From assembly GCF_001536285.1 (NCBI RefSeq), contig NZ_FAOZ01000033.1, positions 1-64,000 on the forward strand: a stretch of DNA of 64,000 bases. The letters run 5' to 3'. A program made the translations under genes and the position numbers. This document shows positions 1 through 64,000 of the stretch, in pieces. The notes under the pieces were generated by a model, which worked only from the letters and a program-made list of their open reading frames with translations, was not told where the DNA came from and did no database searches. This stretch comes from Parafrankia irregularis. GTDB taxonomy: Bacteria; Actinomycetota; Actinomycetes; Frankiales; Frankiaceae. The stretch's first letter is position 1; each line of letters starts with the position of its first letter.

Positions 1-1863
1 CGGATCGTTGATCGTGGTGGCGGTGGTGAGTGCCTGGGTGAGGATCGGTCCGCGTTGGTCGGGGGGTAGGTAGGGTGCCAGCCCGCTCAGCGCCTGCGCG
101 CGGGTCTCGGGCTGCGGCACGGCTTGGGCGTAGGTGAGCGCCCGAGCGAGGGGCCAGGTGCTGGTCTCGACGAGGCGGACGAGCAGAGCCGGAGGGATGT
201 TGGCGGCCATGCTGGTGACCGAGCCGATGAGAAGCGCGTAGCTGGCCTGACGGGCGAACGACCGTGAGTCGTCCGCCGGGTACCGAGTGCGGGCGTCGTG
301 CCAGGCAGCCCGGATCGCGGCAAGGTAGCTGGCGGTACTGCCCTGATCCTCATGGGCGGTGTACCAGACACTTTCCGTCCGGCCTCCTGGCATCGGCCGT
401 TCCGCGGCCAGCAACACGTCGACTTGGTCCGGGTCATCGGCGGCGAGTAGATGTGGGACCAGCCAGGTCAGGCCGTAGCGGTCCACGTCGTCGAACCCCG
501 CGGCGTCGCGCAGACCGGGCAAGCCCTCGGGAAACCCACCCCATCGATCGAGCAGCCAGCCGGCGACGCGGCCATGCGCCGCGGTGAACCCGCCGTCGCC
601 GATCTCGGAACGAGCGAAATCGAACAGCAGGTCGTGGGCGGTGACTGTCCGTGTCTGACGGTCGATCTGCACGAGTGAGACCCCGTCAAGCTGACGTAAC
701 AGGGCCCGCGCGTCGGCGGGCTGCATCTGGCCGCTGGTCTGCCACAGGCCCACGATGACCGGGATCGGGACCGGGCCGTGCCCTTTGAACACCGCCAGTT
801 CGTGGAAGCGGGCCGCCGCACCCTCGGGCAGCAGCCGGATGCCCGCCGCCAGCACCACCAGCAGATTTGGGTACGGATAGTCCGGGAACCGGGCCGTGAG
901 TCCAGCCAGATCAGCGGCGTCGAATGCCTGCGCGATCTCCTCCCACTCCCACAACTCCGCGACCAGGCTGCCCGCGACCGCCAAGCCGACTGCCAACCCT
1001 CCGCAGCGCGCCAGGATTCCCGTCGCGGCCGGCGGCAACGCCTTCACCGTGCAGCGCGCGTAGGCCGCGAGTAACCGGCGCGCTGTCGCCTCTTCGACCG
1101 GCCCCACCGGACAGATCGACGCGTCTGCGTGCAGCACCCGCGTATTGCGTGACGTCACCAGCAGGCGAACCCCGGCCAGCCGCGGGAACGCCTCCACCAC
1201 ACCGGCTTCCCACACGTCATCCAGCACGACCAGGCAGTGGGCACCCGCCAACAGGTCACGCAGCCGCTCCCGGCCCTCCGCCACCTCTGTCACCGGCCGG
1301 GTGTCCCCGAATGCCGCCAGGACCCGCCCCTGAACCTCGCACATGTCCGCGCCCGGGTTGACCTCCACCCACATAGCGCCACCCGTGAACCGCTCCGCGA
1401 TCCGCCCGTCCCACACGACCGCACGCGCCACCGTCGACTTCCCCGTACCACCGCCACCGATCAGGCCCACCGCGCCGGCTCCCTCGACCGCCAGCAGACC
1501 GATCGCCTCGTCGACGACACCGTCACGGTGGACGAACATCTCCGGCAACGGTCGTGACGCCCGTAGCCGCTCCCAGGAAGACATCCACACGGCCCGACGA
1601 CCAGCCCCGCCGCCGCCGAAAACACGATTGGCTGTATAGAGATCCGCCGCCGCGGCCAGGAGACTACGTCGTCCGTCCTCCAGGACCCCGCTGGCCAGCT
1701 CCACCGACACCGACTCCCAGAACTGCACCGGAGTCGACGCGTTCAACCCCGGTACGCGCTCACGCGGAAACCCGGCCGCGTCCAGCACCTGCCGCGCTGA
1801 CGGGAGATCCGCGAATACCCGTGCGAACTCCGCGACCTCCGCAGGCGACAACCCGCCCACCAC
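1..1863 (-). CDS. STAND NTPase (N-terminal adaptor domain + NB-ARC), 3' end beyond the window
   Basis: The frame is open from a GTG at 1863 (preceded by a G-rich Shine-Dalgarno-like run) to base 1, giving about 621 visible residues; the C-terminus lies outside the window. Residues ~5-80 form a helical domain very similar to the start of the neighbouring gene at 2503-4833 and resemble the effector-associated (death-fold-like) adaptor domains of bacterial STAND proteins. An NB-ARC ATPase follows, with Walker A GGGGTGKST at 136-144, Walker B LVVLDDVW at 211-218, and a VTSRNT sensor strand soon after. Beyond it is an all-helical winged-helix-like region typical of AP-ATPases. The sensor region that would identify the trigger is not visible. 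STAND ATPases oligomerise on sensing a ligand and recruit effectors; a role in immunity or programmed death is inferred from family and domain order. Confidence 0.88.
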   Translation of the reverse strand, partial: MVGGLSPAEVAEFARVFADLPSARQVLDAAGFPRERVPGLNASTPVQFWESVSVELASGVLEDGRRSLLAAAADLYTANRVFGGGGAGRRAVWMSSWERLRASRPLPEMFVHRDGVVDEAIGLLAVEGAGAVGLIGGGGTGKSTVARAVVWDGRIAERFTGGAMWVEVNPGADMCEVQGRVLAAFGDTRPVTEVAEGRERLRDLLAGAHCLVVLDDVWEAGVVEAFPRLAGVRLLVTSRNTRVLHADASICPVGPVEEATARRLLAAYARCTVKALPPAATGILARCGGLAVGLAVAGSLVAELWEWEEIAQAFDAADLAGLTARFPDYPYPNLLVVLAAGIRLLPEGAAARFHELAVFKGHGPVPIPVIVGLWQTSGQMQPADARALLRQLDGVSLVQIDRQTRTVTAHDLLFDFARSEIGDGGFTAAHGRVAGWLLDRWGGFPEGLPGLRDAAGFDDVDRYGLTWLVPHLLAADDPDQVDVLLAAERPMPGGRTESVWYTAHEDQGSTASYLAAIRAAWHDARTRYPADDSRSFARQASYALLIGSVTSMAANIPPALLVRLVETSTWPLARALTYAQAVPQPETRAQALSGLAPYLPPDQRGPILTQALTTATTINDP

Positions 1864-2249
1864 CCGCCACCCCCCGACGACACAAGCCCACCCGAACGGC
1901 ACGACCCGTCACAACGCCGCTCAGCATCCCACCCTCCAGGCCGGACATGATCTCCCGCCCGGCCCGGAGCGGAGTGCCGCCAACGGCGTTCCGCGCGGCG
2001 CGCCCACAACTCGCAGTCAGGCCGGCAGGCAACGGTGGAAGCCCGCGGGCCCGGATCCCACCGAACGGCACCACGACCTGAAAGGAGTGTGATGTGCATC
2101 ATGGCAAGGATTCCTGCGGGCCGCGCGATGGAGATCGTTTAGACACAACTCTATTTTGTGCCGGACGCTCCTCGGCGACCTGCATATATGCAGGTCAAGT
2201 ACAGTGCTGGCCCCGGAGCGCCTTACAAGCGAGTGGTCGCAGGTTCGAT
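1864..2249. other. Non-coding stretch upstream of the first STAND gene
   Basis: No convincing gene was seen. A stop in the STAND frame (1909-1911) limits upstream extension. An AGACACAACTC copy at 2141-2151 repeats part of the 34-nt block at 2392-2425 and may be a third, degraded copy of the flanking repeat. The end of the stretch contains the beginning of a tRNA 3' fragment. Confidence 0.4.
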
Positions 2250-2263
2250 CCCTGCCGCGCCCA
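2217..2263 (+). pseudogene. 3' fragment of tRNA-Val(TAC), likely attachment-site remnant
   Basis: The bases fold as the 3' part of a tRNA. The anticodon loop CTTACAA (2222-2228, anticodon TAC) is followed by 3' stem GCGAG, a 5-nt variable loop, a perfect T-arm (GCAGG, TTCGATC, CCTGC; 2239-2255), a 7-nt acceptor strand and discriminator A at 2263. Only 3 of 5 anticodon-stem pairs remain. No D-arm or 5' acceptor strand precedes it, so it is not a functional tRNA. Such 3' fragments are typically left by integrative elements that recombine at tRNA ends; the last 14 nt recur at 4909-4922. Confidence 0.7.
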
Positions 2264-2425
2264 CGCGCTGCTGCCGCATGCTTGTCGGTTTTGCGATCAA
2301 GCTCATGACCAACGATTACGTGTCTCGAGTGAGGCTGTCTCCGAGTCCCCGACCGAAGCGTAGATCATTCCTCAGGCCTGAACGTTGAGCACAGCGCTCA
2401 GACACAACTCAAGTGCACGATCATG
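2250..2425. repeat. Direct repeat, copy 1, bordering the second STAND gene
   Basis: The first 21 nt (2250-2270, the tRNA 3' end plus adjacent bases) are identical to 4909-4929. The last 34 nt (2392-2425) match 5048-5081 with two mismatches. The ~120 nt between are the same length within 3 nt and show scattered similarity. The pair therefore forms one imperfect ~175-bp direct repeat on either side of 2426-4908. Confidence 0.7.
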
Positions 2426-2502
2426 AGGCGGCGGCCAGAGTTTTGGACCAGCCGAGCTAGCGCGGCCGGGTCAGGGATGCCGCGGGTGCCGGAAATGGGA
2501 CC

Positions 2503-4833
2503 TCATGGTTGGTGGTCGATCGGCGGCTGCGGTTTCTCCGGCGGTCCGAGCGTGGCACCTTCGAGGTCCGCGCGGACGGTCGCCAGGAAGGGATGCCCCT
2601 CACCCAGCACACGCTCCGCGTCAACCACGGTTCGTTCGAACAGGTCGATCGCTTCTTCCGCCCGTCCCGCGGTCGCGTAGGCGCCGGCCAGGTTGTGCCG
2701 CGAGAGCAGGGTGCTCGGGTGGTCGGCGCCCAGCACCCGCTCTTGGTCGGTGAGGGTCCGCTCGAATAGGCCGATCGCCTCCTCCAACTGTCCCGCGGTC
2801 GCGTAGGCGCCGGCCAAGTCGTGCCGCGAGAGCAGGGTGCTCGGGTGGTCGGCGCCCAGCACCCGCTCTTGGTCGGCCAAGGCCCGCTCGAACAGGTCGA
2901 TCGCCTCCTCCACCCGCCCCGCTGCCCAGTAGGCGCCAGCCAGGGCGCTCCGCAAAGCCAGAGTCTCCAGGTGGTCGGCGCCCAGCACCCGCTCTTGGTC
3001 AGCCAAGGCCCGTCCGAAGAGGTCGATCGCCTCCTCCACCCGCCCCGCCGTCTCGTAGGCGCCGCCCAGGTTGCTACGTGAGAACAGGGTTTCTGGGTGG
3101 TCGGCGCCCAGCACCCGTTCCCGGTCGGTGAGGGTCCGCTCGAATAGGTTGATCGCCTCCTCCACCCGCCCCACCGTCAGGTAGGCGTAGGCCAGGTTGT
3201 TCCGCGAGGCCAGGGTTTCTGGGTGGTCGGCGCCCAGCGCCCGTTCCCGGTCGGTGAGGGTCCGCTCGAATAGGTCGATTGCTGCTAGGAGCTGTCCATG
3301 GTCCTGAAGGTAGGTAGCGGCTCGGTCCGCTAGCCAACTGCCGTCATCGAAGACCTGCCCCCGCCTGCTGCGGGCATGCTCAGCCACCGTAAGTGCATGT
3401 GGCAGAAGCACCCGCCAGGCCGGCCATCCAGCAGGATTCCAGACATCGCCCGGCAGCCCCGCCCGGAGTAGCCTGGCCAGCACTCCCAGATACTCCGATG
3501 CCCGCCGGTCGGGCATCGCCTGCCGGGTCGCCGCCGCCACCAGCCGGTGCACCACCAGGGTGTCCCCGTCCCGCCGCGCCAGGCTGTACCGGACCAGCGC
3601 CCCCACTGTCTCGGACCACACCGCCGGATCCTCGACCGCCGCCCGCAGCCCCGCGAACCCACGACCACGACGACCCCATCGGCGACGTGGCGCCGGCCAC
3701 TGCCCCGCACGGCTGGCGAAGAGATCCAGCGGGATCGGCTCCGCGTCACACCAGGCGCACAGCTCGAGCAACTCCACCGCTGCCGGGTATTCCCCGCCCA
3801 GCCGCTGGACCGACAGGCCCCACAGGTTCGCGACCGTCACCTCGGGCCGGTCCACCAGCCGGCCCCGGCCCGCCATCACCCCCGGTTGTGTCTCCAACAG
3901 GGTCGCGTACTCGCCTGCCGGCATACCCGTCTGGCCGAGATAGCCTGCTGCTTGCTCCACCGCCAGCGGAAGATCCCCCAATAGTCCGGCGACTCGGTCC
4001 GCCGCCGCCCGGTCCGCTGCAGTCCGATCTCTACCCGCTGTCCGGCTGGTTAGGAGATCCACCGACGCCGCTCGGTCCAACGTCGGTACCTCCACCCATG
4101 CCGCCGCCAAATCCCGCACAGTCCGATCCCGCGACGTCACCACCACCCGGCCACCTGCGGACACCGGCCGGAACCGCTGCACTGCCGCCACGTCCTCGAC
4201 GTTGTCGAACACCACCAGCCACGAGCGCACCGCACGCAGTGCCGACCACACCCCGTCCGCACCCGCCCCCTCGGGAAGCCCCAGGGAGCCGGCCAGCTCC
4301 GCTAGGGCCCGCTCCACTAGCTCCGCCCGTTCTGACGGCACCCACCACACCACGTCGAACGAGTCCGCGTAACGGTGCGCGTACTCCACCGCCAGCGCCG
4401 TCTTCCCGACCCCGCCCATCCCGTCCAGCGCCACCAGCGCAACTCGCGACGACTCCGCAAGAGCTCCATGGAGCTGGCCTAGCAGGTCGTCGCGGCCCAC
4501 GAACCGCGGCAGCCGGCCCGGCACGTTCCATGCCACAGGTCCTGGCGGCGCACCGTCCTCCGCTTCCGGCAGAGTGTCAGAGGAGAACTGCGGGTTGTCG
4601 GGATACAGGGACCGGGCTGCTGTCAGTAGCCGCACATATCCGTCCGCCAGCACCCCATTGGCCAGCGACCGCGACACCGACGCCCAGAACAACAGCCCGC
4701 TCGGCGCCTCCCACGGGTGCAGGTGAGCAGGGAAACCCGCCAGGTCCAGCACGTGCCGCGCTGACGCCGGGTCTCCGAACACCTCTGCAAACGCCCGCAC
4801 CTGCTCGGCCGCCAGACCGTCTGCCACCGCCAC
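2503..4833 (-). CDS. STAND NTPase: adaptor domain, NB-ARC and TPR repeats
   Basis: The protein has 776 residues. An N-terminal helical adaptor-like domain (~1-85) is related to that of the STAND gene at the left edge. The NB-ARC has Walker A GMGGVGKT (138-145), Walker B WLVVFDNV (205-212) and a VVTSRDR sensor motif. A helical middle region leads to a C-terminal array of 42-residue TPR units of the kinesin-light-chain type (from ~522), each carrying a variant of RVLGADHPETL. The TPR units probably form the sensor. Members of this class act as ligand-triggered signalling hubs, some in antiphage defence; that role is inference. The gene lies alone between two ~175-bp direct repeats, suggesting acquisition as a cassette. 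Confidence 0.92.
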   Translation of the reverse strand: MAVADGLAAEQVRAFAEVFGDPASARHVLDLAGFPAHLHPWEAPSGLLFWASVSRSLANGVLADGYVRLLTAARSLYPDNPQFSSDTLPEAEDGAPPGPVAWNVPGRLPRFVGRDDLLGQLHGALAESSRVALVALDGMGGVGKTALAVEYAHRYADSFDVVWWVPSERAELVERALAELAGSLGLPEGAGADGVWSALRAVRSWLVVFDNVEDVAAVQRFRPVSAGGRVVVTSRDRTVRDLAAAWVEVPTLDRAASVDLLTSRTAGRDRTAADRAAADRVAGLLGDLPLAVEQAAGYLGQTGMPAGEYATLLETQPGVMAGRGRLVDRPEVTVANLWGLSVQRLGGEYPAAVELLELCAWCDAEPIPLDLFASRAGQWPAPRRRWGRRGRGFAGLRAAVEDPAVWSETVGALVRYSLARRDGDTLVVHRLVAAATRQAMPDRRASEYLGVLARLLRAGLPGDVWNPAGWPAWRVLLPHALTVAEHARSRRGQVFDDGSWLADRAATYLQDHGQLLAAIDLFERTLTDRERALGADHPETLASRNNLAYAYLTVGRVEEAINLFERTLTDRERVLGADHPETLFSRSNLGGAYETAGRVEEAIDLFGRALADQERVLGADHLETLALRSALAGAYWAAGRVEEAIDLFERALADQERVLGADHPSTLLSRHDLAGAYATAGQLEEAIGLFERTLTDQERVLGADHPSTLLSRHNLAGAYATAGRAEEAIDLFERTVVDAERVLGEGHPFLATVRADLEGATLGPPEKPQPPIDHQP
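2641..3270 (-). repeat. Five 126-bp units encoding near-identical TPRs
   Basis: Five consecutive 42-codon units (residues 522-731 of the STAND protein) share long DNA stretches, followed by one diverged unit to the stop. Differences cluster at a few positions, for example PETL/PSTL and the residues after SR. The pattern fits unit gain and loss by recombination. Confidence 0.85.
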
Positions 4834-4908
4834 CGGCTACCCCCGACAGCTCAAACATGCTCGAAAGGCGCAAAGCTCGTCACACGGTCAACATCGTGCC
4901 ACTACTGC

Positions 4909-5081
4909 CCCTGCCGCGCCCACGCGCTGGTTCCGCATGCTGGCGATCTTCGGTCGAGCTTCTGACCAGCATTTATGTGCGCAGGGAGAGGGCACGTCGA
5001 AGCTCTGGCTCTCGTGAAGATCGTTTCTTGGGTCGGCGTGGAGAGTGCAGCGCTCAGACACCACTCAAGTGCGCGATCATG
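4909..5081. repeat. Direct repeat, copy 2, bordering the second STAND gene
   Basis: This is the partner of 2250-2425. It starts with the 21-nt tRNA-end core (4909-4929) but has no T-arm before it. It ends with the 34-nt block at 5048-5081 (two mismatches to copy 1). It lies 76 bp upstream of the STAND start, so it could also contain that gene's control region. Confidence 0.7.
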
Positions 5082-5128
5082 GGACAGTCGACGCGGTCCC
5101 GACGGGCAGGTAAAACAGATCGTCAGGC

Positions 5129-5962
5129 GTGGGCGGGCTTTCCATACTGGGTCGGGTGGAGATCGATAGCCGGGTGGCGGCCCGGTATGAGCTGGTTGAC
5201 GAGGACGACCGTCTGTGGCGGCCGGGCCTGGGCGACCTGGTCCGGCTGCGGACCTGGGACATCTTCGCGCGGTTCCTGGTCGGGCAGGGGCATGTCGTGG
5301 ATGTCGGTGGCGGTCCGGGTACCCATGCCGCGCACCTCGCCGGCCGCGGCTACGAGGTTGTTCTCATTGACCCTGTCGCCCGCCATGTCGAGATGGCGCG
5401 GGCCCGGTCCCGGTCGCAGCCGCAGGCGCCGTTTCGGGCCGAGCTCGGTGAGGCCCGTCATCTTCCTGTGCCCGACGAGTCGGCCGATGCCGTGCTGCTC
5501 ATGGGCCCGCTTTACCACCTTGTCGAGCGGGATGACCGGGTCGCGGCGCTGCGCGAGGCGGCCCGGGTCCTCAAACCGGGGGGTGATGTTCTGGTCGAGG
5601 TTATTGCCCGGCATGCCTGGGTCCTCGACGCAACAATGAAGGGTCTGCTGGGAAGCAGCGAGATCTGGGGCGACTTTGACCGCAACGTGCGTCTCGGCCT
5701 GAGCCAGGACCCGGCCCGGCTGGCCGAGGGCAGCTTCTGGGCCTATTTTCACCACCCCGAGGAACTGCGCGCGGAGCTTGATCTCGCCGGTTATCAGGAC
5801 ATCCGCCTTGTCGCGGTCGAGGGTTTCGCCTGGCTGCTGGGGGACCTGGAGCAGCGGATGGTCGATCCCGCCGATCTGCTCAGGGCGGTCCGCCTGACCG
5901 AATCCGAGCCGTCGATGCTCGGAACGAGCGCGCATGTCATTGGCGTCGCCCGCAAGCCGTAG
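5129..5962 (+). CDS. SAM-dependent class I methyltransferase
   Basis: The protein has 277 residues. The glycine-rich SAM-binding motif I reads VVDVGGGPGTH, followed by an acidic strand end (LIDPV), the post-I region, and an ALREAARVLKPGG motif typical of the Methyltransf_11 family. These are soluble enzymes that methylate small molecules; the substrate cannot be told from sequence. The start is uncertain: GTG at 5129 has no clear ribosome-binding site, and an in-frame GTG at 5156 is an alternative. It lies just outside the right-hand repeat of the STAND cassette with no evident link to its neighbours. Confidence 0.88.
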   Translation: MGGLSILGRVEIDSRVAARYELVDEDDRLWRPGLGDLVRLRTWDIFARFLVGQGHVVDVGGGPGTHAAHLAGRGYEVVLIDPVARHVEMARARSRSQPQAPFRAELGEARHLPVPDESADAVLLMGPLYHLVERDDRVAALREAARVLKPGGDVLVEVIARHAWVLDATMKGLLGSSEIWGDFDRNVRLGLSQDPARLAEGSFWAYFHHPEELRAELDLAGYQDIRLVAVEGFAWLLGDLEQRMVDPADLLRAVRLTESEPSMLGTSAHVIGVARKP

Positions 5963-6008
5963 CGCTGCGCCCGCCCACAGGCGTCACAAATGCCGTAGCA
6001 GTTCTAAC

Positions 6009-6965
6009 TCACGGACGACCGCGCCGATCTGAGGGGCCAGTCTGCCCGTGCGCCGTTTCGCCCGGACCCGACGTGGCGTCGGCCGGGTCGCCGGCGACGA
6101 GCCCGGCGACCCGGCTGTCAACCGAGCGCGTTACCGCCTGCTGCGCCGCGCCGAACACGACCGACCAGACAAGCAGGTCCGCGAGCGACAGCGAAGGACG
6201 TGTGCCAGGGATGATTCCGGCCTTCAGCAGGATCACACCGACGACAGCGAACAAAGGGCCCAGGACGATCTTCAGCAGCATCTGGTACACCGGCAGCGAG
6301 AACGGATTCCAGGTGCCGGCAGCATTTGCGAGCGGCGGAACGGCGCTGATCAGGGCGCCGATGGCGCCGAACAACGACACGGACATCGCGGTTCTCAGTC
6401 CAGACGTGCCCGTGTCCTCAGCCGATAGCGGGACAGTGCCGACGGCCAGGGCAGTCATCACCAGGGCGACCGCAACCGCACTGATCAGCGTCAGCCGGAT
6501 CAGTCGATTTCTGAATCCTCGGCTTTCCGCGTACTTCTCGTCCGACGCCTCGTTCACGGCACGGGCAAGAGTCGCAACCGCTGCCGGATCCAGTGGATTT
6601 CTCAACCTGACAGCCGCGCTGTCGCCATCCGCGACGGCCCGCAGCCTGAGGTCGTCAGCCTTGAGATAGACCGACGCCGCGACGAGCAGATCGTTTGCGT
6701 GAGCTACCAGCTCAGGGCCGCTCAGTAACTGATGAATCTGCGCCTCGGCCTCGTGGAGACTCCGGTAGGCGTACTCCTGAGGGTTCCCATTCCACCAGCT
6801 CAGCAGAGTTGCCCTTTCTTCGGCAGCCTCCTCTGCAGCCTCCAACAGCCCACAGATCGACCCGTACTGGGTGCTGTTCTCGGCACCATCGAGCGCGGCA
6901 GCCAGGTCCGCGCGGTCACGGATCACCTTGTTCTTGATATGTCCCCGCCAAGGCGCGCTTCGCAT
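6009..6965 (-). CDS. Membrane protein of unknown function
   Basis: The N-terminal half is soluble and helical, with acidic and Ala-rich stretches. Four hydrophobic segments follow in the second half (around LISAVAVALVMTALAV, MSVSLFGAIGALISAV, VLGPLFAVVGVILLKA and LLVWSVVFGAAQQAV). The C-terminal tail is hydrophilic. I do not recognise a named family. The start is ambiguous: ATG at 6965 follows a GAGGGG sequence, while in-frame ATG 6989 and GTG 7043 are also possible. It is transcribed in the same direction as, and just downstream of, the LysM protein gene (start 7961), so the two could be co-transcribed. Confidence 0.7.
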   Translation of the reverse strand: MRSAPWRGHIKNKVIRDRADLAAALDGAENSTQYGSICGLLEAAEEAAEERATLLSWWNGNPQEYAYRSLHEAEAQIHQLLSGPELVAHANDLLVAASVYLKADDLRLRAVADGDSAAVRLRNPLDPAAVATLARAVNEASDEKYAESRGFRNRLIRLTLISAVAVALVMTALAVGTVPLSAEDTGTSGLRTAMSVSLFGAIGALISAVPPLANAAGTWNPFSLPVYQMLLKIVLGPLFAVVGVILLKAGIIPGTRPSLSLADLLVWSVVFGAAQQAVTRSVDSRVAGLVAGDPADATSGPGETAHGQTGPSDRRGRP

Positions 6966-7088
6966 CCGACAGCACCCCTCACCTGTCATTCTTCCGCCTG
7001 TGCCGGTGAAGCGGTTGGACGTGGGCCGCTCCGTCGCGCCCACAGCGCGGCGGAGCGTGACCCAGTTCCATCTTGCTTCTAAATTACC

Positions 7089-7961
7089 CTATGATCCATA
7101 TGCGGCGCCCACCAGCGGACGCGGCGGGATCTTCAGTACCTGACCCACCCGGATCTTGTTCGGGTCGGGTATGTTGTTGGCGCTGGCAATCAGTGTGTAG
7201 AGGCTCGCATTCCCGTAGAATCGCTGCGCGATCTCGGACAGTGTGTCACCCGCCACGACGGTGTACGACTGCGGCGGGATCTTCAGTACCTGACCCACCC
7301 GGATCTTGTTCGGGTCGGCTATGTTGTTGGCGCTGGCAATCAGTGTGTAGAGGCTCGCATTCCCATAGAATCGCTGCGCGATCCCGGACAACGTGTCGTG
7401 CTCGGCGACAGTGTAGGTCGTTTCCATTGCTCCTCCATCTTCATTTCCGTGCCCGCCGGAGTCTCCGACGAACCAAAGGCCGACGGCATTCTCGAGCGTC
7501 TGACCGGCCAGGTTCACCTGTGCCTGCCATGTAAAATCACCGACGTCACCATCCGCGCTGATCCCCTCCGCCTGCTGGAATTCGGTCACTGCCGATCTGG
7601 TGCGCGCGTCGAAGACTCCGTCGATGTAACCGGGCGAGTAGCCACAGCTGTTCAGCACCTCCTCGAGCCGAGCGACCACGTCGCCTCGCGCCCCCTGCGC
7701 CAGCAGCGGCATCGGCCGCCCATCGGGGAGAGCGGCCCAGGTCGCTGGCCCGACGACGCCGTCAGGATTCAGGCCATGGGCCTGCTGGAAGTCCCGTGCA
7801 GCAGCTTCCGTCGCCGGACCGAACTCCCCGTCCGGGTGAATCCTTCCGCCTGTGTCCGATCTGTTGAACGCGCGCTGGAACCATTTCACCGCCGGCCCGG
7901 ATGCGCCTCTCCTGATCGTAGGCTGACCTTGGTTCGCATATTCTTCCGGTCTCAAAGTCAT
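7089..7961 (-). CDS. Peptidoglycan-binding protein: two PG_binding_1 domains and two LysM domains
   Basis: The protein has 290 residues. Two PG_binding_1 domains occupy about residues 15-165 (motifs [18 protein letters not shown] and [18 protein letters not shown]). A linker follows, then two LysM domains (Y/TYTV...[26 protein letters not shown]...[14 protein letters not shown]) to the C-terminus. No signal peptide or catalytic domain is visible, which is unusual for a cell-wall protein. It may be released by a non-Sec route, or be a structural piece like those of tail-like particles; neither is supported by the neighbours. The two LysM domains are an almost exact 150-bp duplication. Confidence 0.88.
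7121..7420 (-). repeat. 150-bp tandem duplication encoding the two LysM domains
   Basis: 7121-7270 and 7271-7420 are nearly identical (for example GCGGCGGGATCTTCAGTACC at 7121 and 7271) and encode 50 residues each. Most differences are single bases, so the duplication is recent or is kept uniform by gene conversion. Confidence 0.85.
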
Positions 7962-8903
7962 GCCGAGGCCCCTTGCCGGGTGCCAGGACGACGGGGTGAT
8001 GCTGGAGTTTCCCTCGTCGGCACCCTCGATTCAGAAATATCTCGATCGGTTTTTGGGTGAATATCCGAAACGGGTTCCAGGTTACTGCCCTGGAGGGCGG
8101 CCTCCGGGATCGTGAGGGAGATGGCGGTTCGGATGCGTTGCTGTTCACCTCGTAATCCGAGATGTCAGGGAACGGCCGAACCCCCGCCTCTGTGACTGGA
8201 TGCATCCAGGCGGTCGCCCGCCGCCTTTCGGGGAACGGCGCCCCCGCTTTCGCGCTGTCGCGAACGCTCTCCTGGCCCGAGGAGCGCCGCAGGCACCCAC
8301 GTCGTGATTCCATGCGCTGTCCTGTGTCGTGGCCGCCGGCCCCCGGCAACAGCGGTACCAGGCCCCGGGTTACTGCTGGATCAAGCCAGCCAACAGGCGG
8401 GGGAGACGGGGCTGACATCGAACCCGGCGGCAAGCTGGGCGTTGTATGTCTCCTGGTCTGACTTCTGTCTCCTGGTCTGACTTCGTGTTCCGTGCTCGCT
8501 CGGCATCCCGTGAAACCTGGGATGTTCGAATGGAGCCCCCGGATCCGCAGTCTCACACCGGAAGAAAACGTCCGATACGCCCACAAGGAGGCGATGTCCA
8601 GCCAGGTGCGGCGGGCCTTGCGGATCAGCTGGCTGAAGCATTCTCCTGATTACGATCTTGAGTGGTCGAGGCCTGTTCGACCACACCTGCTCGGTCCGGA
8701 TGTGCGCTCGGTCCGGGTATGGCGGTACGGCGATCGGATCCTGCTGGAGGGCTTCGCCTGCCCAGGCTCTCTGGGGCGGGAAGGCCAAGGGGCTCGGGCG
8801 GGAAGGGCCGATGTCCCCGGCGTGGCACTGTCCGTGTTTTCCCCCGGGGTGGGCGGGAACGCTGAGCCGCGCCGGATCGACGACCGCCGAGCGTGGGGGG
8901 CTG
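7962..8903. other. Stretch without a convincing gene
   Basis: Several frames are open, as expected at this GC content, but none combines good codon use, a ribosome-binding site and recognisable protein sequence. A 19-bp perfect tandem repeat lies at 8447-8484. A plus-strand frame from about 8492 gives a compositionally odd product and was not called. The stretch may be decayed sequence. Confidence 0.4.
8447..8484. repeat. Perfect 19-bp tandem repeat, two copies
   Basis: TGTCTCCTGGTCTGACTTC occurs at 8447-8465 and again at 8466-8484. It lies in non-coding sequence; no function is evident. Confidence 0.85.
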
Positions 8904-9053
8904 GTGAGCATGCGAAGAACTGCCGATCTCATCCCGGCGGTCACCCTGGCTGGAGGCGGCGTGGGTTTCGCGGCGGATACGGCGGATACGGCGGATACGG
9001 CGGAGGCTGCGGGCGCCGACCAACGCCCGGTCGCGCCGTCTGGATCCCAATAA
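8904..9053 (+). CDS. Possible small exported peptide or truncated gene (49 aa)
   Basis: GTG at 8904 follows a G-rich tract; an in-frame ATG lies at 8910. The product begins MRRTADLIPAVTLAGG and continues AADTADTADTAEAAGAD, resembling a signal peptide with an AxA-type end. The start resembles that of the DUF4232 protein downstream (MRRMTGAFLMGALTAGALAV), so it could be the remnant of a duplicated secreted-protein gene that stops at 9053. Part is encoded by a 9-bp tandem repeat. The evidence is weak. Confidence 0.3.
   Translation: MSMRRTADLIPAVTLAGGGVGFAADTADTADTAEAAGADQRPVAPSGSQ
8973..9004 (+). repeat. 9-bp tandem repeat (GCGGATACG, three full copies)
   Basis: Copies at 8973-8981, 8982-8990 and 8991-8999 are followed by a partial unit. 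In the small frame above they encode repeated Ala-Asp-Thr. Confidence 0.85.
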
Positions 9054-9219
9054 TCCCCCAGCTCGACGTCCGGGCGGTGACCTGGCCGATGCCCACGTCG
9101 CGCCGGTGGTGAACGCCGGCCCGCGCTGTGGGCCAGGCGACAGGTCCTGAACGTGGTTCGGCTGGCTCCCCCTCCCTCACGAGCGGCGGGTGGCGAAGAC
9201 GCAAGAAGGGTGGAAGAGC

Positions 9220-9750
9220 ATGAGACGGATGACTGGTGCGTTTCTCATGGGCGCTCTGACGGCCGGCGCCCTCGCCGTCGACGGCGGCGCGGCGACCGCA
9301 GCGGCTCGAACGGTCAGCCGGTGCGCATCGGCCGCCCTCGTCCCAGCCGTGGTCCGGGAGGACGGCGCGGCCGGCACCATCTACCGGACCATCGAATACC
9401 GAAACTCCGGTCACCAGGCCTGCGTGATATCCGGCTTCCCCACCGTGGAACTCGTCGACAGACGTGGCCGCGTGCTGGGGGGTCCGTCGGGTCACTCGGG
9501 CGCCGTCGGCGCGCCCGTGACGCTGCGGCCGGGTGGCGTGACGGAGTTCACCCTGATCGCCTCGAACATGGCGGGGTCGATCGAAGGGTGTACGGACCCG
9601 GGCACCTACCGGCCCGCCGTGGGCGCACGTGTCACCCCACCCGGCGGCGGCCGGTCCAGGTTCATCCCGCTCACACAGGACGCCTGCGTCGCACCCGGGC
9701 TCAGCACGCTCTCTGTCACCGCTGTCGGGCACGTGCTCCCCGGCAGCTGA
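9220..9750 (+). CDS. Secreted DUF4232-family protein
   Basis: ATG at 9220 is chosen because GAAGGGTGGAAG precedes it; a GTG at 9190 would add 10 residues. The 176-residue product has a signal peptide (MRRMTGAFLMGALTAGALAV, then an Ala-rich region with a possible AxA cleavage site). The mature domain has the DUF4232 pattern: conserved Cys in SRCASAAL, a Tyr-rich strand (YRTIEYRNSG), CVISGFPTVEL, and later Cys in EGC and QDAC that could form disulfides. The family is exported in actinobacteria and its function is unknown. A strong hairpin at 9775-9806 separates it from the converging regulator gene. Confidence 0.85.
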   Translation: MRRMTGAFLMGALTAGALAVDGGAATAAARTVSRCASAALVPAVVREDGAAGTIYRTIEYRNSGHQACVISGFPTVELVDRRGRVLGGPSGHSGAVGAPVTLRPGGVTEFTLIASNMAGSIEGCTDPGTYRPAVGARVTPPGGGRSRFIPLTQDACVAPGLSTLSVTAVGHVLPGS

Positions 9751-9774
9751 CCTGAACCGCCGCAGCCCCAGGGC

Positions 9775-9806
9775 CATCCCCGGCCCCTGGCACGGGGCCG
9801 GGGATG
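9775..9806. terminator. Hairpin between convergent genes
   Basis: A 13-bp perfect GC-rich stem (9775-9787 with 9794-9806) with a 6-nt loop sits between two converging stop codons, so it can serve both strands. No T-tract is present, as is common in actinobacteria. Confidence 0.75.
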
Positions 9807-9808
9807 CA

Positions 9809-10609
9809 TCAGGGCCGAGAAGCCGTGAGCGCGGCGGCGCTGGCGGGGTCTGCCGGGTAGAAGGTCTCGATCGCGAGTTCCGACACGGTCACATCGGTGG
9901 GTGTGCCGAACACCGTGGTGGCGGTGAACAGGGCGAGCGCGCCTCGCGGGGACTGGTAGCGCATCGGGACGACGAGCGTGTTCGCCGGGTGCGCTTCGGT
10001 CCGGGAGCACGGGCCGTGCGCGGAGTAGGCGCTTAGTTCGGCGTGCAGGTCATCGAGGGCGCTGTCCCTGGCCGCCGCTGCCTGTCGTGCCAGCCGGTCG
10101 AGCAGGTGCGCTTTCCACTCGGGCAGGTTCAGGATGCGCGGGGCCATCCCGTCCGGGTGCAGGCTGAGGCGGAGCACGTTGACCGGGGGCTCCAGAAGGT
10201 GCGGTGCCACGCCCGCGGTGAACAGGTCGATCGCGTCGTTCGCGGCGACGAGCTCCCAGCGCCGGTCGACGACCACCGCGGGCAGCGGGGCGAGGCCGGC
10301 GAGCACCCGGTTGATCGCCTCGCTGACCGCCGACATCGACGGCGACGCGAGATCATGCTGCGAATATGCCGGTGCGTAGCCGCCGGCGAGCAGCAGCTGG
10401 TTGCGCTCCCGCAGCGGCACGTCCAGGTGTTCGGCCAGGATGAGGATCATTTCGCTGGTGGGCCGCGATCGGCCGTTTTCCACGAAGCTGATGTGGCGGG
10501 TCGAGACGTTCGTTCGTTCCGCCAGGTCCAGCTGGGTGAGTCGGCGCTGTTCCCGCCAGCCACGCAGCAGGGCGCCCACGGACGGCTCATGCGTGCGGGG
10601 GAGGGCCAT
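9809..10609 (-). CDS. XRE-family regulator with MmyB-like ligand domain
   Basis: The protein has 266 residues. An N-terminal helix-turn-helix (WREQRRLTQLDLAERTNVSTRHISFVENGRSRP split across ~18-50) is followed by an MmyB-like domain (from ~95: PAVVVDRRWELVAANDAI through VVPMRYQSPRGALALFTATTVFGTP). This architecture belongs to actinobacterial regulators that usually control a neighbouring enzyme or transporter, with the MmyB domain thought to bind a small hydrophobic ligand. It is divergent from the SnoaL-like gene at 10800, and the 190-bp gap probably contains both promoters. Confidence 0.9.
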   Translation of the reverse strand: MALPRTHEPSVGALLRGWREQRRLTQLDLAERTNVSTRHISFVENGRSRPTSEMILILAEHLDVPLRERNQLLLAGGYAPAYSQHDLASPSMSAVSEAINRVLAGLAPLPAVVVDRRWELVAANDAIDLFTAGVAPHLLEPPVNVLRLSLHPDGMAPRILNLPEWKAHLLDRLARQAAAARDSALDDLHAELSAYSAHGPCSRTEAHPANTLVVPMRYQSPRGALALFTATTVFGTPTDVTVSELAIETFYPADPASAAALTASRP

Positions 10610-10799
10610 GCCGCGACCCTAAGGGCTGTGCGGGCGGGCCGGCGATGACCTCCGAGGTAATCGACGGGCCGCACCGTGGCCGCCAACATCGAGCCTGTCA
10701 CCGTCGGAAAATCCCCGGTTCTCCGCGGTCGTCCGAGCCTTCTCATGCGGCAGGCGACGGTGGCACATCCGACACCGTCTCCGAGAGTGAGGACCACCC

Positions 10800-11198
10800 G
10801 TGAACGACGGTAACGACGAATTCGAAAGCCTGGCACTGAGCTATGTCGCGGTGTGGAACGAGACCGATTCCGTCGCGCGGCGGGCCGCTGTCGAGAGGAT
10901 CCTGGCTCCCGAAATCCGATACACCGACCCGATCGCCGTGGCCGAGGGCTGCGACGCTGTCGACGCGATGATCGGCGCGGTGCAGGGACAGTTTCCCGGC
11001 CTGACGATGACTCTGGCCGGGCCGGTTGACGGCCACCACGACCAGGCCCGCTTCACCTGGGGGCTCGGCCCGGCGGGCGCCGAGCCGCTGGTCGTCGGTT
11101 TCGACGTGATCGAACGCGGCGCCGACGGTCGCATCACGAAGGTGCTCGGCTTCCTGGACAAGGTCCCGGCCGGAGCCGGAGCTGGATCCGGAGCCTGA
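10800..11198 (+). CDS. SnoaL/NTF2-like fold protein
   Basis: The protein has 132 residues. The GTG start at 10800 is placed 6 nt after GTGAGGA. The pattern is that of the SnoaL-like NTF2 fold: helix with VAVWNETD, ILAPEIRYTDPIAVAEG, then strands FTWGLGPAGAEPLVVGFDVIE and a closing ITKVLGFLDKVP. Related proteins are small enzymes or ligand binders. It is probably regulated by the divergent XRE regulator. The C-terminus is a short Gly/Ala tail. Confidence 0.85.
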   Translation: MNDGNDEFESLALSYVAVWNETDSVARRAAVERILAPEIRYTDPIAVAEGCDAVDAMIGAVQGQFPGLTMTLAGPVDGHHDQARFTWGLGPAGAEPLVVGFDVIERGADGRITKVLGFLDKVPAGAGAGSGA

Positions 11199-11228
11199 CG
11201 TCAGCTCCGGCGTAGGGGAGTGGACGGA

Positions 11229-11264
11229 CCGGACCGTGCCGGATGGGGCCCCGGCACGGTCCGG
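11229..11264. terminator. Hairpin between the SnoaL-like and MFS genes
   Basis: A 14-bp perfect stem (11229-11242 with 11251-11264) with an 8-nt loop lies between converging coding regions. Confidence 0.75.
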
Positions 11265-11339
11265 GGCCCCGGGCTGCTGCGCTGAGCCCGGTTACGGGAC
11301 GTATCGGGCGGCCGAGGAGCAGCATCTGTCGGCGGGCGG

Positions 11340-12854
11340 TCATGCCGCGGACTCGCTGTTGCGCCGGTCGGTGGGCGAGGTGTCGGTGGGCGACGTATCG
11401 GCGGGCGACGTATCGGTGGGCAGGGTGATGGCGAGCAGGATCGCAGCGGCCAGGCAGAGAGCGGCGTTGACAGCCAGCGCGGTGGTGACCCCGTGCAGGA
11501 TGCCGTGCGGCGTCTCCGCCCCGGACACGGTCGCGATCGCCGACATGACCGGCGTGCCGAGGGCGATCCCGACCTGCTGGCTCATCGTGGCCAGACCGGT
11601 GGCGAGTCCCTGCTCGCCGCCGGCCAGACCTGACGTCGCCGTGACCATGAACCCGACGATCGCGACCAGGTTGGCGACACCGCCGACGAACGTCGCCGCG
11701 AGCAGGTCGGCGAGCCAGCCCGGTGCGTCCCCGAGGAAGACCAGCGGCACGGTCGCGGCGCACTGTGCCACGAAACCGAGCACGACGGCCTGCCTGCCGC
11801 CGAGACGGGCGATGACCCGCGGGCCCAGGAGGCCCCCGACGACGGTGCCGAGGCCGAGGACCGCGAACGCGAGACCGGACTGCAACGGCGTGTAGTTTCG
11901 GACCTTCTGCAGGTAGAGGGTCAGCAGGAACACCACCGACGTCTCGGTGGCGAAGGCGAGCAGGCCGGCGAGGTTACCCCATCGCACGCTCGGACGAGCC
12001 AGAATCGACGGTGGTACCAGCGGCGCCGCCACGGAGCGCTCGACGGCGGCGAAGACCGCGAGCAGGATCGTCGCGGCGGCGAGAAATCCCCAGCAGTGCG
12101 GGTCGCTCCATGAGCGCTCACCGGCCTGGGTCAGCCCGTAGACGCCGGTGACCAGCGCGGCCGTCACGGTGACGGCGCCGGGAACGTCGAGCCGGGGCGG
12201 GTTGGCCGCCTTGTTCTCGGTGAGCACGGCCGGCCCGACGGACAGCACCACGACGGCGACGATGACGTTGATGAAGAAGGCCCAGCGCCAGCTCACCAGG
12301 TCCGTCAGCAGCCCGCCGAGGACGGCGCCGGCGGTGAAGCCCGAGGCCATCAGTGCTCCGTTGAGCCCGAGCACCCGCTCCCGCAGCGGGCCTTCGGGGA
12401 ACGACGTGGTCAGCAGGGACAGTGCGGCCGGTGCCACCGCCGCGGTCGCCAGCCCCTGGGCGACCCTCGCGGTGAGGAGCACCCACGGGACGGTCGCGAG
12501 CCCGCCGGCCAGCGAGGAGACGCCGAGCACGGCGATCCCGGCCAGGAACAGCCGGCGACGTCCGAACAGGTCGGCGACGCGGCCGAACGACAGGGTGAAC
12601 CCGGCCGCGCAGACCGCGAACGTGGTCGAGATCCACTGCAGGTTCGCCAGGCTGAAGCCCACGTCGCCGCCGATCCGGGGCAGTGCGACATTGAGGATCG
12701 AGAAGTCCACGGCAAGGGTGAAGCCTGCGGTCAACAGCACCACGAGGGCGAGCCGCTCGCGGCCGCCGATCCGCGGGGGCATCGGTGTCGCCGTCGGTGT
12801 CGCAGTCGGCGCGTGGTCCGGCGCCGGCCGGCCGGCCAGGGATTCGGTAGTCAC
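11340..12854 (-). CDS. MFS drug exporter (DHA2/EmrB-like, 14 TM)
   Basis: GTG at 12854 is preferred: it leaves a 104-bp gap to the divergent regulator start and begins shortly before the first membrane segment, giving about 504 residues. Visible motifs include the first helix with TLAVDFSILNVALPRIGGD, MFS motif A GRVADLFGRRR, and a motif-C-like GFTAGAVLGG. The length and about 14 hydrophobic segments fit proton-coupled multidrug exporters. The C-terminal tail repeats PTDTS/PADTS, encoded by a short tandem DNA repeat around 11364-11430. It is probably controlled by the divergent XRE regulator. Confidence 0.92.
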   Translation of the reverse strand: MTTESLAGRPAPDHAPTATPTATPMPPRIGGRERLALVVLLTAGFTLAVDFSILNVALPRIGGDVGFSLANLQWISTTFAVCAAGFTLSFGRVADLFGRRRLFLAGIAVLGVSSLAGGLATVPWVLLTARVAQGLATAAVAPAALSLLTTSFPEGPLRERVLGLNGALMASGFTAGAVLGGLLTDLVSWRWAFFINVIVAVVVLSVGPAVLTENKAANPPRLDVPGAVTVTAALVTGVYGLTQAGERSWSDPHCWGFLAAATILLAVFAAVERSVAAPLVPPSILARPSVRWGNLAGLLAFATETSVVFLLTLYLQKVRNYTPLQSGLAFAVLGLGTVVGGLLGPRVIARLGGRQAVVLGFVAQCAATVPLVFLGDAPGWLADLLAATFVGGVANLVAIVGFMVTATSGLAGGEQGLATGLATMSQQVGIALGTPVMSAIATVSGAETPHGILHGVTTALAVNAALCLAAAILLAITLPTDTSPADTSPTDTSPTDRRNSESAA

Positions 12855-12958
12855 GGTTGTGGACCCTGCGGTCTGGAACGCCGCACTGCGATCCCCCCGC
12901 CCCTGGTACCACTCGCAGGGGCACCCAACGACCGCGAACGTGCCTGACACTGGGATGC

Positions 12959-13843
12959 ATGCGCCCCGCCGACCCGAAGACCGGAACCCGAGAGCTCGGC
13001 GATTTCCTGCGTACCCGCCGGGCCGCGGTCGCGCCCGCCAGCGTGGGGCTCCCGGCCTGGGGCACCCGCCGTGTTCCGGGCCTGCGCCGCGAGGAGCTCG
13101 CCCAGCTGGCCGGCATCTCGATCAACTACTACACCCGGCTGGAGCAGGGGCAGTCGACCAACGCCTCGGACTCGATCATCGAGTCGCTGGCCCGCGCCCT
13201 GCGCCTCGACGAGGACGAACGGGCCCACCTGTACGCCCTCGCCCGGCCGGCACCGGCCAAGCGCCGTCGTCCCGCCCGGCCGGAACTGCCGGCCGCCGGC
13301 GCGGCCGCCCTGCTGGACGCAATGCACGCCGTTCCGGCCATGCTGCTCGGGCGCCGCAACGACATCCTGGCCTGGAACCGTCTCGGCCACGCGCTGCTCG
13401 CCGGTCATCTCGACGCCGCGGCCCCCCGGTCGCCCCAGCGGCCCAACCTGCTGCGGCTGCTCTTCCTCGACCCGCACACACGGGAGCTCTACCGCGACTG
13501 GGACGACGAGTCGGCGCTGGCCGTCTCATCCCTGCGCTACATCACGGCGCAGTACCCGGACGATCGTCTGCTCGCCGAGCTCATCGGTGATCTGAGCATC
13601 AACAGCCCCGAATTCGTGCGGCTCTGGGCCAGGCACGACGTCCGGCTCTGCTCACGTGGCACCAAGCGCCTGCACCACCCGGCGGTTGGGGACGTCGAAC
13701 TCCACTACGAGGTTCTCCACCTGCCGGACAGCAACGGGCAGCGCATCCTCACCCACACCGCCGCCCCCGGCTCGGGCTCCGACGCCGCGCTCCGCCTGCT
13801 GGCCGCTCCGCCGACCGTCACAGGAGAACCTGCGGTGGCCTGA
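12959..13843 (+). CDS. XRE-family regulator with MmyB-like ligand domain, divergent from the MFS exporter
   Basis: Start ATG 12959 gives 294 residues beginning MRPADPKTGTRELGDFLRTR. The HTH region includes VPGLRREELAQLAGISINYY and TRLEQGQS. The MmyB domain starts near LLGRRNDILAWNRLGHALL and ends with KRLHHPAVGDVELHYEVLHL. The pairing with a divergent exporter suggests a local repressor or activator of the exporter; that is inference from layout. The 104-bp gap has room for overlapping promoters. Confidence 0.92.
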   Translation: MRPADPKTGTRELGDFLRTRRAAVAPASVGLPAWGTRRVPGLRREELAQLAGISINYYTRLEQGQSTNASDSIIESLARALRLDEDERAHLYALARPAPAKRRRPARPELPAAGAAALLDAMHAVPAMLLGRRNDILAWNRLGHALLAGHLDAAAPRSPQRPNLLRLLFLDPHTRELYRDWDDESALAVSSLRYITAQYPDDRLLAELIGDLSINSPEFVRLWARHDVRLCSRGTKRLHHPAVGDVELHYEVLHLPDSNGQRILTHTAAPGSGSDAALRLLAAPPTVTGEPAVA

Positions 13844-13914
13844 GCGCCCACCGCGTCTGGGTGCCCACCGCAAGCGGTCGGGATCACCGCGGCCGTCCCG
13901 GATCGCCGACGACG

Positions 13915-14793
13915 TCAGGCGGGTTCAGTGCCAGGTGCCGAACGGGGCTCGGCCGCGGTGTGCTCGTCGAACCAGGCCCAGATCCGGTCCCATGCCTCCG
14001 CCGCCGCGTGGGGTTCCGGGCCGGGACGCAACAGCGGCCCGGTCATCAGCATGGAAAGCCGATGGCTGCGTCTGCTGGGGCGCCCGGTGAGGAACGAATG
14101 GCCCGCTGTGGGGTACACCGTCACCTCGCCCGGCACCCCGGCCGCGCCGAGTCGTTCCCGCAGCAGCGGTGCCGTTCTGGCGAAGACCAGGTCGCGCCCG
14201 CCGTAGGCGGCGAGCACCGGGCCACATCCGCGCAACGCCTCGACCTGTGGCGGGGCGCCGTAGTTGGCGGAAACCGCACGCACCCCGGAGCCGGCCTGCC
14301 CGCCGAGCAGCATCGCCAGCCCGCCACCCAGGCAGAAGCCGATCACCGCGATCCGGCGGCCATCCACCTCGGGTCGGCCGGCCAGCCACCGACGGGCGGC
14401 GTCCAGATCGCGGACCACCGGCCCCGGCCGGCCGCTGAAAACCTCCCGCATGGCCCGCACCAGGCAGACCGGCGCGGGGCCGGGGGAGAGAAGGTCGGGA
14501 GTGAGCGCCACCCAGCCGCGGCCCGCGAACCGGCCGGCGACCTCACGGATCTCCGGCGTGATTCCGAAGGCCTCCGACAGCACCACCACCGCCGGCCAGC
14601 CCGCGGGCGGCGGATCGCCCGCCGGCCAGACCAACTCGCCGGCCATCGCCCGCCCGGCCCCGATCTCCACCCTGGTGGGGGAAGGGTGCGGGCTGCGCAT
14701 CGACGTCAGTGGCGCCGAGGCGTCATTCTCGCGGGGCTCGGCGGTCGCTGTGACATCTGGTCCGGCAGCGGTGACGATCTCGTCGCGATGCAT
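13915..14793 (-). CDS. Dienelactone hydrolase-family protein
   Basis: The protein has 292 residues with the alpha/beta-hydrolase DLH pattern: VVVLSEAFGITPEIREVA, the nucleophile elbow GFCLGG with Cys154, Asp201 in YGGRDLVF, and His232 in TAGHSF. The first ~40 residues are outside the family fold, so translation may really start at Met32 (14700). DLH enzymes hydrolyse cyclic esters in aromatic degradation, but many family members act on unknown esters. No catechol genes lie nearby. Confidence 0.9.
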   Translation of the reverse strand: MHRDEIVTAAGPDVTATAEPRENDASAPLTSMRSPHPSPTRVEIGAGRAMAGELVWPAGDPPPAGWPAVVVLSEAFGITPEIREVAGRFAGRGWVALTPDLLSPGPAPVCLVRAMREVFSGRPGPVVRDLDAARRWLAGRPEVDGRRIAVIGFCLGGGLAMLLGGQAGSGVRAVSANYGAPPQVEALRGCGPVLAAYGGRDLVFARTAPLLRERLGAAGVPGEVTVYPTAGHSFLTGRPSRRSHRLSMLMTGPLLRPGPEPHAAAEAWDRIWAWFDEHTAAEPRSAPGTEPA

Positions 14794-15046
14794 CCCGCCG
14801 GACGATACCCCACGCGCCGAAGGGTGGCTCTTTTACTACGGATTGCTGGCTGCTGCTGTCGGCTGGGTGACTCAAGATCTGTAGACCATGTCACGTCGGT
14901 AACTGATCTCTCCGACACCTGATTGCTCTGGCTTAACTGGTTGTCGATGGTCCGCATGTATGTGCGAAGCTGTGGGCGACTTGGACGCGGTCGCCGTCGC
15001 GATACCTGGATGTTCGCCGGTTGCCAGAGGTTGAGCAGGAGAACTG

Positions 15047-17485
15047 ATGAAACGGATCGCCGAACTCGCCGTCCGTCGCCGATGGCTCGTCGTCGTCGGC
15101 TGGGTCGGCTTTGTCATCGGTGTGCAGGTGATCGCCGGGGTGATGGGCGGGGCCTCGTACCGCGACACCTTCAGCCTGCCGCACACCGAGACGGCGTCGG
15201 TGACAAAGCTGCTCGAGGGCGCTGGGCTGAACAATCAGAGCGGCGCTTCGGGCACGGTCGTGCTCAAGAACAAGGACGGGAAGTTCACCTCGTCGCCCCC
15301 GGAGCTGAAGTCGGCCTTTACCGACGTGTGCGCTTCCGGTAACCATGTGGCCTTCATCACATCACCGTGGGATCTGGTCGACTGCTCGAAACCCGCAGCC
15401 GACGCGGAGGGGAACCCGAAGCTGCTCAACAGCGCTCGCGGTTCCACCGCGGCGCTGATCACCGTGACCTGGGAGAACGACCACTACGAGCCGGAGTTCT
15501 TCAAGGGCGTCTACGACGAGCTGAAGACCCTGCGCAGTGACTCGCTGCAGGTCGAGTTCACCGGCCCCGCGTTCAACGGCATCGGGCAGAGTGAGGGCTC
15601 GGGGTCGTCGATCTTCATCGGCTTCGCGGCCGCGCTCGTCATCCTGGCGCTGGTGTTCCGCACCGTGGCCGCCACGGTGCTGCCGTTGGCCAGCGCCTTG
15701 TTCGCCCTCGTCGGTGGCCTCGGTGTGATCTACATCCTGAGTCACGCGATCGATGTGTCTAATATCACTCCCGTCCTCGCCGAGTTGATGGTGATCGGTG
15801 TCGGTGTCGACTACGCGCTGTTCATCGTCACCCGGCATCGCCGAAACCTGCGGCGGGGGGTGCCCGTCGCGGAATCAATCGTGAACGCGGTCAACACCTC
15901 GGGCCGGGCGGTGTTGTTTGCCGGCACAACCGTATGTATCGCCATTCTCGGTCTCATCGCGCTCGGGGTGAAGTTCTTCAACGGCATGGCCGTGGCGACT
16001 GCGCTCGCGGTCGGATTCACCATGATTGCGTCGCTGACCCTGCTTCCCGCCCTGCTCAGCCTGTTCGGGCTGAAGGTGTTGACCCGCAAGCAGCGGGCGG
16101 CGGTGCGGGCCGGCGAGTTCATCGATGATCAGCAGGTGGGATTCTGGGCGCGTTGGTCGCAGTTCGTCGCCCGCCAGCGCATCGGTGTCGCGGTGGTCTC
16201 GGGCGCGCTGATGATCCTGATCACCGTGCCGTTCTTCTCGCTGCAGCTGGGCGCCAGCGACCAGGGCAGCGACCCCAAGAGCTCCACGACCCGCGTGGGC
16301 TACGACCTGATCGCCTCCGAGTTCGGAGTCGGCTACAACTCCGCGCTGGAAGCCGTCGTGAGCGGCCCGGGCGCCGCCGACGAGGACTACCTGCAGCGGG
16401 TGTCGGAGACGCTGTCCGACGTCCCGGGGGTCGACCCGGCCAGCCTGGGCACGATGCCGCTGGCCAAGGACGTCGCGTTCGTGACGTTCAAGACGACCAC
16501 GTCACCGCAGTCGGAGGAGACCTACAAGCTGGTCCGGCACCTTCGCTCGGACATCCTGCCGCCGCTGTACGACGGCACGGCCAACCACATCTACACCTAC
16601 GGTGACACGGCGATCAACGTCGACTTCGCCTCGGTGCTGTCCCGGAAGATGCCGCTGTTCATCGCGGTCGTGGTCGGCCTGTCCTTCGTCCTGCTGCTCA
16701 TCGCGTTCCGCAGCCTGCTCATCCCGTTGACCGCCGCGCTGATGAACCTGCTGGCGGCGGGCGGATCGTTCGGCCTGTCCGTGGCGATCTTCCAGTACGG
16801 CTGGCTCTCCGAGCCGATGGGCGCCGGGCCCGGTGGGCCGATCGACGCCTGGATGCCGGTCATGCTGTTCGCCATCCTGTTCGGCCTGTCGATGGACTAC
16901 CAGGTGTTCCTGGTCAGCCGCATGCACGAGGAATGGCTGCACAACCGCGACAACAAGCGTTCGGTGGTCGTCGGGCAGGCTGAGACCGGCGGCATCATCA
17001 CCGCCGCGGCCATCATCATGATCGCCGTGTTCCTCGGCTTCGTGCTCACCCCGGGCCGGCCGATCAAGATCTTCGGTGTCGGCCTTGCCTCCGCTGTCTT
17101 CCTCGACGCCTTCATCCTGCGGACGGCGCTCGTGCCGTCGCTGATGCACCTCATCGGCAAGGCCAACTGGTACCTGCCGAAGTGGCTGGAACGGGTCGTC
17201 CCGCACGTCTCGGTCGAACCCGCCGACGAGCCGGTCACCGTCGGCACAGCCACCCACCTCGCCGTCGGTGAAACCGCCAGCGGTGACGGTGACGGTGACA
17301 GCGGTGGCGATGGCGGCGGCGCCGACGGCGGCAGTGGCGGTACTGACGGCGATGGTGGCACCGGCGACGGCGACGGCGGGTCCGGCGGCGAGGGCCGACC
17401 CGATCCCGATCCCGAAGCGGGACCCGGCCTCGGAGCGGTTCCCACCCAGGGGGCGGAACCGGCACGGGAACCAGCGCGCTCCTGA
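15047..17485 (+). CDS. MMPL-family RND transporter
   Basis: The protein has 812 residues; ATG at 15047 is preceded by AGCAGGAG. A first TM segment follows MKRIAELAVRRR. Two MMPL modules each have an extracellular loop and a cluster of helices; the first includes VLAELMVIGVGVDYALFIVTRHR, the second ILFGLSMDYQVFLVSRMHEEW, the usual Asp-Tyr pairs of proton-relay helices. The family exports lipids and related hydrophobic molecules across the actinobacterial membrane. The last ~90 residues are a low-complexity Gly/Asp-rich tail. A strong hairpin directly follows the stop codon. Confidence 0.94.
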   Translation: MKRIAELAVRRRWLVVVGWVGFVIGVQVIAGVMGGASYRDTFSLPHTETASVTKLLEGAGLNNQSGASGTVVLKNKDGKFTSSPPELKSAFTDVCASGNHVAFITSPWDLVDCSKPAADAEGNPKLLNSARGSTAALITVTWENDHYEPEFFKGVYDELKTLRSDSLQVEFTGPAFNGIGQSEGSGSSIFIGFAAALVILALVFRTVAATVLPLASALFALVGGLGVIYILSHAIDVSNITPVLAELMVIGVGVDYALFIVTRHRRNLRRGVPVAESIVNAVNTSGRAVLFAGTTVCIAILGLIALGVKFFNGMAVATALAVGFTMIASLTLLPALLSLFGLKVLTRKQRAAVRAGEFIDDQQVGFWARWSQFVARQRIGVAVVSGALMILITVPFFSLQLGASDQGSDPKSSTTRVGYDLIASEFGVGYNSALEAVVSGPGAADEDYLQRVSETLSDVPGVDPASLGTMPLAKDVAFVTFKTTTSPQSEETYKLVRHLRSDILPPLYDGTANHIYTYGDTAINVDFASVLSRKMPLFIAVVVGLSFVLLLIAFRSLLIPLTAALMNLLAAGGSFGLSVAIFQYGWLSEPMGAGPGGPIDAWMPVMLFAILFGLSMDYQVFLVSRMHEEWLHNRDNKRSVVVGQAETGGIITAAAIIMIAVFLGFVLTPGRPIKIFGVGLASAVFLDAFILRTALVPSLMHLIGKANWYLPKWLERVVPHVSVEPADEPVTVGTATHLAVGETASGDGDGDSGGDGGGADGGSGGTDGDGGTGDGDGGSGGEGRPDPDPEAGPGLGAVPTQGAEPAREPARS

Positions 17486-17486
17486 G

Positions 17487-17529
17487 CGAAGGGGCTCGTC
17501 CGCCACTGGCTGGCGGACGAGCCCCTTCG
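17487..17529 (+). terminator. Terminator of the MMPL gene
   Basis: A 19-bp perfect inverted repeat (17487-17505 with 17511-17529) with a 5-nt loop starts 1 nt after the stop codon. There is no T-tract. Confidence 0.85.
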
Positions 17530-17681
17530 GTCGCCCCACCCAGCGCTCTGTCTGGTGGACCAGCGGCCGTGCTCCCAGGGGGCGCCCGACGGCCAGAGCC
17601 GTGAGGGCCGCCCCGATCGCAGCTTGACCGCGGCGCGATCCGGCGGCCTGAGCGCCGCCGCCGCGCTGTTACTGTTCGCCT

Positions 17682-18098
17682 GTGTACCTGGACCCGTCGG
17701 ACGAGAACGCCCGGCTGTTCTTCGCCCGCGGTATCGAGGGGCCGTTCACGATGTTGAACCTGCTCCGGTTCCGTGACTGGGCCGACTACTCGGCTCACCC
17801 GGACCTCGCGCCGCCGGAGCCGATCCCGGGCCACCTCGCCTACGACCGCTACGTGCGGCACACCCTGCCGTACCTGGCGGCCAGCGGAGGCTCGGTCGAG
17901 TTCTTCGGTGTCGGCGGCCACCCGTTCGTCGGCCCGACAGACGAGCGTTGGGACCTCGTCATGCTGATCCGCCAGGGCGGTGTGGCCGACTTCCTCGCGT
18001 TCGCCTCGAACGAGGGCTATCTCGCCGGTGTCGGCCACCGCACGGCCGCGCTGGCGGATTCCCGGCTGATCCCGCTCGTCGACCGACCGCTGCCCTGA
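17682..18098 (+). CDS. DUF1330-like / dimeric alpha-beta barrel protein
   Basis: The protein has 138 residues with a GTG start at 17682. The pattern GPFTMLNLLRFRDWADYS, a conserved Tyr region (YDRYVRHTLPYLAASGGSVEFFGVG), WDLVMLIRQGG and a final HRTAALADSRLIPL matches DUF1330-like ferredoxin-fold proteins, which often form dimers and have no settled function. Upstream is the MMPL terminator; the TspO gene follows in the same direction. Confidence 0.7.
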   Translation: MYLDPSDENARLFFARGIEGPFTMLNLLRFRDWADYSAHPDLAPPEPIPGHLAYDRYVRHTLPYLAASGGSVEFFGVGGHPFVGPTDERWDLVMLIRQGGVADFLAFASNEGYLAGVGHRTAALADSRLIPLVDRPLP

Positions 18099-18189
18099 GC
18101 AGGAAACCCCGGGAGCGGCTGGCACGCGCCCGGACTCTCACCAGCGGTTGCTGGGACAGCACGCCGGTGTGTCGGACCGGGCCGGTGGC

Positions 18190-18231
18190 GGGTACCTGAC
18201 CTGGGTGAGCGGGTACGTGACCTGGGTGAGT
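18190..18231 (+). repeat. 21-bp tandem repeat before the TspO gene
   Basis: GGGTAC(C/G)TGACCTGGGTGAG(C/T) occurs at 18190-18210 and 18211-18231. The copies differ at two positions. Each contains a GTG; the second overlaps the favoured TspO start. Confidence 0.85.
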
Positions 18232-18717
18232 AAGTGGACCCTGGTCAGGACGAGTATCGCCACAGCGGTCGCGGCTGGCGCCGGCGCGGTCGCGACCAGA
18301 CCCGACTCGTCCTGGTACCTGTCGTTGGACAAACCCGCCTGGCAGCCGCCACGGTCGGCCTTCCCCGCGGTCTGGACACCGATCTACCTTCTGATCGCGT
18401 TCGCCGGCGCCCGGGCGCTCGACGGCACGGCCGGCGACGACCACCGGCGCCGCCTGCGCCGTGCCTTCGGGATCAACCTGCTCCTGAACGCCGCCTGGAC
18501 TCCGCTGTTCTTCCGGGTCCGAAGCCCAGGCCTCGCGTTCGCGGAGATCCTCGCCCTTGACGCCTCCAACGTCGATCTTCTACGCCGGGCCTGGCACGCG
18601 GACCGCTCCGCCGGGGTGGCCCTGCTGCCTTACCTGACCTGGACGGGCTTCGCGACCGCGCTCAACGCCGCGATCGCGGCCCGCAACCCATCGGCGCAGG
18701 AAGCCGGTTCCGGTTGA
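18226..18717 (+). CDS. TspO/MBR-family membrane protein
   Basis: GTG at 18226 gives 163 residues, the usual family length; GTG 18205 and 18148 are longer alternatives. Family signatures are visible: SSWYLSLDKPAWQPPRSAFPAVWT, INLLLNAAWTPLFF and LLPYLTWTGFATALNAAI, spread over five membrane helices. TspO proteins bind porphyrins and related ligands and modulate tetrapyrrole or stress responses; here the ligand is unknown. The two upstream starts lie in a 21-bp duplication. Confidence 0.9.
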   Translation: MSKWTLVRTSIATAVAAGAGAVATRPDSSWYLSLDKPAWQPPRSAFPAVWTPIYLLIAFAGARALDGTAGDDHRRRLRRAFGINLLLNAAWTPLFFRVRSPGLAFAEILALDASNVDLLRRAWHADRSAGVALLPYLTWTGFATALNAAIAARNPSAQEAGSG

Positions 18718-18720
18718 CTG

Positions 18721-20262
18721 TCAGCCGGCGACGAGATCCGGCCTGGCGTAGGCGGCCAGGGCACTGCGGTCGTCGGTGAGAACGAACCCGGCGCCGATGG
18801 CGGCCTCGATACCGGCGGCGTAACGCTGCTCGTAGTCCGCCCGGGACGGATACAGCGCCGCGAGGCGGGATGCGTCCAGTGGCTTCGTCGAGCCGATCAG
18901 CAGGCAGATCGGGGACAGCTTCGGTCCCGGATCGCCGGACAGGACGACGGCCGGCACGTCGACGGGCGGTGTGCGGACCCCGCCGAGGGCGATGCCGTCC
19001 GCGTCGCGGCGGACGGAGGGGAACAGCCCGTCGTCGGTGGTGATCCGCGGTGCGGCGGCCGGCGGCTGGCCGGTTGTCAGCCAGCCCTCGAGCGCGTGCA
19101 GGGCGGCCTTGAGGACGACGTGCAGCGGCCCGTCGTTGATCGGCGCGCCGCAGTCGACGTTCTGTGCGTTGGCGCCGAGCAGGTGGGCGTCGGCGTGCGC
19201 CGTTCCGGCGACCTCCCAGAGGCGGAAACGGTCGCTGTCGGGCTGCCGTGCCTTGGCGGACCCGAGGATGCTGGTCAGGTCCGACTCGGCCTGGACGTCC
19301 ATCACCGGCGCGGCCTGGTCGGTGCGGAACGTGGCGGTGGATCCGGCGAGCAGTGCGCTGGTCAGTTCCGCGTTCTGCCCGGCCCCGACGAGGGGCAGGC
19401 TGGACGCCCCCCGGCTGTGCACGTAGAAGCCGTCGAACGCGCCGGTCAGCGGCTGGACGCCGTTGTAGTAGGTGACCATCGCGAACGCCGACTGTGACTG
19501 GCCCGCGGCGATGATCTTCCGCGGCTGGGTTCCGCCGATCGCGGCGCCGGCCCGCAGACCGCGCGCGACCTGGGTGAAGATGTCGTACGCGAAGCCGTCA
19601 CCGGGGTGGTTCAGCGAGCCGTAGCGGGCCGGGTCGATGGCCTTCAGACCCTTGCCGGCCAGCTCCGACCCGGCCGCGGGAAGTGTGACGAGCACCTGCC
19701 CGCCCTCGATGCCGAGCCGCTGGGCCGACACGCCGACCCAGATGTGCCCTGCCCGGATGATCTCCTCGTGGACGTTCGCCCACTCGGCGTCGGCGTCGAC
19801 ACCGCCGCTGACGTTGAGCCATTCCACGACGACCGTGCCGCTGAGCCGCGCGGCGTCCGCCGGCTCGCGCACCAGCACCCGCGTGCGGTACGGCGCGGTC
19901 GTGTCCGGCTGGAAGTTCCACCGGCCGTCCGTGCTCAGCCCGCCGACCGCCTGGTACGACGTCGCGGTGCCCGTGGCGGCGTACTCGTGCTGCACGTAAC
20001 CGGCCTGCGCGAGATCGACGGGGATCGCGGTGCCGATGAACGCGCCGTTGCCGCCGGTCAGCTCCTGCGACAGGTCCGCCGCCGGACCGGGCGCGGGCCC
20101 ACCGGGACCACCGGGTTCGCCGGGGGTGGGCGGCAGGCAGGCCGCGAGCGGCACCATGACGATGCAGGTGAGGGCCAGCGTCAGCAACCGTCGCCAGCGT
20201 GGTGCCGAGCGGGATCGGTTTCCGGATAATGCGCCCTGATCGGCTCTGTCGTGAACCTTCAT
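18721..20262 (-). CDS. Lipoprotein alpha/beta hydrolase (Abhydrolase_10-like)
   Basis: ATG at 20262 is chosen because GAGGTGG lies 6 nt upstream; a frame-open start at 20298 lacks this. The 513-residue product has a lipoprotein signal (RRLLTLALTCIVMVPLAAC, lipobox LAAC). The domain has the family marks of large secreted alpha/beta hydrolases: GTVVVEWLNVSGG, the nucleophile motif AAGQSQSAFAM, and a late GTAHADAH with a candidate catalytic His. The substrate is unknown. It is divergent from the sensor kinase gene. Confidence 0.88.
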   Translation of the reverse strand: MKVHDRADQGALSGNRSRSAPRWRRLLTLALTCIVMVPLAACLPPTPGEPGGPGGPAPGPAADLSQELTGGNGAFIGTAIPVDLAQAGYVQHEYAATGTATSYQAVGGLSTDGRWNFQPDTTAPYRTRVLVREPADAARLSGTVVVEWLNVSGGVDADAEWANVHEEIIRAGHIWVGVSAQRLGIEGGQVLVTLPAAGSELAGKGLKAIDPARYGSLNHPGDGFAYDIFTQVARGLRAGAAIGGTQPRKIIAAGQSQSAFAMVTYYNGVQPLTGAFDGFYVHSRGASSLPLVGAGQNAELTSALLAGSTATFRTDQAAPVMDVQAESDLTSILGSAKARQPDSDRFRLWEVAGTAHADAHLLGANAQNVDCGAPINDGPLHVVLKAALHALEGWLTTGQPPAAAPRITTDDGLFPSVRRDADGIALGGVRTPPVDVPAVVLSGDPGPKLSPICLLIGSTKPLDASRLAALYPSRADYEQRYAAGIEAAIGAGFVLTDDRSALAAYARPDLVAG

Positions 20263-20470
20263 CGGTAACCACCTCGCACCGGGGCGAAACGCCTCCAACG
20301 TGATTCCGGCAGTCTGGCGATCAACGCTGCGGGGGCGCTATCGGCATCCGGAGACGCCCGGATGGAGGTCTCCAGACGGAGACCGTGGGAGGCAGGCCGC
20401 CCAACGGGTGCGGGTGGCACGGTTCGGAGTCGATAATCCGCCCCAGCCGACATGATCGGAGGGCAGGGGC

Positions 20471-21736
20471 GTGATGGTCAGCGAGCGCAGGTCTCCGCTG
20501 TCTCCGCACGCCTCGCCGAGGCAGCGGTTGGCCGCCGCCGAGCGGGAGTACATGGAGATCGTCGCGTCGCTCGACCGTGACACGGCCATTCGCCGGGTGG
20601 TCACCACCGTCCCCGACACCGCCGGCGTCGATGTGGCCTGGGTCGGCCTGCCGGCCGGCAGCGACGTGCTCGCGCTCGGGAACCCGGTGAATCTCAGGAC
20701 GAACGTCCTGCGCGGCCTGATCGTGCCCCGTGGCGTGGGTCTCGGGGGTGTCGTGATGGCGTCGGGCCGGCCGATGTGGGTCCGTGACTACGTCGGTGCG
20801 CGGGAGATCACGAACGATTTCGCCTGGCATGTCTCCCGGGAGCGGCTCGTCTCCATGGTCGCCGTGCCGGTCGTCGCCGAGGGCCGGCTGCTGGGCGTGC
20901 TGTACGGCGCCAGCCGGCGGGAGACCGAGTACAGCGACCTCACCGTCGGTCGGTTGGAAGGCGCGGCCAGCACACTGGCCACCGCCCAGATCGTCGCGGA
21001 ACGTGCCCGGCACGCCGCCGAGGTCGCGGTGCACGAGGAACGGCGCCGTCTGGCGCTGGAGATGCACGACGGGGTCGGCGCGCTGCTGTTCACGATCGGC
21101 GCCGGCATCCAGCGGCTGGCCGCGGACCCTGGTCTCGACCCGGAGGTCCGTTCCCGCCTCGCCACGATCGAGGCCCAGACCGCGCAGGCCGCGGCTGCTC
21201 TGCGCGGGTCCATGCGGGTCCTGTCCGCCGCGCCGCGGCGCCTCGCGCTCGATGTGGCGTTACGCGAGCACTGCCGTGCGTTCAGCGAGCGGACCGCCAT
21301 ACCCGCCCGTGTGCTCACCCTGACCGACCTTCCCGAGCTGTCCACCGCCCAGACCGGAGCACTCGCGGACGTGACCCGCGAGGCCCTGGTGAACGCCGAG
21401 AAGCACGCAGGCGCGTCGTCCGTCGTCGTGTCCGTCTTCGCGGCCGCGGGCGGAGTCACGGTCGTGATCGCCGACGACGGCGTCGGCGTCGATCCGTCCG
21501 CTGCCGGCGCGCGGTCGGACGCGTCACCGGACGCATCACCGGACGCGTCACCCGACGCACCACCGGAGGCACGGCCGGGTGCACTGGCCGGCACGCTCCC
21601 CGGCGCCCCGCCGGTCGCGCCCCGAGGGCTGGGCCTGGTCAGCATGAGCGAACGGATGGGTCGGGTCGGCGGGACCATGCGGATCGAACCGAGCTCCGAT
21701 GGCGGGACGATGGTCCACGCCTGGCTGCCGACATGA
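20471..21736 (+). CDS. Sensor histidine kinase (GAF + HisKA_3)
   Basis: The protein has 421 residues with no membrane segment. A GAF domain (~25-175) precedes a HisKA_3 dimerisation helix with the phospho-His in RRRLALEMHDGVGALL and an ATP-binding domain (NAEKHAG, then DDGVGVD). Between the G1 box and GLGLVSMSERM is an unusual ~40-residue insertion rich in repeated ASPD units. The 3' end overlaps the response regulator by an ATGA junction, so translation is coupled. It is a cytosolic sensor of an unknown signal. Confidence 0.93.
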   Translation: MMVSERRSPLSPHASPRQRLAAAEREYMEIVASLDRDTAIRRVVTTVPDTAGVDVAWVGLPAGSDVLALGNPVNLRTNVLRGLIVPRGVGLGGVVMASGRPMWVRDYVGAREITNDFAWHVSRERLVSMVAVPVVAEGRLLGVLYGASRRETEYSDLTVGRLEGAASTLATAQIVAERARHAAEVAVHEERRRLALEMHDGVGALLFTIGAGIQRLAADPGLDPEVRSRLATIEAQTAQAAAALRGSMRVLSAAPRRLALDVALREHCRAFSERTAIPARVLTLTDLPELSTAQTGALADVTREALVNAEKHAGASSVVVSVFAAAGGVTVVIADDGVGVDPSAAGARSDASPDASPDASPDAPPEARPGALAGTLPGAPPVAPRGLGLVSMSERMGRVGGTMRIEPSSDGGTMVHAWLPT

Positions 21737-22377
21737 CGACGGGAACGGCCCGGACGGTGAAGGTGCTCGTCGCCGACGACCATCCCGTCGTCCTGGACGG
21801 CGTCACCCTCGCACTGCAGCGCACGTCGTGGCTGGACGTCGTCGGGTACGCCCGCACCGGCCGGGACGCCATCGCGGCAGCAGCCAGGCTGCAGCCCGAC
21901 ATCGTCCTGCTCGATCTGCGCATGCCGGACATGCTGGGACCCGAGACGACCGCCGGCCTGCTCGCCGGCACGCCTTCGCTCAAGGTCATCCTGTTCACCG
22001 CCTACCCCGATCACGCCGCGGTCGAGGCCGCGCTCGCCGCCGGAGCGCACGGCGTCGTCGTGAAGGACGTCGAACGCGCCGACCTGGTGGACGCGATCCG
22101 CAAGGTCGTCAACGGGGAGCGGGGCGTCACCGCCGGCATCGAGACCGATGCCGGCGCCGTCACGGCCCGCCACGGACTCGGGGGTCGCGGGATCACCCGG
22201 CGCGAGTACGACATTCTCCGCCGGGTCGCGATGGGGCAGACCAACCCGGAGATCGCCGACGCCCTCGGCCTGACCCGCAACACCGTGAAGACCTATCTCC
22301 AGCGCCTGATGGAGAAGCTCGGAGCACGCAACCGGGTCGAGGCGCTCGCCCGTGCGCACGAGCTCGGCCTCCTCTGA
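21733..22377 (+). CDS. NarL/LuxR-type response regulator
   Basis: The protein has 214 residues. The receiver domain has the acidic pair in VLVADDHPVV, phospho-acceptor Asp in PDIVLLDLRMPD, and the conserved Lys in GVVVKDV. The C-terminal LuxR-type HTH contains LTRNTVKTYLQRLMEKL. The start ATG overlaps the kinase stop codon. The pair should be a self-contained two-component system. Its target genes are not identifiable; the adjacent lipoprotein hydrolase (divergent) and MpaB-like gene (convergent) are candidates by location only. Confidence 0.94.
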   Translation: MTTGTARTVKVLVADDHPVVLDGVTLALQRTSWLDVVGYARTGRDAIAAAARLQPDIVLLDLRMPDMLGPETTAGLLAGTPSLKVILFTAYPDHAAVEAALAAGAHGVVVKDVERADLVDAIRKVVNGERGVTAGIETDAGAVTARHGLGGRGITRREYDILRRVAMGQTNPEIADALGLTRNTVKTYLQRLMEKLGARNRVEALARAHELGLL

Positions 22378-22418
22378 GGCTCGGCATTCGCCCGGCAACA
22401 GGCCTTGGCGGCAGGGCA

Positions 22419-23318
22419 CTACCCGTGGCCGGGAGAGACCACGCCGGCGGTGTGCGCAGGCCGCAGCCGTGCGCGCCGGGTGTCGCGGTGTCGCCGCCTC
22501 GTGCGCGGGGTGGTGGCGTGGCGGCGGGGCGGGAGCCGGCGGACGACCGTCGCCCGGGCACGGAGAACGGCATGGATGGCCACGCGGACCGGCACCGGCG
22601 GGAGCGCGAGGCCGACTCCCGCGCGGACCTGCGGTTCGAGAAGCGTCGCGACGAACGGCCGGACCAGGGGCGCCAGCGGCCGTGGCAGCTGTGACTCGGC
22701 CAGCGCGATGGTCGCCTCGCTGATGCGTTCCCCGAGCGGTGAGTACGCCGCCCGGTCGCGTTCCCACCGGGCGAGGTAGGCGGCGAGGCCGTCGTAGTCG
22801 GCCGGCAGGCCGCGCACGCCCATCCGCCGCCCCAGCTCCAGGTAGAACCGCGCTATGGCGGAGCGCTCGTCCGGGGTGGGCGCACGCCATCCGTACCGGT
22901 TCAGCCAGCGCACCAGCGTCACCGCCAGTGACGCGATGGCGTAACACTGATCGCCGTCGGTGATTCCCCATCCGCGGTGCGCCCTGTTCACCATGCGCAG
23001 GACGTCCCGCCCGACCGGTGACTCGAAGCCGTGCTCGAGCAGGTCGCCGAAGGTGAGCGAGGTTTCCTCCGCCCGCTCGGCGAGCGCGTCGATCGAGCCG
23101 ACGACACTCGCCGTGCTCGGGACCGCGAACAGGTGCCAGATCGTCAGCTTGCCGGCGGTCCGCGCATCCCAGGGAAACTCGTGGAAGATGAGGAGCCGGA
23201 CGATCTCAAGCCAGTCCCGGTCGGGATCGAGGCCGGCTGTGCTGATCTCGCGCCCGCCGTGACCCCGGCGACTCCTTCTACTCCTGAGGCTCCCGCACCC
23301 GCCACCGGTAGCGATCAT
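22419..23318 (-). CDS. MpaB-like oxygenase (DUF2236)
   Basis: The protein has 299 residues. The family pattern is visible: DPDRDWLEIVRLLIFHEFPWD, WHLFAVPSTASVVG, a helix with LLEHGFESPVGRDVLRMVNRAH, and LVRWLNRYGWRAPTPDERSA. The family contains haem-binding rubber-oxygenase and MpaB-like proteins. The C-terminus is an Arg-rich, apparently disordered stretch. The N-terminal ~28 residues are also atypical, so translation may start further downstream. It converges with the response regulator. Confidence 0.8.
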   Translation of the reverse strand: MIATGGGCGSLRSRRSRRGHGGREISTAGLDPDRDWLEIVRLLIFHEFPWDARTAGKLTIWHLFAVPSTASVVGSIDALAERAEETSLTFGDLLEHGFESPVGRDVLRMVNRAHRGWGITDGDQCYAIASLAVTLVRWLNRYGWRAPTPDERSAIARFYLELGRRMGVRGLPADYDGLAAYLARWERDRAAYSPLGERISEATIALAESQLPRPLAPLVRPFVATLLEPQVRAGVGLALPPVPVRVAIHAVLRARATVVRRLPPRRHATTPRTRRRHRDTRRARLRPAHTAGVVSPGHG

Positions 23319-23419
23319 TCGGCCGAGTATTGGCGGTGGGCCAAGCCAGGTCGTTGATATGTAGCAAATCGGACAGGGCCGTCTGCCGCCTGTCCCGGTC
23401 TGAACGCCGGCCCGTCTGC

Positions 23420-23842
23420 TCAGTACCAGCCCGCGGCCTGCGCCGTCGGGGCGTCGTACTCGGCGGGCAGCACGGGACGCCGGTCGACGGCCCGCCTCGG
23501 CGGTGCGGCCGCTGGCGCAGGTGCCGCTGCCCGTACGGCGCTCTCGGTCCTGCGCCGCCTCTGTGCCGCCCCGGCGAGTCCGCGTCGTCGTGCCGGCGTC
23601 ATCAGCGAGCTCAGCAGGTCCTCGACCGCGTCCATGAGTGTTGTCATCGCCAGGAGCGCCAGCGGAAACAGCAGAACGATGAAGACCACGCTGTGGACAC
23701 CTCGCAATGTTCTCGAAAGCATCCGGCCGTCAAGGGTTGGCCTGGATGTACTAGCCCGTTTGGGTAGGTCCCATTCCCGCAGCCGCAGGTTACGAACACT
23801 GACCGGCCGGTCGGACAACCTGACATAGGCGTAGGTGTCCAT
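23420..23842 (-). CDS. Small single-pass membrane protein
   Basis: The gene encodes 140 residues from ATG 23842 (an in-frame start at 23875 is possible). One hydrophobic helix (VVFIVLLFPLALLAMTTLM) lies in the middle, flanked by a basic N-terminal part and an Arg/Ala/Pro-rich C-terminal tail ending AAGWY. I do not recognise the family. It lies just downstream of the PASTA kinase gene in the same direction (60 bp from the kinase stop), so it may be co-transcribed or a kinase substrate; this is only inference. Confidence 0.6.
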   Translation of the reverse strand: MDTYAYVRLSDRPVSVRNLRLREWDLPKRASTSRPTLDGRMLSRTLRGVHSVVFIVLLFPLALLAMTTLMDAVEDLLSSLMTPARRRGLAGAAQRRRRTESAVRAAAPAPAAAPPRRAVDRRPVLPAEYDAPTAQAAGWY

Positions 23843-23902
23843 TTCAGGTGCAGCCCCGCCGCGCAGGCCCGCCACTTCTCCGAGGCCCAGTGCCTGCCCC
23901 CG

Positions 23903-26407
23903 CTATCTCGCGGTCGACGGTGCGTCGGAACTGCCCGGGTTGGTGCCGGAACCCGCGGTGCCGCCAGATCCGTCGGTGCTGCCGCCGCTGGGCGGGCCGG
24001 CGAGGACGAGGCTGACCGTCGCGCCGCGTGTGACGAGCCCGGAGGCCGGAGACTGGGACAGCACCGTGCCCACAGGCCGGTCGCTGGCCTGGTTCTGCTC
24101 GACCACGTCGAAGCCGTAGCCGGTGAGCGTCGTCCGGGCGTCGGACCGGCTGCGGCCGACCACGTCGGGCACGTTGACCTGCGTGCTCGCGATGGTGACC
24201 GTCACGGTGGTGTCAAAGGCCACCTGGGTTCCCGCGGGCGGGTCGGTCTTCTCCACCAGCCCGGCGCCCTGGGCGGAGGGGCCGTTGTTCACCACCAGGT
24301 TCATCTTCAGCCCGGAGCTGGCCAGGCCGGTGCGGACGTCCCGTTCGGTGCGGCCGATGAAGTCGCTGACCGTGGTGTGGCCGCGGCCGGACGAGACGGT
24401 GAGGATGAAGATCGTTTCTGTGTTGGCCGAGGTGCCGGAGACCGGGTCGGTGGCTGTGACGACGTCCACAGCGGCCTGATCCAGGCGGTAGTCCCGTTGG
24501 AAGTGCGAGAAGCCGGCCGCGCGCAGCCGATCCTCAGCGCGGCCGATCGGCTCGCCGACCACGTTGGGAACGGTGGCGCGCCTGGCGGGCGGGCCAGGCC
24601 GGTAACCCTCCATGTCGCCGGGGGCCGGTGAGCTCCCGACGTCGCCGGCGGTCGCGGATGGGTCATCCGGCTGTCCCGTCGAAACCGTCGAAACCGTCGG
24701 ACCGGTGCTGCCCGGCTCCTCCCGGTCCCGGCTGCCGCCGTCGGTGCTCCTGACGGTTGCCTCGGCCGTGGGTAGCCGGCCATCCGAGCCGGTCGGCAGC
24801 AGCTGGACGGCAGCGGCCCCGGCGGCCACCAGCAACGTCGCCAGTGCCACCACCAGGACCGGGACAACCCGTCGGCGGCCCCGCCGCGCGGCCGGGCGCT
24901 CCTGGGGCGAGCCGGCCGCCGGCCTGCCCGCTGGGGCGACCATCGTGACGTCGGGCTCCGCGGAACGTCGGTCGCCGGAATCCGCCCAGCCGGGTGCGGG
25001 AGCGTGGGGCGACCCGGGCGGCGGCGTGTTCCGTCCCGCGGCGCCGGGCGCCGGCGTGGCGGGCGCCGGTGTGCCGGAGGCTGGCGTGCCGGCAGCCGGC
25101 GTTGCCGGTGAGACCAGGGCCAGGTCGGTGAGCCAGTCGGAGGCGCTGTCGCGGGCCGCCGCCGCCACCGCCGGAGACGCCATCAGCCCGCCGCCGCCCG
25201 GAGCCGGCACCGCGCCCAGCCGCACCAGGCGGCTCAGCAGTTCGTCGGCACTCGGACGGCTGCGTGGGTCGCGGCGCATCGCGTCCCGCACGACCTCGGT
25301 GAGCGCCGGGTCGAGGCCGGCCACGTTCGGATCGCTGTGCATGACCCGGAACATCTGCGCCGGCGAGGGTCCGTCCCCGAACGGCAGGCGACCGGTCCCC
25401 GCGAAAAGCACCAGGCCGCCCCAGGCGAACACGTCGGCGGCGCCGGTGACCTCCGTGCCGGTCACCTGCTCCGGTGCCATGAAGGCCGGCGTCCCGACCA
25501 TTCTCTCGCCGACCTGGGATGTGCTGTCGGCGGCCAGCGCCACGCCGAAATCGATCACCCGCGGGCCGAGCGAGGAAAGCAGAACGTTCGCCGGCTTGAG
25601 GTCCCGATGCACGAGACCCGCGCCGTGGATGGCCGTCAGGGCGGCCGCGACGCTCACCGCGACACGCTCGAGATCACCCGACGCGAGCGGCCCGTTCGCC
25701 GCGACCGCCTGGTAGAGCGTCGGCCCTGCCACGTACTCGGTGACCAGGTAGGGCGCCCCGTCGGGCGGGTCGACGACGTCGAGCACCTCGGCGGTGCAGA
25801 ACCGCGCGACCCGGCGGGCGAGGTCGGCCTCACGCCGGAAGCGGGACCGGTACTCGGGCAGCTGCGCGAACTCCGCCCGGATCACCTTCAGCGCCACCAG
25901 ACGGTCGGTCGTGCTGCCTGCGGCGGCCTTGGCGTCGCTGGCGCCGCCGACGGTGGTGGTGGCGGTGGCGGTGGTGCCAGCCTGGCCGGCGCGGGGAGTG
26001 GCCAGGTAGACGGTCCCCATCCCACCTGCGCCGAGCCGGCCAAGCAGCCGGTACCGCCCCAGCACCCGAGGATCGGTGGCAAGCAGCGGTTTGGTGCCAG
26101 GGTGGGTCGCGCCACCGCCGTCAACAGCACCACCGCCAGCACCACCACCGCCGACTGGGCTGCCGCCGCCAGCACCAACGCCAACGGGGCCGCCGCCAAC
26201 AGGGCGATCGCCGCGAACCGGGCCGCGGCCAACAGGGCGACCGCCGCCAACAGGGCCGACATTCCCGCCAGGCGTCGGCGTGATTCCCGGCCGGCGCGTG
26301 CTACCCGCGTCGACCGGAGAATTCCCGCTGGCGTTCCGCCCCGTCGCACCGGACGCCGGGGCGTTCTCACGTACGTCCACAACGCCTCCGCACGGCCGAG
26401 TCAACAT
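23903..26407 (-). CDS. PASTA-domain Ser/Thr protein kinase (PknB-like)
   Basis: The protein has 834 residues. The kinase domain (~117-370) has the G-loop GRLGAGGMGTVYLA, VALKVI with Lys174, HRDLKPANVLL (267-277), the DFG motif in VIDFGVA, and the APEQ motif. A Pro/Ala-rich juxtamembrane stretch precedes a TM segment (VVPVLVVALATLLVAAGA). Three extracellular PASTA domains follow (starting near VPNVVGEPIGRAEDRL, VSDFIGRTERDVRTGL and VPDVVGRSRSDARTTL). PASTA kinases sense cell-wall material and regulate growth. The first ~100 residues are Gly/Pro/Val-rich, and ~30 residues are inserted between strands 2 and 3 of the kinase. Confidence 0.95.
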   Translation of the reverse strand: MLTRPCGGVVDVRENAPASGATGRNASGNSPVDAGSTRRPGITPTPGGNVGPVGGGRPVGRGPVRGDRPVGGGPVGVGAGGGSPVGGGGAGGGAVDGGGATHPGTKPLLATDPRVLGRYRLLGRLGAGGMGTVYLATPRAGQAGTTATATTTVGGASDAKAAAGSTTDRLVALKVIRAEFAQLPEYRSRFRREADLARRVARFCTAEVLDVVDPPDGAPYLVTEYVAGPTLYQAVAANGPLASGDLERVAVSVAAALTAIHGAGLVHRDLKPANVLLSSLGPRVIDFGVALAADSTSQVGERMVGTPAFMAPEQVTGTEVTGAADVFAWGGLVLFAGTGRLPFGDGPSPAQMFRVMHSDPNVAGLDPALTEVVRDAMRRDPRSRPSADELLSRLVRLGAVPAPGGGGLMASPAVAAAARDSASDWLTDLALVSPATPAAGTPASGTPAPATPAPGAAGRNTPPPGSPHAPAPGWADSGDRRSAEPDVTMVAPAGRPAAGSPQERPAARRGRRRVVPVLVVALATLLVAAGAAAVQLLPTGSDGRLPTAEATVRSTDGGSRDREEPGSTGPTVSTVSTGQPDDPSATAGDVGSSPAPGDMEGYRPGPPARRATVPNVVGEPIGRAEDRLRAAGFSHFQRDYRLDQAAVDVVTATDPVSGTSANTETIFILTVSSGRGHTTVSDFIGRTERDVRTGLASSGLKMNLVVNNGPSAQGAGLVEKTDPPAGTQVAFDTTVTVTIASTQVNVPDVVGRSRSDARTTLTGYGFDVVEQNQASDRPVGTVLSQSPASGLVTRGATVSLVLAGPPSGGSTDGSGGTAGSGTNPGSSDAPSTAR

Positions 26408-27081
26408 CGGTGCAGGGCACCGTTTCCGTCGTTACATCTTCGTGGCTTCGCCTTCAAAGACGCGGCGTTCGGGAATCGGGTTGTGGACCTATCGGGCAGC
26501 CGATAGCCGGTCGACAACGGGCCGTGGATGTGCACACCAGCTCCCGGCGCTCAGCCCCAGCGGGCTGTTGTTGATTAACCGCAAACGCGGCGCCGGCTAC
26601 TACCACATCGCCCCCGGAACGGGGCGGGCTACTCGCCTCCCGACGGCCGCTGTGGCGCCAGCGGCAACAGCCTCGCCCGGCAGGCTATGACAAGTGCAGG
26701 ATTTGTACCAGTATGGGAGTGTGTAGCAGGATCCCGATCTTCGGGCTGTCGCTGCTACCGCTGCTGCCGAGCACGAGTGGAGCCGCTACCGCCGCCGCTT
26801 CCGAGCAAGGGTTGAGGATTGTGGCTGCTGCCGCAACCGAAATCCTCACTTCTTGCGGATTGTCAAGTCGCTCCCGCCCTTTTGTCGATATCGGCGTGAA
26901 ATGGCCGCGCGGTCCGGCGGTGCGGCATCCTCGATGGGGCACCGTGCGGCGGGTGGGCTCGGACAGTCAGGTCGATATCGGGGGCCGGATCCGCCACTTC
27001 TCGGGATTCTGCGCCACACGCTCTGGGACGACGAAAATCCTCAACTCCGAGCCGCGCGCCTGGGCTCGACCGCTGGGGTGA
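26408..27081. other. Intergenic stretch with alternative hairpins
   Basis: No convincing gene was seen. TGAGGATT (26813-26820) pairs with AATCCTCA (26841-26848), while CCGCAA (26831-26836) can instead pair with TTGCGG (26853-26858). These are two overlapping, mutually exclusive hairpins. TCGATATCGG occurs twice downstream (~26886 and ~26971). The stretch has lower GC than its surroundings. It contains the upstream region of the PASTA kinase gene. Confidence 0.4.
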
Positions 27082-27948
27082 TCAGAGAACCCGGCCTGGT
27101 TCGCTCGTCCCGCCCGTCGGGAAATTCTCGATACCCAGGACGAGCAGCAGTTCGAGGCGTTCACGTGATTCGGTGTCCGCCGGGGTCAACACCAGCAGCA
27201 GCTGACCCTGGTCCGGGGTGACCAGGGTCTCGCAGTCCATCAGCAGACGGCCCACCCGCGGATGGTGCAGCGTCTTGCGGTCGGCGCGTCGGACCGCCAC
27301 CTCGTGCTCGGCCCAGCGCTGGCGGAAGTCGGCGCTGGCGGCCTGCAGCCGCTCGACGAGCCCGGTGACCTCCGGGTCGCCGGAGCGCCGCCCTGCGGTC
27401 GCGCGCAGGTCGGCAACGAGCTGTCTGGACTGGTGCTCGTGCTCCTCCGGTGAGTGGGCTTCGCGGGTGGTAGGACTGGTGAACCAGCGGTAGATCAGGT
27501 AGCGCTGGTCGCCCACGAAACCGCTGTAATCGCCGGTCAGGAGCAGACCGGCGCGGTTGTGGGCCAGGGTCTCGCCCAGGTCGGAAATCACCAGGGCCGG
27601 TGTGTCGCCGAGCAGGTCGAGCATGCGCACCAGGCCGGCGCGGGCCAGCCGGGCCCGGCTGGCGGCGGGAGGTGGCAGGTGCCCGGCCAGATGGAACAGA
27701 TGATCGCGCTCGTCGTCGGACAGTCGCAGCGCCCGGGCCAGCGCACCCAGCAGCTGGGTGGACGGCTGGCTGCTGCGGCCCTGCTCAAGGCGCACCACGT
27801 AGTCGACCGACATGCCAGCGAGCATGGCCACCTCCTCCCGGCGCAGGCCGGTGGTGCGCCGCCGCGGGCCGTCGGCCAGGCCCACCTCGGCCGGGCGGAT
27901 CGCCTCGCGGCGCCGCCGCAGGAAGTCGGCGAGTTCGTCACGTTGCAC
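27082..27948 (-). CDS. XRE-family regulator with MmyB-like ligand domain
   Basis: GTG at 27948 is chosen: it begins QRDELADFLRRRREAI, the usual start of the family, and leaves a 172-bp divergent promoter region; the frame is open further upstream. The product has 288 residues. HTH motifs TGLRREEVAMLAGMSVDYV and VRLEQGRSSQPS lead into an MmyB domain (PALVISDLGETLAHN ... KTLHHPRVGRLLMDCE). It probably controls the divergent aldo/keto reductase. Three GGTCGAC copies in the shared gap are candidate operator sites. Confidence 0.9.
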   Translation of the reverse strand: MQRDELADFLRRRREAIRPAEVGLADGPRRRTTGLRREEVAMLAGMSVDYVVRLEQGRSSQPSTQLLGALARALRLSDDERDHLFHLAGHLPPPAASRARLARAGLVRMLDLLGDTPALVISDLGETLAHNRAGLLLTGDYSGFVGDQRYLIYRWFTSPTTREAHSPEEHEHQSRQLVADLRATAGRRSGDPEVTGLVERLQAASADFRQRWAEHEVAVRRADRKTLHHPRVGRLLMDCETLVTPDQGQLLLVLTPADTESRERLELLLVLGIENFPTGGTSEPGRVL

Positions 27949-28062
27949 AACCGCATGCTTCCCCGGCAGAGCGAGTCGAGCCAGGGAGTGACGCTCCCAC
28001 GATGAACACTCCTCTCCCGGATCTGCCGAGGCAGCCGCAAGGTGGAGACGAGCGAAAGCCGC

Positions 28063-28083
28063 GGTCGACGGTCGACGGTCGAC
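28063..28083. promoter_or_regulatory. Three tandem GGTCGAC copies in a divergent promoter region
   Basis: GGTCGAC is repeated three times without spacing at 28063-28083. Each copy contains the palindrome GTCGAC. It lies 37 bp before the aldo/keto reductase start. An operator role is inferred from position only. Confidence 0.4.
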
Positions 28084-28120
28084 GACAGCTCGCGGCCGAC
28101 CGAGAGCGAAGGAGAGCACA

Positions 28121-29116
28121 TTGCAGACACGAACTCTCGGCAGCACCGGATCGTCCGTGGCCGCGCTGGGCCTGGGAGCGATGGGCATGTCGGGCGCCTA
28201 CGGGGCATCCGACCGGTCGGAGAGCATCGCCACGGTGCACGCCGCCCTGGACGCCGGCGTCACCCTGATCGACACCGGTGACTTCTACGGAATGGGCCAC
28301 AACGAGCTGCTGCTCGAGGAGGCACTGCGTGGCCGGGACCGCGACAGCTATGTGCTGAGCGTCAAGTTCGGCGGGCTGCGCGGGCCGGACGGCCGATTCC
28401 TCGGGCAGGACGGCCGTCCCGACGCGGTCCGGAACTTCCTGGCCTACTCGCTGACCAGGCTCGGCACCGACCACATCGACATCTACCGGCCGGCACGGCT
28501 GGACCCGGCCGTCCCGATCGAGGAGACCGTGGGCGCGATCAAGGAGATGATCGACGCCGGCTATGTGCGGCAGGTGGGCCTCTCCGAGGTCGACGCCGAG
28601 ACGATCCGCCGCGCGCACGCCGTCCATCCGATCGCCGATCTGCAGATCGAGTACTCGTTGGTGTCCCGGGCGGTGGAGGAGGAGGTCCTGCCCACGCTGC
28701 GGGAGCTGGGCATCGGCCTGACCGCGTACGGAGTTCTCGGCCGGGGCCTGATCTCCGGGCACTGGCGCGCCGGCCAGGTCGCCGGCCCCGGCGACTTCCG
28801 CGCCCACAGCCCGCGGTTCTCCAGCGGGAACGTGGAGCACAACCTCAACCTGGTGGAGGCGCTGCGGGAGGTCGCCACGGCGAAGGGCGCCACCGTCGCC
28901 CAGCTGGCCATCGCGTGGGTGGCGGCCCAGGGCGACGACATCGTGCCCCTGGTCGGAGCCCGGACCCGCGATCGGCTGGCCGAGGCCCTGCCCGCCCTCG
29001 ACCTGAACCTCACCGCCGACGACCTCGCCGAGATCGAGAAGGCCGTACCGGCCGGCTCGGCCCGCGGCGACCGGTACCCGAGCGTCCTCATGTCCTCCCT
29101 GGGCGTCGGAAACTGA
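28121..29116 (+). CDS. Aldo/keto reductase
   Basis: The protein has 331 residues with a TTG start at 28121, preceded by AAGGAGAG. The AKR barrel is clear: GLGAMGMSGAYG, DTGDFYGMGHNE with catalytic Asp and Tyr, VLSVKFGG with Lys, and VRQVGLSEV. The position of the usual catalytic His reads IDIYRPARLDP, so the His of the tetrad is replaced, which I believe is seen in one subgroup of the family. It is an NADPH-dependent carbonyl reductase with unknown substrate, divergent from an MmyB-type regulator. Confidence 0.93.
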   Translation: MQTRTLGSTGSSVAALGLGAMGMSGAYGASDRSESIATVHAALDAGVTLIDTGDFYGMGHNELLLEEALRGRDRDSYVLSVKFGGLRGPDGRFLGQDGRPDAVRNFLAYSLTRLGTDHIDIYRPARLDPAVPIEETVGAIKEMIDAGYVRQVGLSEVDAETIRRAHAVHPIADLQIEYSLVSRAVEEEVLPTLRELGIGLTAYGVLGRGLISGHWRAGQVAGPGDFRAHSPRFSSGNVEHNLNLVEALREVATAKGATVAQLAIAWVAAQGDDIVPLVGARTRDRLAEALPALDLNLTADDLAEIEKAVPAGSARGDRYPSVLMSSLGVGN

Positions 29117-29119
29117 CTC

Positions 29120-29139
29120 GCCGGGCCCGTGGGCCCGGC
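29120..29139. terminator. Short GC hairpin between convergent genes
   Basis: GCCGGGCCC (29120-29128) and GGGCCCGGC (29131-29139) are fully complementary; outer pairs would leave a loop of about 4 nt. It lies between the converging reductase and formyltransferase genes. Confidence 0.5.
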
Positions 29140-29186
29140 TCAGGCCGGGCCGCGTACGTGCCGATGTGCCACCAGGTTTCGGGTGG

Positions 29187-29819
29187 TCACGGCCGCTGTC
29201 TCGCGACGCCGCCTGATCCGTGGCGGCCGATCGCGCGCAGGGCGAGATCCTGAACGACCGCGGGAAGAAGGATGTGTTCGGCCGAAAGAACCCTCGCGGA
29301 GAGGCTTTCAACGGTGTCGTCCGGCCGGACGGCAAGTTCTTTTTGCGCGATGACAGGACCTTCGTCGTACTCTGCCGTGACGATGTGGATCGAAGGGCCG
29401 GTTATGTGATCGCCGGAAGCCAGTACGGCTTCATGCACGGTGTTGCCGTACATGCCTCTCCCGCCGTGCCGTGGCAGCAGGGAAGGATGTATGTTGATGA
29501 TTCTGCCGTCGAAGGATTTCAGCGTTTTTGGGCCGATCTTCTTCATATAGCCCGCCGTGACGATCAGGTCGATGTGATGTGCGTTCAGGAGCACCCGTAC
29601 AGCCGTGTCAAGCTGGTCGGGATCGGGATGCGTGGCTCCTGACATGTGCGCGGCTGGTATGGCATGGGTATGGGCATAGGCGAGCGCGCCAGATCCTCTG
29701 TTGTTACTCAGGACCAGTGACAGGTGGAACGCCGCATCCGGCCCCAGCGAGGCCTGGTGCAGTGCCTGCAGATTGGTCCCGGTATGCGAGGCGAACACCG
29801 CCACCCGGAAGTCAGCCAT
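29187..29819 (-). CDS. PurN-like formyltransferase
   Basis: The protein has 210 residues. Formyl transferase signatures are visible: FASHTGTNLQALHQA, the phosphate-binding SNNRGSGALAYA, DLIVTAGYMKKIG, the catalytic-site NIHPSLLPRHGG, VHEAVLASGDHITGPSIHIV, YDEGPVIAQ and RVLSAEHILLP. PurN uses 10-formyl-tetrahydrofolate on glycinamide ribonucleotide in purine synthesis. No purH partner lies nearby, so it may be a second copy or act in a special pathway. I therefore give no gene symbol. Confidence 0.88.
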   Translation of the reverse strand: MADFRVAVFASHTGTNLQALHQASLGPDAAFHLSLVLSNNRGSGALAYAHTHAIPAAHMSGATHPDPDQLDTAVRVLLNAHHIDLIVTAGYMKKIGPKTLKSFDGRIINIHPSLLPRHGGRGMYGNTVHEAVLASGDHITGPSIHIVTAEYDEGPVIAQKELAVRPDDTVESLSARVLSAEHILLPAVVQDLALRAIGRHGSGGVARQRP

Positions 29820-29936
29820 GCGCGGAACCTTGGAGCATCGGTCGTGGCCTCGGGTTCAGGGGGGCGTCGGGGTGAATCATGGGATTCGACACGCGCAGAT
29901 TCTATGGGCGTTCTGCGGCGGGGGTGCGATGTTAGG

Positions 29937-31223
29937 TCAGGAGCGCGGTGTCCCGCACGGGGCCTGATCGGCTGCGGTTGTGAGCGCGGCCGCCGCGGTC
30001 GGTGGGGCGGGATAGATGGTGCTGGCCATCGTGACGGTACGGGCGGTGTCCTCGTTCCAGAACGCCATTGCCTGGTATCCGAAGATGGCGCCGCTGTGGC
30101 CCCAGTTCACTCCGCAGCGGTCGGAGACCCGTTCGATCCCGAGGCCATAGCGAAAGCCCGGGTCGGCGGCATCCTCCACGGTGGTGGTCTTCATCTGCCG
30201 GAGCATCCGGGCGTTGAGCAGTTCACCGTCCATCAGCGCCTGATAGAAGCGTGACACGTCCTTGACGGTGGAGACGATGGCACCGGCTGCCCAGGCATGC
30301 GAGGGATTGAGCCCGGTCACATCGAACGGCCCACCATCGGCCGCGGGAATGAGGTCCGGCGGGACGTATCCGCGGGCGTGATAGCCGGGAATGTTCCCGG
30401 TGGCGGCGGGGAACGAGGTGTCAGCCAGACTTAGCGGCCGGAAGATCCGCCGGTCGAGCTCCTCGCCCAGCGAATGGTGGGTGACGGCCTGGATGAGCAG
30501 GCCGGCGACGATGTAGTTGGTGTTGGAGTACGCCCAGGCGGTACCGGGCGTGAACGAGCTCGGGTGGGTTTCGGCGATGGCCACGAGGTCCGCAGGGTCG
30601 AAGAACCGGTTCGCGGTGATGCCGGCCAGCAGCTTCGGGTCGGCGGTGTAGTCGAACAGGCCGCTGGTGTGGTTGAGCAGCTGCCGAACGGTGATCGTGC
30701 TCCCGTCGCGCAGCAGGCCCGGCAGCCAGCGTTTCACGGGCCGGTCGAGGGCGAGGCGGCCCTCGCCGACGAGCTCGAGTGCCACGGTGGCGACGAACGT
30801 CTTCGTGATGCTGCCGATCCGTACCTTGGCCTGCGGTCGCAAAGCGGCACCCGTGGCCAGGTCCGTGACACCCGCGGCGACCTGGCGGATCCGGTCGTGG
30901 TCCTGCACCCGGATCATGACACCGGGAACGCCTGCGGCGGTGACGTCGCTCAGCAGTGTGTGCAGGTCAGGGCTGATGCTCGACGATGCGGCCGGCTCGG
31001 AAGCCCGCTGCGTCGAAACCCCCTGCGCCGCGGTGCCGGCCGGCGTTGGTGCGGAGCCGGCCGGCGCTGGTGCGGTGCCGGCGAGAGCGGGTGCGGTGCC
31101 CGCGAGCGGCGGCGAGATGACAACCGCGATCAGGAGGACCGCCACGGCCGGGAGAATCGTGCTGATGCGGCGACAGGGCGAGGCGGTTCTCAGGCGCGCC
31201 GCCCCCGTCGGCCCGGGCCTCAC
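29937..31223 (-). CDS. Secreted beta-lactamase-family serine hydrolase
   Basis: The GTG at 31223 overlaps the preceding stop codon (GTGA), so translation is coupled. The product has 428 residues. A signal or anchor segment (ILPAVAVLLIAVVISPPLAG) is followed by repeated APALAGTAPAPAG-like residues and a class-C-type fold: SITK (Ser/Lys pair), YSN, and HSG in WGHSGAIFGYQ. The family includes D,D-peptidases and esterases. It is the last gene of a PadR-membrane protein-hydrolase operon. Confidence 0.92.
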   Translation of the reverse strand: MRPGPTGAARLRTASPCRRISTILPAVAVLLIAVVISPPLAGTAPALAGTAPAPAGSAPTPAGTAAQGVSTQRASEPAASSSISPDLHTLLSDVTAAGVPGVMIRVQDHDRIRQVAAGVTDLATGAALRPQAKVRIGSITKTFVATVALELVGEGRLALDRPVKRWLPGLLRDGSTITVRQLLNHTSGLFDYTADPKLLAGITANRFFDPADLVAIAETHPSSFTPGTAWAYSNTNYIVAGLLIQAVTHHSLGEELDRRIFRPLSLADTSFPAATGNIPGYHARGYVPPDLIPAADGGPFDVTGLNPSHAWAAGAIVSTVKDVSRFYQALMDGELLNARMLRQMKTTTVEDAADPGFRYGLGIERVSDRCGVNWGHSGAIFGYQAMAFWNEDTARTVTMASTIYPAPPTAAAALTTAADQAPCGTPRS

Positions 31224-31807
31224 GCGTGACCGCCGGTCTTCTGCTCGTCGGTGACAACCGGCCGGGTCTGGTACCGCCGCCAGGCGATCGTCAGCCGCCA
31301 CAGCCGCCCGGTGACGAATGCCCCGCCGAGCATGAGCACGTAGACCAGCGGTGTCCAGGCACCGCCAACGGATGTGTGTGTGCCGTCGAGATAGGTGAAT
31401 GTCTCGTCGCTGATCAGGTAGGGGACCCCGGTCCAGCGAAAGGTGCCGGTGGCCTGCGGGTCGCTCGCGGTGATCCCGGCGTCGAAGGCGACTCTTCCGA
31501 CGTGCGTCAGCAGGGTCATCACCACCTCGACGAGGAGGATGGTGAGCGCCGCGGCTCCCCAGGACGGCCGCCGGGTGAGCTCGCCGTATTCGGCGGCGAG
31601 ATAACCGGCCGCGAGGACCCGCAGATCACCGAGCTGACGCACGGCCTGCCGGGCGCCGACATCCTCGGCGGCGGCCCACAGGTTGTCGCGCAGCTCCCGC
31701 CGCTTGGCGATCCGGGATCTGCGTGGCAGGTCCTGCAGGCGGGCGTCGAGCGTCCACACGGCGCGTTCGATGCGCAACCGGTCGAGAGTTCCCCGTGAGG
31801 TGGCCAT
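31220..31807 (-). CDS. Membrane protein with permease-prefix-like N-terminus
   Basis: The protein has 195 residues. The N-terminal ~70 residues are helical and charged (SRIAKRRELRDNLWAAAEDVG), like the short domains next to PadR genes (HAAS/DUF1700-like). Two TM helices follow (AALTILLVEVVMTLL, LVYVLMLGGAFVTG). The gene lies immediately after padR and before the serine hydrolase. Partner membrane proteins in such operons are thought to transduce signals or affect the envelope; that is family knowledge applied by position. Confidence 0.8.
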   Translation of the reverse strand: MATSRGTLDRLRIERAVWTLDARLQDLPRRSRIAKRRELRDNLWAAAEDVGARQAVRQLGDLRVLAAGYLAAEYGELTRRPSWGAAALTILLVEVVMTLLTHVGRVAFDAGITASDPQATGTFRWTGVPYLISDETFTYLDGTHTSVGGAWTPLVYVLMLGGAFVTGRLWRLTIAWRRYQTRPVVTDEQKTGGHA

Positions 31808-31808
31808 G

Positions 31809-32171
31809 TCAGGTGTCCTCCGTCGAGGTGGGTGGGTCGGGGAGGGGGCGGACGAGCGTGGGGTGGACCACCGCGGCCAGCGACAGCCAGCTCGCGGTGC
31901 CTTCTGCCAGGGCCTCGGTGCCGGCCGCGGTCGGCCGGTAGTACTTGCGGGCCGGGCCGGATCGGGACGCGACCAGCCGCGCCTCCACCCGGCCCTCGCG
32001 TTCCAGGCGGGCCAGCGCCGGATACACGCTGCCCTCGGTGATGTCCGTCAGGCCGAGCTGCCGCAGCCGCTGAACGACCTCGTAGCCGTACGACTCACGC
32101 TCGGCGAGGAGCCGAAGCAACAGCAGTGACAGGACGCCCTTGAGGAGTTGGGGATCATGCGTCGGCGCCAT
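31809..32171 (-). CDS. PadR-family transcriptional regulator
   Basis: The protein has 120 residues. The winged-helix motif KGVLSLLLLRLLAERESYGYEVVQRL, EGSVYPALARLEREG and ARKYYRPTAAG identify PadR. The stop codon is 1 nt before the next start. The promoter (32178-32206) places the transcription start at or beside the ATG, so the mRNA is probably leaderless. PadR proteins usually repress their own operon in response to a ligand. Confidence 0.92.
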   Translation of the reverse strand: MAPTHDPQLLKGVLSLLLLRLLAERESYGYEVVQRLRQLGLTDITEGSVYPALARLEREGRVEARLVASRSGPARKYYRPTAAGTEALAEGTASWLSLAAVVHPTLVRPLPDPPTSTEDT

Positions 32172-32177
32172 GGATGC

Positions 32178-32206
32178 AAGCTAAGCCTGGTACTCGGCAT
32201 CGTCAA
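32178..32206 (-). promoter_or_regulatory. Sigma-70-type promoter of the padR operon, probably leaderless
   Basis: On the minus strand TTGACG (32206-32201) and TAGCTT (32183-32178) are separated by 17 bp. The expected transcription start falls at or next to the ATG (32171). Upstream, TGCCTACTAC lies next to the -35 box and could be part of the operator. Confidence 0.6.
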
Positions 32207-32280
32207 GTAGTAGGCATTGGCGAGTGCGCTGTCGAGGACCGGACACCCGCCGACCGTTCAGTGCGGTGGTGGCGGGCAGC

Positions 32281-33006
32281 ATGTCAAAGGTGGCGCGTGA
32301 CGAGACGGGTGCGGAGATGGCCGATGGTCAGCTGGTCGCGGCGGTGCGAGCGGCGCTCGCCGGCGCCGCCGACCCGGCGAGGGCACCGGCCATGCGGGCG
32401 TACATGAAGTCGGAGATGCTGTTCCGCGGCGTGCCGAAGCCCGTCCGGGAACGAGCGCTGCGTCCCGTCCTGGCCGAGCGGACCCTGCCCAGCCAGTCAA
32501 GCTGGCGGGCGACCGTCCGGGCGCTGTGGCGGGAGGCGGAGTACCGCGAGGAGCGGTACGCGGCGATCGACCTGACCGGTCACCGTGCCTATCGCGCCTA
32601 CCAGCGCGCGGACACGCTGGACCTCTACGAAGAGATGATCACGACTGGTGCCTGGTGGGACTACGTCGACGAGATCGCCTCCCGCCGGGTCGGCCCGCTG
32701 CTCGCCGCGGACCCCGCCGCGATCCGCCCGGTGATGCTGCGATGGAGCCGTGACGGCGACCTGTGGCGGCGCCGGACGTCGATCATCTGCCAGCTGTCCT
32801 TCAAGGCCGCGACCGATCTGGACCTGCTGTATGCCTGCATCGACGCCAACCTCGACGACCGGGACTTCTTCATCCGCAAGGCCATCGGATGGGCGCTGCG
32901 CCGGTACGCCTGGACGAACCCGACCGAGGTCCGCCGCTTCGTCACCGCCCGCGGGGACGCCCTGTCACCTCTCTCACGCCGCGAGGCACTGAAGAACATC
33001 GGCTGA
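32281..33006 (+). CDS. AlkD-like DNA alkylation repair protein
   Basis: The product has 241 residues from ATG 32281; ATG 32317 is possible. The HEAT-like repeats of the AlkD family are visible: MRAYMKSEMLFRGVPKPVRE, LWREAEYREERYAAIDL, ITTGAWWDYVDEIASRRVG, WRRRTSIICQLSFKAATDL, DFFIRKAIGWALRRYAW and PLSRREALKNIG. The family excises alkylated bases from DNA. It is divergent from the padR operon. Confidence 0.92.
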   Translation: MSKVARDETGAEMADGQLVAAVRAALAGAADPARAPAMRAYMKSEMLFRGVPKPVRERALRPVLAERTLPSQSSWRATVRALWREAEYREERYAAIDLTGHRAYRAYQRADTLDLYEEMITTGAWWDYVDEIASRRVGPLLAADPAAIRPVMLRWSRDGDLWRRRTSIICQLSFKAATDLDLLYACIDANLDDRDFFIRKAIGWALRRYAWTNPTEVRRFVTARGDALSPLSRREALKNIG

Positions 33007-33023
33007 AACTCATCCGCCTGACA

Positions 33024-33542
33024 TCAGCCGCCCCAGGACTTCAGCCTCGCCGGTTCGCGTCGGGTGAGTTCCCGAGGCCACAGCCGGACGCGCCATTCGT
33101 CACCCGGCGTGGTTGAGCCCGGCCAGCCGCGCTGCACGAATCCGCGGCCGGTGATGAGTGCTGTGTACCGGCCCGGGGCTACCTCCAGACGGAGATTCTG
33201 CACTGTCGTCGCAGACTCGTAAAAAAGTCCGAACGCATCGACGTCGATCGAAGCGGCAAACGCCTCCTGCCAAAGACCGAGGTCGTCCGGCGGTTGCGCC
33301 GTCCACTGTTCTACTCGTAGCGACATCGCGAAGTTGTTCTGGTGCGGTGAGAGAATGATCAGCAGAGACCCGTCCTGCGCGATTCCGTCGTTGCTGATCG
33401 CACGGTTGACGACCTCCGAGTAGTCGATCTCGTCGCTGGCACCGGAGTACAGATAGAACTGTCCGTAGTCGTAGACCGCCTTCGCTGCCTGGACATGCTC
33501 GCATATCGGATCAGGTGCCTCGGCCATGCCGGTGCTTCCCAT
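33024..33542 (-). CDS. Hypothetical soluble protein
   Basis: The protein has 172 residues with no signal peptide or TM segment. It has a mixed strand/helix profile (QFYLYSGASDEIDYSEVVN, LLIILSPHQNNFAMSLRVE, YTALITGRGFVQRGW) reminiscent of small immunity-type proteins, but I recognise no family. It converges with the AlkD-like gene with 17 bp between the stop codons. Confidence 0.65.
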   Translation of the reverse strand: MGSTGMAEAPDPICEHVQAAKAVYDYGQFYLYSGASDEIDYSEVVNRAISNDGIAQDGSLLIILSPHQNNFAMSLRVEQWTAQPPDDLGLWQEAFAASIDVDAFGLFYESATTVQNLRLEVAPGRYTALITGRGFVQRGWPGSTTPGDEWRVRLWPRELTRREPARLKSWGG

Positions 33543-35105
<1,563 letters not shown>

Positions 35106-35118
35106 CGGAAAGCCGGGA

Positions 35119-35178
35119 CCGGCGACTCGCAGGGACGCCCGGCGACTGGCAGGAACGACCGGCGACTCGCAGGGACGA
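35119..35178 (+). repeat. 20-bp tandem repeat between hppD and hmgA, three copies
   Basis: Units CCGGCGACTCGCAGGGACGN at 35119, 35139 and 35159 differ by only a few bases, and a partial fourth begins at 35179. They form most of the intergenic spacer. Confidence 0.85.
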
Positions 35179-35208
35179 CCGGCGGCGATGAGGCAGGAAG
35201 GTGTCCCG

Positions 35209-36444
35209 ATGGCCTACTACCGGCAGGTGGGCGACATCCCGCCGAAGCGGCACACCCAGTTCCGCCGGCCCGACGGAGGCCTGTACCGCGAGGAGCTCGT
35301 CGGCACGGAGGGGTTCTCGGCCGACTCGTCGTTGCTCTACCACCGCTTCGTCCCGTCGGCGATCGCCGACGCCCGAGCGTGGGAGCTGCCGGACCAGGCT
35401 CTGGTCGCGAACAGCCCGCTGCGGCCCCGGCACCTGAGGCTGCCGGAGCTCTTTCCCGGCGAGGAGCACAAGGCGGTCGACGCGGTCACCGGGCGGCGGC
35501 TGCTGCTGGGGAACGGCGACGTCCGCATCTCGTATGTGGTGGCCGCGCTGCCGTCGCCCTACTACCGCGACGCGGTGGGGGACGAGTGCGCCTTCGTCGA
35601 GGGCGGCGGCGCCACGGTGGAGACGTCGTTCGGCGCCCTGGAGGTGGGGCACGGCGACCTCGTCGTGCTGCCCCGCGGCGTGATCCACCGGTGGGTGCCC
35701 ACCGGGCCGGACCCGCTGCGCCTGTACGTGGTCGAGGCGTCCAGCCACATCGTGCCGCCGAGCCGCTACCTCACCCGGTACGGGCAGTTCCTGGAGCAGG
35801 CGCCGTACTGCGAGCGCGACCTGCGGGCGCCGGCCGAACCGATGCTCGCCGACGGCAAGGACGTCGAGGTCCACGTCCGGCACCGGGCCGGCGGGCCGGA
35901 GGGGCTGGCGGGCACGGTGCACGTGTTCCCCGAGCACCCCTTCGACGTCGTCGGCTGGGATGGATGCCTGTACCCGTTCGCCTTCAACGTCGCCGACTTC
36001 GAACCGATCACCGGGCGGGTGCACCAGCCACCGCCGGTGCACCAGGTCTTCGCCGGTCGGGACTTCGTGATCTGCGCGTTCGTGCCGCGCAAGGTGGACT
36101 ACCACCCGCGGGCGGTCCCCGTGCCGTACTACCACTCCAACGTCGACTCGGACGAGGTGATGTTCTACGTCGCCGGGGACTACGAGGCCCGCCGGGGGTC
36201 GGGGATCGGCCGGGGCTCGGTCTCGCTGCATCCCGGCGGCCACACCCACGGTCCGCAGCCCGGCGCGGTCGAGCGTTCTCTCGGCGCCGAGTTCTTCGAC
36301 GAGCTCGCGATCATGGTGGACACGTTCCGTCCGCTCGGCCTGGGGGAGGGGGCGCTGGCCGTCGACGACCCGGGCTACGCCTGGACCTGGGCGGGGGCGG
36401 AAGGCACGACGAGCCCGGCCTCGGCCTTTCCCGGTGCCGGATGA
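35209..36444 (+). CDS. hmgA: Homogentisate 1,2-dioxygenase
   Basis: ATG at 35209 follows GGAAGG; an earlier in-frame ATG at 35188 is less likely. The product has 411 residues, with the family's YYRQVGDIPPKRHTQFR start. The iron ligands lie in YYHSNVDSDEVMFY (His and Glu) and HTHGPQPG (second His). The enzyme opens the ring of homogentisate to maleylacetoacetate. It follows hppD across a 20-bp tandem repeat and ends in a 17-bp repeat that runs into the fahA start. Confidence 0.95.
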   Translation: MAYYRQVGDIPPKRHTQFRRPDGGLYREELVGTEGFSADSSLLYHRFVPSAIADARAWELPDQALVANSPLRPRHLRLPELFPGEEHKAVDAVTGRRLLLGNGDVRISYVVAALPSPYYRDAVGDECAFVEGGGATVETSFGALEVGHGDLVVLPRGVIHRWVPTGPDPLRLYVVEASSHIVPPSRYLTRYGQFLEQAPYCERDLRAPAEPMLADGKDVEVHVRHRAGGPEGLAGTVHVFPEHPFDVVGWDGCLYPFAFNVADFEPITGRVHQPPPVHQVFAGRDFVICAFVPRKVDYHPRAVPVPYYHSNVDSDEVMFYVAGDYEARRGSGIGRGSVSLHPGGHTHGPQPGAVERSLGAEFFDELAIMVDTFRPLGLGEGALAVDDPGYAWTWAGAEGTTSPASAFPGAG

Positions 36445-36474
36445 GCGTGTGCGCGTGATGAGCGTGTGCGCGTG
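36441..36474 (+). repeat. 17-bp tandem repeat at the hmgA-fahA junction
   Basis: ATGAGCGTGTGCGCGTG occurs at 36441-36457 and 36458-36474, and the fahA ATG (36475) follows at once with similar bases (ATGAGCGGGAGC). The first copy contains the hmgA stop codon, so the repeat looks like duplication of the start region. Confidence 0.85.
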
Positions 36475-37737
36475 ATGAGCGGGAGCCCGCCCGCCGCGAG
36501 CTGGCTGGGGATTCCGGCCGGCAGCGGGTTCGGCTTGGAGAACCTGCCTTACGGCGTGTTCTCCACCGGCCGCGACAACAGGCCGCGCAGCGGCGTCGCG
36601 ATCGGCGATCAGATCCTCGATCTCACCGGTGTCACCGGTGATCCGGTGCACGGTACCGGGTCGCTGAACGCCTTCATGGCCCAGGGGCCGCGGCGGTGGC
36701 AGACCCTGCGCGCCGACCTGGTCACCTGGCTGACCGACGAGCGCCACCGCCGCCGCGTCGAGCCGCACCTCGTGCCCCGCGGCGAGGCTCGCCTTCACCT
36801 GCCGGTCGAGATCGCCGACTACGTCGACTTCTACAGTTCGCGGGACCACGCGGAGAACCTCGGCCGGATCCTCCGCCCGGGCGGTGCGCCGCTGACACCC
36901 AACTGGCTGCACATGCCCCTCGGGTACCACGGGCGCGCGGGCACCGTGGTGGTCTCGGGCACGCCGGTGACCCGGCCCCGCGGCCAGCGCAGAGGCCCCG
37001 CGGACGACACACCCGACTTCGGGCCGTCGCAGCGGCTGGACATCGAGGCGGAGATCGGGTTCGTCGTGGGGAGCCCGTCCCCGGCGGGGCGGCCGGTGGC
37101 GCTGCCGGACCTGCCCCGGCACGTGTTCGGCGTGTGTCTTCTCAACGACTGGTCGGCGCGCGACCTGCAGGCCTGGGAGTACGTGCCGCTGGGCCCCTTC
37201 CTGGGGAAGTCCTTCCTCACCTCGGTCTCCCCGTGGGTGGTGCCGCTCGCGGCGCTGGAGGCGGCCCGGATCCGGCCGCCGCGCCGGGAGGTGACGCCGC
37301 TGCCCTATCTGGACGACGCCGCGGCGGAGCCATGGGGCCTGGACATCCAGCTGGAGGTGCGGCTGAACGGGCACCTGGTCAGCCGCCCGCCCTTCAGGCT
37401 CATGTACTGGACGCCGGCCCAGCAGCTGGCGCATCTGACGGTCAACGGCGCTTCGCTGCGAACGGGCGACCTGTTCGCCTCCGGAACGGTCTCCGGCCCG
37501 GCCCGGCACCAGAGTGGGTCGTTCATCGAGCTGTCATGGGGTGGCCGGGAACCGCTGGAGCTGCCGGACGGGTCCGTCCGGGTGTTCCTGCAGGACGGTG
37601 ACCATGTCACCATCACCGCCGTCGCCCCGGGCCGCCACGGCGAAACCCTGTCGTTCGGTGAGGTCGCCGGCCGCGTTCAACCAGCCGCCGCGCTGACCTC
37701 ACAAACCGCGAGCGTGCCGGGCCCTCTGGGGGTGTAG
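36475..37737 (+). CDS. fahA: Fumarylacetoacetase
   Basis: The protein has 420 residues from ATG 36475. Family marks are clear: GLENLPYGVFSTG, YVDFYSSRDHAENLG with a metal ligand Asp, DIEAEIGFVVG with two metal-ligand Glu, LLNDWSARDLQAWEYVPLGP and FLGKSFLTSVSPW. It hydrolyses fumarylacetoacetate to fumarate and acetoacetate, ending the tyrosine route. No ribosome-binding site is visible, so translation may be coupled to hmgA through the repeated start region. Confidence 0.96.
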   Translation: MSGSPPAASWLGIPAGSGFGLENLPYGVFSTGRDNRPRSGVAIGDQILDLTGVTGDPVHGTGSLNAFMAQGPRRWQTLRADLVTWLTDERHRRRVEPHLVPRGEARLHLPVEIADYVDFYSSRDHAENLGRILRPGGAPLTPNWLHMPLGYHGRAGTVVVSGTPVTRPRGQRRGPADDTPDFGPSQRLDIEAEIGFVVGSPSPAGRPVALPDLPRHVFGVCLLNDWSARDLQAWEYVPLGPFLGKSFLTSVSPWVVPLAALEAARIRPPRREVTPLPYLDDAAAEPWGLDIQLEVRLNGHLVSRPPFRLMYWTPAQQLAHLTVNGASLRTGDLFASGTVSGPARHQSGSFIELSWGGREPLELPDGSVRVFLQDGDHVTITAVAPGRHGETLSFGEVAGRVQPAAALTSQTASVPGPLGV

Positions 37738-37971
37738 CGCTCCACTACACGCCCGAGGCCTGGTCGTTCTAGGTTTGCCAACGTGGGCGTTCCGGCGGGA
37801 GGGAATGCCTGCCCGAGCAGGTGCGGGACGCGCCGGGGAGGTAATGCAGTTGTCCACGACAGGTCACCCGAAAAACGTCCGTGTGTCCGCCGAGAACACC
37901 GCCCGGATGGACGGCCGCGGGTACGTGTACTTCACCATGGAAAACGCGGATCAACACCGCCGCTGATCGTC

Positions 37972-38409
37972 GTGTTCTCCGCTGTTAATCCACAGGACGC
38001 GGCAGTGCTTGACCACATCGAGCTCGACGCGTCATTCCACGTCGCGCTGGCCGTGGTGGCGGTCGCGGTGGCGCTGGTCGGTACCTGGCTCCTCGTCCGC
38101 CTGCTGCTCCTCCCGCTGCGCCGGCTGCTGCGACGGCGGCGTGGGGCGGCAACTTCCCGCTCCGAGCTGCTGGGGCGGTTGTGCGTCATCCGCACCGGCC
38201 GAGTGGGGCCCGAGTTCGGTCAGGCGGAGGTCAGGGCCGACGACGGCTCGTCCGTGCTGGTCCAGGTGCGACATCCCGAGAACAACCCGCTGCTGCGGGC
38301 TGGCAGCTCCGCCGTGATCTACAGCTATGACGCCGCCCGCGAGATCTTCTGGGTGAGTCCGCTGGACTTCATCCGCGAACTGGACCGCGACCACCCCGCC
38401 GTCGAGTGA
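37972..38409 (+). CDS. OB-fold membrane protein (NfeD/YuaF/YqiJ-like), flotillin partner
   Basis: GTG at 37972 is chosen; the frame is open further upstream but with poor protein character. The product has 145 residues. A TM helix (VALAVVAVAVALVGTWLLVRLLLLP) is followed by an Arg-rich cytoplasmic stretch and a C-terminal OB-like domain (GRLCVIRTGRVGPEFGQAEV ... VLVQVRHPENNPL). Proteins of this type sit next to flotillin genes and are thought to act with them in the membrane. It lies 21 bp before the flotillin gene. Confidence 0.8.
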   Translation: MFSAVNPQDAAVLDHIELDASFHVALAVVAVAVALVGTWLLVRLLLLPLRRLLRRRRGAATSRSELLGRLCVIRTGRVGPEFGQAEVRADDGSSVLVQVRHPENNPLLRAGSSAVIYSYDAAREIFWVSPLDFIRELDRDHPAVE

Positions 38410-38430
38410 GAGCGTAGAAAAGGAAAGCGC

Positions 38431-40533
38431 ATGAGCCTCATCACCATCCTCCTGGGCGTGTTCTTCGGGTTGGTCATTCTTGCCGCGCTGGGTGCGGTCG
38501 TCGCGGTCAGTCGCCTGTCCCGCCAGGTGGAGCAGGGAAAAGCCCTGATCGTGTCGCGCTCCAAGAAGGTGGAGGTCACCTTCACCGGAGCGATCGTCCT
38601 GCCGATCATCAACAAGGCGGAGGTGATGGATATCTCCGTGAAGACGATCGAGATCCGGCGGACCGGCCGGGAGGGGCTGATCTGCCAGGACAACATCCGG
38701 GCCGACATCCGCATCACGTTCTTCGTCCGGGTCAACAAGACGGTCGAGGACGTCATCAAGGTGGCGCAGGCGATCGGAACCGCGCGGGCCAGTGACCAGA
38801 CGACGCTGCAGGAGCTCTTCAACGCCAAGTTCTCGGAGGCGCTGAAGACCGTCGGCAAGCAGTTCGACTTCGTCGACCTCTACACGAAGCGCGAGGAGTT
38901 CCGCGACCAGATCATCCAGGTCATCGGCACCGATCTGAACGGCTACAGCCTTGAGGACGCCGCCATCGACTTCCTCGAGCAGACCCCGATGACCCAGCTC
39001 GACCGGGACAACATCCTGGATGCCCAGGGCATCCGGAAGATCACCGAGCTGACCACCATCGAGCATGTCCGCACCAACGAGTATCAGCGCCAGGAGGAGA
39101 AGGAGATCACCCGCAAGGATGTCGAGACGCGGGAGACGATCCTCGAGCTCGAACGGCGGCAGGCCGACGCCGAGACGAAGCAGAAGCAGGAGATCGCGAC
39201 CGCGCGGGCCCGGGAGGAGGCCGAGACCGCCCGGGTGCAGGCCGAGGAACGGCTGAAGGCCACCTCCGCGGCACTGCGCGCCGACGAGCTGATCGGCATC
39301 CAGAAGGAGAACCAGGCGCGGGAGATCGCCGTCGCGGAGAAGAACAGGCAGCGGGTCATCGCCATCGAGACCGAGCGGATCGAGAAGGACCGCCAGCTCG
39401 AGGTCGTCGCCCGGGAGCGGGAGACGTCGCTGTCCCGCGCCGCCATGGACAAGGAGCTGGAGGTGCAGAAGCAGGCGGTCGCCGAAGTGGTCCGTGACCG
39501 GGTCGCGGTGGACCTGACGGTCGCCGAGCAGGAGGAGAACATCAAGCGGCTGCGGGCCGTGGAAGATGCCGAGCGCCTGCGGCAGGCCCTGGTGATCGAA
39601 GCGGAAGCCGAGGCCCAGCAGGGTCTCGTCAAGGACATCAAGGCGGCCGAGGCCGCCGAGCAGGCTGCCGTGCACAGGGCGCAGGAGGCGGTGATCCTCG
39701 CCGAGGCCCGCCAGCGGGCCGCGGACCTGGACACCCGCGCCAAGATCCAGCTCGCCCAGGGCATCCAGGCCGAGGCCGCAGCCAAGGGGCTCGCCGCGGC
39801 CGTGGTGCGGGAACGGGAGGCGGAGGCGATCGAGAAGGTCGGCCGGGCCGAGGCCGTGGTCGACCGGGAGAAGGCACTGGTCGCCGCGGCGGCGATCCGG
39901 GAGCGGCTGCGGGGTGAGGCCGACGGCCTCACCGAGAAGGCGACGGCGATGGCGGCGCTGGACGAGGCGAGCCGAGGCCACGAGGAGTACCGGCTGCGGC
40001 TGGAGGCCGAAAAGGAGATCCGGCTGGCCGGCCTCGACATCCAGCGCCGGATCGCCGAGTCCCAGGCCACGGTGCTGGCGGCCGGTCTGGAGAGCGCCGA
40101 CATCGACATCGTCGGCGGCGAGAGCATGTTCTTCGACCGGCTGCTGAGCTCGATCACCATGGGCCGCGCGGTGGACGGCTTCGTCGAGCACTCCGACGTC
40201 GTCGGGGGCCTGGCGGGCCGGTGGCTGGACGGCTCCGCCGACTTCACCGCGGATCTGACCAGGGTGCTCGGCTCGCTGGGCTCCGGTGACGTCCAGAACC
40301 TCACGGTGTCAGCACTGCTGATGCAGCTGATCAAGGGTGGTGGGCTGGACGCCGGGAAGCTGCGGGAGCTGGCGGACGCGGCCGCCGTCGCGGCGGCCCA
40401 GCCGGGGGCCACGACCACGACGACGACCACGACGCTGGAGGCCGCGACGACGTCCGCCAGGACGGCGAAGGCCGCCACCGTGGCGACGCCATCGGCCACC
40501 CGCACCACCCCCGGCCGTGGCACCACCCGCTGA
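38431..40533 (+). CDS. Flotillin/SPFH-domain protein (YqiK-like)
   Basis: The protein has 700 residues. One N-terminal membrane helix (LITILLGVFFGLVILAALGAVV) is followed by the SPFH/Band 7 domain (~40-200, with GKALIVSRSKKVEVTFTGAIVLPII and VKTIEIRRTGREGLICQDNI). A very long charged coiled coil (~210-560) rich in Glu, Arg and Ala forms the flotillin arm. The C-terminus contains a conserved hydrophobic region and a Thr/Ala-rich tail. Flotillins organise membrane microdomains as oligomeric scaffolds. GGAAAG precedes ATG 38431. It belongs to the OB-fold-flotillin-ATPase module. Confidence 0.94.
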   Translation: MSLITILLGVFFGLVILAALGAVVAVSRLSRQVEQGKALIVSRSKKVEVTFTGAIVLPIINKAEVMDISVKTIEIRRTGREGLICQDNIRADIRITFFVRVNKTVEDVIKVAQAIGTARASDQTTLQELFNAKFSEALKTVGKQFDFVDLYTKREEFRDQIIQVIGTDLNGYSLEDAAIDFLEQTPMTQLDRDNILDAQGIRKITELTTIEHVRTNEYQRQEEKEITRKDVETRETILELERRQADAETKQKQEIATARAREEAETARVQAEERLKATSAALRADELIGIQKENQAREIAVAEKNRQRVIAIETERIEKDRQLEVVARERETSLSRAAMDKELEVQKQAVAEVVRDRVAVDLTVAEQEENIKRLRAVEDAERLRQALVIEAEAEAQQGLVKDIKAAEAAEQAAVHRAQEAVILAEARQRAADLDTRAKIQLAQGIQAEAAAKGLAAAVVREREAEAIEKVGRAEAVVDREKALVAAAAIRERLRGEADGLTEKATAMAALDEASRGHEEYRLRLEAEKEIRLAGLDIQRRIAESQATVLAAGLESADIDIVGGESMFFDRLLSSITMGRAVDGFVEHSDVVGGLAGRWLDGSADFTADLTRVLGSLGSGDVQNLTVSALLMQLIKGGGLDAGKLRELADAAAVAAAQPGATTTTTTTTLEAATTSARTAKAATVATPSATRTTPGRGTTR

Positions 40534-40543
40534 GGCCGGGCGC

Positions 40544-43500
40544 GTGGACCCGGACCCGACCGACACACCCCTCTCCGCCGACCAGGGCGCTCCCGACCGC
40601 GACACCTACGAGGTGCTGCGGGCCCGGTTGGCCGAGCAGGCGGCGGAGCTGACCCGCCGGGCCGACGCCCTCAACACCCGCCGGCTGGCGGTGTTCGGCG
40701 GCAGCGGGCTCCGCCTGCTCGGCGCCGAGCAGGTCAGCACGCGACGTCCCGGTGTGGCGCAGGACGTCGTGGCGCTCGGCGAGCACCTGCTGCTCGGCTG
40801 CAACGTGCCCGCCGCGCTGCCCGCCGCCTCCGCGGCCGACGGCGAGGCGGCGGCGGGAGCGGGGGCGGGGGCGGGGGCGGTCACCGACTACTTCTCACTG
40901 CACCGCCTGGTCCGGGCCGTCGGTGGCGCCGCCACGGAGAGCGGCGCCACCCGGTTCCGGCTGGACGGCGTCAACGAGGGCGTGGCCGGGAGCCAGGGCC
41001 CGGACGTCAAAGCGGGCCCGGACGTCAAAGCGGGCCCGGACACCGAAGAGAGGCCGGACGCCGCAGACGCCCTCGGCGGGGACGAGAGCCTGGGTGCGGA
41101 CGACGCCCTGGGCGGGGACGAGAGCCCCGGCGGGGGCGCCGCGCGGGGCGGGGGCGTCCCGCCCGGCGTGCTGCGCGACCCGACGCTGCACCGTGACCTC
41201 CGCGAGCTGGTCCGGTACTACCGCGACACCCGGCTGCTGCGGCTGCGCCGCCTCGACGACAGAGTGCTCGCCGTCTTCCAGACCGGCCGCCGGCCGGAGG
41301 ACATCCGGGTGCTGCGGTGGCGGACCGGAACCGACGGCGCCGTCGACTACCTGGACAACCTCGGCGAGCGCGACCACGTGCTCCCGCCGGTGGACGACCT
41401 CGACTGGACCGCGGTCAGCCGCGACGACCACGTCCTCGGGCGCTTCCCACATGTGTCCGTCCAGGGAGCCGTGTTCGTCTCGACGGTCGGCGGGGCCCTC
41501 ACCGTCAAGACCGAGAACGACACCGAGAACCCGGACGGGATCTACCGCGAGCCCGTGGACGAGCCGCTGCAGAGCCTGGCCGACGCCGAGATCTGGCACG
41601 CCCGGGTCGGGCCGCTCGTCGTGCTGCGGATCCGGCCGTACAAGGAGACCAGGTGGCGGTACCTGGTGTTCAACACCCGCAGCGCGCGGATCGTGCGCGT
41701 CGACGGGATCGGGCAGGGGTGCCGGCGGCTGCCCGCGGAGCAGGGGATCATCTTCCCCGACGGCTACCACCTGACCACCGGTGCCGTCCGGGCCTTCGAC
41801 ACCGACATCTCCGACCTGGAGTTCGACCGGGTCATCCACGCCCCCGGCGGCGAGGACGTGCTCTACGTCTTCCACGCCCGGGCCACCGGCCGGTTCCTCC
41901 TGCTGCCCTACAACGTGATCCGTCAGGACGTCGCGACCCCGCTCACCTGCCACGGGTACGCCCTGTTCGGCGACGGCACGCTGGTGTTGCTGAGGACTCC
42001 GTCCACGCGGCCCTCCCGGGCCCACGCCGTGCAGATCTGGCAGACACCGTACGGGCACGCGGTCAGGTCCGTGACCGTGACCGGCAGCGGGCCGCTGGAG
42101 CGGATCGGCAACGCGGACCTGGTGCAGGGGATCTCGGACTGCGTCTCGGTGGCGCGCCTGGCGGCTCAGACGACGCCGTCGCGCGCCGGGCTCGACGCGC
42201 TGATCGGCGCCTGCGGGCGGGCGTTCGACCGCTACCACTGGCTGGGCGACGCGGATCTCGATGATCTGGGCGGGCCACTGGCGCAGGTCCGGGCCACCGC
42301 CGGGCAGGTGCTCGAGGAGTTCGCGACGGTCGAGGCTCTCACCGAGGCGGCCCGGGCGACGCTGGCCGACACCGCCGCCGAGATCGACACCCTGCTCCGG
42401 CGGGTCCGCGACAAGGCCCCGCAGGACGCGGGCGCGGCGGTGGCGGCACTCGCCGACCTGCGCCGGGCGCAGGGCCGCCTGGTGGCCCTGCGCGACGTCC
42501 GCTACATCGACCTGGCGCGGATCGACGTCCACGCGGCCGAGCTGGACGCCGAGATCACGGCCGCCGGCCGGCGTGCGGTGGATTTCCTGCACGGCGATGA
42601 GGCCTTCGCCGACTACCACGCCGAGACCGACCGGCTGGCCGGGCAGGCGGCGACCATCACCAGCGCCGCGGCGGCGAATCCGATCGCCGAGCGGCTCGCC
42701 GAGCAGGCAGGCGGCCTGGAGGCCGTCGTCGAGATCGTCACCGGTCTCGACATCGTCGACACCACCGTGCGCACCCACATCCTGGACCGGATCGGGGAGG
42801 TCTTCGCCGAAGCCAACCGGGTGCGGGCCATCCTGGACGCCCGCCGCGGGCAGCTGTTCGACACCGAGAGCCGGGCCGTGTTCGCGGCCGAGCTCACGCT
42901 GATCGGCCAGGCCGTCAACGCGGCGCTGGCGGTGGCCGACACACCCGAGCGCTGCGACGAGCAGCTGGGACGGCTGCTCGTCTCGCTGGAGCGACTGGAA
43001 GCGCGCTTCGGTGAATCCGACGACGCCGGCGAGCAGGTCGCGGCCCGCCGCGCGGACCTCTACGACACGTTCTCCGCCCGCCGCCAGGAACTGGTGCAGG
43101 CACGGACCCGGCGGGCCGGCCGGCGAGCCGACTCGGCCGGCCGGATCCTGGCCGGCGTCCGTCGCCGCTGCACGGACCTGCGCACCCTCGACGAGATCAA
43201 CACCTACTTCTCGACCGACCCGATGGTGACCACGCTGCACGGCATCATCGCCGAGCTGCGTTCACTCGGGGAGCCGATCCGCGCGGACGAGATCGCCGGC
43301 CGGATCGAGGCGGCGCGCCTGGACGCCCGCCGCGCCCTGCGCGACCGGGTCGACCTCTACGCGGGCGACGACGTCATCCGCCTCGGGCGTCACCTGTTCG
43401 CGATCAACACCCAGCCGCTCGACATCGCTCTCGTCCCCGACGGGGACCGGCTGGCGTTCGTGATCACCGGGACGGACTACCGCCGCCCGGTCCGTGACTC

Positions 43501-45952
43501 GTCCTTCGAGGGGACCAGGCCGTTCTGGGACGAGCCGCTGCCGTCGGAGTCGCCGCGGGTGTACCGGGCCGAGTACCTGGCCACGCGGATCCTCGCCGAC
43601 GCGGTGGCCGGTGCCGCCGGGCTTTCCGTCGCCGCGCTGGTCAAGGCGGCCGACACCGGGGACGACCTGCTTGATCTGGTGCGCAGAGTGGCCGGGAACC
43701 GCCACGACGAAGGGTACGAGCGCGGCGTCCACGACCGGGACGCCACCCGGATCCTCGCCGCGCTGGCCCAGTCCTACGCCCAGGCGGGGCTGCTGCGCTA
43801 CCCGCCGGCGGCGCGGGCCGCCGCCCAGCTGTTCTGGGCCTACGGCACCGACGTCGCGGGCCGGGTGGCCTGGGGCCGCCGGGCCGTGTCGCTGGCCCGG
43901 GCCCGGGCCGTTTTCGGCCCCGCCCACCGGCCGGGCTCGGCGGCTCTCCATCAGGGGGGCCCGGAACAGATCGGTGACCTGTGCGCCGAGCTCGCCGCCG
44001 CCGTGGCACGGTTCCTCACGGGCCCGGGCCCGGGCCCGGGGGCGGTCGCCGGCGCTGGCGACGGCAGCGGCGTTGGCCACGGTAGCGGAACTGGCCACGG
44101 CAGCGAGATTGGCAGCGGCACCGGAACTGGCGCTGGCAGTGATGTCGGCGCTGGCAACGGCTCCGGCCGCGCCGACTCCGCCAGCATCGCCAGCCTGACC
44201 GCCCTCGTCGAGCGGACCGGCGGAGTCGACCTCGTCGGGGAGTACCTGTTCGAGGAACTCGCCGGCGAGCCCACCGGATTCGTCACCGGCGCCGCCGCCC
44301 GCGAACTGCTCGCCGCCTTCCGACGAGCGCTCGGGGAGCGGGGGGCCGGCGACGGCTTCGACCACGATCTGCTCGCCTTCGACGACGATCTGGCTGCCGG
44401 GCACCAGCTCGCGACGGCCTGGCTGGGCGCGTTCCACGCGTCCCGCGCGGTCGATGCCGCAGGCCCCGAGAAGGCCGCAGGCCCCGAGAAGGCGGTGGGC
44501 CCCGGGGAAGCGATGAGCGTCGGCGAAGCGGTGAGCGCCGGGGAAGCCGTGGGTGCCGTGGGCACCGGGGCCGACCTGCCGGAGGCGGTGGCCGTGCTGG
44601 TCTGCGGCTCGCGGCTGCCCCGGCACGACTCGTCGGCCAACCTGGAAGCCAGCGTCGACGGCCTGCTCGGCAGCCACCCGCGCATCGACGGCGGGCGCCT
44701 TGAGCTACGCCTCGACGAGACACTGGCGCGCACCCGCCGGTTCCACACCGAGCGGGTCCCCGCCTACCGCGCCTACCGGCGGCAGCGGGACGAGCTGATC
44801 TCCCAGGAACGCCGGCGGCTGCGGCTGGAGGAGTACCAGGCGACTCCGCCGGGCGGCTTCGTCCGTAACCGGCTCGTCGACGAGGTCTACCTGCCGCTCG
44901 TCGGTGCGAACCTGGCCCGCCAGCTCGGGACCGCGGGCGACGGCTCGAATCCGGACCGGATGGGCCTGCTGCTGCTCGTCTCCCCACCCGGATACGGCAA
45001 GACCATGCTGATGGAATATGTGGCGAGCCGCCTCGGCCTGGTGTTCGTGAAGGTCGACGGACCCGCGCTCGGCGGCGCCGTGACCTCGCTCGACCCCGCA
45101 GCCGCACCCGACGCGGCCGCCCGCCGCGAGATCGAGAAGGTCTCCTTCGCGCTTGAGCTGGGCAGCAACGTGCTGCTCTACCTGGACGACATCCAGCACA
45201 CCGCGCCCGAGCTGCTGGAGAAGTTCGTCCCGCTGTGTGACACCCAGCGTCGGATGGACGGCGTCTGGGACGGCGCGAGCCGCACCTACGACCTGCGCGG
45301 CAAGCGCTTCGCCGTGTGCATGGCGGGCAACCCGTACACCGAGTCCGGTGGACGGTTCCGGGTGCCGGACATGCTCGCCAACCGCGCCGACGTGTGGAAC
45401 CTCGGTGACGTCCTTTCCGGCCGGGACGATCTGTTCGAGCGCAGCTATCTGGAGAACGCGGTCACGTCGAACCCGGTGCTGGCCCCGCTGGCCGGCCGTG
45501 AGCGCGCCGACCTGGAACTTCTGATCCAGATGGCCCAGGGCGACTCGGCGGCGCGGCCGGATCGGCTCAGCCATCCGTATCCGCCGGCCGAGCTGGACCA
45601 GATCCTGGCCGTGCTGCGGAAGCTGGTGCGCGTCCAGCAGGTCGTGCTCGCCGTCAACCGGGCCTACATCGCCTCGGCCGGGCAGAACGACGCGGACCGC
45701 AACGAGCCGCCCTTCCTGCTGCAGGGCTCCTACCGGAACATGAACCGGCTGGCGGAGCGGATCGTCCCGGTGATGAACGACGAGGAGCTGGACGCCCTGA
45801 TCGCCGACCACTACCTCGCCGAGGCGCAGACCCTCACCTCCGGCACGGAGGCGAACCTGCTCCGGTTCGCCGAGCTGCGCGGCGCGCTGGCCCCGGAACA
45901 GGCCGCCCGGTGGGCCGAGGTGAAGGGCCGCTACCGGCGCAGCGGGGAGTAG
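40544..45952 (+). CDS. Giant AAA ATPase ('DNA repair ATPase'-like) of the flotillin module
   Basis: GTG at 40544, 11 nt after the flotillin stop, gives 1802 residues. The N-terminal half contains a large unrecognised region, probably matching the DUF3686-type domain often named DNA repair ATPase (HLLLGCNVPAAL, LRVRPYKETRWRYLVFNTR-like segments), followed by coiled-coil helices. A C-terminal AAA module has Walker A PPGYGKTM (Pro1481-Met1488), Walker B VLLYLDDIQH and sensor-like FAVCMAGNPYTESG, resembling MoxR-type ATPases. Three low-complexity stretches (near 41000-41150, 44020-44175 and 44450-44575) interrupt it. Membrane-linked remodelling is inferred from the flotillin neighbour. Confidence 0.9.
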   Translation: MDPDPTDTPLSADQGAPDRDTYEVLRARLAEQAAELTRRADALNTRRLAVFGGSGLRLLGAEQVSTRRPGVAQDVVALGEHLLLGCNVPAALPAASAADGEAAAGAGAGAGAVTDYFSLHRLVRAVGGAATESGATRFRLDGVNEGVAGSQGPDVKAGPDVKAGPDTEERPDAADALGGDESLGADDALGGDESPGGGAARGGGVPPGVLRDPTLHRDLRELVRYYRDTRLLRLRRLDDRVLAVFQTGRRPEDIRVLRWRTGTDGAVDYLDNLGERDHVLPPVDDLDWTAVSRDDHVLGRFPHVSVQGAVFVSTVGGALTVKTENDTENPDGIYREPVDEPLQSLADAEIWHARVGPLVVLRIRPYKETRWRYLVFNTRSARIVRVDGIGQGCRRLPAEQGIIFPDGYHLTTGAVRAFDTDISDLEFDRVIHAPGGEDVLYVFHARATGRFLLLPYNVIRQDVATPLTCHGYALFGDGTLVLLRTPSTRPSRAHAVQIWQTPYGHAVRSVTVTGSGPLERIGNADLVQGISDCVSVARLAAQTTPSRAGLDALIGACGRAFDRYHWLGDADLDDLGGPLAQVRATAGQVLEEFATVEALTEAARATLADTAAEIDTLLRRVRDKAPQDAGAAVAALADLRRAQGRLVALRDVRYIDLARIDVHAAELDAEITAAGRRAVDFLHGDEAFADYHAETDRLAGQAATITSAAAANPIAERLAEQAGGLEAVVEIVTGLDIVDTTVRTHILDRIGEVFAEANRVRAILDARRGQLFDTESRAVFAAELTLIGQAVNAALAVADTPERCDEQLGRLLVSLERLEARFGESDDAGEQVAARRADLYDTFSARRQELVQARTRRAGRRADSAGRILAGVRRRCTDLRTLDEINTYFSTDPMVTTLHGIIAELRSLGEPIRADEIAGRIEAARLDARRALRDRVDLYAGDDVIRLGRHLFAINTQPLDIALVPDGDRLAFVITGTDYRRPVRDSSFEGTRPFWDEPLPSESPRVYRAEYLATRILADAVAGAAGLSVAALVKAADTGDDLLDLVRRVAGNRHDEGYERGVHDRDATRILAALAQSYAQAGLLRYPPAARAAAQLFWAYGTDVAGRVAWGRRAVSLARARAVFGPAHRPGSAALHQGGPEQIGDLCAELAAAVARFLTGPGPGPGAVAGAGDGSGVGHGSGTGHGSEIGSGTGTGAGSDVGAGNGSGRADSASIASLTALVERTGGVDLVGEYLFEELAGEPTGFVTGAAARELLAAFRRALGERGAGDGFDHDLLAFDDDLAAGHQLATAWLGAFHASRAVDAAGPEKAAGPEKAVGPGEAMSVGEAVSAGEAVGAVGTGADLPEAVAVLVCGSRLPRHDSSANLEASVDGLLGSHPRIDGGRLELRLDETLARTRRFHTERVPAYRAYRRQRDELISQERRRLRLEEYQATPPGGFVRNRLVDEVYLPLVGANLARQLGTAGDGSNPDRMGLLLLVSPPGYGKTMLMEYVASRLGLVFVKVDGPALGGAVTSLDPAAAPDAAARREIEKVSFALELGSNVLLYLDDIQHTAPELLEKFVPLCDTQRRMDGVWDGASRTYDLRGKRFAVCMAGNPYTESGGRFRVPDMLANRADVWNLGDVLSGRDDLFERSYLENAVTSNPVLAPLAGRERADLELLIQMAQGDSAARPDRLSHPYPPAELDQILAVLRKLVRVQQVVLAVNRAYIASAGQNDADRNEPPFLLQGSYRNMNRLAERIVPVMNDEELDALIADHYLAEAQTLTSGTEANLLRFAELRGALAPEQAARWAEVKGRYRRSGE

Positions 45953-45988
45953 CACCAGGTAGCACCAGGAAGTAGTGGCCGGGGGCAG

Positions 45989-46855
45989 TCAGCCGCAGTG
46001 CTCCCAGCCGCTGGTCCAGGTCGAGCCGGCGTAGCTGCCACCCCACTTCACGCACTTCCCCGGAGCGGTCACGTACACGGGCCCCGCGTAGTACTGAAAA
46101 CTGCCCGTGTCGGACTGCCGCGTCGAACTGCCCTCCACCTGCACCCAGGCACCCATCGCCTGCGCCACCCCCACGCCGGACCCCGACTTCAGCGTCACCA
46201 CACAGTTCTGGCTGCCGTTGTACAGCAGATAGATCGTCGCCGAGCCCAGGGAATGCCTGTCGATCTGCGAGTAGCCCGACCCGCACACCTGTGTCGCGGT
46301 GTACGGATTCGGCTTCGTTGTGGCTGCGGGTGCGGATGTGGGCGCCGGAGCGGGCGCGGGCGCAGTCGTGCGAGCCTGCGTACCGGCGGGCGCGGCGGGC
46401 GCGGTCGGCGCGGGTGCGCCGGCGGGCGCGGGCGACTGCGAACCGCCGGGCTCGGATCCCGTACCACCGGGACTCGAACCGGGTGCCTGCATCGATGGCT
46501 CGCCGCCGGCCTGCGGGGTCACCGTGGCAGCCGGCGCCGCGGAGCCGCCCGCCGCGCCGGGCCGCGCCGTCGCGGACGCCGCCGCGCCTCGCGCCGAACG
46601 GCCTCCCTTGAGTGCCTCCGAGTCCGCCCCGGCCGCGTCGAGGAGATTTCCCCCCGCCGACCGCGAACCGTTCGGCCCCGAATCGTCCGACCCCGACGAG
46701 ACCCAGAGGATCACCGGCACCGCGACGATCAGAGCCAGCGCACAGGCCGCCGCCGCGAGCAGTGCGGTACGGCGCCGGCGGGTACCTGATCCCGCTGGCC
46801 CCGGGCCCGCGTCGTCCCCAGCTGCCGGGCCGGGCTCCGATGTCGGTTCCTGCAT
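45989..46855 (-). CDS. Membrane-anchored SapA-like protein
   Basis: The protein has 288 residues. A basic stretch and TM segment (TALLAAAACALALIVAVPVILWV) are followed by a long Gly/Ala/Pro/Thr-rich linker. A C-terminal domain (~190-288) has the pattern of spore-associated protein A: CGSGYSQIDRHSLG, IYLLYNGSQNCVVTLKSG, YYAGPVYVTAPGKCVKWGG, with Cys pairs probably forming disulfides. SapA-type proteins are extracellular in actinomycetes. The linker is unusually long. It lies tail-to-tail with the ATPase gene. Confidence 0.85.
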   Translation of the reverse strand: MQEPTSEPGPAAGDDAGPGPAGSGTRRRRTALLAAAACALALIVAVPVILWVSSGSDDSGPNGSRSAGGNLLDAAGADSEALKGGRSARGAAASATARPGAAGGSAAPAATVTPQAGGEPSMQAPGSSPGGTGSEPGGSQSPAPAGAPAPTAPAAPAGTQARTTAPAPAPAPTSAPAATTKPNPYTATQVCGSGYSQIDRHSLGSATIYLLYNGSQNCVVTLKSGSGVGVAQAMGAWVQVEGSSTRQSDTGSFQYYAGPVYVTAPGKCVKWGGSYAGSTWTSGWEHCG

Positions 46856-47074
46856 CGCCGGCGCTCCTGAGCGAGAAGGGACATAACGCCCGAAAGCCTT
46901 TCAGGATCGGATCCGGTCCGGTCGATGTGGGGGGTCACCGGTTCGGTGGTCCGCGCCCTCGGTTGCGTCAGGCCTGCGGCGCGTGATCGGCAGGTCCGCG
47001 CAGAAGACATGCGTCGGACGCATACCAGCGCATGCCAAAGCCGCGCAGCGGCGGGGGTGCCGCGGCGCGGAGCC

Positions 47075-47992
47075 TCAGACGAGGGCGGGTGCGGGTGCGG
47101 GTGCGGGGCACCGCGCCAGGTGGCGCAGGCGGGCGGCGTCCTGGCTGGGTGGCAGACCGAACTGGCGACGGTACTCGCGGCTGAACTGCGACGGGCTGTC
47201 GTAGCCGACGCGGTGGCTGATACCCGTGACGTCGCCCGGGTGGGTGATGAGCTGGAGCCGGGCCTCCTGCAGCCGGATCTGCTTCTGGAACTGGATGGGG
47301 CTCATCGCGGTGACAGCCTGGAAGTTCCGGTAGAAAGCGGACACGCTTATGCCGGACTGCCGCGCGACATCCTCGACCCGGAACGACTGCGTGTAGTGGT
47401 CCCGGATCCAGCGGACGGCGCGGGCGATGTGGTTGAGGCTGCTGTCGGCGAGGCCGAGCTGGCGAACGACGGCGCCCTGCGCGCCGGTGATCACGCGCCA
47501 GAGGATCTCCCGCTCGACCAACGGTGCCAGCGCGGCTCGGTCGCGTGGCTGGTCGAGCAGGCGCAGCATCCGCACCACCGCGTCGACGAGCTCCGATGGT
47601 GCGTCGCTGACGGCCATCCCCGACGGTGCGCCGCCACCGGTGGGCGGGACGTCCGCCGGTGTGGCCCGCAGCAGGAGCTCGGCGATCGTGGCGGGGTTCA
47701 GGACCAGACCGAATCCGAGTGAGGGCCGATCCGGGCTCGCCTCGACGAACTGGCCGGTGATCGGCAGGTCGACCGACGCGACGAGGTACTGCCCGGCGCC
47801 GTACTCGTACACGCGGTCACCCAGCGCGATCCGCTTCGCGCCCTGCGCCACGAGGGCGAGCACCGTGCCCGACATCGCCGGCGCCGGCTCGGTCGAGTGC
47901 TCGACCCTTGAGACGAGGACCCTGTCGATGGCGGTCGTCATGTCCGGACGGGCGTGCCGGGCGATCAGGGAACGCAGCTCGCCAAGGTCCAT
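47075..47992 (-). CDS. AraC-family transcriptional regulator
   Basis: ATG at 47992 is preferred over the longer start at 48043. The product has 305 residues. An AraC_N domain (~20-190: VEHSTEPAPAMSGTVLALVAQGAKR, GAGQYLVASVDLPITGQ) precedes two HTHs (VEDVARQSGISVSAFYRNF, VTGISHRVGYDSPSQFSREY) and FGLPPS. This subgroup typically controls a divergently transcribed oxidoreductase, here the SDR gene at 48153. The C-terminus ends in an Ala/Pro stretch. Confidence 0.92.
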   Translation of the reverse strand: MDLGELRSLIARHARPDMTTAIDRVLVSRVEHSTEPAPAMSGTVLALVAQGAKRIALGDRVYEYGAGQYLVASVDLPITGQFVEASPDRPSLGFGLVLNPATIAELLLRATPADVPPTGGGAPSGMAVSDAPSELVDAVVRMLRLLDQPRDRAALAPLVEREILWRVITGAQGAVVRQLGLADSSLNHIARAVRWIRDHYTQSFRVEDVARQSGISVSAFYRNFQAVTAMSPIQFQKQIRLQEARLQLITHPGDVTGISHRVGYDSPSQFSREYRRQFGLPPSQDAARLRHLARCPAPAPAPALV

Positions 47993-48152
47993 GACCCGAT
48001 TAGAACACCAGACGAAAGTCGCCGTCTCGGTAGGATCGTGCAAGAGGTCGCGAGTATCTGCTTAACGTTTTCGCAGGTAGCGGTGTTTCCATGGGTTGGT
48101 CGACATCCCTGGGGCATCCGACAGCTCCCCGAAACACGGAGACCGCGCAGCC

Positions 48153-48959
48153 ATGTCTGTCAGTCACGGATTCAATGCCACCGCGACCGCCCGGCCCGCG
48201 CCGCGGGTAGCAGTTGTCACCGGTGCGAGCTCCGGGATAGGACGCAGCACCGCCATCCAGATCGCCCGGCGCGGCACAGGAGTCATCCTCACCTCCCACG
48301 GCAACCAGGCAGGCGGGCGGGAGACCGTGTCAATGATCGAGAAGGACGGCGGCACGGCCGTCGCGCTGCCCCTGGACGTCGGTTGCTCGGCGGACTTCCC
48401 GGCCTTCCGGGACTCCGTCGCCGCGGCCCTGCGCGAGACCTGGCAGCGGGAGAGCTTCGACTTCCTGGTCAACAACGCCGGGTTCGGCCAGATGGCGATG
48501 TTCGAGGACACCACCGAGCAGATGTTCGACGAGCTCGTGCGGGTGCTGTTGAAGGGCCCCTATTTTCTGACCCAGACCCTGCTTCCGTTGCTGGCTGACG
48601 GCGGCGCCGTCATCAACACGACGAGCAACGCGGCCCGATTCTCCGGACTGGAAGCCGGCTATTCGGCCTACGGAAAGATGAAAGGGGGCCTGGTCGTCCT
48701 GACCCGCTACCTCGCCAAGGAGCTCAGTGCGCGCGGGATCCGGGTCAACTCGGTCTCGCCGGGCGCCACCCGTACCCGTATCGCCGACGACGCGTTCGCG
48801 CGCCACCCCGAGGTGATCCCCCCGATCGCGGCCAGAACGGCCCTCGGGCGCCTCGGTGAACCCGAAGACATCGGCCTGGCGATCGCCGCCCTGCTCGGAG
48901 AGGAAGGCCGCTGGATCACGGCCCAGGACATCGAGGTCTCCGGAGGCTACAACCTGTGA
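48153..48959 (+). CDS. SDR-family oxidoreductase
   Basis: ATG at 48153 gives 268 residues. The classical SDR features are visible: the NAD(P) motif TGASSGIG, NNAG in FLVNNAGFG, the Ser of INTTSNAAR, the catalytic Tyr-Lys pair in YSAYGKMKGG, and VNSVSPGATRTRI. The substrate is unknown. It is divergent from the AraC-type regulator, which probably controls it. Confidence 0.93.
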   Translation: MSVSHGFNATATARPAPRVAVVTGASSGIGRSTAIQIARRGTGVILTSHGNQAGGRETVSMIEKDGGTAVALPLDVGCSADFPAFRDSVAAALRETWQRESFDFLVNNAGFGQMAMFEDTTEQMFDELVRVLLKGPYFLTQTLLPLLADGGAVINTTSNAARFSGLEAGYSAYGKMKGGLVVLTRYLAKELSARGIRVNSVSPGATRTRIADDAFARHPEVIPPIAARTALGRLGEPEDIGLAIAALLGEEGRWITAQDIEVSGGYNL

Positions 48960-49069
48960 AAGCCTGGTCGCGATCCTGGTAGTCGCCGGCTGGTGACGTC
49001 CTCCGGTGCCGCGGCACCGCCGTCGAGGCAGGCCGGATCAGGCCGTACCGCGCCGTAGGGTGAGGAATC

Positions 49070-49711
49070 GTGAAGGTGGAAGTGTGGTCCGACATCGTCT
49101 GCCCGTGGTGCTACATCGGCAAGCGGCGGTTGGAGAAGGCGCTCAGCCAGTACGAGCACGCCGGTGACGTGGAGGTCATCTGGCGCAGCTTCCAGCTGGA
49201 TCCGGCGCAGCCACGCGGGGAGAACATCCCCACCTCCGAGATGCTCGCCCGCAAGTACGGCGTCAGCGCGCCGGAGGTCAGGGCCATGAACGACCGGGTC
49301 AGCGCACTGGCGGCCGAGGAGGGCCTGACCTACCACCTCGACCGGGCCGTCACCGCCAACACCTTCGACGCGCACCGCCTGCTGCACTTCGCCGCCACCC
49401 ACGGCCTCGCCGCGGCGATGCAGGAACGCCTGATGCGCGCCACCCTGACGGACGGCGCGGCCGTCGACGACCCGGGCACGCTCGTCCGGCTCGCGACCGA
49501 GACGGGCCTGCCGGCCGACGGAACCCGCGAGGTCCTCGACAGCGACGCGTACGCTGACGGCGTCCGCGACGACATCCGCCAGGCCCGCGCGCTCGGCATC
49601 AGCGGTGTGCCGTTCTACGCCGTCGACCGCACCTATGGAATCTCCGGCGCCCAGCCGGTCGAGACCATCCTCGAAACCCTGCGCGCGGCGTCGTCCCCGG
49701 TCGGGTCCTGA
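49070..49711 (+). CDS. DsbA-family oxidoreductase (FrnE-like)
   Basis: The protein has 213 residues. GTG at 49070 follows GTGAGGA. The thioredoxin-fold active site CPWC lies in VEVWSDIVCPWCYIGKRRL; the inserted helical domain includes FDAHRLLHFAATHGL; the cis-Pro loop is ISGVPFYAVDR. There is no signal peptide, so it acts in the cytosol. Members act as thiol-disulfide isomerases or redox-stress proteins. Confidence 0.93.
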   Translation: MKVEVWSDIVCPWCYIGKRRLEKALSQYEHAGDVEVIWRSFQLDPAQPRGENIPTSEMLARKYGVSAPEVRAMNDRVSALAAEEGLTYHLDRAVTANTFDAHRLLHFAATHGLAAAMQERLMRATLTDGAAVDDPGTLVRLATETGLPADGTREVLDSDAYADGVRDDIRQARALGISGVPFYAVDRTYGISGAQPVETILETLRAASSPVGS

Positions 49712-49729
49712 CCGGACGCGGCAGGCTCG

Positions 49730-50296
49730 CTACGTGAGTGTGACCGTGCACGTCCCGACGGCGACGTTGAGCCATCCAACCCGGTAGGACTCGCCGTCGA
49801 CGACGTCGATCGTGCCGGTTCCGGAAGCCTGGCAGAAGCCGGCGGTCGGGCAGGAGATCGTGCCCTGGACGGAGTATTCCTGTTCTCCCGTCCGGACGTT
49901 CTCCACGACATAGCTGCGGCCAGACGGGAAGACGGTCTGCCCGCCGACCCGCACAGCCAACTGCAGGCCGCAGCCGAAGACGTCGCCTTCATAGACGAGG
50001 CGTATCGAAGCCCGTTGCCGCGTCGACGGGGCGGATGATTCCGCGGGCGCAGGTGCCGTCGTCCTCGCTGGTCTGGTCGTCGGTGGCGTGGTCGGTGGTG
50101 GGGAGGTCGGTGAATCGGTCGCCGGTGTCGTCGTGACCGTGGACTGGCTGGCGACCGGCGAGACAGTAATGGGACTGCGGCGACCCCCGCCGAAAGCTCC
50201 CGCCGCGCCCAGGCCCCCGATCAGCGTTCCAATGGCGGTGACGACCGCGGCAGCGATGATCAGAACGCTGCCCGGGTTGCCGGAGCCTTCTGCCAT
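49730..50296 (-). CDS. Hypothetical membrane-anchored protein with Thr/Pro linker
   Basis: The protein has 188 residues. An N-terminal TM segment (VLIIAAAVVTAIGTLIGGLGAAGAF) is followed by a Thr/Pro/Ser-rich linker (~40-95) and a small globular domain (~97-188) with four Cys residues in DVFGCGLQLAV, ISCPTAGFC and VGTCTVTLT. The linker suggests an extracellular position. I recognise no named family. Confidence 0.7.
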   Translation of the reverse strand: MAEGSGNPGSVLIIAAAVVTAIGTLIGGLGAAGAFGGGRRSPITVSPVASQSTVTTTPATDSPTSPPPTTPPTTRPARTTAPAPAESSAPSTRQRASIRLVYEGDVFGCGLQLAVRVGGQTVFPSGRSYVVENVRTGEQEYSVQGTISCPTAGFCQASGTGTIDVVDGESYRVGWLNVAVGTCTVTLT

Positions 50297-50834
50297 GATC
50301 TCCCTCGAGACCTGAAGGGAGACTGGAGAGGTCGGAAAGATGTTCGGCGGCTCCGTCCCCCCGACGGATTCTTCCTTTATTTAATCATCAGGGCCGGGAC
50401 GACCAAAGGGAACCCGGCGGGCCACGGCACGCCGCGGGAGAACGTCCGTGGCAAGCTCGCGGAGCTTCCGACGGGCGCATCCGGTGAGGACCGTTGAACG
50501 CCCTTCACCCGTCCCGGAAGCTCGAGAACGGGAGCCCGAGGAGCCCGAGGAGCCCGAAGAGGCCGAGTTGCCGAGGCGCTCCGACCGTTCGGCGAACGCT
50601 GTCTCTCCGGCGACACCGCCAACGGCGTGATCCGGCCTGAAACGGCATCCAGGTGGCCGGCACACGAAGCCGGGATGAACCCGGGGTGGAGTTTCGCCTC
50701 CCTGCAGTCGGGTTGACGATCGGCGGAGGTTTTGCGAAGCCTCTCCCGGCATCATCGGATTCGTCCTTGTGGTGGCACGGGAGGCGAGGCTGGAATCCCG
50801 TGCGAGCGTGCGTGGCACGGCTGGGGGAGACGAC
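50297..50834. other. Intergenic stretch
   Basis: No convincing gene was seen. A 9-bp GAGCCCGAG repeat lies near 50535-50570. The promoter region of the substrate-binding/VWA module should lie in the right part. Confidence 0.35.
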
Positions 50835-51938
50835 ATGAACGGGGCGCGCCGGGCCGTGGGTCTGGTGCTCGCGGCGGTGCTGTTGGTGGGAGTGGTGGCT
50901 GCGGTCGTCGTCTCCCGCCGGGGGTCGGGACCGGGGGAGGGCAGCGGCGATCTGACCGTGCTCCGGGGGATCGCCGGATCCGAGAAGAAGCCCTTCTTCG
51001 ACGACCCTGCTGTCGTGAAGGCGCTCGCCGACGCCGGCTACCGCGTCGAGGTCGACTACGCGGGTTCCCGCGACATCGTGGACCGGGTGAACAAGGATCC
51101 CAAGGCCTACGACTTCGCCTTCCCGTCCGGGGCCCCGCAGGGCAACCGGATCGCCGAGGACACGCGCGGCCGCAGCTACGTGCCGTTCTTCAGCCCGATG
51201 GCGATCGGGACCTTCCAGAAGCTCGCCGATCTGCTGGTCGCCAACAATCTCGCGAAGAAAATCGGCGACAGCTATTACCAGCTCGACATGGCCAGGTATC
51301 TGGACCTGGTGGAACAGAGCCGCCGGTGGTCGCAGCTGGACGGGAACACGGTGTTCCCGACCGACAAGTCGGTGCTCATCACGTCCACCGACCTGCGCAC
51401 TTCGAACTCCGCCGCCATGTACCTCGCGCTCCTGTCGTACGTGGCGAACAAGAACGACATCGTCGCCGATTCGGCCACCGCCGATGCGATCGCCGGGCAG
51501 TTGGCCCCTGCCTTCACCAAGCAGGGCTACACCGAAAGCTCCAGCGAGGGGCCGTTCGAGGACTACCTTCGCGGCGGCATGGGTGCCCGGCCGATGGTGA
51601 TGATCTACGAGGCGCAGTTCCTGGCGGCGCAGGCGGCGAAGACGACGGCACCCGACATGGTGCTGATGTACCCGTCGCCGACGGCCTACTCGAAGCACAC
51701 CCTGGTCGGGCTCAGCGCCGGCGGCCAGGCTCTCGGGGACCTCCTGACCGGCAACGCCACCCTCCTGAAACTGGCCGCCCACCACGGCTTCCGTACCGAC
51801 GACCGGTCCTACGTCAGCGCCTTCGCCCGGGAGAACAGGATCCCGGAGCCGCCGGAACTGGTGGACGTCGTCGACCCGCCGACCTATGAGCTCATGGAGA
51901 AAATGATCACTGACATCGCCGGGCCGGCGAGGAGCTGA
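50835..51938 (+). CDS. Membrane-anchored substrate-binding-like protein
   Basis: ATG at 50835 follows GGGGGAG; the product has 367 residues. An N-terminal TM anchor (VGLVLAAVLLVGVVAAVVV) precedes a two-lobed periplasmic-binding-like fold (DLTVLRGIAGSEKKPFFDD, FAFPSGAPQGNRI, DKSVLITSTDLRTSNSAAM, MVLMYPSPTAYSKH). It is the first gene of a module with a substrate-binding/VWA lipoprotein and a membrane protein. No ABC transporter genes lie nearby, so it may sense rather than import a ligand. Confidence 0.82.
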   Translation: MNGARRAVGLVLAAVLLVGVVAAVVVSRRGSGPGEGSGDLTVLRGIAGSEKKPFFDDPAVVKALADAGYRVEVDYAGSRDIVDRVNKDPKAYDFAFPSGAPQGNRIAEDTRGRSYVPFFSPMAIGTFQKLADLLVANNLAKKIGDSYYQLDMARYLDLVEQSRRWSQLDGNTVFPTDKSVLITSTDLRTSNSAAMYLALLSYVANKNDIVADSATADAIAGQLAPAFTKQGYTESSSEGPFEDYLRGGMGARPMVMIYEAQFLAAQAAKTTAPDMVLMYPSPTAYSKHTLVGLSAGGQALGDLLTGNATLLKLAAHHGFRTDDRSYVSAFARENRIPEPPELVDVVDPPTYELMEKMITDIAGPARS

Positions 51939-51943
51939 GGCCG

Positions 51944-53545
51944 ATGAGCATCCGTGTCCGGCTGGGGGCCCTCGTGCTGGCCCTGACGGCCGCCGCCACG
52001 CTGCCCGCCTGCTCCGGCGGGGAGCCGCCGCTGGCCGACGGGGCCGGCCCGAAGACCACGCTGACCGTCCTGGCCGGGTCCGAGCTGAAGGACATCGAGC
52101 CGCTGCTCGCCGACCTGCGTCACGACACCGGCGTCAGGCTGGACGTCACCTACACCGGGACGCTGGACGGAGCCGACCGGATCTCCCGGCGCCAGGCCGG
52201 TACGGACCTGGCCTGGTTCTCCTCGGACCGCTATCTGCGGCTGCTGCCGGGCGGCGCGGACGCGGCCGTCACCAGCACCTCGATCATGCGCTCGCCGGTG
52301 GTCCTCGGTGTCCGCCAGTCGGTGGCCCGCAGGCTCGGCTGGTCCGGCAACCCGAACGTGACCTGGAAGGACGTCGCGGCCGCGGCCCGGGCCGGGAACC
52401 TGCGCTACGGCATGACCAACCCGGCGTCGTCCAACTCCGGGTTCTCGGCCCTGGTCGGGGTGGCGGCGGCCCTGGCCGGTACCGCCGACGCCCTGACCTC
52501 GGCCGACATCAGGCCGGCGGAGCTGACCGACTTCTTCTCCGGGCAGAAGCTGACCGCGGGCAGCTCCGGCTATCTGAACGACGCCTACGTGGACAGGCAG
52601 GACAGCCTGGACGCGATGATCAACTACGAGTCGGTGCTGCTGTCCCTGAACGCCTCGAACCGGCTGCGGGAACCGTTGGAGCTGATCTTCCCGAAGGACG
52701 GGATCATCACCGCCGACTACCCGCTGCTGCTGCTCGACCCGGACAGGCGGGACGCCTACCAGCGGGTCGTCGACTGGCTGCGCAGCCCGGCCACGCAGCA
52801 GCGGCTGCAGGAGCAGACCAGCCGCCGGCCGGCGACCCCCACGGTGCCGCTGGACACCCGGTTCACCGCCGGGGACACCCACGTCGAGCTGCCCTTCCCG
52901 GGCACGGCGGCCGTCGCCGACGAGCTGATCCTGGCCTACCTCAACCACTTCCGCGCCCCCACCCACGCGATCTTCGTGCTGGACCTGTCCGGCTCGATGA
53001 AGGGTGACCGCATCTCCGACCTGCGGTCGGCCCTGATCGGACTGACCGGCGCGGACTCCTCGCTGGCCGCGCGATTCACCAGCTTCCGGGCCCGGGAGAA
53101 GATCACCCTCGTGCCGTTCGACAGCGGCGTCAACCAGATCAGGGACTTCGCCGTCACCGATCCCTCGCCGGACTCGCCTGAGCTGAAGGAGCTCCGCCGG
53201 GCAGTCGACGGGTTCAACGCCGGCGGCGACACCGCGATCTACTCGGCCCTGGGCGCCGCCTACGACCGGGCCGCCGCCGACCTGGCCCGAGACGGGTCGT
53301 ACTACACCTCCGTGGTGCTGCTGACCGACGGCGAGAACACGGCCGGTGCCTCGGCGGACGACTTCCTGGCGCACTACCGTTCGCTGTCGCCGGCCGCCCG
53401 GGCGGTGCCGACGTTCACCGTGCTGTTCGGCGACGCCGACCCGGACGCACTGCGGCAGATCGCCGACGTGACCGGGGGAACGGTCTTCGACGCCGGATCG
53501 ACGTCGCTGCCGGACGTGTTCAGGGAGATCCGTGGCTACCAGTAG
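51944..53545 (+). CDS. Lipoprotein with substrate-binding and VWA domains
   Basis: The protein has 533 residues. The lipoprotein signal ends in LPAC. A substrate-binding fold (~35-320; TTLTVLAGSELKDIEPLL, LAWFSSDRYLRLL, GMTNPASSNSGFSALVG) is fused to a von Willebrand A domain with a complete metal site (DLSGS at 347-351, then FNAGGDTAIYSAL and LLTDGENT). VWA metal sites bind partner proteins. It starts 5 nt after the preceding stop and overlaps the next start. Confidence 0.9.
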   Translation: MSIRVRLGALVLALTAAATLPACSGGEPPLADGAGPKTTLTVLAGSELKDIEPLLADLRHDTGVRLDVTYTGTLDGADRISRRQAGTDLAWFSSDRYLRLLPGGADAAVTSTSIMRSPVVLGVRQSVARRLGWSGNPNVTWKDVAAAARAGNLRYGMTNPASSNSGFSALVGVAAALAGTADALTSADIRPAELTDFFSGQKLTAGSSGYLNDAYVDRQDSLDAMINYESVLLSLNASNRLREPLELIFPKDGIITADYPLLLLDPDRRDAYQRVVDWLRSPATQQRLQEQTSRRPATPTVPLDTRFTAGDTHVELPFPGTAAVADELILAYLNHFRAPTHAIFVLDLSGSMKGDRISDLRSALIGLTGADSSLAARFTSFRAREKITLVPFDSGVNQIRDFAVTDPSPDSPELKELRRAVDGFNAGGDTAIYSALGAAYDRAAADLARDGSYYTSVVLLTDGENTAGASADDFLAHYRSLSPAARAVPTFTVLFGDADPDALRQIADVTGGTVFDAGSTSLPDVFREIRGYQ

Positions 53546-54209
53546 GCGACGCGGCCGCGCCGCCGGGCCCAGCCGCTCGTTCTCCGAACGGGCCCTGGAC
53601 TACGCCGGCTCGGCCAAGAACCTCGCCGGCTGCGTGGCTGCGGCGGGCGGGCTCGGCCTGTTCTTCGTCGGCGTCGTCGGAGTCCCCGAGTGGCCGTTCG
53701 TGGTGGGCGCCCTGTACGCGATCGGAGCGCTGGTCGCACCCCCACCCAGGCGCCCGACGGGCGCCCTGCCGCCGCCGCGCGACCCGCAGACGCTCCGGGC
53801 CGACCTGACCGCCCACGACCGGCGCTTTCTCGGCCAGCTGCCGCCGGACGTCGACGCGGCCTACCGAAAGGTCACCCAGGACCTGCGGGATCTGCTCGAC
53901 CGCCCGGCGCTGCTGCAGACCGGGTCCCCGGACACGTTCGTGGTCGAGCGGATGGTGGTCGACTACCTGCCGACCTCGGTCGAGGCCTACCTGGAGCTGC
54001 CCCGGGCGTTCGCCGACAGCCATCTGGTCGACGGCCGGCTCACCGCCAGGGAACTGCTGCTCGAGCAGCTCACGCTGCTGGCCACCGCCGCCGAGGACGT
54101 CACGACGTCGGCCGCCCGGGACGCGTCCCAGCGGCTGGCCGTCCAGAGCCGGTTCCTGGCGGAACGCTTCGGCCCGACCTCGGGCGACCTGAACCTCGGC
54201 GACAGCTGA
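53532..54209 (+). CDS. Membrane protein of the VWA module
   Basis: The protein has 225 residues with GTG at 53532, inside the VWA gene (14-bp overlap) and preceded by GGGAG. A TM region (AGCVAAAGGLGLFFVGVVG and WPFVVGALYAIGALVA) is followed by a cytoplasmic helical domain (~75-225; DPQTLRADLTAHDRRFLGQLP, SVEAYLELPRAFADSHLV). I recognise no named family. The overlap indicates coupled translation with the VWA protein, so it is probably its membrane partner. Confidence 0.82.
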   Translation: MATSRRRGRAAGPSRSFSERALDYAGSAKNLAGCVAAAGGLGLFFVGVVGVPEWPFVVGALYAIGALVAPPPRRPTGALPPPRDPQTLRADLTAHDRRFLGQLPPDVDAAYRKVTQDLRDLLDRPALLQTGSPDTFVVERMVVDYLPTSVEAYLELPRAFADSHLVDGRLTARELLLEQLTLLATAAEDVTTSAARDASQRLAVQSRFLAERFGPTSGDLNLGDS

Positions 54210-54220
54210 CCGGCGGAGCG

Positions 54221-54250
54221 GGTCAGGTCGGGTCAGGTCGGGTCAGGTCA
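54221..54250. repeat. 10-bp tandem repeat between convergent genes, three copies
   Basis: GGTCAGGTC(G/A) is repeated at 54221, 54231 and 54241, directly after the VWA module and overlapping the end of the GlxA-like gene (its stop codon is at 54248-54250). Confidence 0.8.
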
Positions 54251-55204
54251 GCTCGGGGACGGTCCGACGCGGGTGAACGCGCTGCGGTAGGCGCTGGGGG
54301 TGAGCCCGTTGCGGCGCAGGAGGTGCAGGCGCAGCGACTCGGGGGTTCCCAGACCGCTTTGCCGGGCGACGGCGGCGATCGGCAGATCCGTCGCCTCGAG
54401 GAGTTCACGAGCCCGGTCGATCCGCTGGTGCAGCAACCACTGCAACGGACTCAGACCGGTCTCCTCCCGGAACCGGCGGGTGAGCGTACGGGTACTGGTG
54501 TGGGCGTGGGCGGCGAGGCGGCTGAGGGTGAGTGGCTCGGCGAGGCGTTCCGATGCCCAGGCACGGGTCTCGGCCAGTGAGGTGCCGTTCTCCGGCGGCA
54601 GTGGCGTTTCGATGAACTGGGCCTGGCCGCCGGGACGGATCGGCGCGACGACCGCGGCTCGGGCGACGGCGTTGGCGACCGCCGCCCCGTAGTCCCGCCG
54701 GATCAGGTGAATGCACAGGTCGAGGCCGGCGGCCAGACCGGCGGAGGTCAGGATCGCCCCGTCGTCGACGTACAGGACGTCGGGCCGCAGGTCCACGGCT
54801 GGGAAGCGGCGGCGCATCTCGTCGGAGTACTGCCAGTACGTGGTGGCCGGGCGACCGTCGAGCAGCCCGGCCTGGGCCAGCACGAAGGCACCCGTGCAGA
54901 TCGAGGCGAGTCGACGGCCGTCGCCCGCGGCCCGCCGTAGCGCGTCCAGGACCCGCTCGCCCGCGTGCGCGCGGGCTCCGGTGCCCGTGACGATCACGGT
55001 GTCGGCGCTGTCGATCACGTCGAGGCCGTGCTCCACCACGACACTGGGCCCGGTGTACGCCGGCACGATCCCGGGCTCGGCCGTGCAGATCACGACCTCG
55101 TAGCCCGGCTGGCCGTCGACCACCGCGGCCGGGAACACCGCCGCCGGGATGGAGAGATCCAGAGTGGTGACCGGTGGGACGGCGACGACGACGATCCGAA
55201 GCAT
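54248..55204 (-). CDS. GlxA-family regulator (DJ-1/PfpI + AraC HTH)
   Basis: The protein has 318 residues. A DJ-1/PfpI-like domain (~1-190) contains the nucleophile-elbow ASICTGAFVLAQAGLLDG and TTYWQYSDEMRRRFP. The C-terminal AraC HTH includes TLSRLAAHAHTSTRTLTRRF and IAAVARQSGLGTPESLRLHL. These regulators usually activate a neighbouring catabolic or reductase gene. It is divergent from the epimerase-like gene. Confidence 0.93.
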   Translation of the reverse strand: MLRIVVVAVPPVTTLDLSIPAAVFPAAVVDGQPGYEVVICTAEPGIVPAYTGPSVVVEHGLDVIDSADTVIVTGTGARAHAGERVLDALRRAAGDGRRLASICTGAFVLAQAGLLDGRPATTYWQYSDEMRRRFPAVDLRPDVLYVDDGAILTSAGLAAGLDLCIHLIRRDYGAAVANAVARAAVVAPIRPGGQAQFIETPLPPENGTSLAETRAWASERLAEPLTLSRLAAHAHTSTRTLTRRFREETGLSPLQWLLHQRIDRARELLEATDLPIAAVARQSGLGTPESLRLHLLRRNGLTPSAYRSAFTRVGPSPS

Positions 55205-55317
55205 GGCCTGATCCTTGGGCTACGTGGCATTCAGGCCACTACCGTACGTTTCCGGTGGGCAGCAAGGTGAGACGGCACCCGCGAACCCGCGCGGGCCCGC
55301 CGAGTGGAAGACCGAAC

Positions 55318-56253
55318 ATGATGCCGCTGCATGTGATCACCGGTGCCGGTGGCACCGGAGCCCCCACCGCCGAACTGCTGGCCCGGCGGGGCGAACGCGT
55401 CCGCCTGGTCAGCCGGCGCGGGGGCGGGCCCGAGCACCCACTGATCGAGCGGATCGCCGCCGACGCGACCGACGCCGACGCGCTGAGCCGCCTCGCCGAG
55501 GGCGCGACGACACTGATCAACACCGCGGTGCCACCGTACGACCGGTGGCCGGAGGAGTTCCCACCGCTGGCGACGGCGCTGCTGGACGTGGCTGAACGCA
55601 CCGGCGCCGGTTACGTCATGATGGGCAACACCTACGGCTACGGCATCGTCAGCGGTCGCTTCACCGAAGACCTGCCGATGGCGCCGGTATCGGTCAAGGG
55701 CCAGGTACGGGCCCGGATGTGGACCGAGGCGCTCGAAGCGCATCGCGCGGGTCGAGCCCGCGTGACCGAGGTCCGGGCCAGTGCGTTCCTCGGCGCGGGG
55801 GCCGGTTCGCTCTACAACTTCCTGGTGGCGCCCCTTGTCCTGCGCGGCGAGCCGGCAGGCTTCCCCGGCGACCTGGATACCCCGAAAACCTGGTCCTACG
55901 TCGGGGACGCCGCACGAACCCTGGCCGCCGTGGCCCTCGCCGGTGACGACCGCCCGTGGGGACGGGCCTGGCACGTGCCCTCCACCGCGGCCCTGTCCAT
56001 ACGGGAGCTGAGCACGCGGCTCACGACCGCCGCCGGGGCACCCGCACCCGCACTGACGGCGATCTCCACCGATCAGCTCGCCGCGCTGTCCGCCGCGGAT
56101 CCGATCATGCAGGAGGTGATCGAGATGATGTACTCCCTGGATCGGCCCGATCTGCTCGACTCCACGCTCACCGAGCGGACGTTCGGCCTCGCCCCGACCC
56201 CCCTCGAGACCGTCCTGGCCGAAACCGTCACTGCCTACGGCACCAGTACCTGA
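55318..56253 (+). CDS. NAD-dependent epimerase/dehydratase-family protein
   Basis: ATG at 55318 gives 311 residues. The Rossmann motif is HVITGAGGTGAPTAELLARRG; VMMGNTYGYG and VRASAFLGAGAGSLYNF follow, and the C-terminal part resembles extended SDR proteins of the NmrA/epimerase type. The usual Tyr-x3-Lys pair is not clear (SVKGQVRARM in its place), so it may be a redox sensor or atypical enzyme. It is divergent from the GlxA-like regulator. Confidence 0.87.
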   Translation: MMPLHVITGAGGTGAPTAELLARRGERVRLVSRRGGGPEHPLIERIAADATDADALSRLAEGATTLINTAVPPYDRWPEEFPPLATALLDVAERTGAGYVMMGNTYGYGIVSGRFTEDLPMAPVSVKGQVRARMWTEALEAHRAGRARVTEVRASAFLGAGAGSLYNFLVAPLVLRGEPAGFPGDLDTPKTWSYVGDAARTLAAVALAGDDRPWGRAWHVPSTAALSIRELSTRLTTAAGAPAPALTAISTDQLAALSAADPIMQEVIEMMYSLDRPDLLDSTLTERTFGLAPTPLETVLAETVTAYGTST

Positions 56254-56270
56254 GTGATCCTCTGCTGGAC

Positions 56271-56299
56271 GCCTGTCGTGGTTGACGGCCACGACAGGC
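56271..56299 (+). terminator. Terminator after the epimerase-like gene
   Basis: An 11-bp perfect stem (56271-56281 with 56289-56299) with a 7-nt loop lies 18 bp after the stop codon. It is followed by a second small GC hairpin. Confidence 0.75.
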
Positions 56300-56345
56300 C
56301 TCAGGCACACCGCGTCCCTCGCGGGACGCCCCCCACGGTCACTCC

Positions 56346-56376
56346 TTGACCTCAAGTGAACTTGATGTCGTCGACT
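56346..56376 (+). promoter_or_regulatory. SoxR/MerR-type promoter with operator box, probably leaderless
   Basis: A near-perfect dyad CCTCAAGT-GA-ACTTGATG (56350-56367) matches the SoxR-type operator CCTCAAGT-TA-ACTTGAGG except near the right end and at the centre. It overlaps a TTGACC -35 box (56346-56351). A 19-bp spacer, typical of MerR-family promoters, leads to a weak -10 (TCGACT, 56371-56376), and the ATG follows 7 nt later at 56384. The spacing suggests a leaderless mRNA. Confidence 0.6.
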
Positions 56377-56383
56377 TCAGGTC

Positions 56384-57277
56384 ATGACACCATCCATTGC
56401 CCCGCCCGAGTCGCCCACCTCCGATGCACAGGAACTCGTGGCACGTGTCGCCGAGCTCGAACGCGCACAGCGAGCCGAGGACGTCGAGGCCATGCTCGCT
56501 CTCTTCGACGAGAACGCGGTCTGGGTGACCGGTGGCGGCGTCCGCCTGATCGGGTACGACGCCATTGCCGCCTTCACCCGCCAGGTTCTCCCCGGCGCGT
56601 TCGCGGGTGACCTGTCGGTGCGTTACGACGTCGAGCACATCAGTTTCATCACGCCAGATGTCGTGCTTACCGGTGTCAACCAGGAATACCTCACGGCCGG
56701 CGGTCGGCCGCTGTCGCCACCGCAGGTGGGACGCCCGAGCTATGTCTGGCACCGCCATGACGGCCAATGGCTTATCACCGTCGGCCAGAACACCGCGGTG
56801 CCCGCGAACACCACCGATGCCACCGATGCGGAGGATGCCAGGTCTCCCGCCGAGATGGAATCCCCGAATGCCGATCAGGACGAGGCCGCTGTCCGGAGCA
56901 TCATGGCTGACATCGAGCATGGTTTCAACGCCAACGATCCCGAGCTGATGATGCGCCATATCGCGTCCGACGCGCTCGTCGCGAACGCCCTCGGCACCGT
57001 TATGCGAGGGCATGACGAGATCGATTCGGCAACCCGTGCGGGCCTCGCCCGCGGCGGTGCGCTCCACGCGGCGACCGCGCACTACAGACTCACCGACATC
57101 ACCCTCCTGTCGCCAGACATCGCGGTGGCTCACAAGAATGCCTGGGCGACGTCCTCCGCGGCCGACGCCGGAGAGCCACCGGAGATGAACGCGTTGTATG
57201 TGCTTGAGCGACGAGGCGGGCGGTGGTGGATCATCCGCCGCCAGAACACCCTGGTGCAGCCCGCCGTGGTGACCTGA
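56384..57277 (+). CDS. Double SnoaL/NTF2-like protein
   Basis: The protein has 297 residues made of two SnoaL/DUF4440-type domains. The first (~15-140) includes LERAQRAEDVEAMLALFDENAVWV and RLIGYDAI. The second (~165-290) includes DIEHGFNANDPELMMRHIASDALVANALG and MRGHDEI, ending in RGGRWWIIRRQNTL. The two are homologous. Single-domain relatives form dimers, so the fusion likely mimics a dimer. The upstream SoxR/MerR-like box suggests redox or xenobiotic control. Confidence 0.88.
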   Translation: MTPSIAPPESPTSDAQELVARVAELERAQRAEDVEAMLALFDENAVWVTGGGVRLIGYDAIAAFTRQVLPGAFAGDLSVRYDVEHISFITPDVVLTGVNQEYLTAGGRPLSPPQVGRPSYVWHRHDGQWLITVGQNTAVPANTTDATDAEDARSPAEMESPNADQDEAAVRSIMADIEHGFNANDPELMMRHIASDALVANALGTVMRGHDEIDSATRAGLARGGALHAATAHYRLTDITLLSPDIAVAHKNAWATSSAADAGEPPEMNALYVLERRGGRWWIIRRQNTLVQPAVVT

Positions 57278-57319
57278 CCGTTTCCGGCAGGCGCGTAGCA
57301 AACGCGACCCTCGGTTCAT

Positions 57320-57359
57320 CGCCCCTCTCACGGGTCGAGCGGAACCCGCGAGAGGGGCG
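57320..57359. terminator. Hairpin between convergent genes
   Basis: A 10-bp stem (57320-57329 with 57350-57359) continues after one mismatch into a further 5-bp stem (57331-57335 with 57344-57348). It separates the double-SnoaL gene from the converging gene at 57486. Confidence 0.7.
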
Positions 57360-57485
57360 CAGTTCAGCGGACCAGGCAGGCCGCGATCCGCGAGCTCGGT
57401 ATGACGGTGCCAGAGGCCACGATCTTCCTCAACCCGCGCGGCGGGCGCCCCGTGAACAATGTGCCCAGGCCCGGCCCGGTCAGAT

Positions 57486-58007
57486 TCAGCTGGGCTGCCC
57501 GGGCCCTGCGTCGACGGGTGGGATTCCCAGCTCAGCCCGGGCCGAGTCGAGGAAATCGCGCTCCGCCTGCCGGCAGGCCGCGATCAGGTTGTCGGGAACC
57601 TGCCCGGGCTCGTGGCCGGGACGCGCCTTCGCGACCTGGCGGATGGCGTCGACGACCTCCGCGGACCGGTCGACGGTCTCCCGGTGGCGGGCAACCAGCC
57701 TGATCTCGATCTGCAGCTTGAGCGTCTCCACCTGCGCCGGGCCGCCGTCCGCATGCCGCCCGCGGGCGACGTTGCCGCCCTCCCGGACAACCACCTGATC
57801 GCTTTGCACGACCGCGCGCCACTCGCGAGCCGAGGAGATGAACCTGGCATAGACCGACTGGCGGGTGTCCCTTTCGCGGCCGGCTTCCTCCCGCCGCCAG
57901 GTGACGGTCTGCGCCCGGCCGGCGATGATCCCGCCGGTGGCCACCCCGACGAGAGTTCCCAGCGAGGCGATCAGCGGTTCGACAATCCCGCCCAACACCC
58001 CTCCCAA
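57486..58007 (-). CDS. Single-pass membrane protein of unknown function
   Basis: The protein has 173 residues. An N-terminal hydrophobic segment (PLIASLGTLVGVATGGIIAGRA) is followed by a charged, helical soluble region rich in Arg and Glu (WRREEAGRERDTRQSVYARFI, QIEIRLVARHRETVDRSAEVVDAI). It resembles small membrane-tethered helical proteins of actinobacteria, but I recognise no named family. No partner is evident. Confidence 0.65.
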   Translation of the reverse strand: MGGVLGGIVEPLIASLGTLVGVATGGIIAGRAQTVTWRREEAGRERDTRQSVYARFISSAREWRAVVQSDQVVVREGGNVARGRHADGGPAQVETLKLQIEIRLVARHRETVDRSAEVVDAIRQVAKARPGHEPGQVPDNLIAACRQAERDFLDSARAELGIPPVDAGPGQPS

Positions 58008-58376
58008 CGAGGATGGTCAGTGCCGGAATTACATCACGGTTGTCGCGTTCATGCCGCCTCGTGGGACGGGCCCGATCGTCGTGAGGCCTGGGTCGCCGGG
58101 ATCGGGGACCCTGACGGATTCCCGCCCACGCGGCCCGCAGACGGCGGTGTTCAGACGCGACGCCGGCTGCGGCCGGAGGGCCCGGGGCTGCGCTCATCCA
58201 GCGGCGTTCGTGTTGGTCCCGGCCGCCGTCGGCGATATCGGCGACCAGTGCACGAGATCAGGGTTGCCTGCCGGCGGGATCTCGGGCGGGCCCTGTCGGA
58301 TTCCGGTCCGTGTCGTTGTCTTCGGCCGCGAGATCTGGAAACCTCGAATTCAGCCGTAACAGAGGGAAGGCTTGCC
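58008..58376. other. Intergenic stretch
   Basis: No convincing gene was seen. AGGGAAGG just before 58377 serves the small membrane protein. Confidence 0.35.
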
Positions 58377-58571
58377 ATGGGGCTCGTACTGATCGGTTTC
58401 CTGTTGCTCTTCGTCTTCGTGGCTCTCGTCCTGCGTGGACGGGCGGTCCGGCGGCTGCGAGCCACCCCGCAGGACATGCTGAGGGCAGGAGTCGATTCCA
58501 CTTCGGTTGATTCGCATCAGGCCGCACGGAACGCATCGGGCCAAACTGCGTGGATGATGGGTCCGTTCTAG
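58377..58571 (+). CDS. Small membrane protein (64 aa)
   Basis: ATG at 58377 is preceded by AGGGAAGG with good spacing. The product has one membrane helix at its N-terminus (MGLVLIGFLLLFVFVALVL), then a basic stretch (RGRAVRRLRA) and a polar tail. This topology (N-out, positive-inside) is typical of small regulatory or phage-shock-like membrane proteins. I recognise no family. Confidence 0.55.
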   Translation: MGLVLIGFLLLFVFVALVLRGRAVRRLRATPQDMLRAGVDSTSVDSHQAARNASGQTAWMMGPF

Positions 58572-58784
58572 TCGCAACGACATCTGACGGCTTGTCTGCG
58601 CGATGTTCCTCTACCTGAGGAAGCCGCGCATCCGGTGCGCCATTGCCAAAGAGCGGCCGAAACGGGATCGCCTGGTTCAGTGATCGTGCACAGATCGTCC
58701 AGTACTCCCTGGTGTACTCGCAGCGGCTGCTGGCGGCCACATACCGTGTGGCCCACGGGGGACTGAGCGAAACGAGACAGTCTG

Positions 58785-60236
58785 TTGGCTCCGAAGGACG
58801 CAACGCCGCCGCGGGACGACTTCCCGGTTCGGGTTCATGACCTGCTGCGGGAACGCGCGGTGTGGGTGCTGCCGCTGATCCTGGCCTCGGTCGTCGTCTC
58901 GGCGATGACCGCGCTGTACCTCGCGTCGGCGGTCGACCCCCTCGGCCATGTGCGTGGCCTGCCGGTCGAGGTGGTCAACAACGACCGCGGCGCCACGCTG
59001 GGAGCAGAGCACCTCGACATCGGTGCGCGTATCGAGGCCGGTCTGCGGACGAGCCCGGAGGTGTCCCGCCGGCTACGGCTGGAATCCGTCACCCTGCCGG
59101 AGGCAGAACGGGCCATGAGCCGCGGGCGGGCCTACGCGACCGTGGTGATCCCGCCCGGCTTCACCGCCTCGCTCCTGGCCCAGGCCGGCCTGCCGGCAGC
59201 TGGGGCGTCGGGGGGCGCGGCTGCCCAGGCAGGAGACCGATCGGTCCAACTGCTGACCAACCCGCGGGCCAGCACGCTCGGAGTGAGCCTGGCCAGCGGT
59301 GTCCTGCAGCCCGCCCTCGCCGCCGCCTCCCGGACGATCAGTGCTCAGCTCACCGCGGCGGCCGACACGACGGCCGGGGCCTCGACCGGCGCCGGAAGCG
59401 CGACGACCGGCGGTGCGGCGACTGAGGGCGCGGGCGCTGGCGGCGCGGCGACGCAGGCGTTCCTGGCGAACCCGGTCACGGTCACCACCAGCCAGTTCCA
59501 CCCTCCGCCCGCGAACAGCGCGCTCGGCCTGAGTGCCTTCTACCTGGCCCTGCTGACCCTCATGTGTGGATTCCTCGTCGGGACCCTCCTGCATTCCACG
59601 GTGGACGCAGCCCTCGGCTACGGCACCTCCGAGGTCGGCCCCCGCTGGACCCAGCTCCAGCCGAAGGCGATCAGCCGCTGGCGAACCCTGCTGATCAAAT
59701 GGGTGATGGCGGCGGCGTTGACCGCGGTCGTCACCGGCCTGATGATCGCGATCGGAGCCGGCGCGGTGGGCATGGACGCCCCGCATCCGCTGCTGTTGTG
59801 GGCCTTCTCCTGGCTGTGCGCGGCCAGTGTCGCCGCCGGGACGATCGTGCTCTTCGCGGCGCTCGGCACCCCCGGGCAGCTGGTCGCGCTCCTGCTGTTC
59901 GTCTACGCCGGTCTGGCCTCGGCCGGTGGAACCGTGCCCATCGAAGCGCTGCCCGGCTTCTTCCGGCTGCTCAGCGAGGCCGAGCCGCTGCGGCAGATCC
60001 TCGCCGGCGACCGGGCCATCCTGTACTTCGACGCCCAGGCCGACACGGGCCTGACCCGCGGAGCCGTGTCCGCCGTGATCGGGCTGCTCTGCTGGCTCGC
60101 CCTGGGCGCACTGATCGTCCGCTGGTACGACCGCCGAGCGCTGCACCGGATGAACCCGGAACTCCTCACCTACGTCAACCGCGCCGTCCAGGAATATCGG
60201 GCCCAAGACCAGGCCACAGAAGCCCACGGACCGTAA
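58785..60236 (+). CDS. YhgE/Pip-like ABC-2-type membrane protein (DUF3533-like)
   Basis: The protein has 483 residues. The TTG start at 58785 has only a weak ribosome-binding site. An N-terminal TM helix (VWVLPLILASVVVSAMTALYLASAV) is followed by an extracellular domain (~50-240, VEVVNNDRGATLG, YATVVIPPGFTASLL), and about five more helices at the C-terminus (YLALLTLMCGFLVGTLL ... GLLCWLALGALIV). The domain order matches the YhgE/Pip and Snq2-like group, which are envelope proteins of unknown transport function. A fragment of the extracellular-domain coding DNA is duplicated at 61851-61985. Confidence 0.87.
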   Translation: MAPKDATPPRDDFPVRVHDLLRERAVWVLPLILASVVVSAMTALYLASAVDPLGHVRGLPVEVVNNDRGATLGAEHLDIGARIEAGLRTSPEVSRRLRLESVTLPEAERAMSRGRAYATVVIPPGFTASLLAQAGLPAAGASGGAAAQAGDRSVQLLTNPRASTLGVSLASGVLQPALAAASRTISAQLTAAADTTAGASTGAGSATTGGAATEGAGAGGAATQAFLANPVTVTTSQFHPPPANSALGLSAFYLALLTLMCGFLVGTLLHSTVDAALGYGTSEVGPRWTQLQPKAISRWRTLLIKWVMAAALTAVVTGLMIAIGAGAVGMDAPHPLLLWAFSWLCAASVAAGTIVLFAALGTPGQLVALLLFVYAGLASAGGTVPIEALPGFFRLLSEAEPLRQILAGDRAILYFDAQADTGLTRGAVSAVIGLLCWLALGALIVRWYDRRALHRMNPELLTYVNRAVQEYRAQDQATEAHGP

Positions 60237-60502
60237 GTACCGTGATCTGCCTCCGGGCCCCGTGCAGCGGATGGTCACCGGTGCGACTGAGACCGCCTCT
60301 TCGCTACCGTCACAAAGTTCGGTGGTCAAAGTCGGGGGGTCGGAGATGTGGTGCGACCTCAACGCCAAGGTGATTCGAGCCTTCTATACCGCGACCTCTG
60401 AGCCGGTCTCCGAAACCGCGGCCGCGGATTATGTACCCAACCAGGACCACCGATGAGGCCTACGACGTCGTGATGACCACCGCGATCACCGAGACTGGCG
60501 CC

Positions 60503-61480
60503 TCAGGGCAATCTCAGGGATGCGTTCCGTTGCCAGTCGTTGCCGGCCTTCCATACGACGCTGACGTCCACGGTGGAGCAAAGGTGTAGCAGGTCCGGGC
60601 GCGGTTTCGAGTCGACAAGAAGGACTAGACGCGGGGATGGATCTATGAAGCGTTGGTAGTCGAGGAGTTGGCCTATGCCCATGCGGATAGCCTCGCGTGT
60701 GCTGGTGCCTTTGGCTTCGATGAGCTCGCCGGCCGTCGCGTCATAGAGATCAGTGAACAGGGGTCGCATCTCGTTAGGCGGCACGATCTGCTTTCTGCAC
60801 ACCTCGTGACCGAGTGACCGAAGATGCTCGGCGTAGGACTGGACAAGCGCGGCCTCCCGACGGAAAGCGGTGGTCGGCTCCTCTGGGCCAATCATTCCGT
60901 ACTGCTCGGTATTCGACGCCTCTACCGGTATAGAGGTGACACGGCCGGCCGCAGTGGGGGTCGCAGGAAGGGGCGCGTCGAACGGCTGGACGGGTCCCTC
61001 AGGGCGTAGCCGGAACATGATGACCGTCCGAAGCGGCCCGCCGCCGGTCTCGGGGGCTTCGCTGGTATACCAGGGGCGGTCAGGGTCCACCTCGAACGGT
61101 CCCAGATACTCGACACCTTCTTGGACGGCACGGAAGAGGCGAAGGGTGCGGCCCTGCTCTCTGTGGCGCAAGATGGCCAGGTTTCCCTGGGTCATCTGCT
61201 GATCTCCGAGCTGTCCTTCCCCGGTGTAGTGGAAGCAGCCATCGTCGCCCCACCCATCGAAGTAGCCATGTGCCCTCCCTCGCTCCGGATTGACGAAGAT
61301 CAGAACGTTGGGCGTGGTCCGGGACGGACCGATACCGCCTTGTCTGCGACCGCCGTACCGCGCGTGGATGTCGCGCCGCATCGCGACCACCCCCGGCTGG
61401 ATCTCCCAGAACACGTCAGCGGTCTCGCGCACACCGGTGGCCTGCGCCGCCAAAGCGCTTAAAGCGTAATCGATATCCAC
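60503..61480 (-). CDS. Putative modification-dependent restriction enzyme (ScoMcrA-SRA-like + PD-(D/E)XK)
   Basis: GTG at 61480 gives 325 residues; the frame is open to 61600. Residues ~35-135 resemble the SRA-like base-flipping domain of ScoMcrA-type enzymes: RYGGRRQGGIGPSRTTPNVL, GYFDGWGDDGCFHYTGEGQLGDQ and MTQGNLAILRHREQGRTLRLF. The C-terminal part has a PD-(D/E)XK nuclease pattern: Asp244/Asp247 in TDLYD, Glu255-x-Lys257 in LIEAKG, and a QxxxY-type GQLLDY (Gln271). Such fusions cut DNA carrying modified bases; that activity is inference. It is flanked by a direct repeat formed by a YhgE-like gene fragment, suggesting recent acquisition. Confidence 0.82.
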   Translation of the reverse strand: MDIDYALSALAAQATGVRETADVFWEIQPGVVAMRRDIHARYGGRRQGGIGPSRTTPNVLIFVNPERGRAHGYFDGWGDDGCFHYTGEGQLGDQQMTQGNLAILRHREQGRTLRLFRAVQEGVEYLGPFEVDPDRPWYTSEAPETGGGPLRTVIMFRLRPEGPVQPFDAPLPATPTAAGRVTSIPVEASNTEQYGMIGPEEPTTAFRREAALVQSYAEHLRSLGHEVCRKQIVPPNEMRPLFTDLYDATAGELIEAKGTSTREAIRMGIGQLLDYQRFIDPSPRLVLLVDSKPRPDLLHLCSTVDVSVVWKAGNDWQRNASLRLP

Positions 61481-61850
61481 TGTGTAACCGTACGGCGCGT
61501 GCCCCTTGGTGTGATGCCTGGATGTCGCTACCGACGCACGAACAGACCTCTGTTTTGCAAAGTGGTTTCGGTTCGTCAGTCGACGTCCGCGCCCGTGCAC
61601 GGTGGGTGTTTGTTCCGATGCTGCCCATGATCGTCTGATCGCTTGGCTGCTCGAACCTAAACCTGCAGGTCAACGGCTCGACGTCGGGTTGGCCGGTCTC
61701 TGTCGAACCCGCTTACGCGAACATCGCCTCTCGTGCCACCCGCGAGATTGGCGAGTTCAGCATGATCGCGTCCAGGAGTTGTGGTGTATGGAGAGTGGCT
61801 CCGTGTGGAACCAGTCGCCCTTCCGGAGGTCGAACGGTCTACGTTCCCCG

Positions 61851-61985
61851 GCGGGCTTACGCGACCGCGGTGATCCCGCCCGGCTTCACCGCCTCGCTCC
61901 TGGCCCAGGCCGGCCCGCCGGCATCCGGGGGGTCGGAGGAGGCGGCGGTCCAGACAGAAGGGGCCGATCGGTCCAACTGCTGACC
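61851..61985 (+). pseudogene. Fragment of a YhgE/Pip-like gene, duplicated from 59126-59258
   Basis: About 133 bp match the middle of the upstream YhgE-like gene almost without gaps. The frame gives YATAVIPPGFTASLLAQAG, like the parent's YATVVIPPGFTASLLAQAG. Differences are mostly substitutions in the second half. Neither the 5' nor the 3' part of the gene is present. The identity is highest in the first ~70 bp. Confidence 0.85.
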
Positions 61986-62012
61986 CGATGTTTGCACCAT
62001 GCGCAGGGTTTG

Positions 62013-62186
62013 ATGTTCATCCTTCGGACTTTCAGTCTTCATCAAATTCTCCGTGTCCTCGCCATGTTCGGGTGGGTCGTTATTTCGCGGGCAGTGATCA
62101 TGTGGTGCTTGGAATGGCGTCGCAGTCGCCGGGCGCGTCTTTGGCTGGGTAAGGGGCGGCGTCGCCGGAGTGCCGTACCGCGCTAA
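62013..62186 (+). CDS. Possible small membrane peptide (57 aa)
   Basis: ATG at 62013 follows GCAGGG. The product has a hydrophobic middle (RVLAMFGWVVISRAVIMWCLEW) and a strongly basic C-terminus (RRSRRARLWLGKGRRRRSAVPR), like a single-pass membrane peptide. It lies in a lower-GC stretch beside a pseudogene fragment, so it may be spurious. Confidence 0.25.
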   Translation: MFILRTFSLHQILRVLAMFGWVVISRAVIMWCLEWRRSRRARLWLGKGRRRRSAVPR

Positions 62187-62347
62187 TTAGGTCGAACCAG
62201 GCCGGAATGTCTCCCGGGAATGCCTGAAAGTGGATAGTCTGCGCGAGCTGTTTCCGGTGGTCGGTGCCTGTCGTGCTCCGGCGATCGCTCGGTTCCGGCG
62301 CCCGCCAGGGTGGTCCGGTACGGACTCCAGGCAGGGAGCGCCCAGGA

Positions 62348-64000
62348 ATGGACGGCCGTTCTCAGGTAGGACCTCGGCTGAGGGGAACGCTGACGCGCAT
62401 CCGCCGGATCGCCGTAGGCATGGTCGTGGCTGTCGCGCTCGGCGCCGGCGCCGTGCATCCGGTCGCGGAGACTGCCCAGCTGGCCGGGCCGAACGAGTCG
62501 ATGGTGATCGACGGGGTCGGCGCGATCACGCTCGCGGCGGCCCTGGAGGACCTCGCCGCGGGGGTCACGCCCCAGGACATCGTTGTCGAGGTGGAGCTCG
62601 GTGACGATGTGGACCGCGCCTTCCTGGAGGATCTCGTCGCCGAGCAGAACTCCCGGCAGGGGTCGCTGAGCGACGTGTTCAAGCAGAATCTGCTCGCGCT
62701 TCCGACGGACCTGCCGGGAGGCGCGGCCGATGTCGGCGCCTACCCGGACGTCGACGGCGTCGTCGAGGTGACGGACACCGTCCTGCGCGTGACCATCCCC
62801 GCGGCCGAGGTAAGCACCCAGGTGAGCGCGCTGTTTCACACCATCGCGATCGCTCTCGGCACCGGGCTGGGCATGGTGGTGCGTGCCGCCTGCATCGGGG
62901 GGACGGCGGTGGCCGGCGCGTTGTGCGCGGCCATTGGCGGCGCGATCGGCGGGTTCGCCGGGCAGTTCCTGGTGCAGGCGATAGACAAGAAGCTCGGCAC
63001 GCTCGACGCGTGGGCCAAGATCATCGTCTCCACCGTCATCGGCGCCGCGGCCGGCTACGCCTGGGAAACCTGGATCAAGAACTGGGCGAAAGACGACCTG
63101 CCCGGCTATTTCGCGGCGATCGGCCGGACCGCGGTCAAGGTCGGCAAGACGCTGGCGGGCTGGTGGACCGGCGGCGCCGGCGTGGCCCTGGAGGACGCGG
63201 GCCTCGAGCTCCAGAACCTCGCGCCGATCCTCGAACGCATCGCCCGGGACGCGGCGGGCGCGGCGTCGGTCCTGTCCGGGATACGCCTGATGCCGGTGGG
63301 TGACTCGATCACCTACGGCGTCGGGTCGTCGGACGAGAACGGCTATCGGGACGAGCTGTGGGACTCCCTGAGCCAGACGGTGCTGACGCTGGACTTCGTG
63401 GGCTCCAACTCGTCGGGGACCATGTCCGACAGGAACCACAACGGGTGGCGGGGCGCGGTGATCGACGAGATCGCGAACGTGGCGGTCCCCGACGCGGCGT
63501 CGATGCGGCCGAACGTCGTGACGCTGATGGCGGGCACGAACGACATCCAGAAGGACCTGGATGTCGCGGGCGCGCCGGCCCGGCTGGGCGAGCTGATCGA
63601 CGGGCTGCGGGCGGCCTCGCCGGGGGTGGCGATCGTGGTGGCGACGCTGGTGCCGGTGAAGGGCGACACGGAGGCGCAGAAGCGGCGCAACGCCTACAAC
63701 GTGGCGGTGCGGTCGCTGGTGGCGGACCGGCAGGAGGGCGGGCAGAAGCTGGTGCTCGCCGAGATGGGACCCATGACGGACGCCATGATGTACGACCGGC
63801 TGCACCCGAACGACGCCGGCTACGACTACATGGCGGTCCAGTTCGACGGCGCCGTCCGGAAGCTGCTGGAGTACGGCTGGGTGAGCGAACCGGCGGCCGT
63901 CGACGGCTCGGGCGGAGGCTCCGGCGGCGGCGAGGCCGGTACGTGCGCGGTTCCCGGCGGCGGCTGGGAGGCGCTCGGCCGGATCGCGCAGGGCCCGATC
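62348..64000 (+). CDS. Secreted SGNH/GDSL-family hydrolase, 3' end beyond the window
   Basis: The frame is open from ATG 62348 to the window edge, giving 551 visible residues. A signal-like segment (GMVVAVALGAGAVHPVAETA) precedes ~280 residues without a recognised fold but with a hydrophobic Gly-rich region (~160-205, AIALGTGLGMVVRAACIGGTA, AAIGGAIGGFAG). The SGNH domain follows: catalytic Ser in MPVGDSITYG, NVVTLMAGTNDI (Asn in block III), and DRLHPNDAGYD with Asp/His. The C-terminus visible here is a Gly-rich linker followed by a Cys-containing segment, so another domain may follow. SGNH enzymes are esterases or lipases. Confidence 0.92.
   Translation, partial: MDGRSQVGPRLRGTLTRIRRIAVGMVVAVALGAGAVHPVAETAQLAGPNESMVIDGVGAITLAAALEDLAAGVTPQDIVVEVELGDDVDRAFLEDLVAEQNSRQGSLSDVFKQNLLALPTDLPGGAADVGAYPDVDGVVEVTDTVLRVTIPAAEVSTQVSALFHTIAIALGTGLGMVVRAACIGGTAVAGALCAAIGGAIGGFAGQFLVQAIDKKLGTLDAWAKIIVSTVIGAAAGYAWETWIKNWAKDDLPGYFAAIGRTAVKVGKTLAGWWTGGAGVALEDAGLELQNLAPILERIARDAAGAASVLSGIRLMPVGDSITYGVGSSDENGYRDELWDSLSQTVLTLDFVGSNSSGTMSDRNHNGWRGAVIDEIANVAVPDAASMRPNVVTLMAGTNDIQKDLDVAGAPARLGELIDGLRAASPGVAIVVATLVPVKGDTEAQKRRNAYNVAVRSLVADRQEGGQKLVLAEMGPMTDAMMYDRLHPNDAGYDYMAVQFDGAVRKLLEYGWVSEPAAVDGSGGGSGGGEAGTCAVPGGGWEALGRIAQGPI

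Follow-up and report, generated by a model that had tools for sequence, protein, structure and literature searches.

A compact SRA-PD-(D/E)XK protein of Parafrankia irregularis, a probable modified-cytosine-dependent restriction enzyme that has lost its sulfur-binding domain

In this work, we are describing a 325-amino-acid protein encoded in a 64,000-nucleotide stretch of the Parafrankia irregularis genome (contig NZ_FAOZ01000033.1, hereafter the window), in which an SRA-like domain is followed by a PD-(D/E)XK nuclease. The protein is probably a single-gene modified-cytosine-dependent restriction endonuclease with an MspJI-like layout, which has shed its phosphorothioate sensor, the sulfur-binding domain (SBD). 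Absence of the SBD is a recent loss in the window copy, caused by one in-frame deletion, while the Frankiaceae relatives retain an SBD-SRA-PD-(D/E)XK arrangement. SBDs are reported to pair "almost exclusively" with HNH nucleases (PMC7470945), and no SBD-SRA-PD-(D/E)XK protein was found described in the open-access literature, so that this arrangement is apparently an undescribed reader-nuclease combination among modification-dependent restriction enzymes. The 325-aa window copy and a 90%-identical, 446-aa copy from a congener (G413) form a natural deletion pair, which lets one ask what the SBD contributes next to the SRA.

Gene and domain composition

Coordinates of the gene, its domains and the traces of the deletion are collected in Table 1. 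The open reading frame offers two candidate starts, GTG at 61600 and GTG at 61480, giving 365 and 325 aa, respectively. The longer version was rejected, because in several relatives the frame closes a few codons upstream of the conserved, downstream GTG, and the 325-residue frame of the preliminary description is a real gene, with that codon as its likely start. Searches of the protein against Pfam and NCBIfam returned no family above its cut-off; the Pfam SAD_SRA match remained below it (E 0.023). The gene had been described as lacking a methyltransferase or partner gene nearby, and a scan of the neighbouring ORFs revealed no methyltransferase, which is the arrangement of type IV restriction enzymes, where no cognate methyltransferase accompanies the nuclease.

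Table 1. Features of the SRA-PD-(D/E)XK locus in the window
Feature	Position	Strand	Basis or remark
325-aa SRA-PD-(D/E)XK gene	60503..61480	minus	start is the GTG shared with relatives
PD-(D/E)XK nuclease, residues about 203-318 (D244, E255-A-K257, Q271xxxY275)	60527..60874	minus	AF2, fold alignment, conservation
SRA-like domain, residues 25-168	60977..61408	minus	structural alignment, Foldseek, phmmer
SBD-deletion scar	61445..61450	minus	4 nt (CGGC) stand where the homolog has 385 nt (L024 2807-2423)
What is left of the original gene start (about the first 10 codons), with its upstream flank	61450..61563	minus	blastn, alignment

Upstream of the gene, a 190-bp stretch (61797-61985) is 83% identical to 59071-59258, a segment within the gene for a DUF3533/ABC-2 membrane protein (58785-60236), and this duplicate suggests a local rearrangement.

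The ScoMcrA-type SRA-like pattern noticed earlier was confirmed by several comparisons. By sequence, the domain matches ScoMcrA (5zmn) with E 1.8e-4 in phmmer, the PADLOC mREase_IV model recognises the protein with E 7e-5, and a profile of the family run against PDB sequences recovers the ScoMcrA SRA with E 5.7e-8. In the predicted structure, residues 24-164 align to the same SRA with Z 13.6 and rmsd 2.8 A over 129 residues (VIA-align), the Foldseek match to 5zmn has E 3.7e-7, and a comparable score was obtained for the SRA of SUVH5 (3q0d, Z 13.4); the SRA domains of AspBHI and LpnPI gave Z 10.3-10.4. Likeness to the ScoMcrA SRA is above chance in both the sequence comparisons and the model, and ScoMcrA (SBD-SRA-HNH) has the closest SRA by both measures.

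The C-terminal part of the protein folds in the AF2 model as PD-(D/E)XK with a conserved D/ExK, and no HNH nuclease is present. Mean pLDDT of the model is 83, with the nuclease block mostly at 79-96, the greater part of it at 95-96; pTM is 0.55, and the linker and N-terminal residues are of low confidence, so the model gives the folds and not the arrangement of the domains. Residues 178-320 align to Can2, AF1548, the XisH-like 2okf/2inb, Card1 and NucS/EndoMS with Z 8-9.7 (VIA-align). The D...ExK and QxxxY features reported earlier are real: D244, E255, K257, R262, R266 and Y275 are invariant in 20/20 homologs, down to 36% identity, and Q271 is retained in 17 of them. The fold check proposed in the preliminary description thus came out positive, AlphaFold and Foldseek backing both the SRA and the PD-(D/E)XK fold.

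Over the whole chain, the top Foldseek match is MspJI (4f0p, E 1.8e-7, 384 columns), and for this reason the joining of SRA to PD-(D/E)XK, described earlier as a compact fusion, is not a new combination. It is the established layout of the MspJI family (MspJI, LpnPI, AspBHI, FspEI), enzymes which cleave the two DNA strands at a fixed distance from 5mC/5hmC and which likewise carry an N-terminal SRA-like domain and a C-terminal PD-(D/E)XK in a single chain. The window protein differs from them in being shorter (325 versus about 450 aa), in its EAK motif, where the literature table gives (D/E)..(D/E/Q)XK for MspJI (PMC3874153), and in its SRA, which sequence searches tie to ScoMcrA and not to MspJI. 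MspJI family members are absent from the PDB sequence matches at E up to 5, and MspJI is reached by fold alone.

Loss of the sulfur-binding domain

Homologs from Frankiaceae are 446-461 aa long and possess an additional N-terminal domain, which matches the SBD of SprMcrA (7cc9) with E 1.5e-10 in phmmer and, running on into the SRA, ScoMcrA (5zmn) with E 2e-8. This domain is unrecognised by Pfam and its identification relies on the phmmer matches to solved SBDs; in the AF2 model of a full-length relative the SBD blocks are at pLDDT 35-58 with no confident fold, and that model was therefore not used as SBD evidence. The sulfur pocket of SprMcrA is formed by Y31/Q32/Y78/P79/A82 (PMC7470945). Corresponding positions are H/Q/Y/P/A in the homologs L024, L025, L026 and L030, and S/E/F/P/A in L028/L029, so that the pocket is kept in the relatives except the latter two. 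The relatives thus share the SBD-SRA order with ScoMcrA and a matching SBD with SprMcrA (SBD-HNH). The window copy, in turn, departs from ScoMcrA by having PD-(D/E)XK instead of HNH and no SBD, from SprMcrA, which has HNH and no SRA, by lacking the SBD, and from phosphorothioate-dependent restriction enzymes in general by lacking the sulfur pocket of that domain.

Aligned at the DNA level with its 90%-identical congener, the window copy proves to have lost a net 381 nt with the frame preserved. The remnant of the original 5' end, together with its upstream flank, is 88% identical to the congener (blastn), but beyond the gene and some 115 nt of upstream sequence the window and the congener locus share no synteny. 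In the phylogenetic tree, the window copy is placed within the SBD-bearing clade (100/100) as a sister to the congener (100/99), and because of this nested position the domain was lost in the window copy and not gained by the others. The compact form without SBD is consequently not the design of the family, since the closest congener and other Frankiaceae copies carry the domain.

The deletion is present in one genome only, as would be seen if an error of assembly or sequencing had removed the SBD from what is really an SBD-SRA-PD-(D/E)XK gene. We regard this as highly improbable, because the junction is clean and without an N run, a search of the rest of the genome with an SBD profile is negative, and DNA identity to the nearest relative is about 90% on both sides of the junction with differences throughout, so that the window copy is not a chimera of the relative's sequence.

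The gene outside the deletion is under purifying selection, with dN/dS 0.146 relative to the 90%-identical homolog (298 codons) and 14 nonsynonymous versus 30 synonymous polarised changes on the window branch. These values also argue against a decaying remnant, that is, a young pseudogene or inactive protein crippled by the loss of the SBD, as do the in-frame character of the deletion, the lack of any later stop or frameshift, the full set of intact catalytic residues and the fact that outside Frankiaceae the form without SBD is the rule among homologs. Decay would agree with the deletion being private to the window copy, with the window branch being longer than its sister's in amino acids (0.068 versus 0.019) and with damage to other copies of the family, one being frameshifted (G402), one split (G418) and one replaced (G396). 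Taken together, we consider a decaying gene quite unlikely and favour a functional enzyme deprived of its SBD.

Proposed mechanism and target

The ScoMcrA-type SRA joined to PD-(D/E)XK, with neither HNH, SBD nor partner methyltransferase, makes the protein a putative restriction enzyme of the modification-dependent, type IV-like kind, which would cleave only modified DNA, in agreement with the preliminary description. With the MspJI mechanism as a model (PMC3874153), the SRA would most likely flip a modified cytosine out of DNA and the metal-dependent C-terminal nuclease (D244, E255, K257) would cut nearby, which could serve in defence. In the ancestral Frankiaceae enzyme the N-terminal SBD probably added phosphorothioate recognition, and because this domain was removed by the in-frame deletion, the window copy should now rely on the SRA alone. 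Partial removal of the SBD turns SprMcrA into a non-specific nickase; unlike the trimmed SprMcrA, the window protein retains an SRA, which may provide the specificity.

Circumstantial evidence favours 5mC/5hmC as the target. Within the Frankia genus g238, a C5-methyltransferase (PF00145) is found in 0/5 intact carriers of the gene (G399, G400, G403, G406, G407) versus 7/8 other genomes, one of the seven being the carrier with the frameshifted copy (G402); Fisher p is 0.005, with the carriers representing only about three independent lineages. In the P. irregularis genome itself, the sole PF00145 gene (L102:1409-2295, contig C39) is frameshifted just after PCQPFS and split between two frames. 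Across the class, the methyltransferase is present in 7/19 carriers versus 205/374 other genomes, a weak trend (one-sided p 0.097). Association with dndC is uninformative, as two of the 35 family genomes have this gene and neither is a carrier.

A further clue comes from genome G396, where both flanks of the locus keep the gene order of the carriers. Here the gene retains its SBD part but runs into a stop after about 19 residues of the SRA core, and in place of the SRA-nuclease part there is a cassette (L107:2668-6416) in which an intact C5-methyltransferase gene is accompanied by genes for an HNH and a Vsr-like protein, downstream of which the carrier synteny picks up again. An m5C cassette at the site of the missing part hints at what the enzyme attacks, and makes the notion of a conflict between type IV enzymes and host methylation directly testable.

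It is also conceivable, though unlikely, that the mark bound by the SRA-like pocket is not 5mC/5hmC but, for instance, a glucosylated base or another hypermodification of phage DNA. Which cytosine derivative is accepted is known to vary among the SRA-like domains of type IV enzymes (PMC7641849), ScoMcrA, having the closest SRA, prefers 5hmC DNA (PMC7461809), and the congener G413 is a counter-example to mutual exclusion, as it keeps the SBD-SRA-PD gene together with an apparently intact C5-methyltransferase. The replacement in G396 and the absence of C5-methyltransferases from the intact carriers of g238 speak against this reading. The "other base modifications" suggested in the preliminary description are thus not needed, since the methyltransferase distribution and the G396 locus point to 5-methylcytosine-type marks.

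For the Frankiaceae family as a whole, we tentatively suggest that one nuclease may read both backbone sulfur and modified cytosine, with the readers being shed singly as host DNA marks change: the window copy would have dropped its SBD, L028/L029 would show the domain with a degraded pocket, and in G396 an m5C system would have displaced the SRA-nuclease part.

Relatives and module combinations

Full-length homologs of the window protein are spread across Actinomycetes and occur on Streptomyces plasmids as well as in IMG/VR viral contigs, where there are many of them; one further homolog is gp63 of Gordonia phage Sidious. Viral scans with single proteins, the phage protein and that of L013, gave no matches. 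The Streptomyces/Kitasatospora plasmid homologs L037, L039 and L044-L048 form a clade without the ExK motif and are, on account of this loss, probably nuclease-dead. That the window copy is such a catalytically dead, plasmid-type relative was rejected, as its ExK is intact. Neighbours of some of the plasmid genes encode DUF4007, N-6 and cytosine methyltransferases, or PAPS reductase.

Both modules are found in other contexts. The SRA-like module is fused to HNH in L018, L040 and L084-L087, accompanied by EVE and a Shedu SduA C-terminal domain in L078, and present in a haloarchaeal AAA_5 protein (L038), the gene downstream of which has no assigned family. The PD-(D/E)XK module is joined to EVE and SRA in L066 and, in L017:1336-2577 (minus strand), is preceded in the same frame by a DNA-binding domain of the HU family (PF00216, E 2.6e-19).

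Two 479-aa proteins, L108:1809-3245 (G423) and L109:1106-2542 (G428), have a close SBD, a different middle region and a C-terminus which, judged by eye, is HNH-like. In the 480-aa protein encoded by L074:541-1980 (minus strand), the order is SRA, SBD-like stretch and PD-(D/E)XK, a second, differently ordered combination with a putative SBD.
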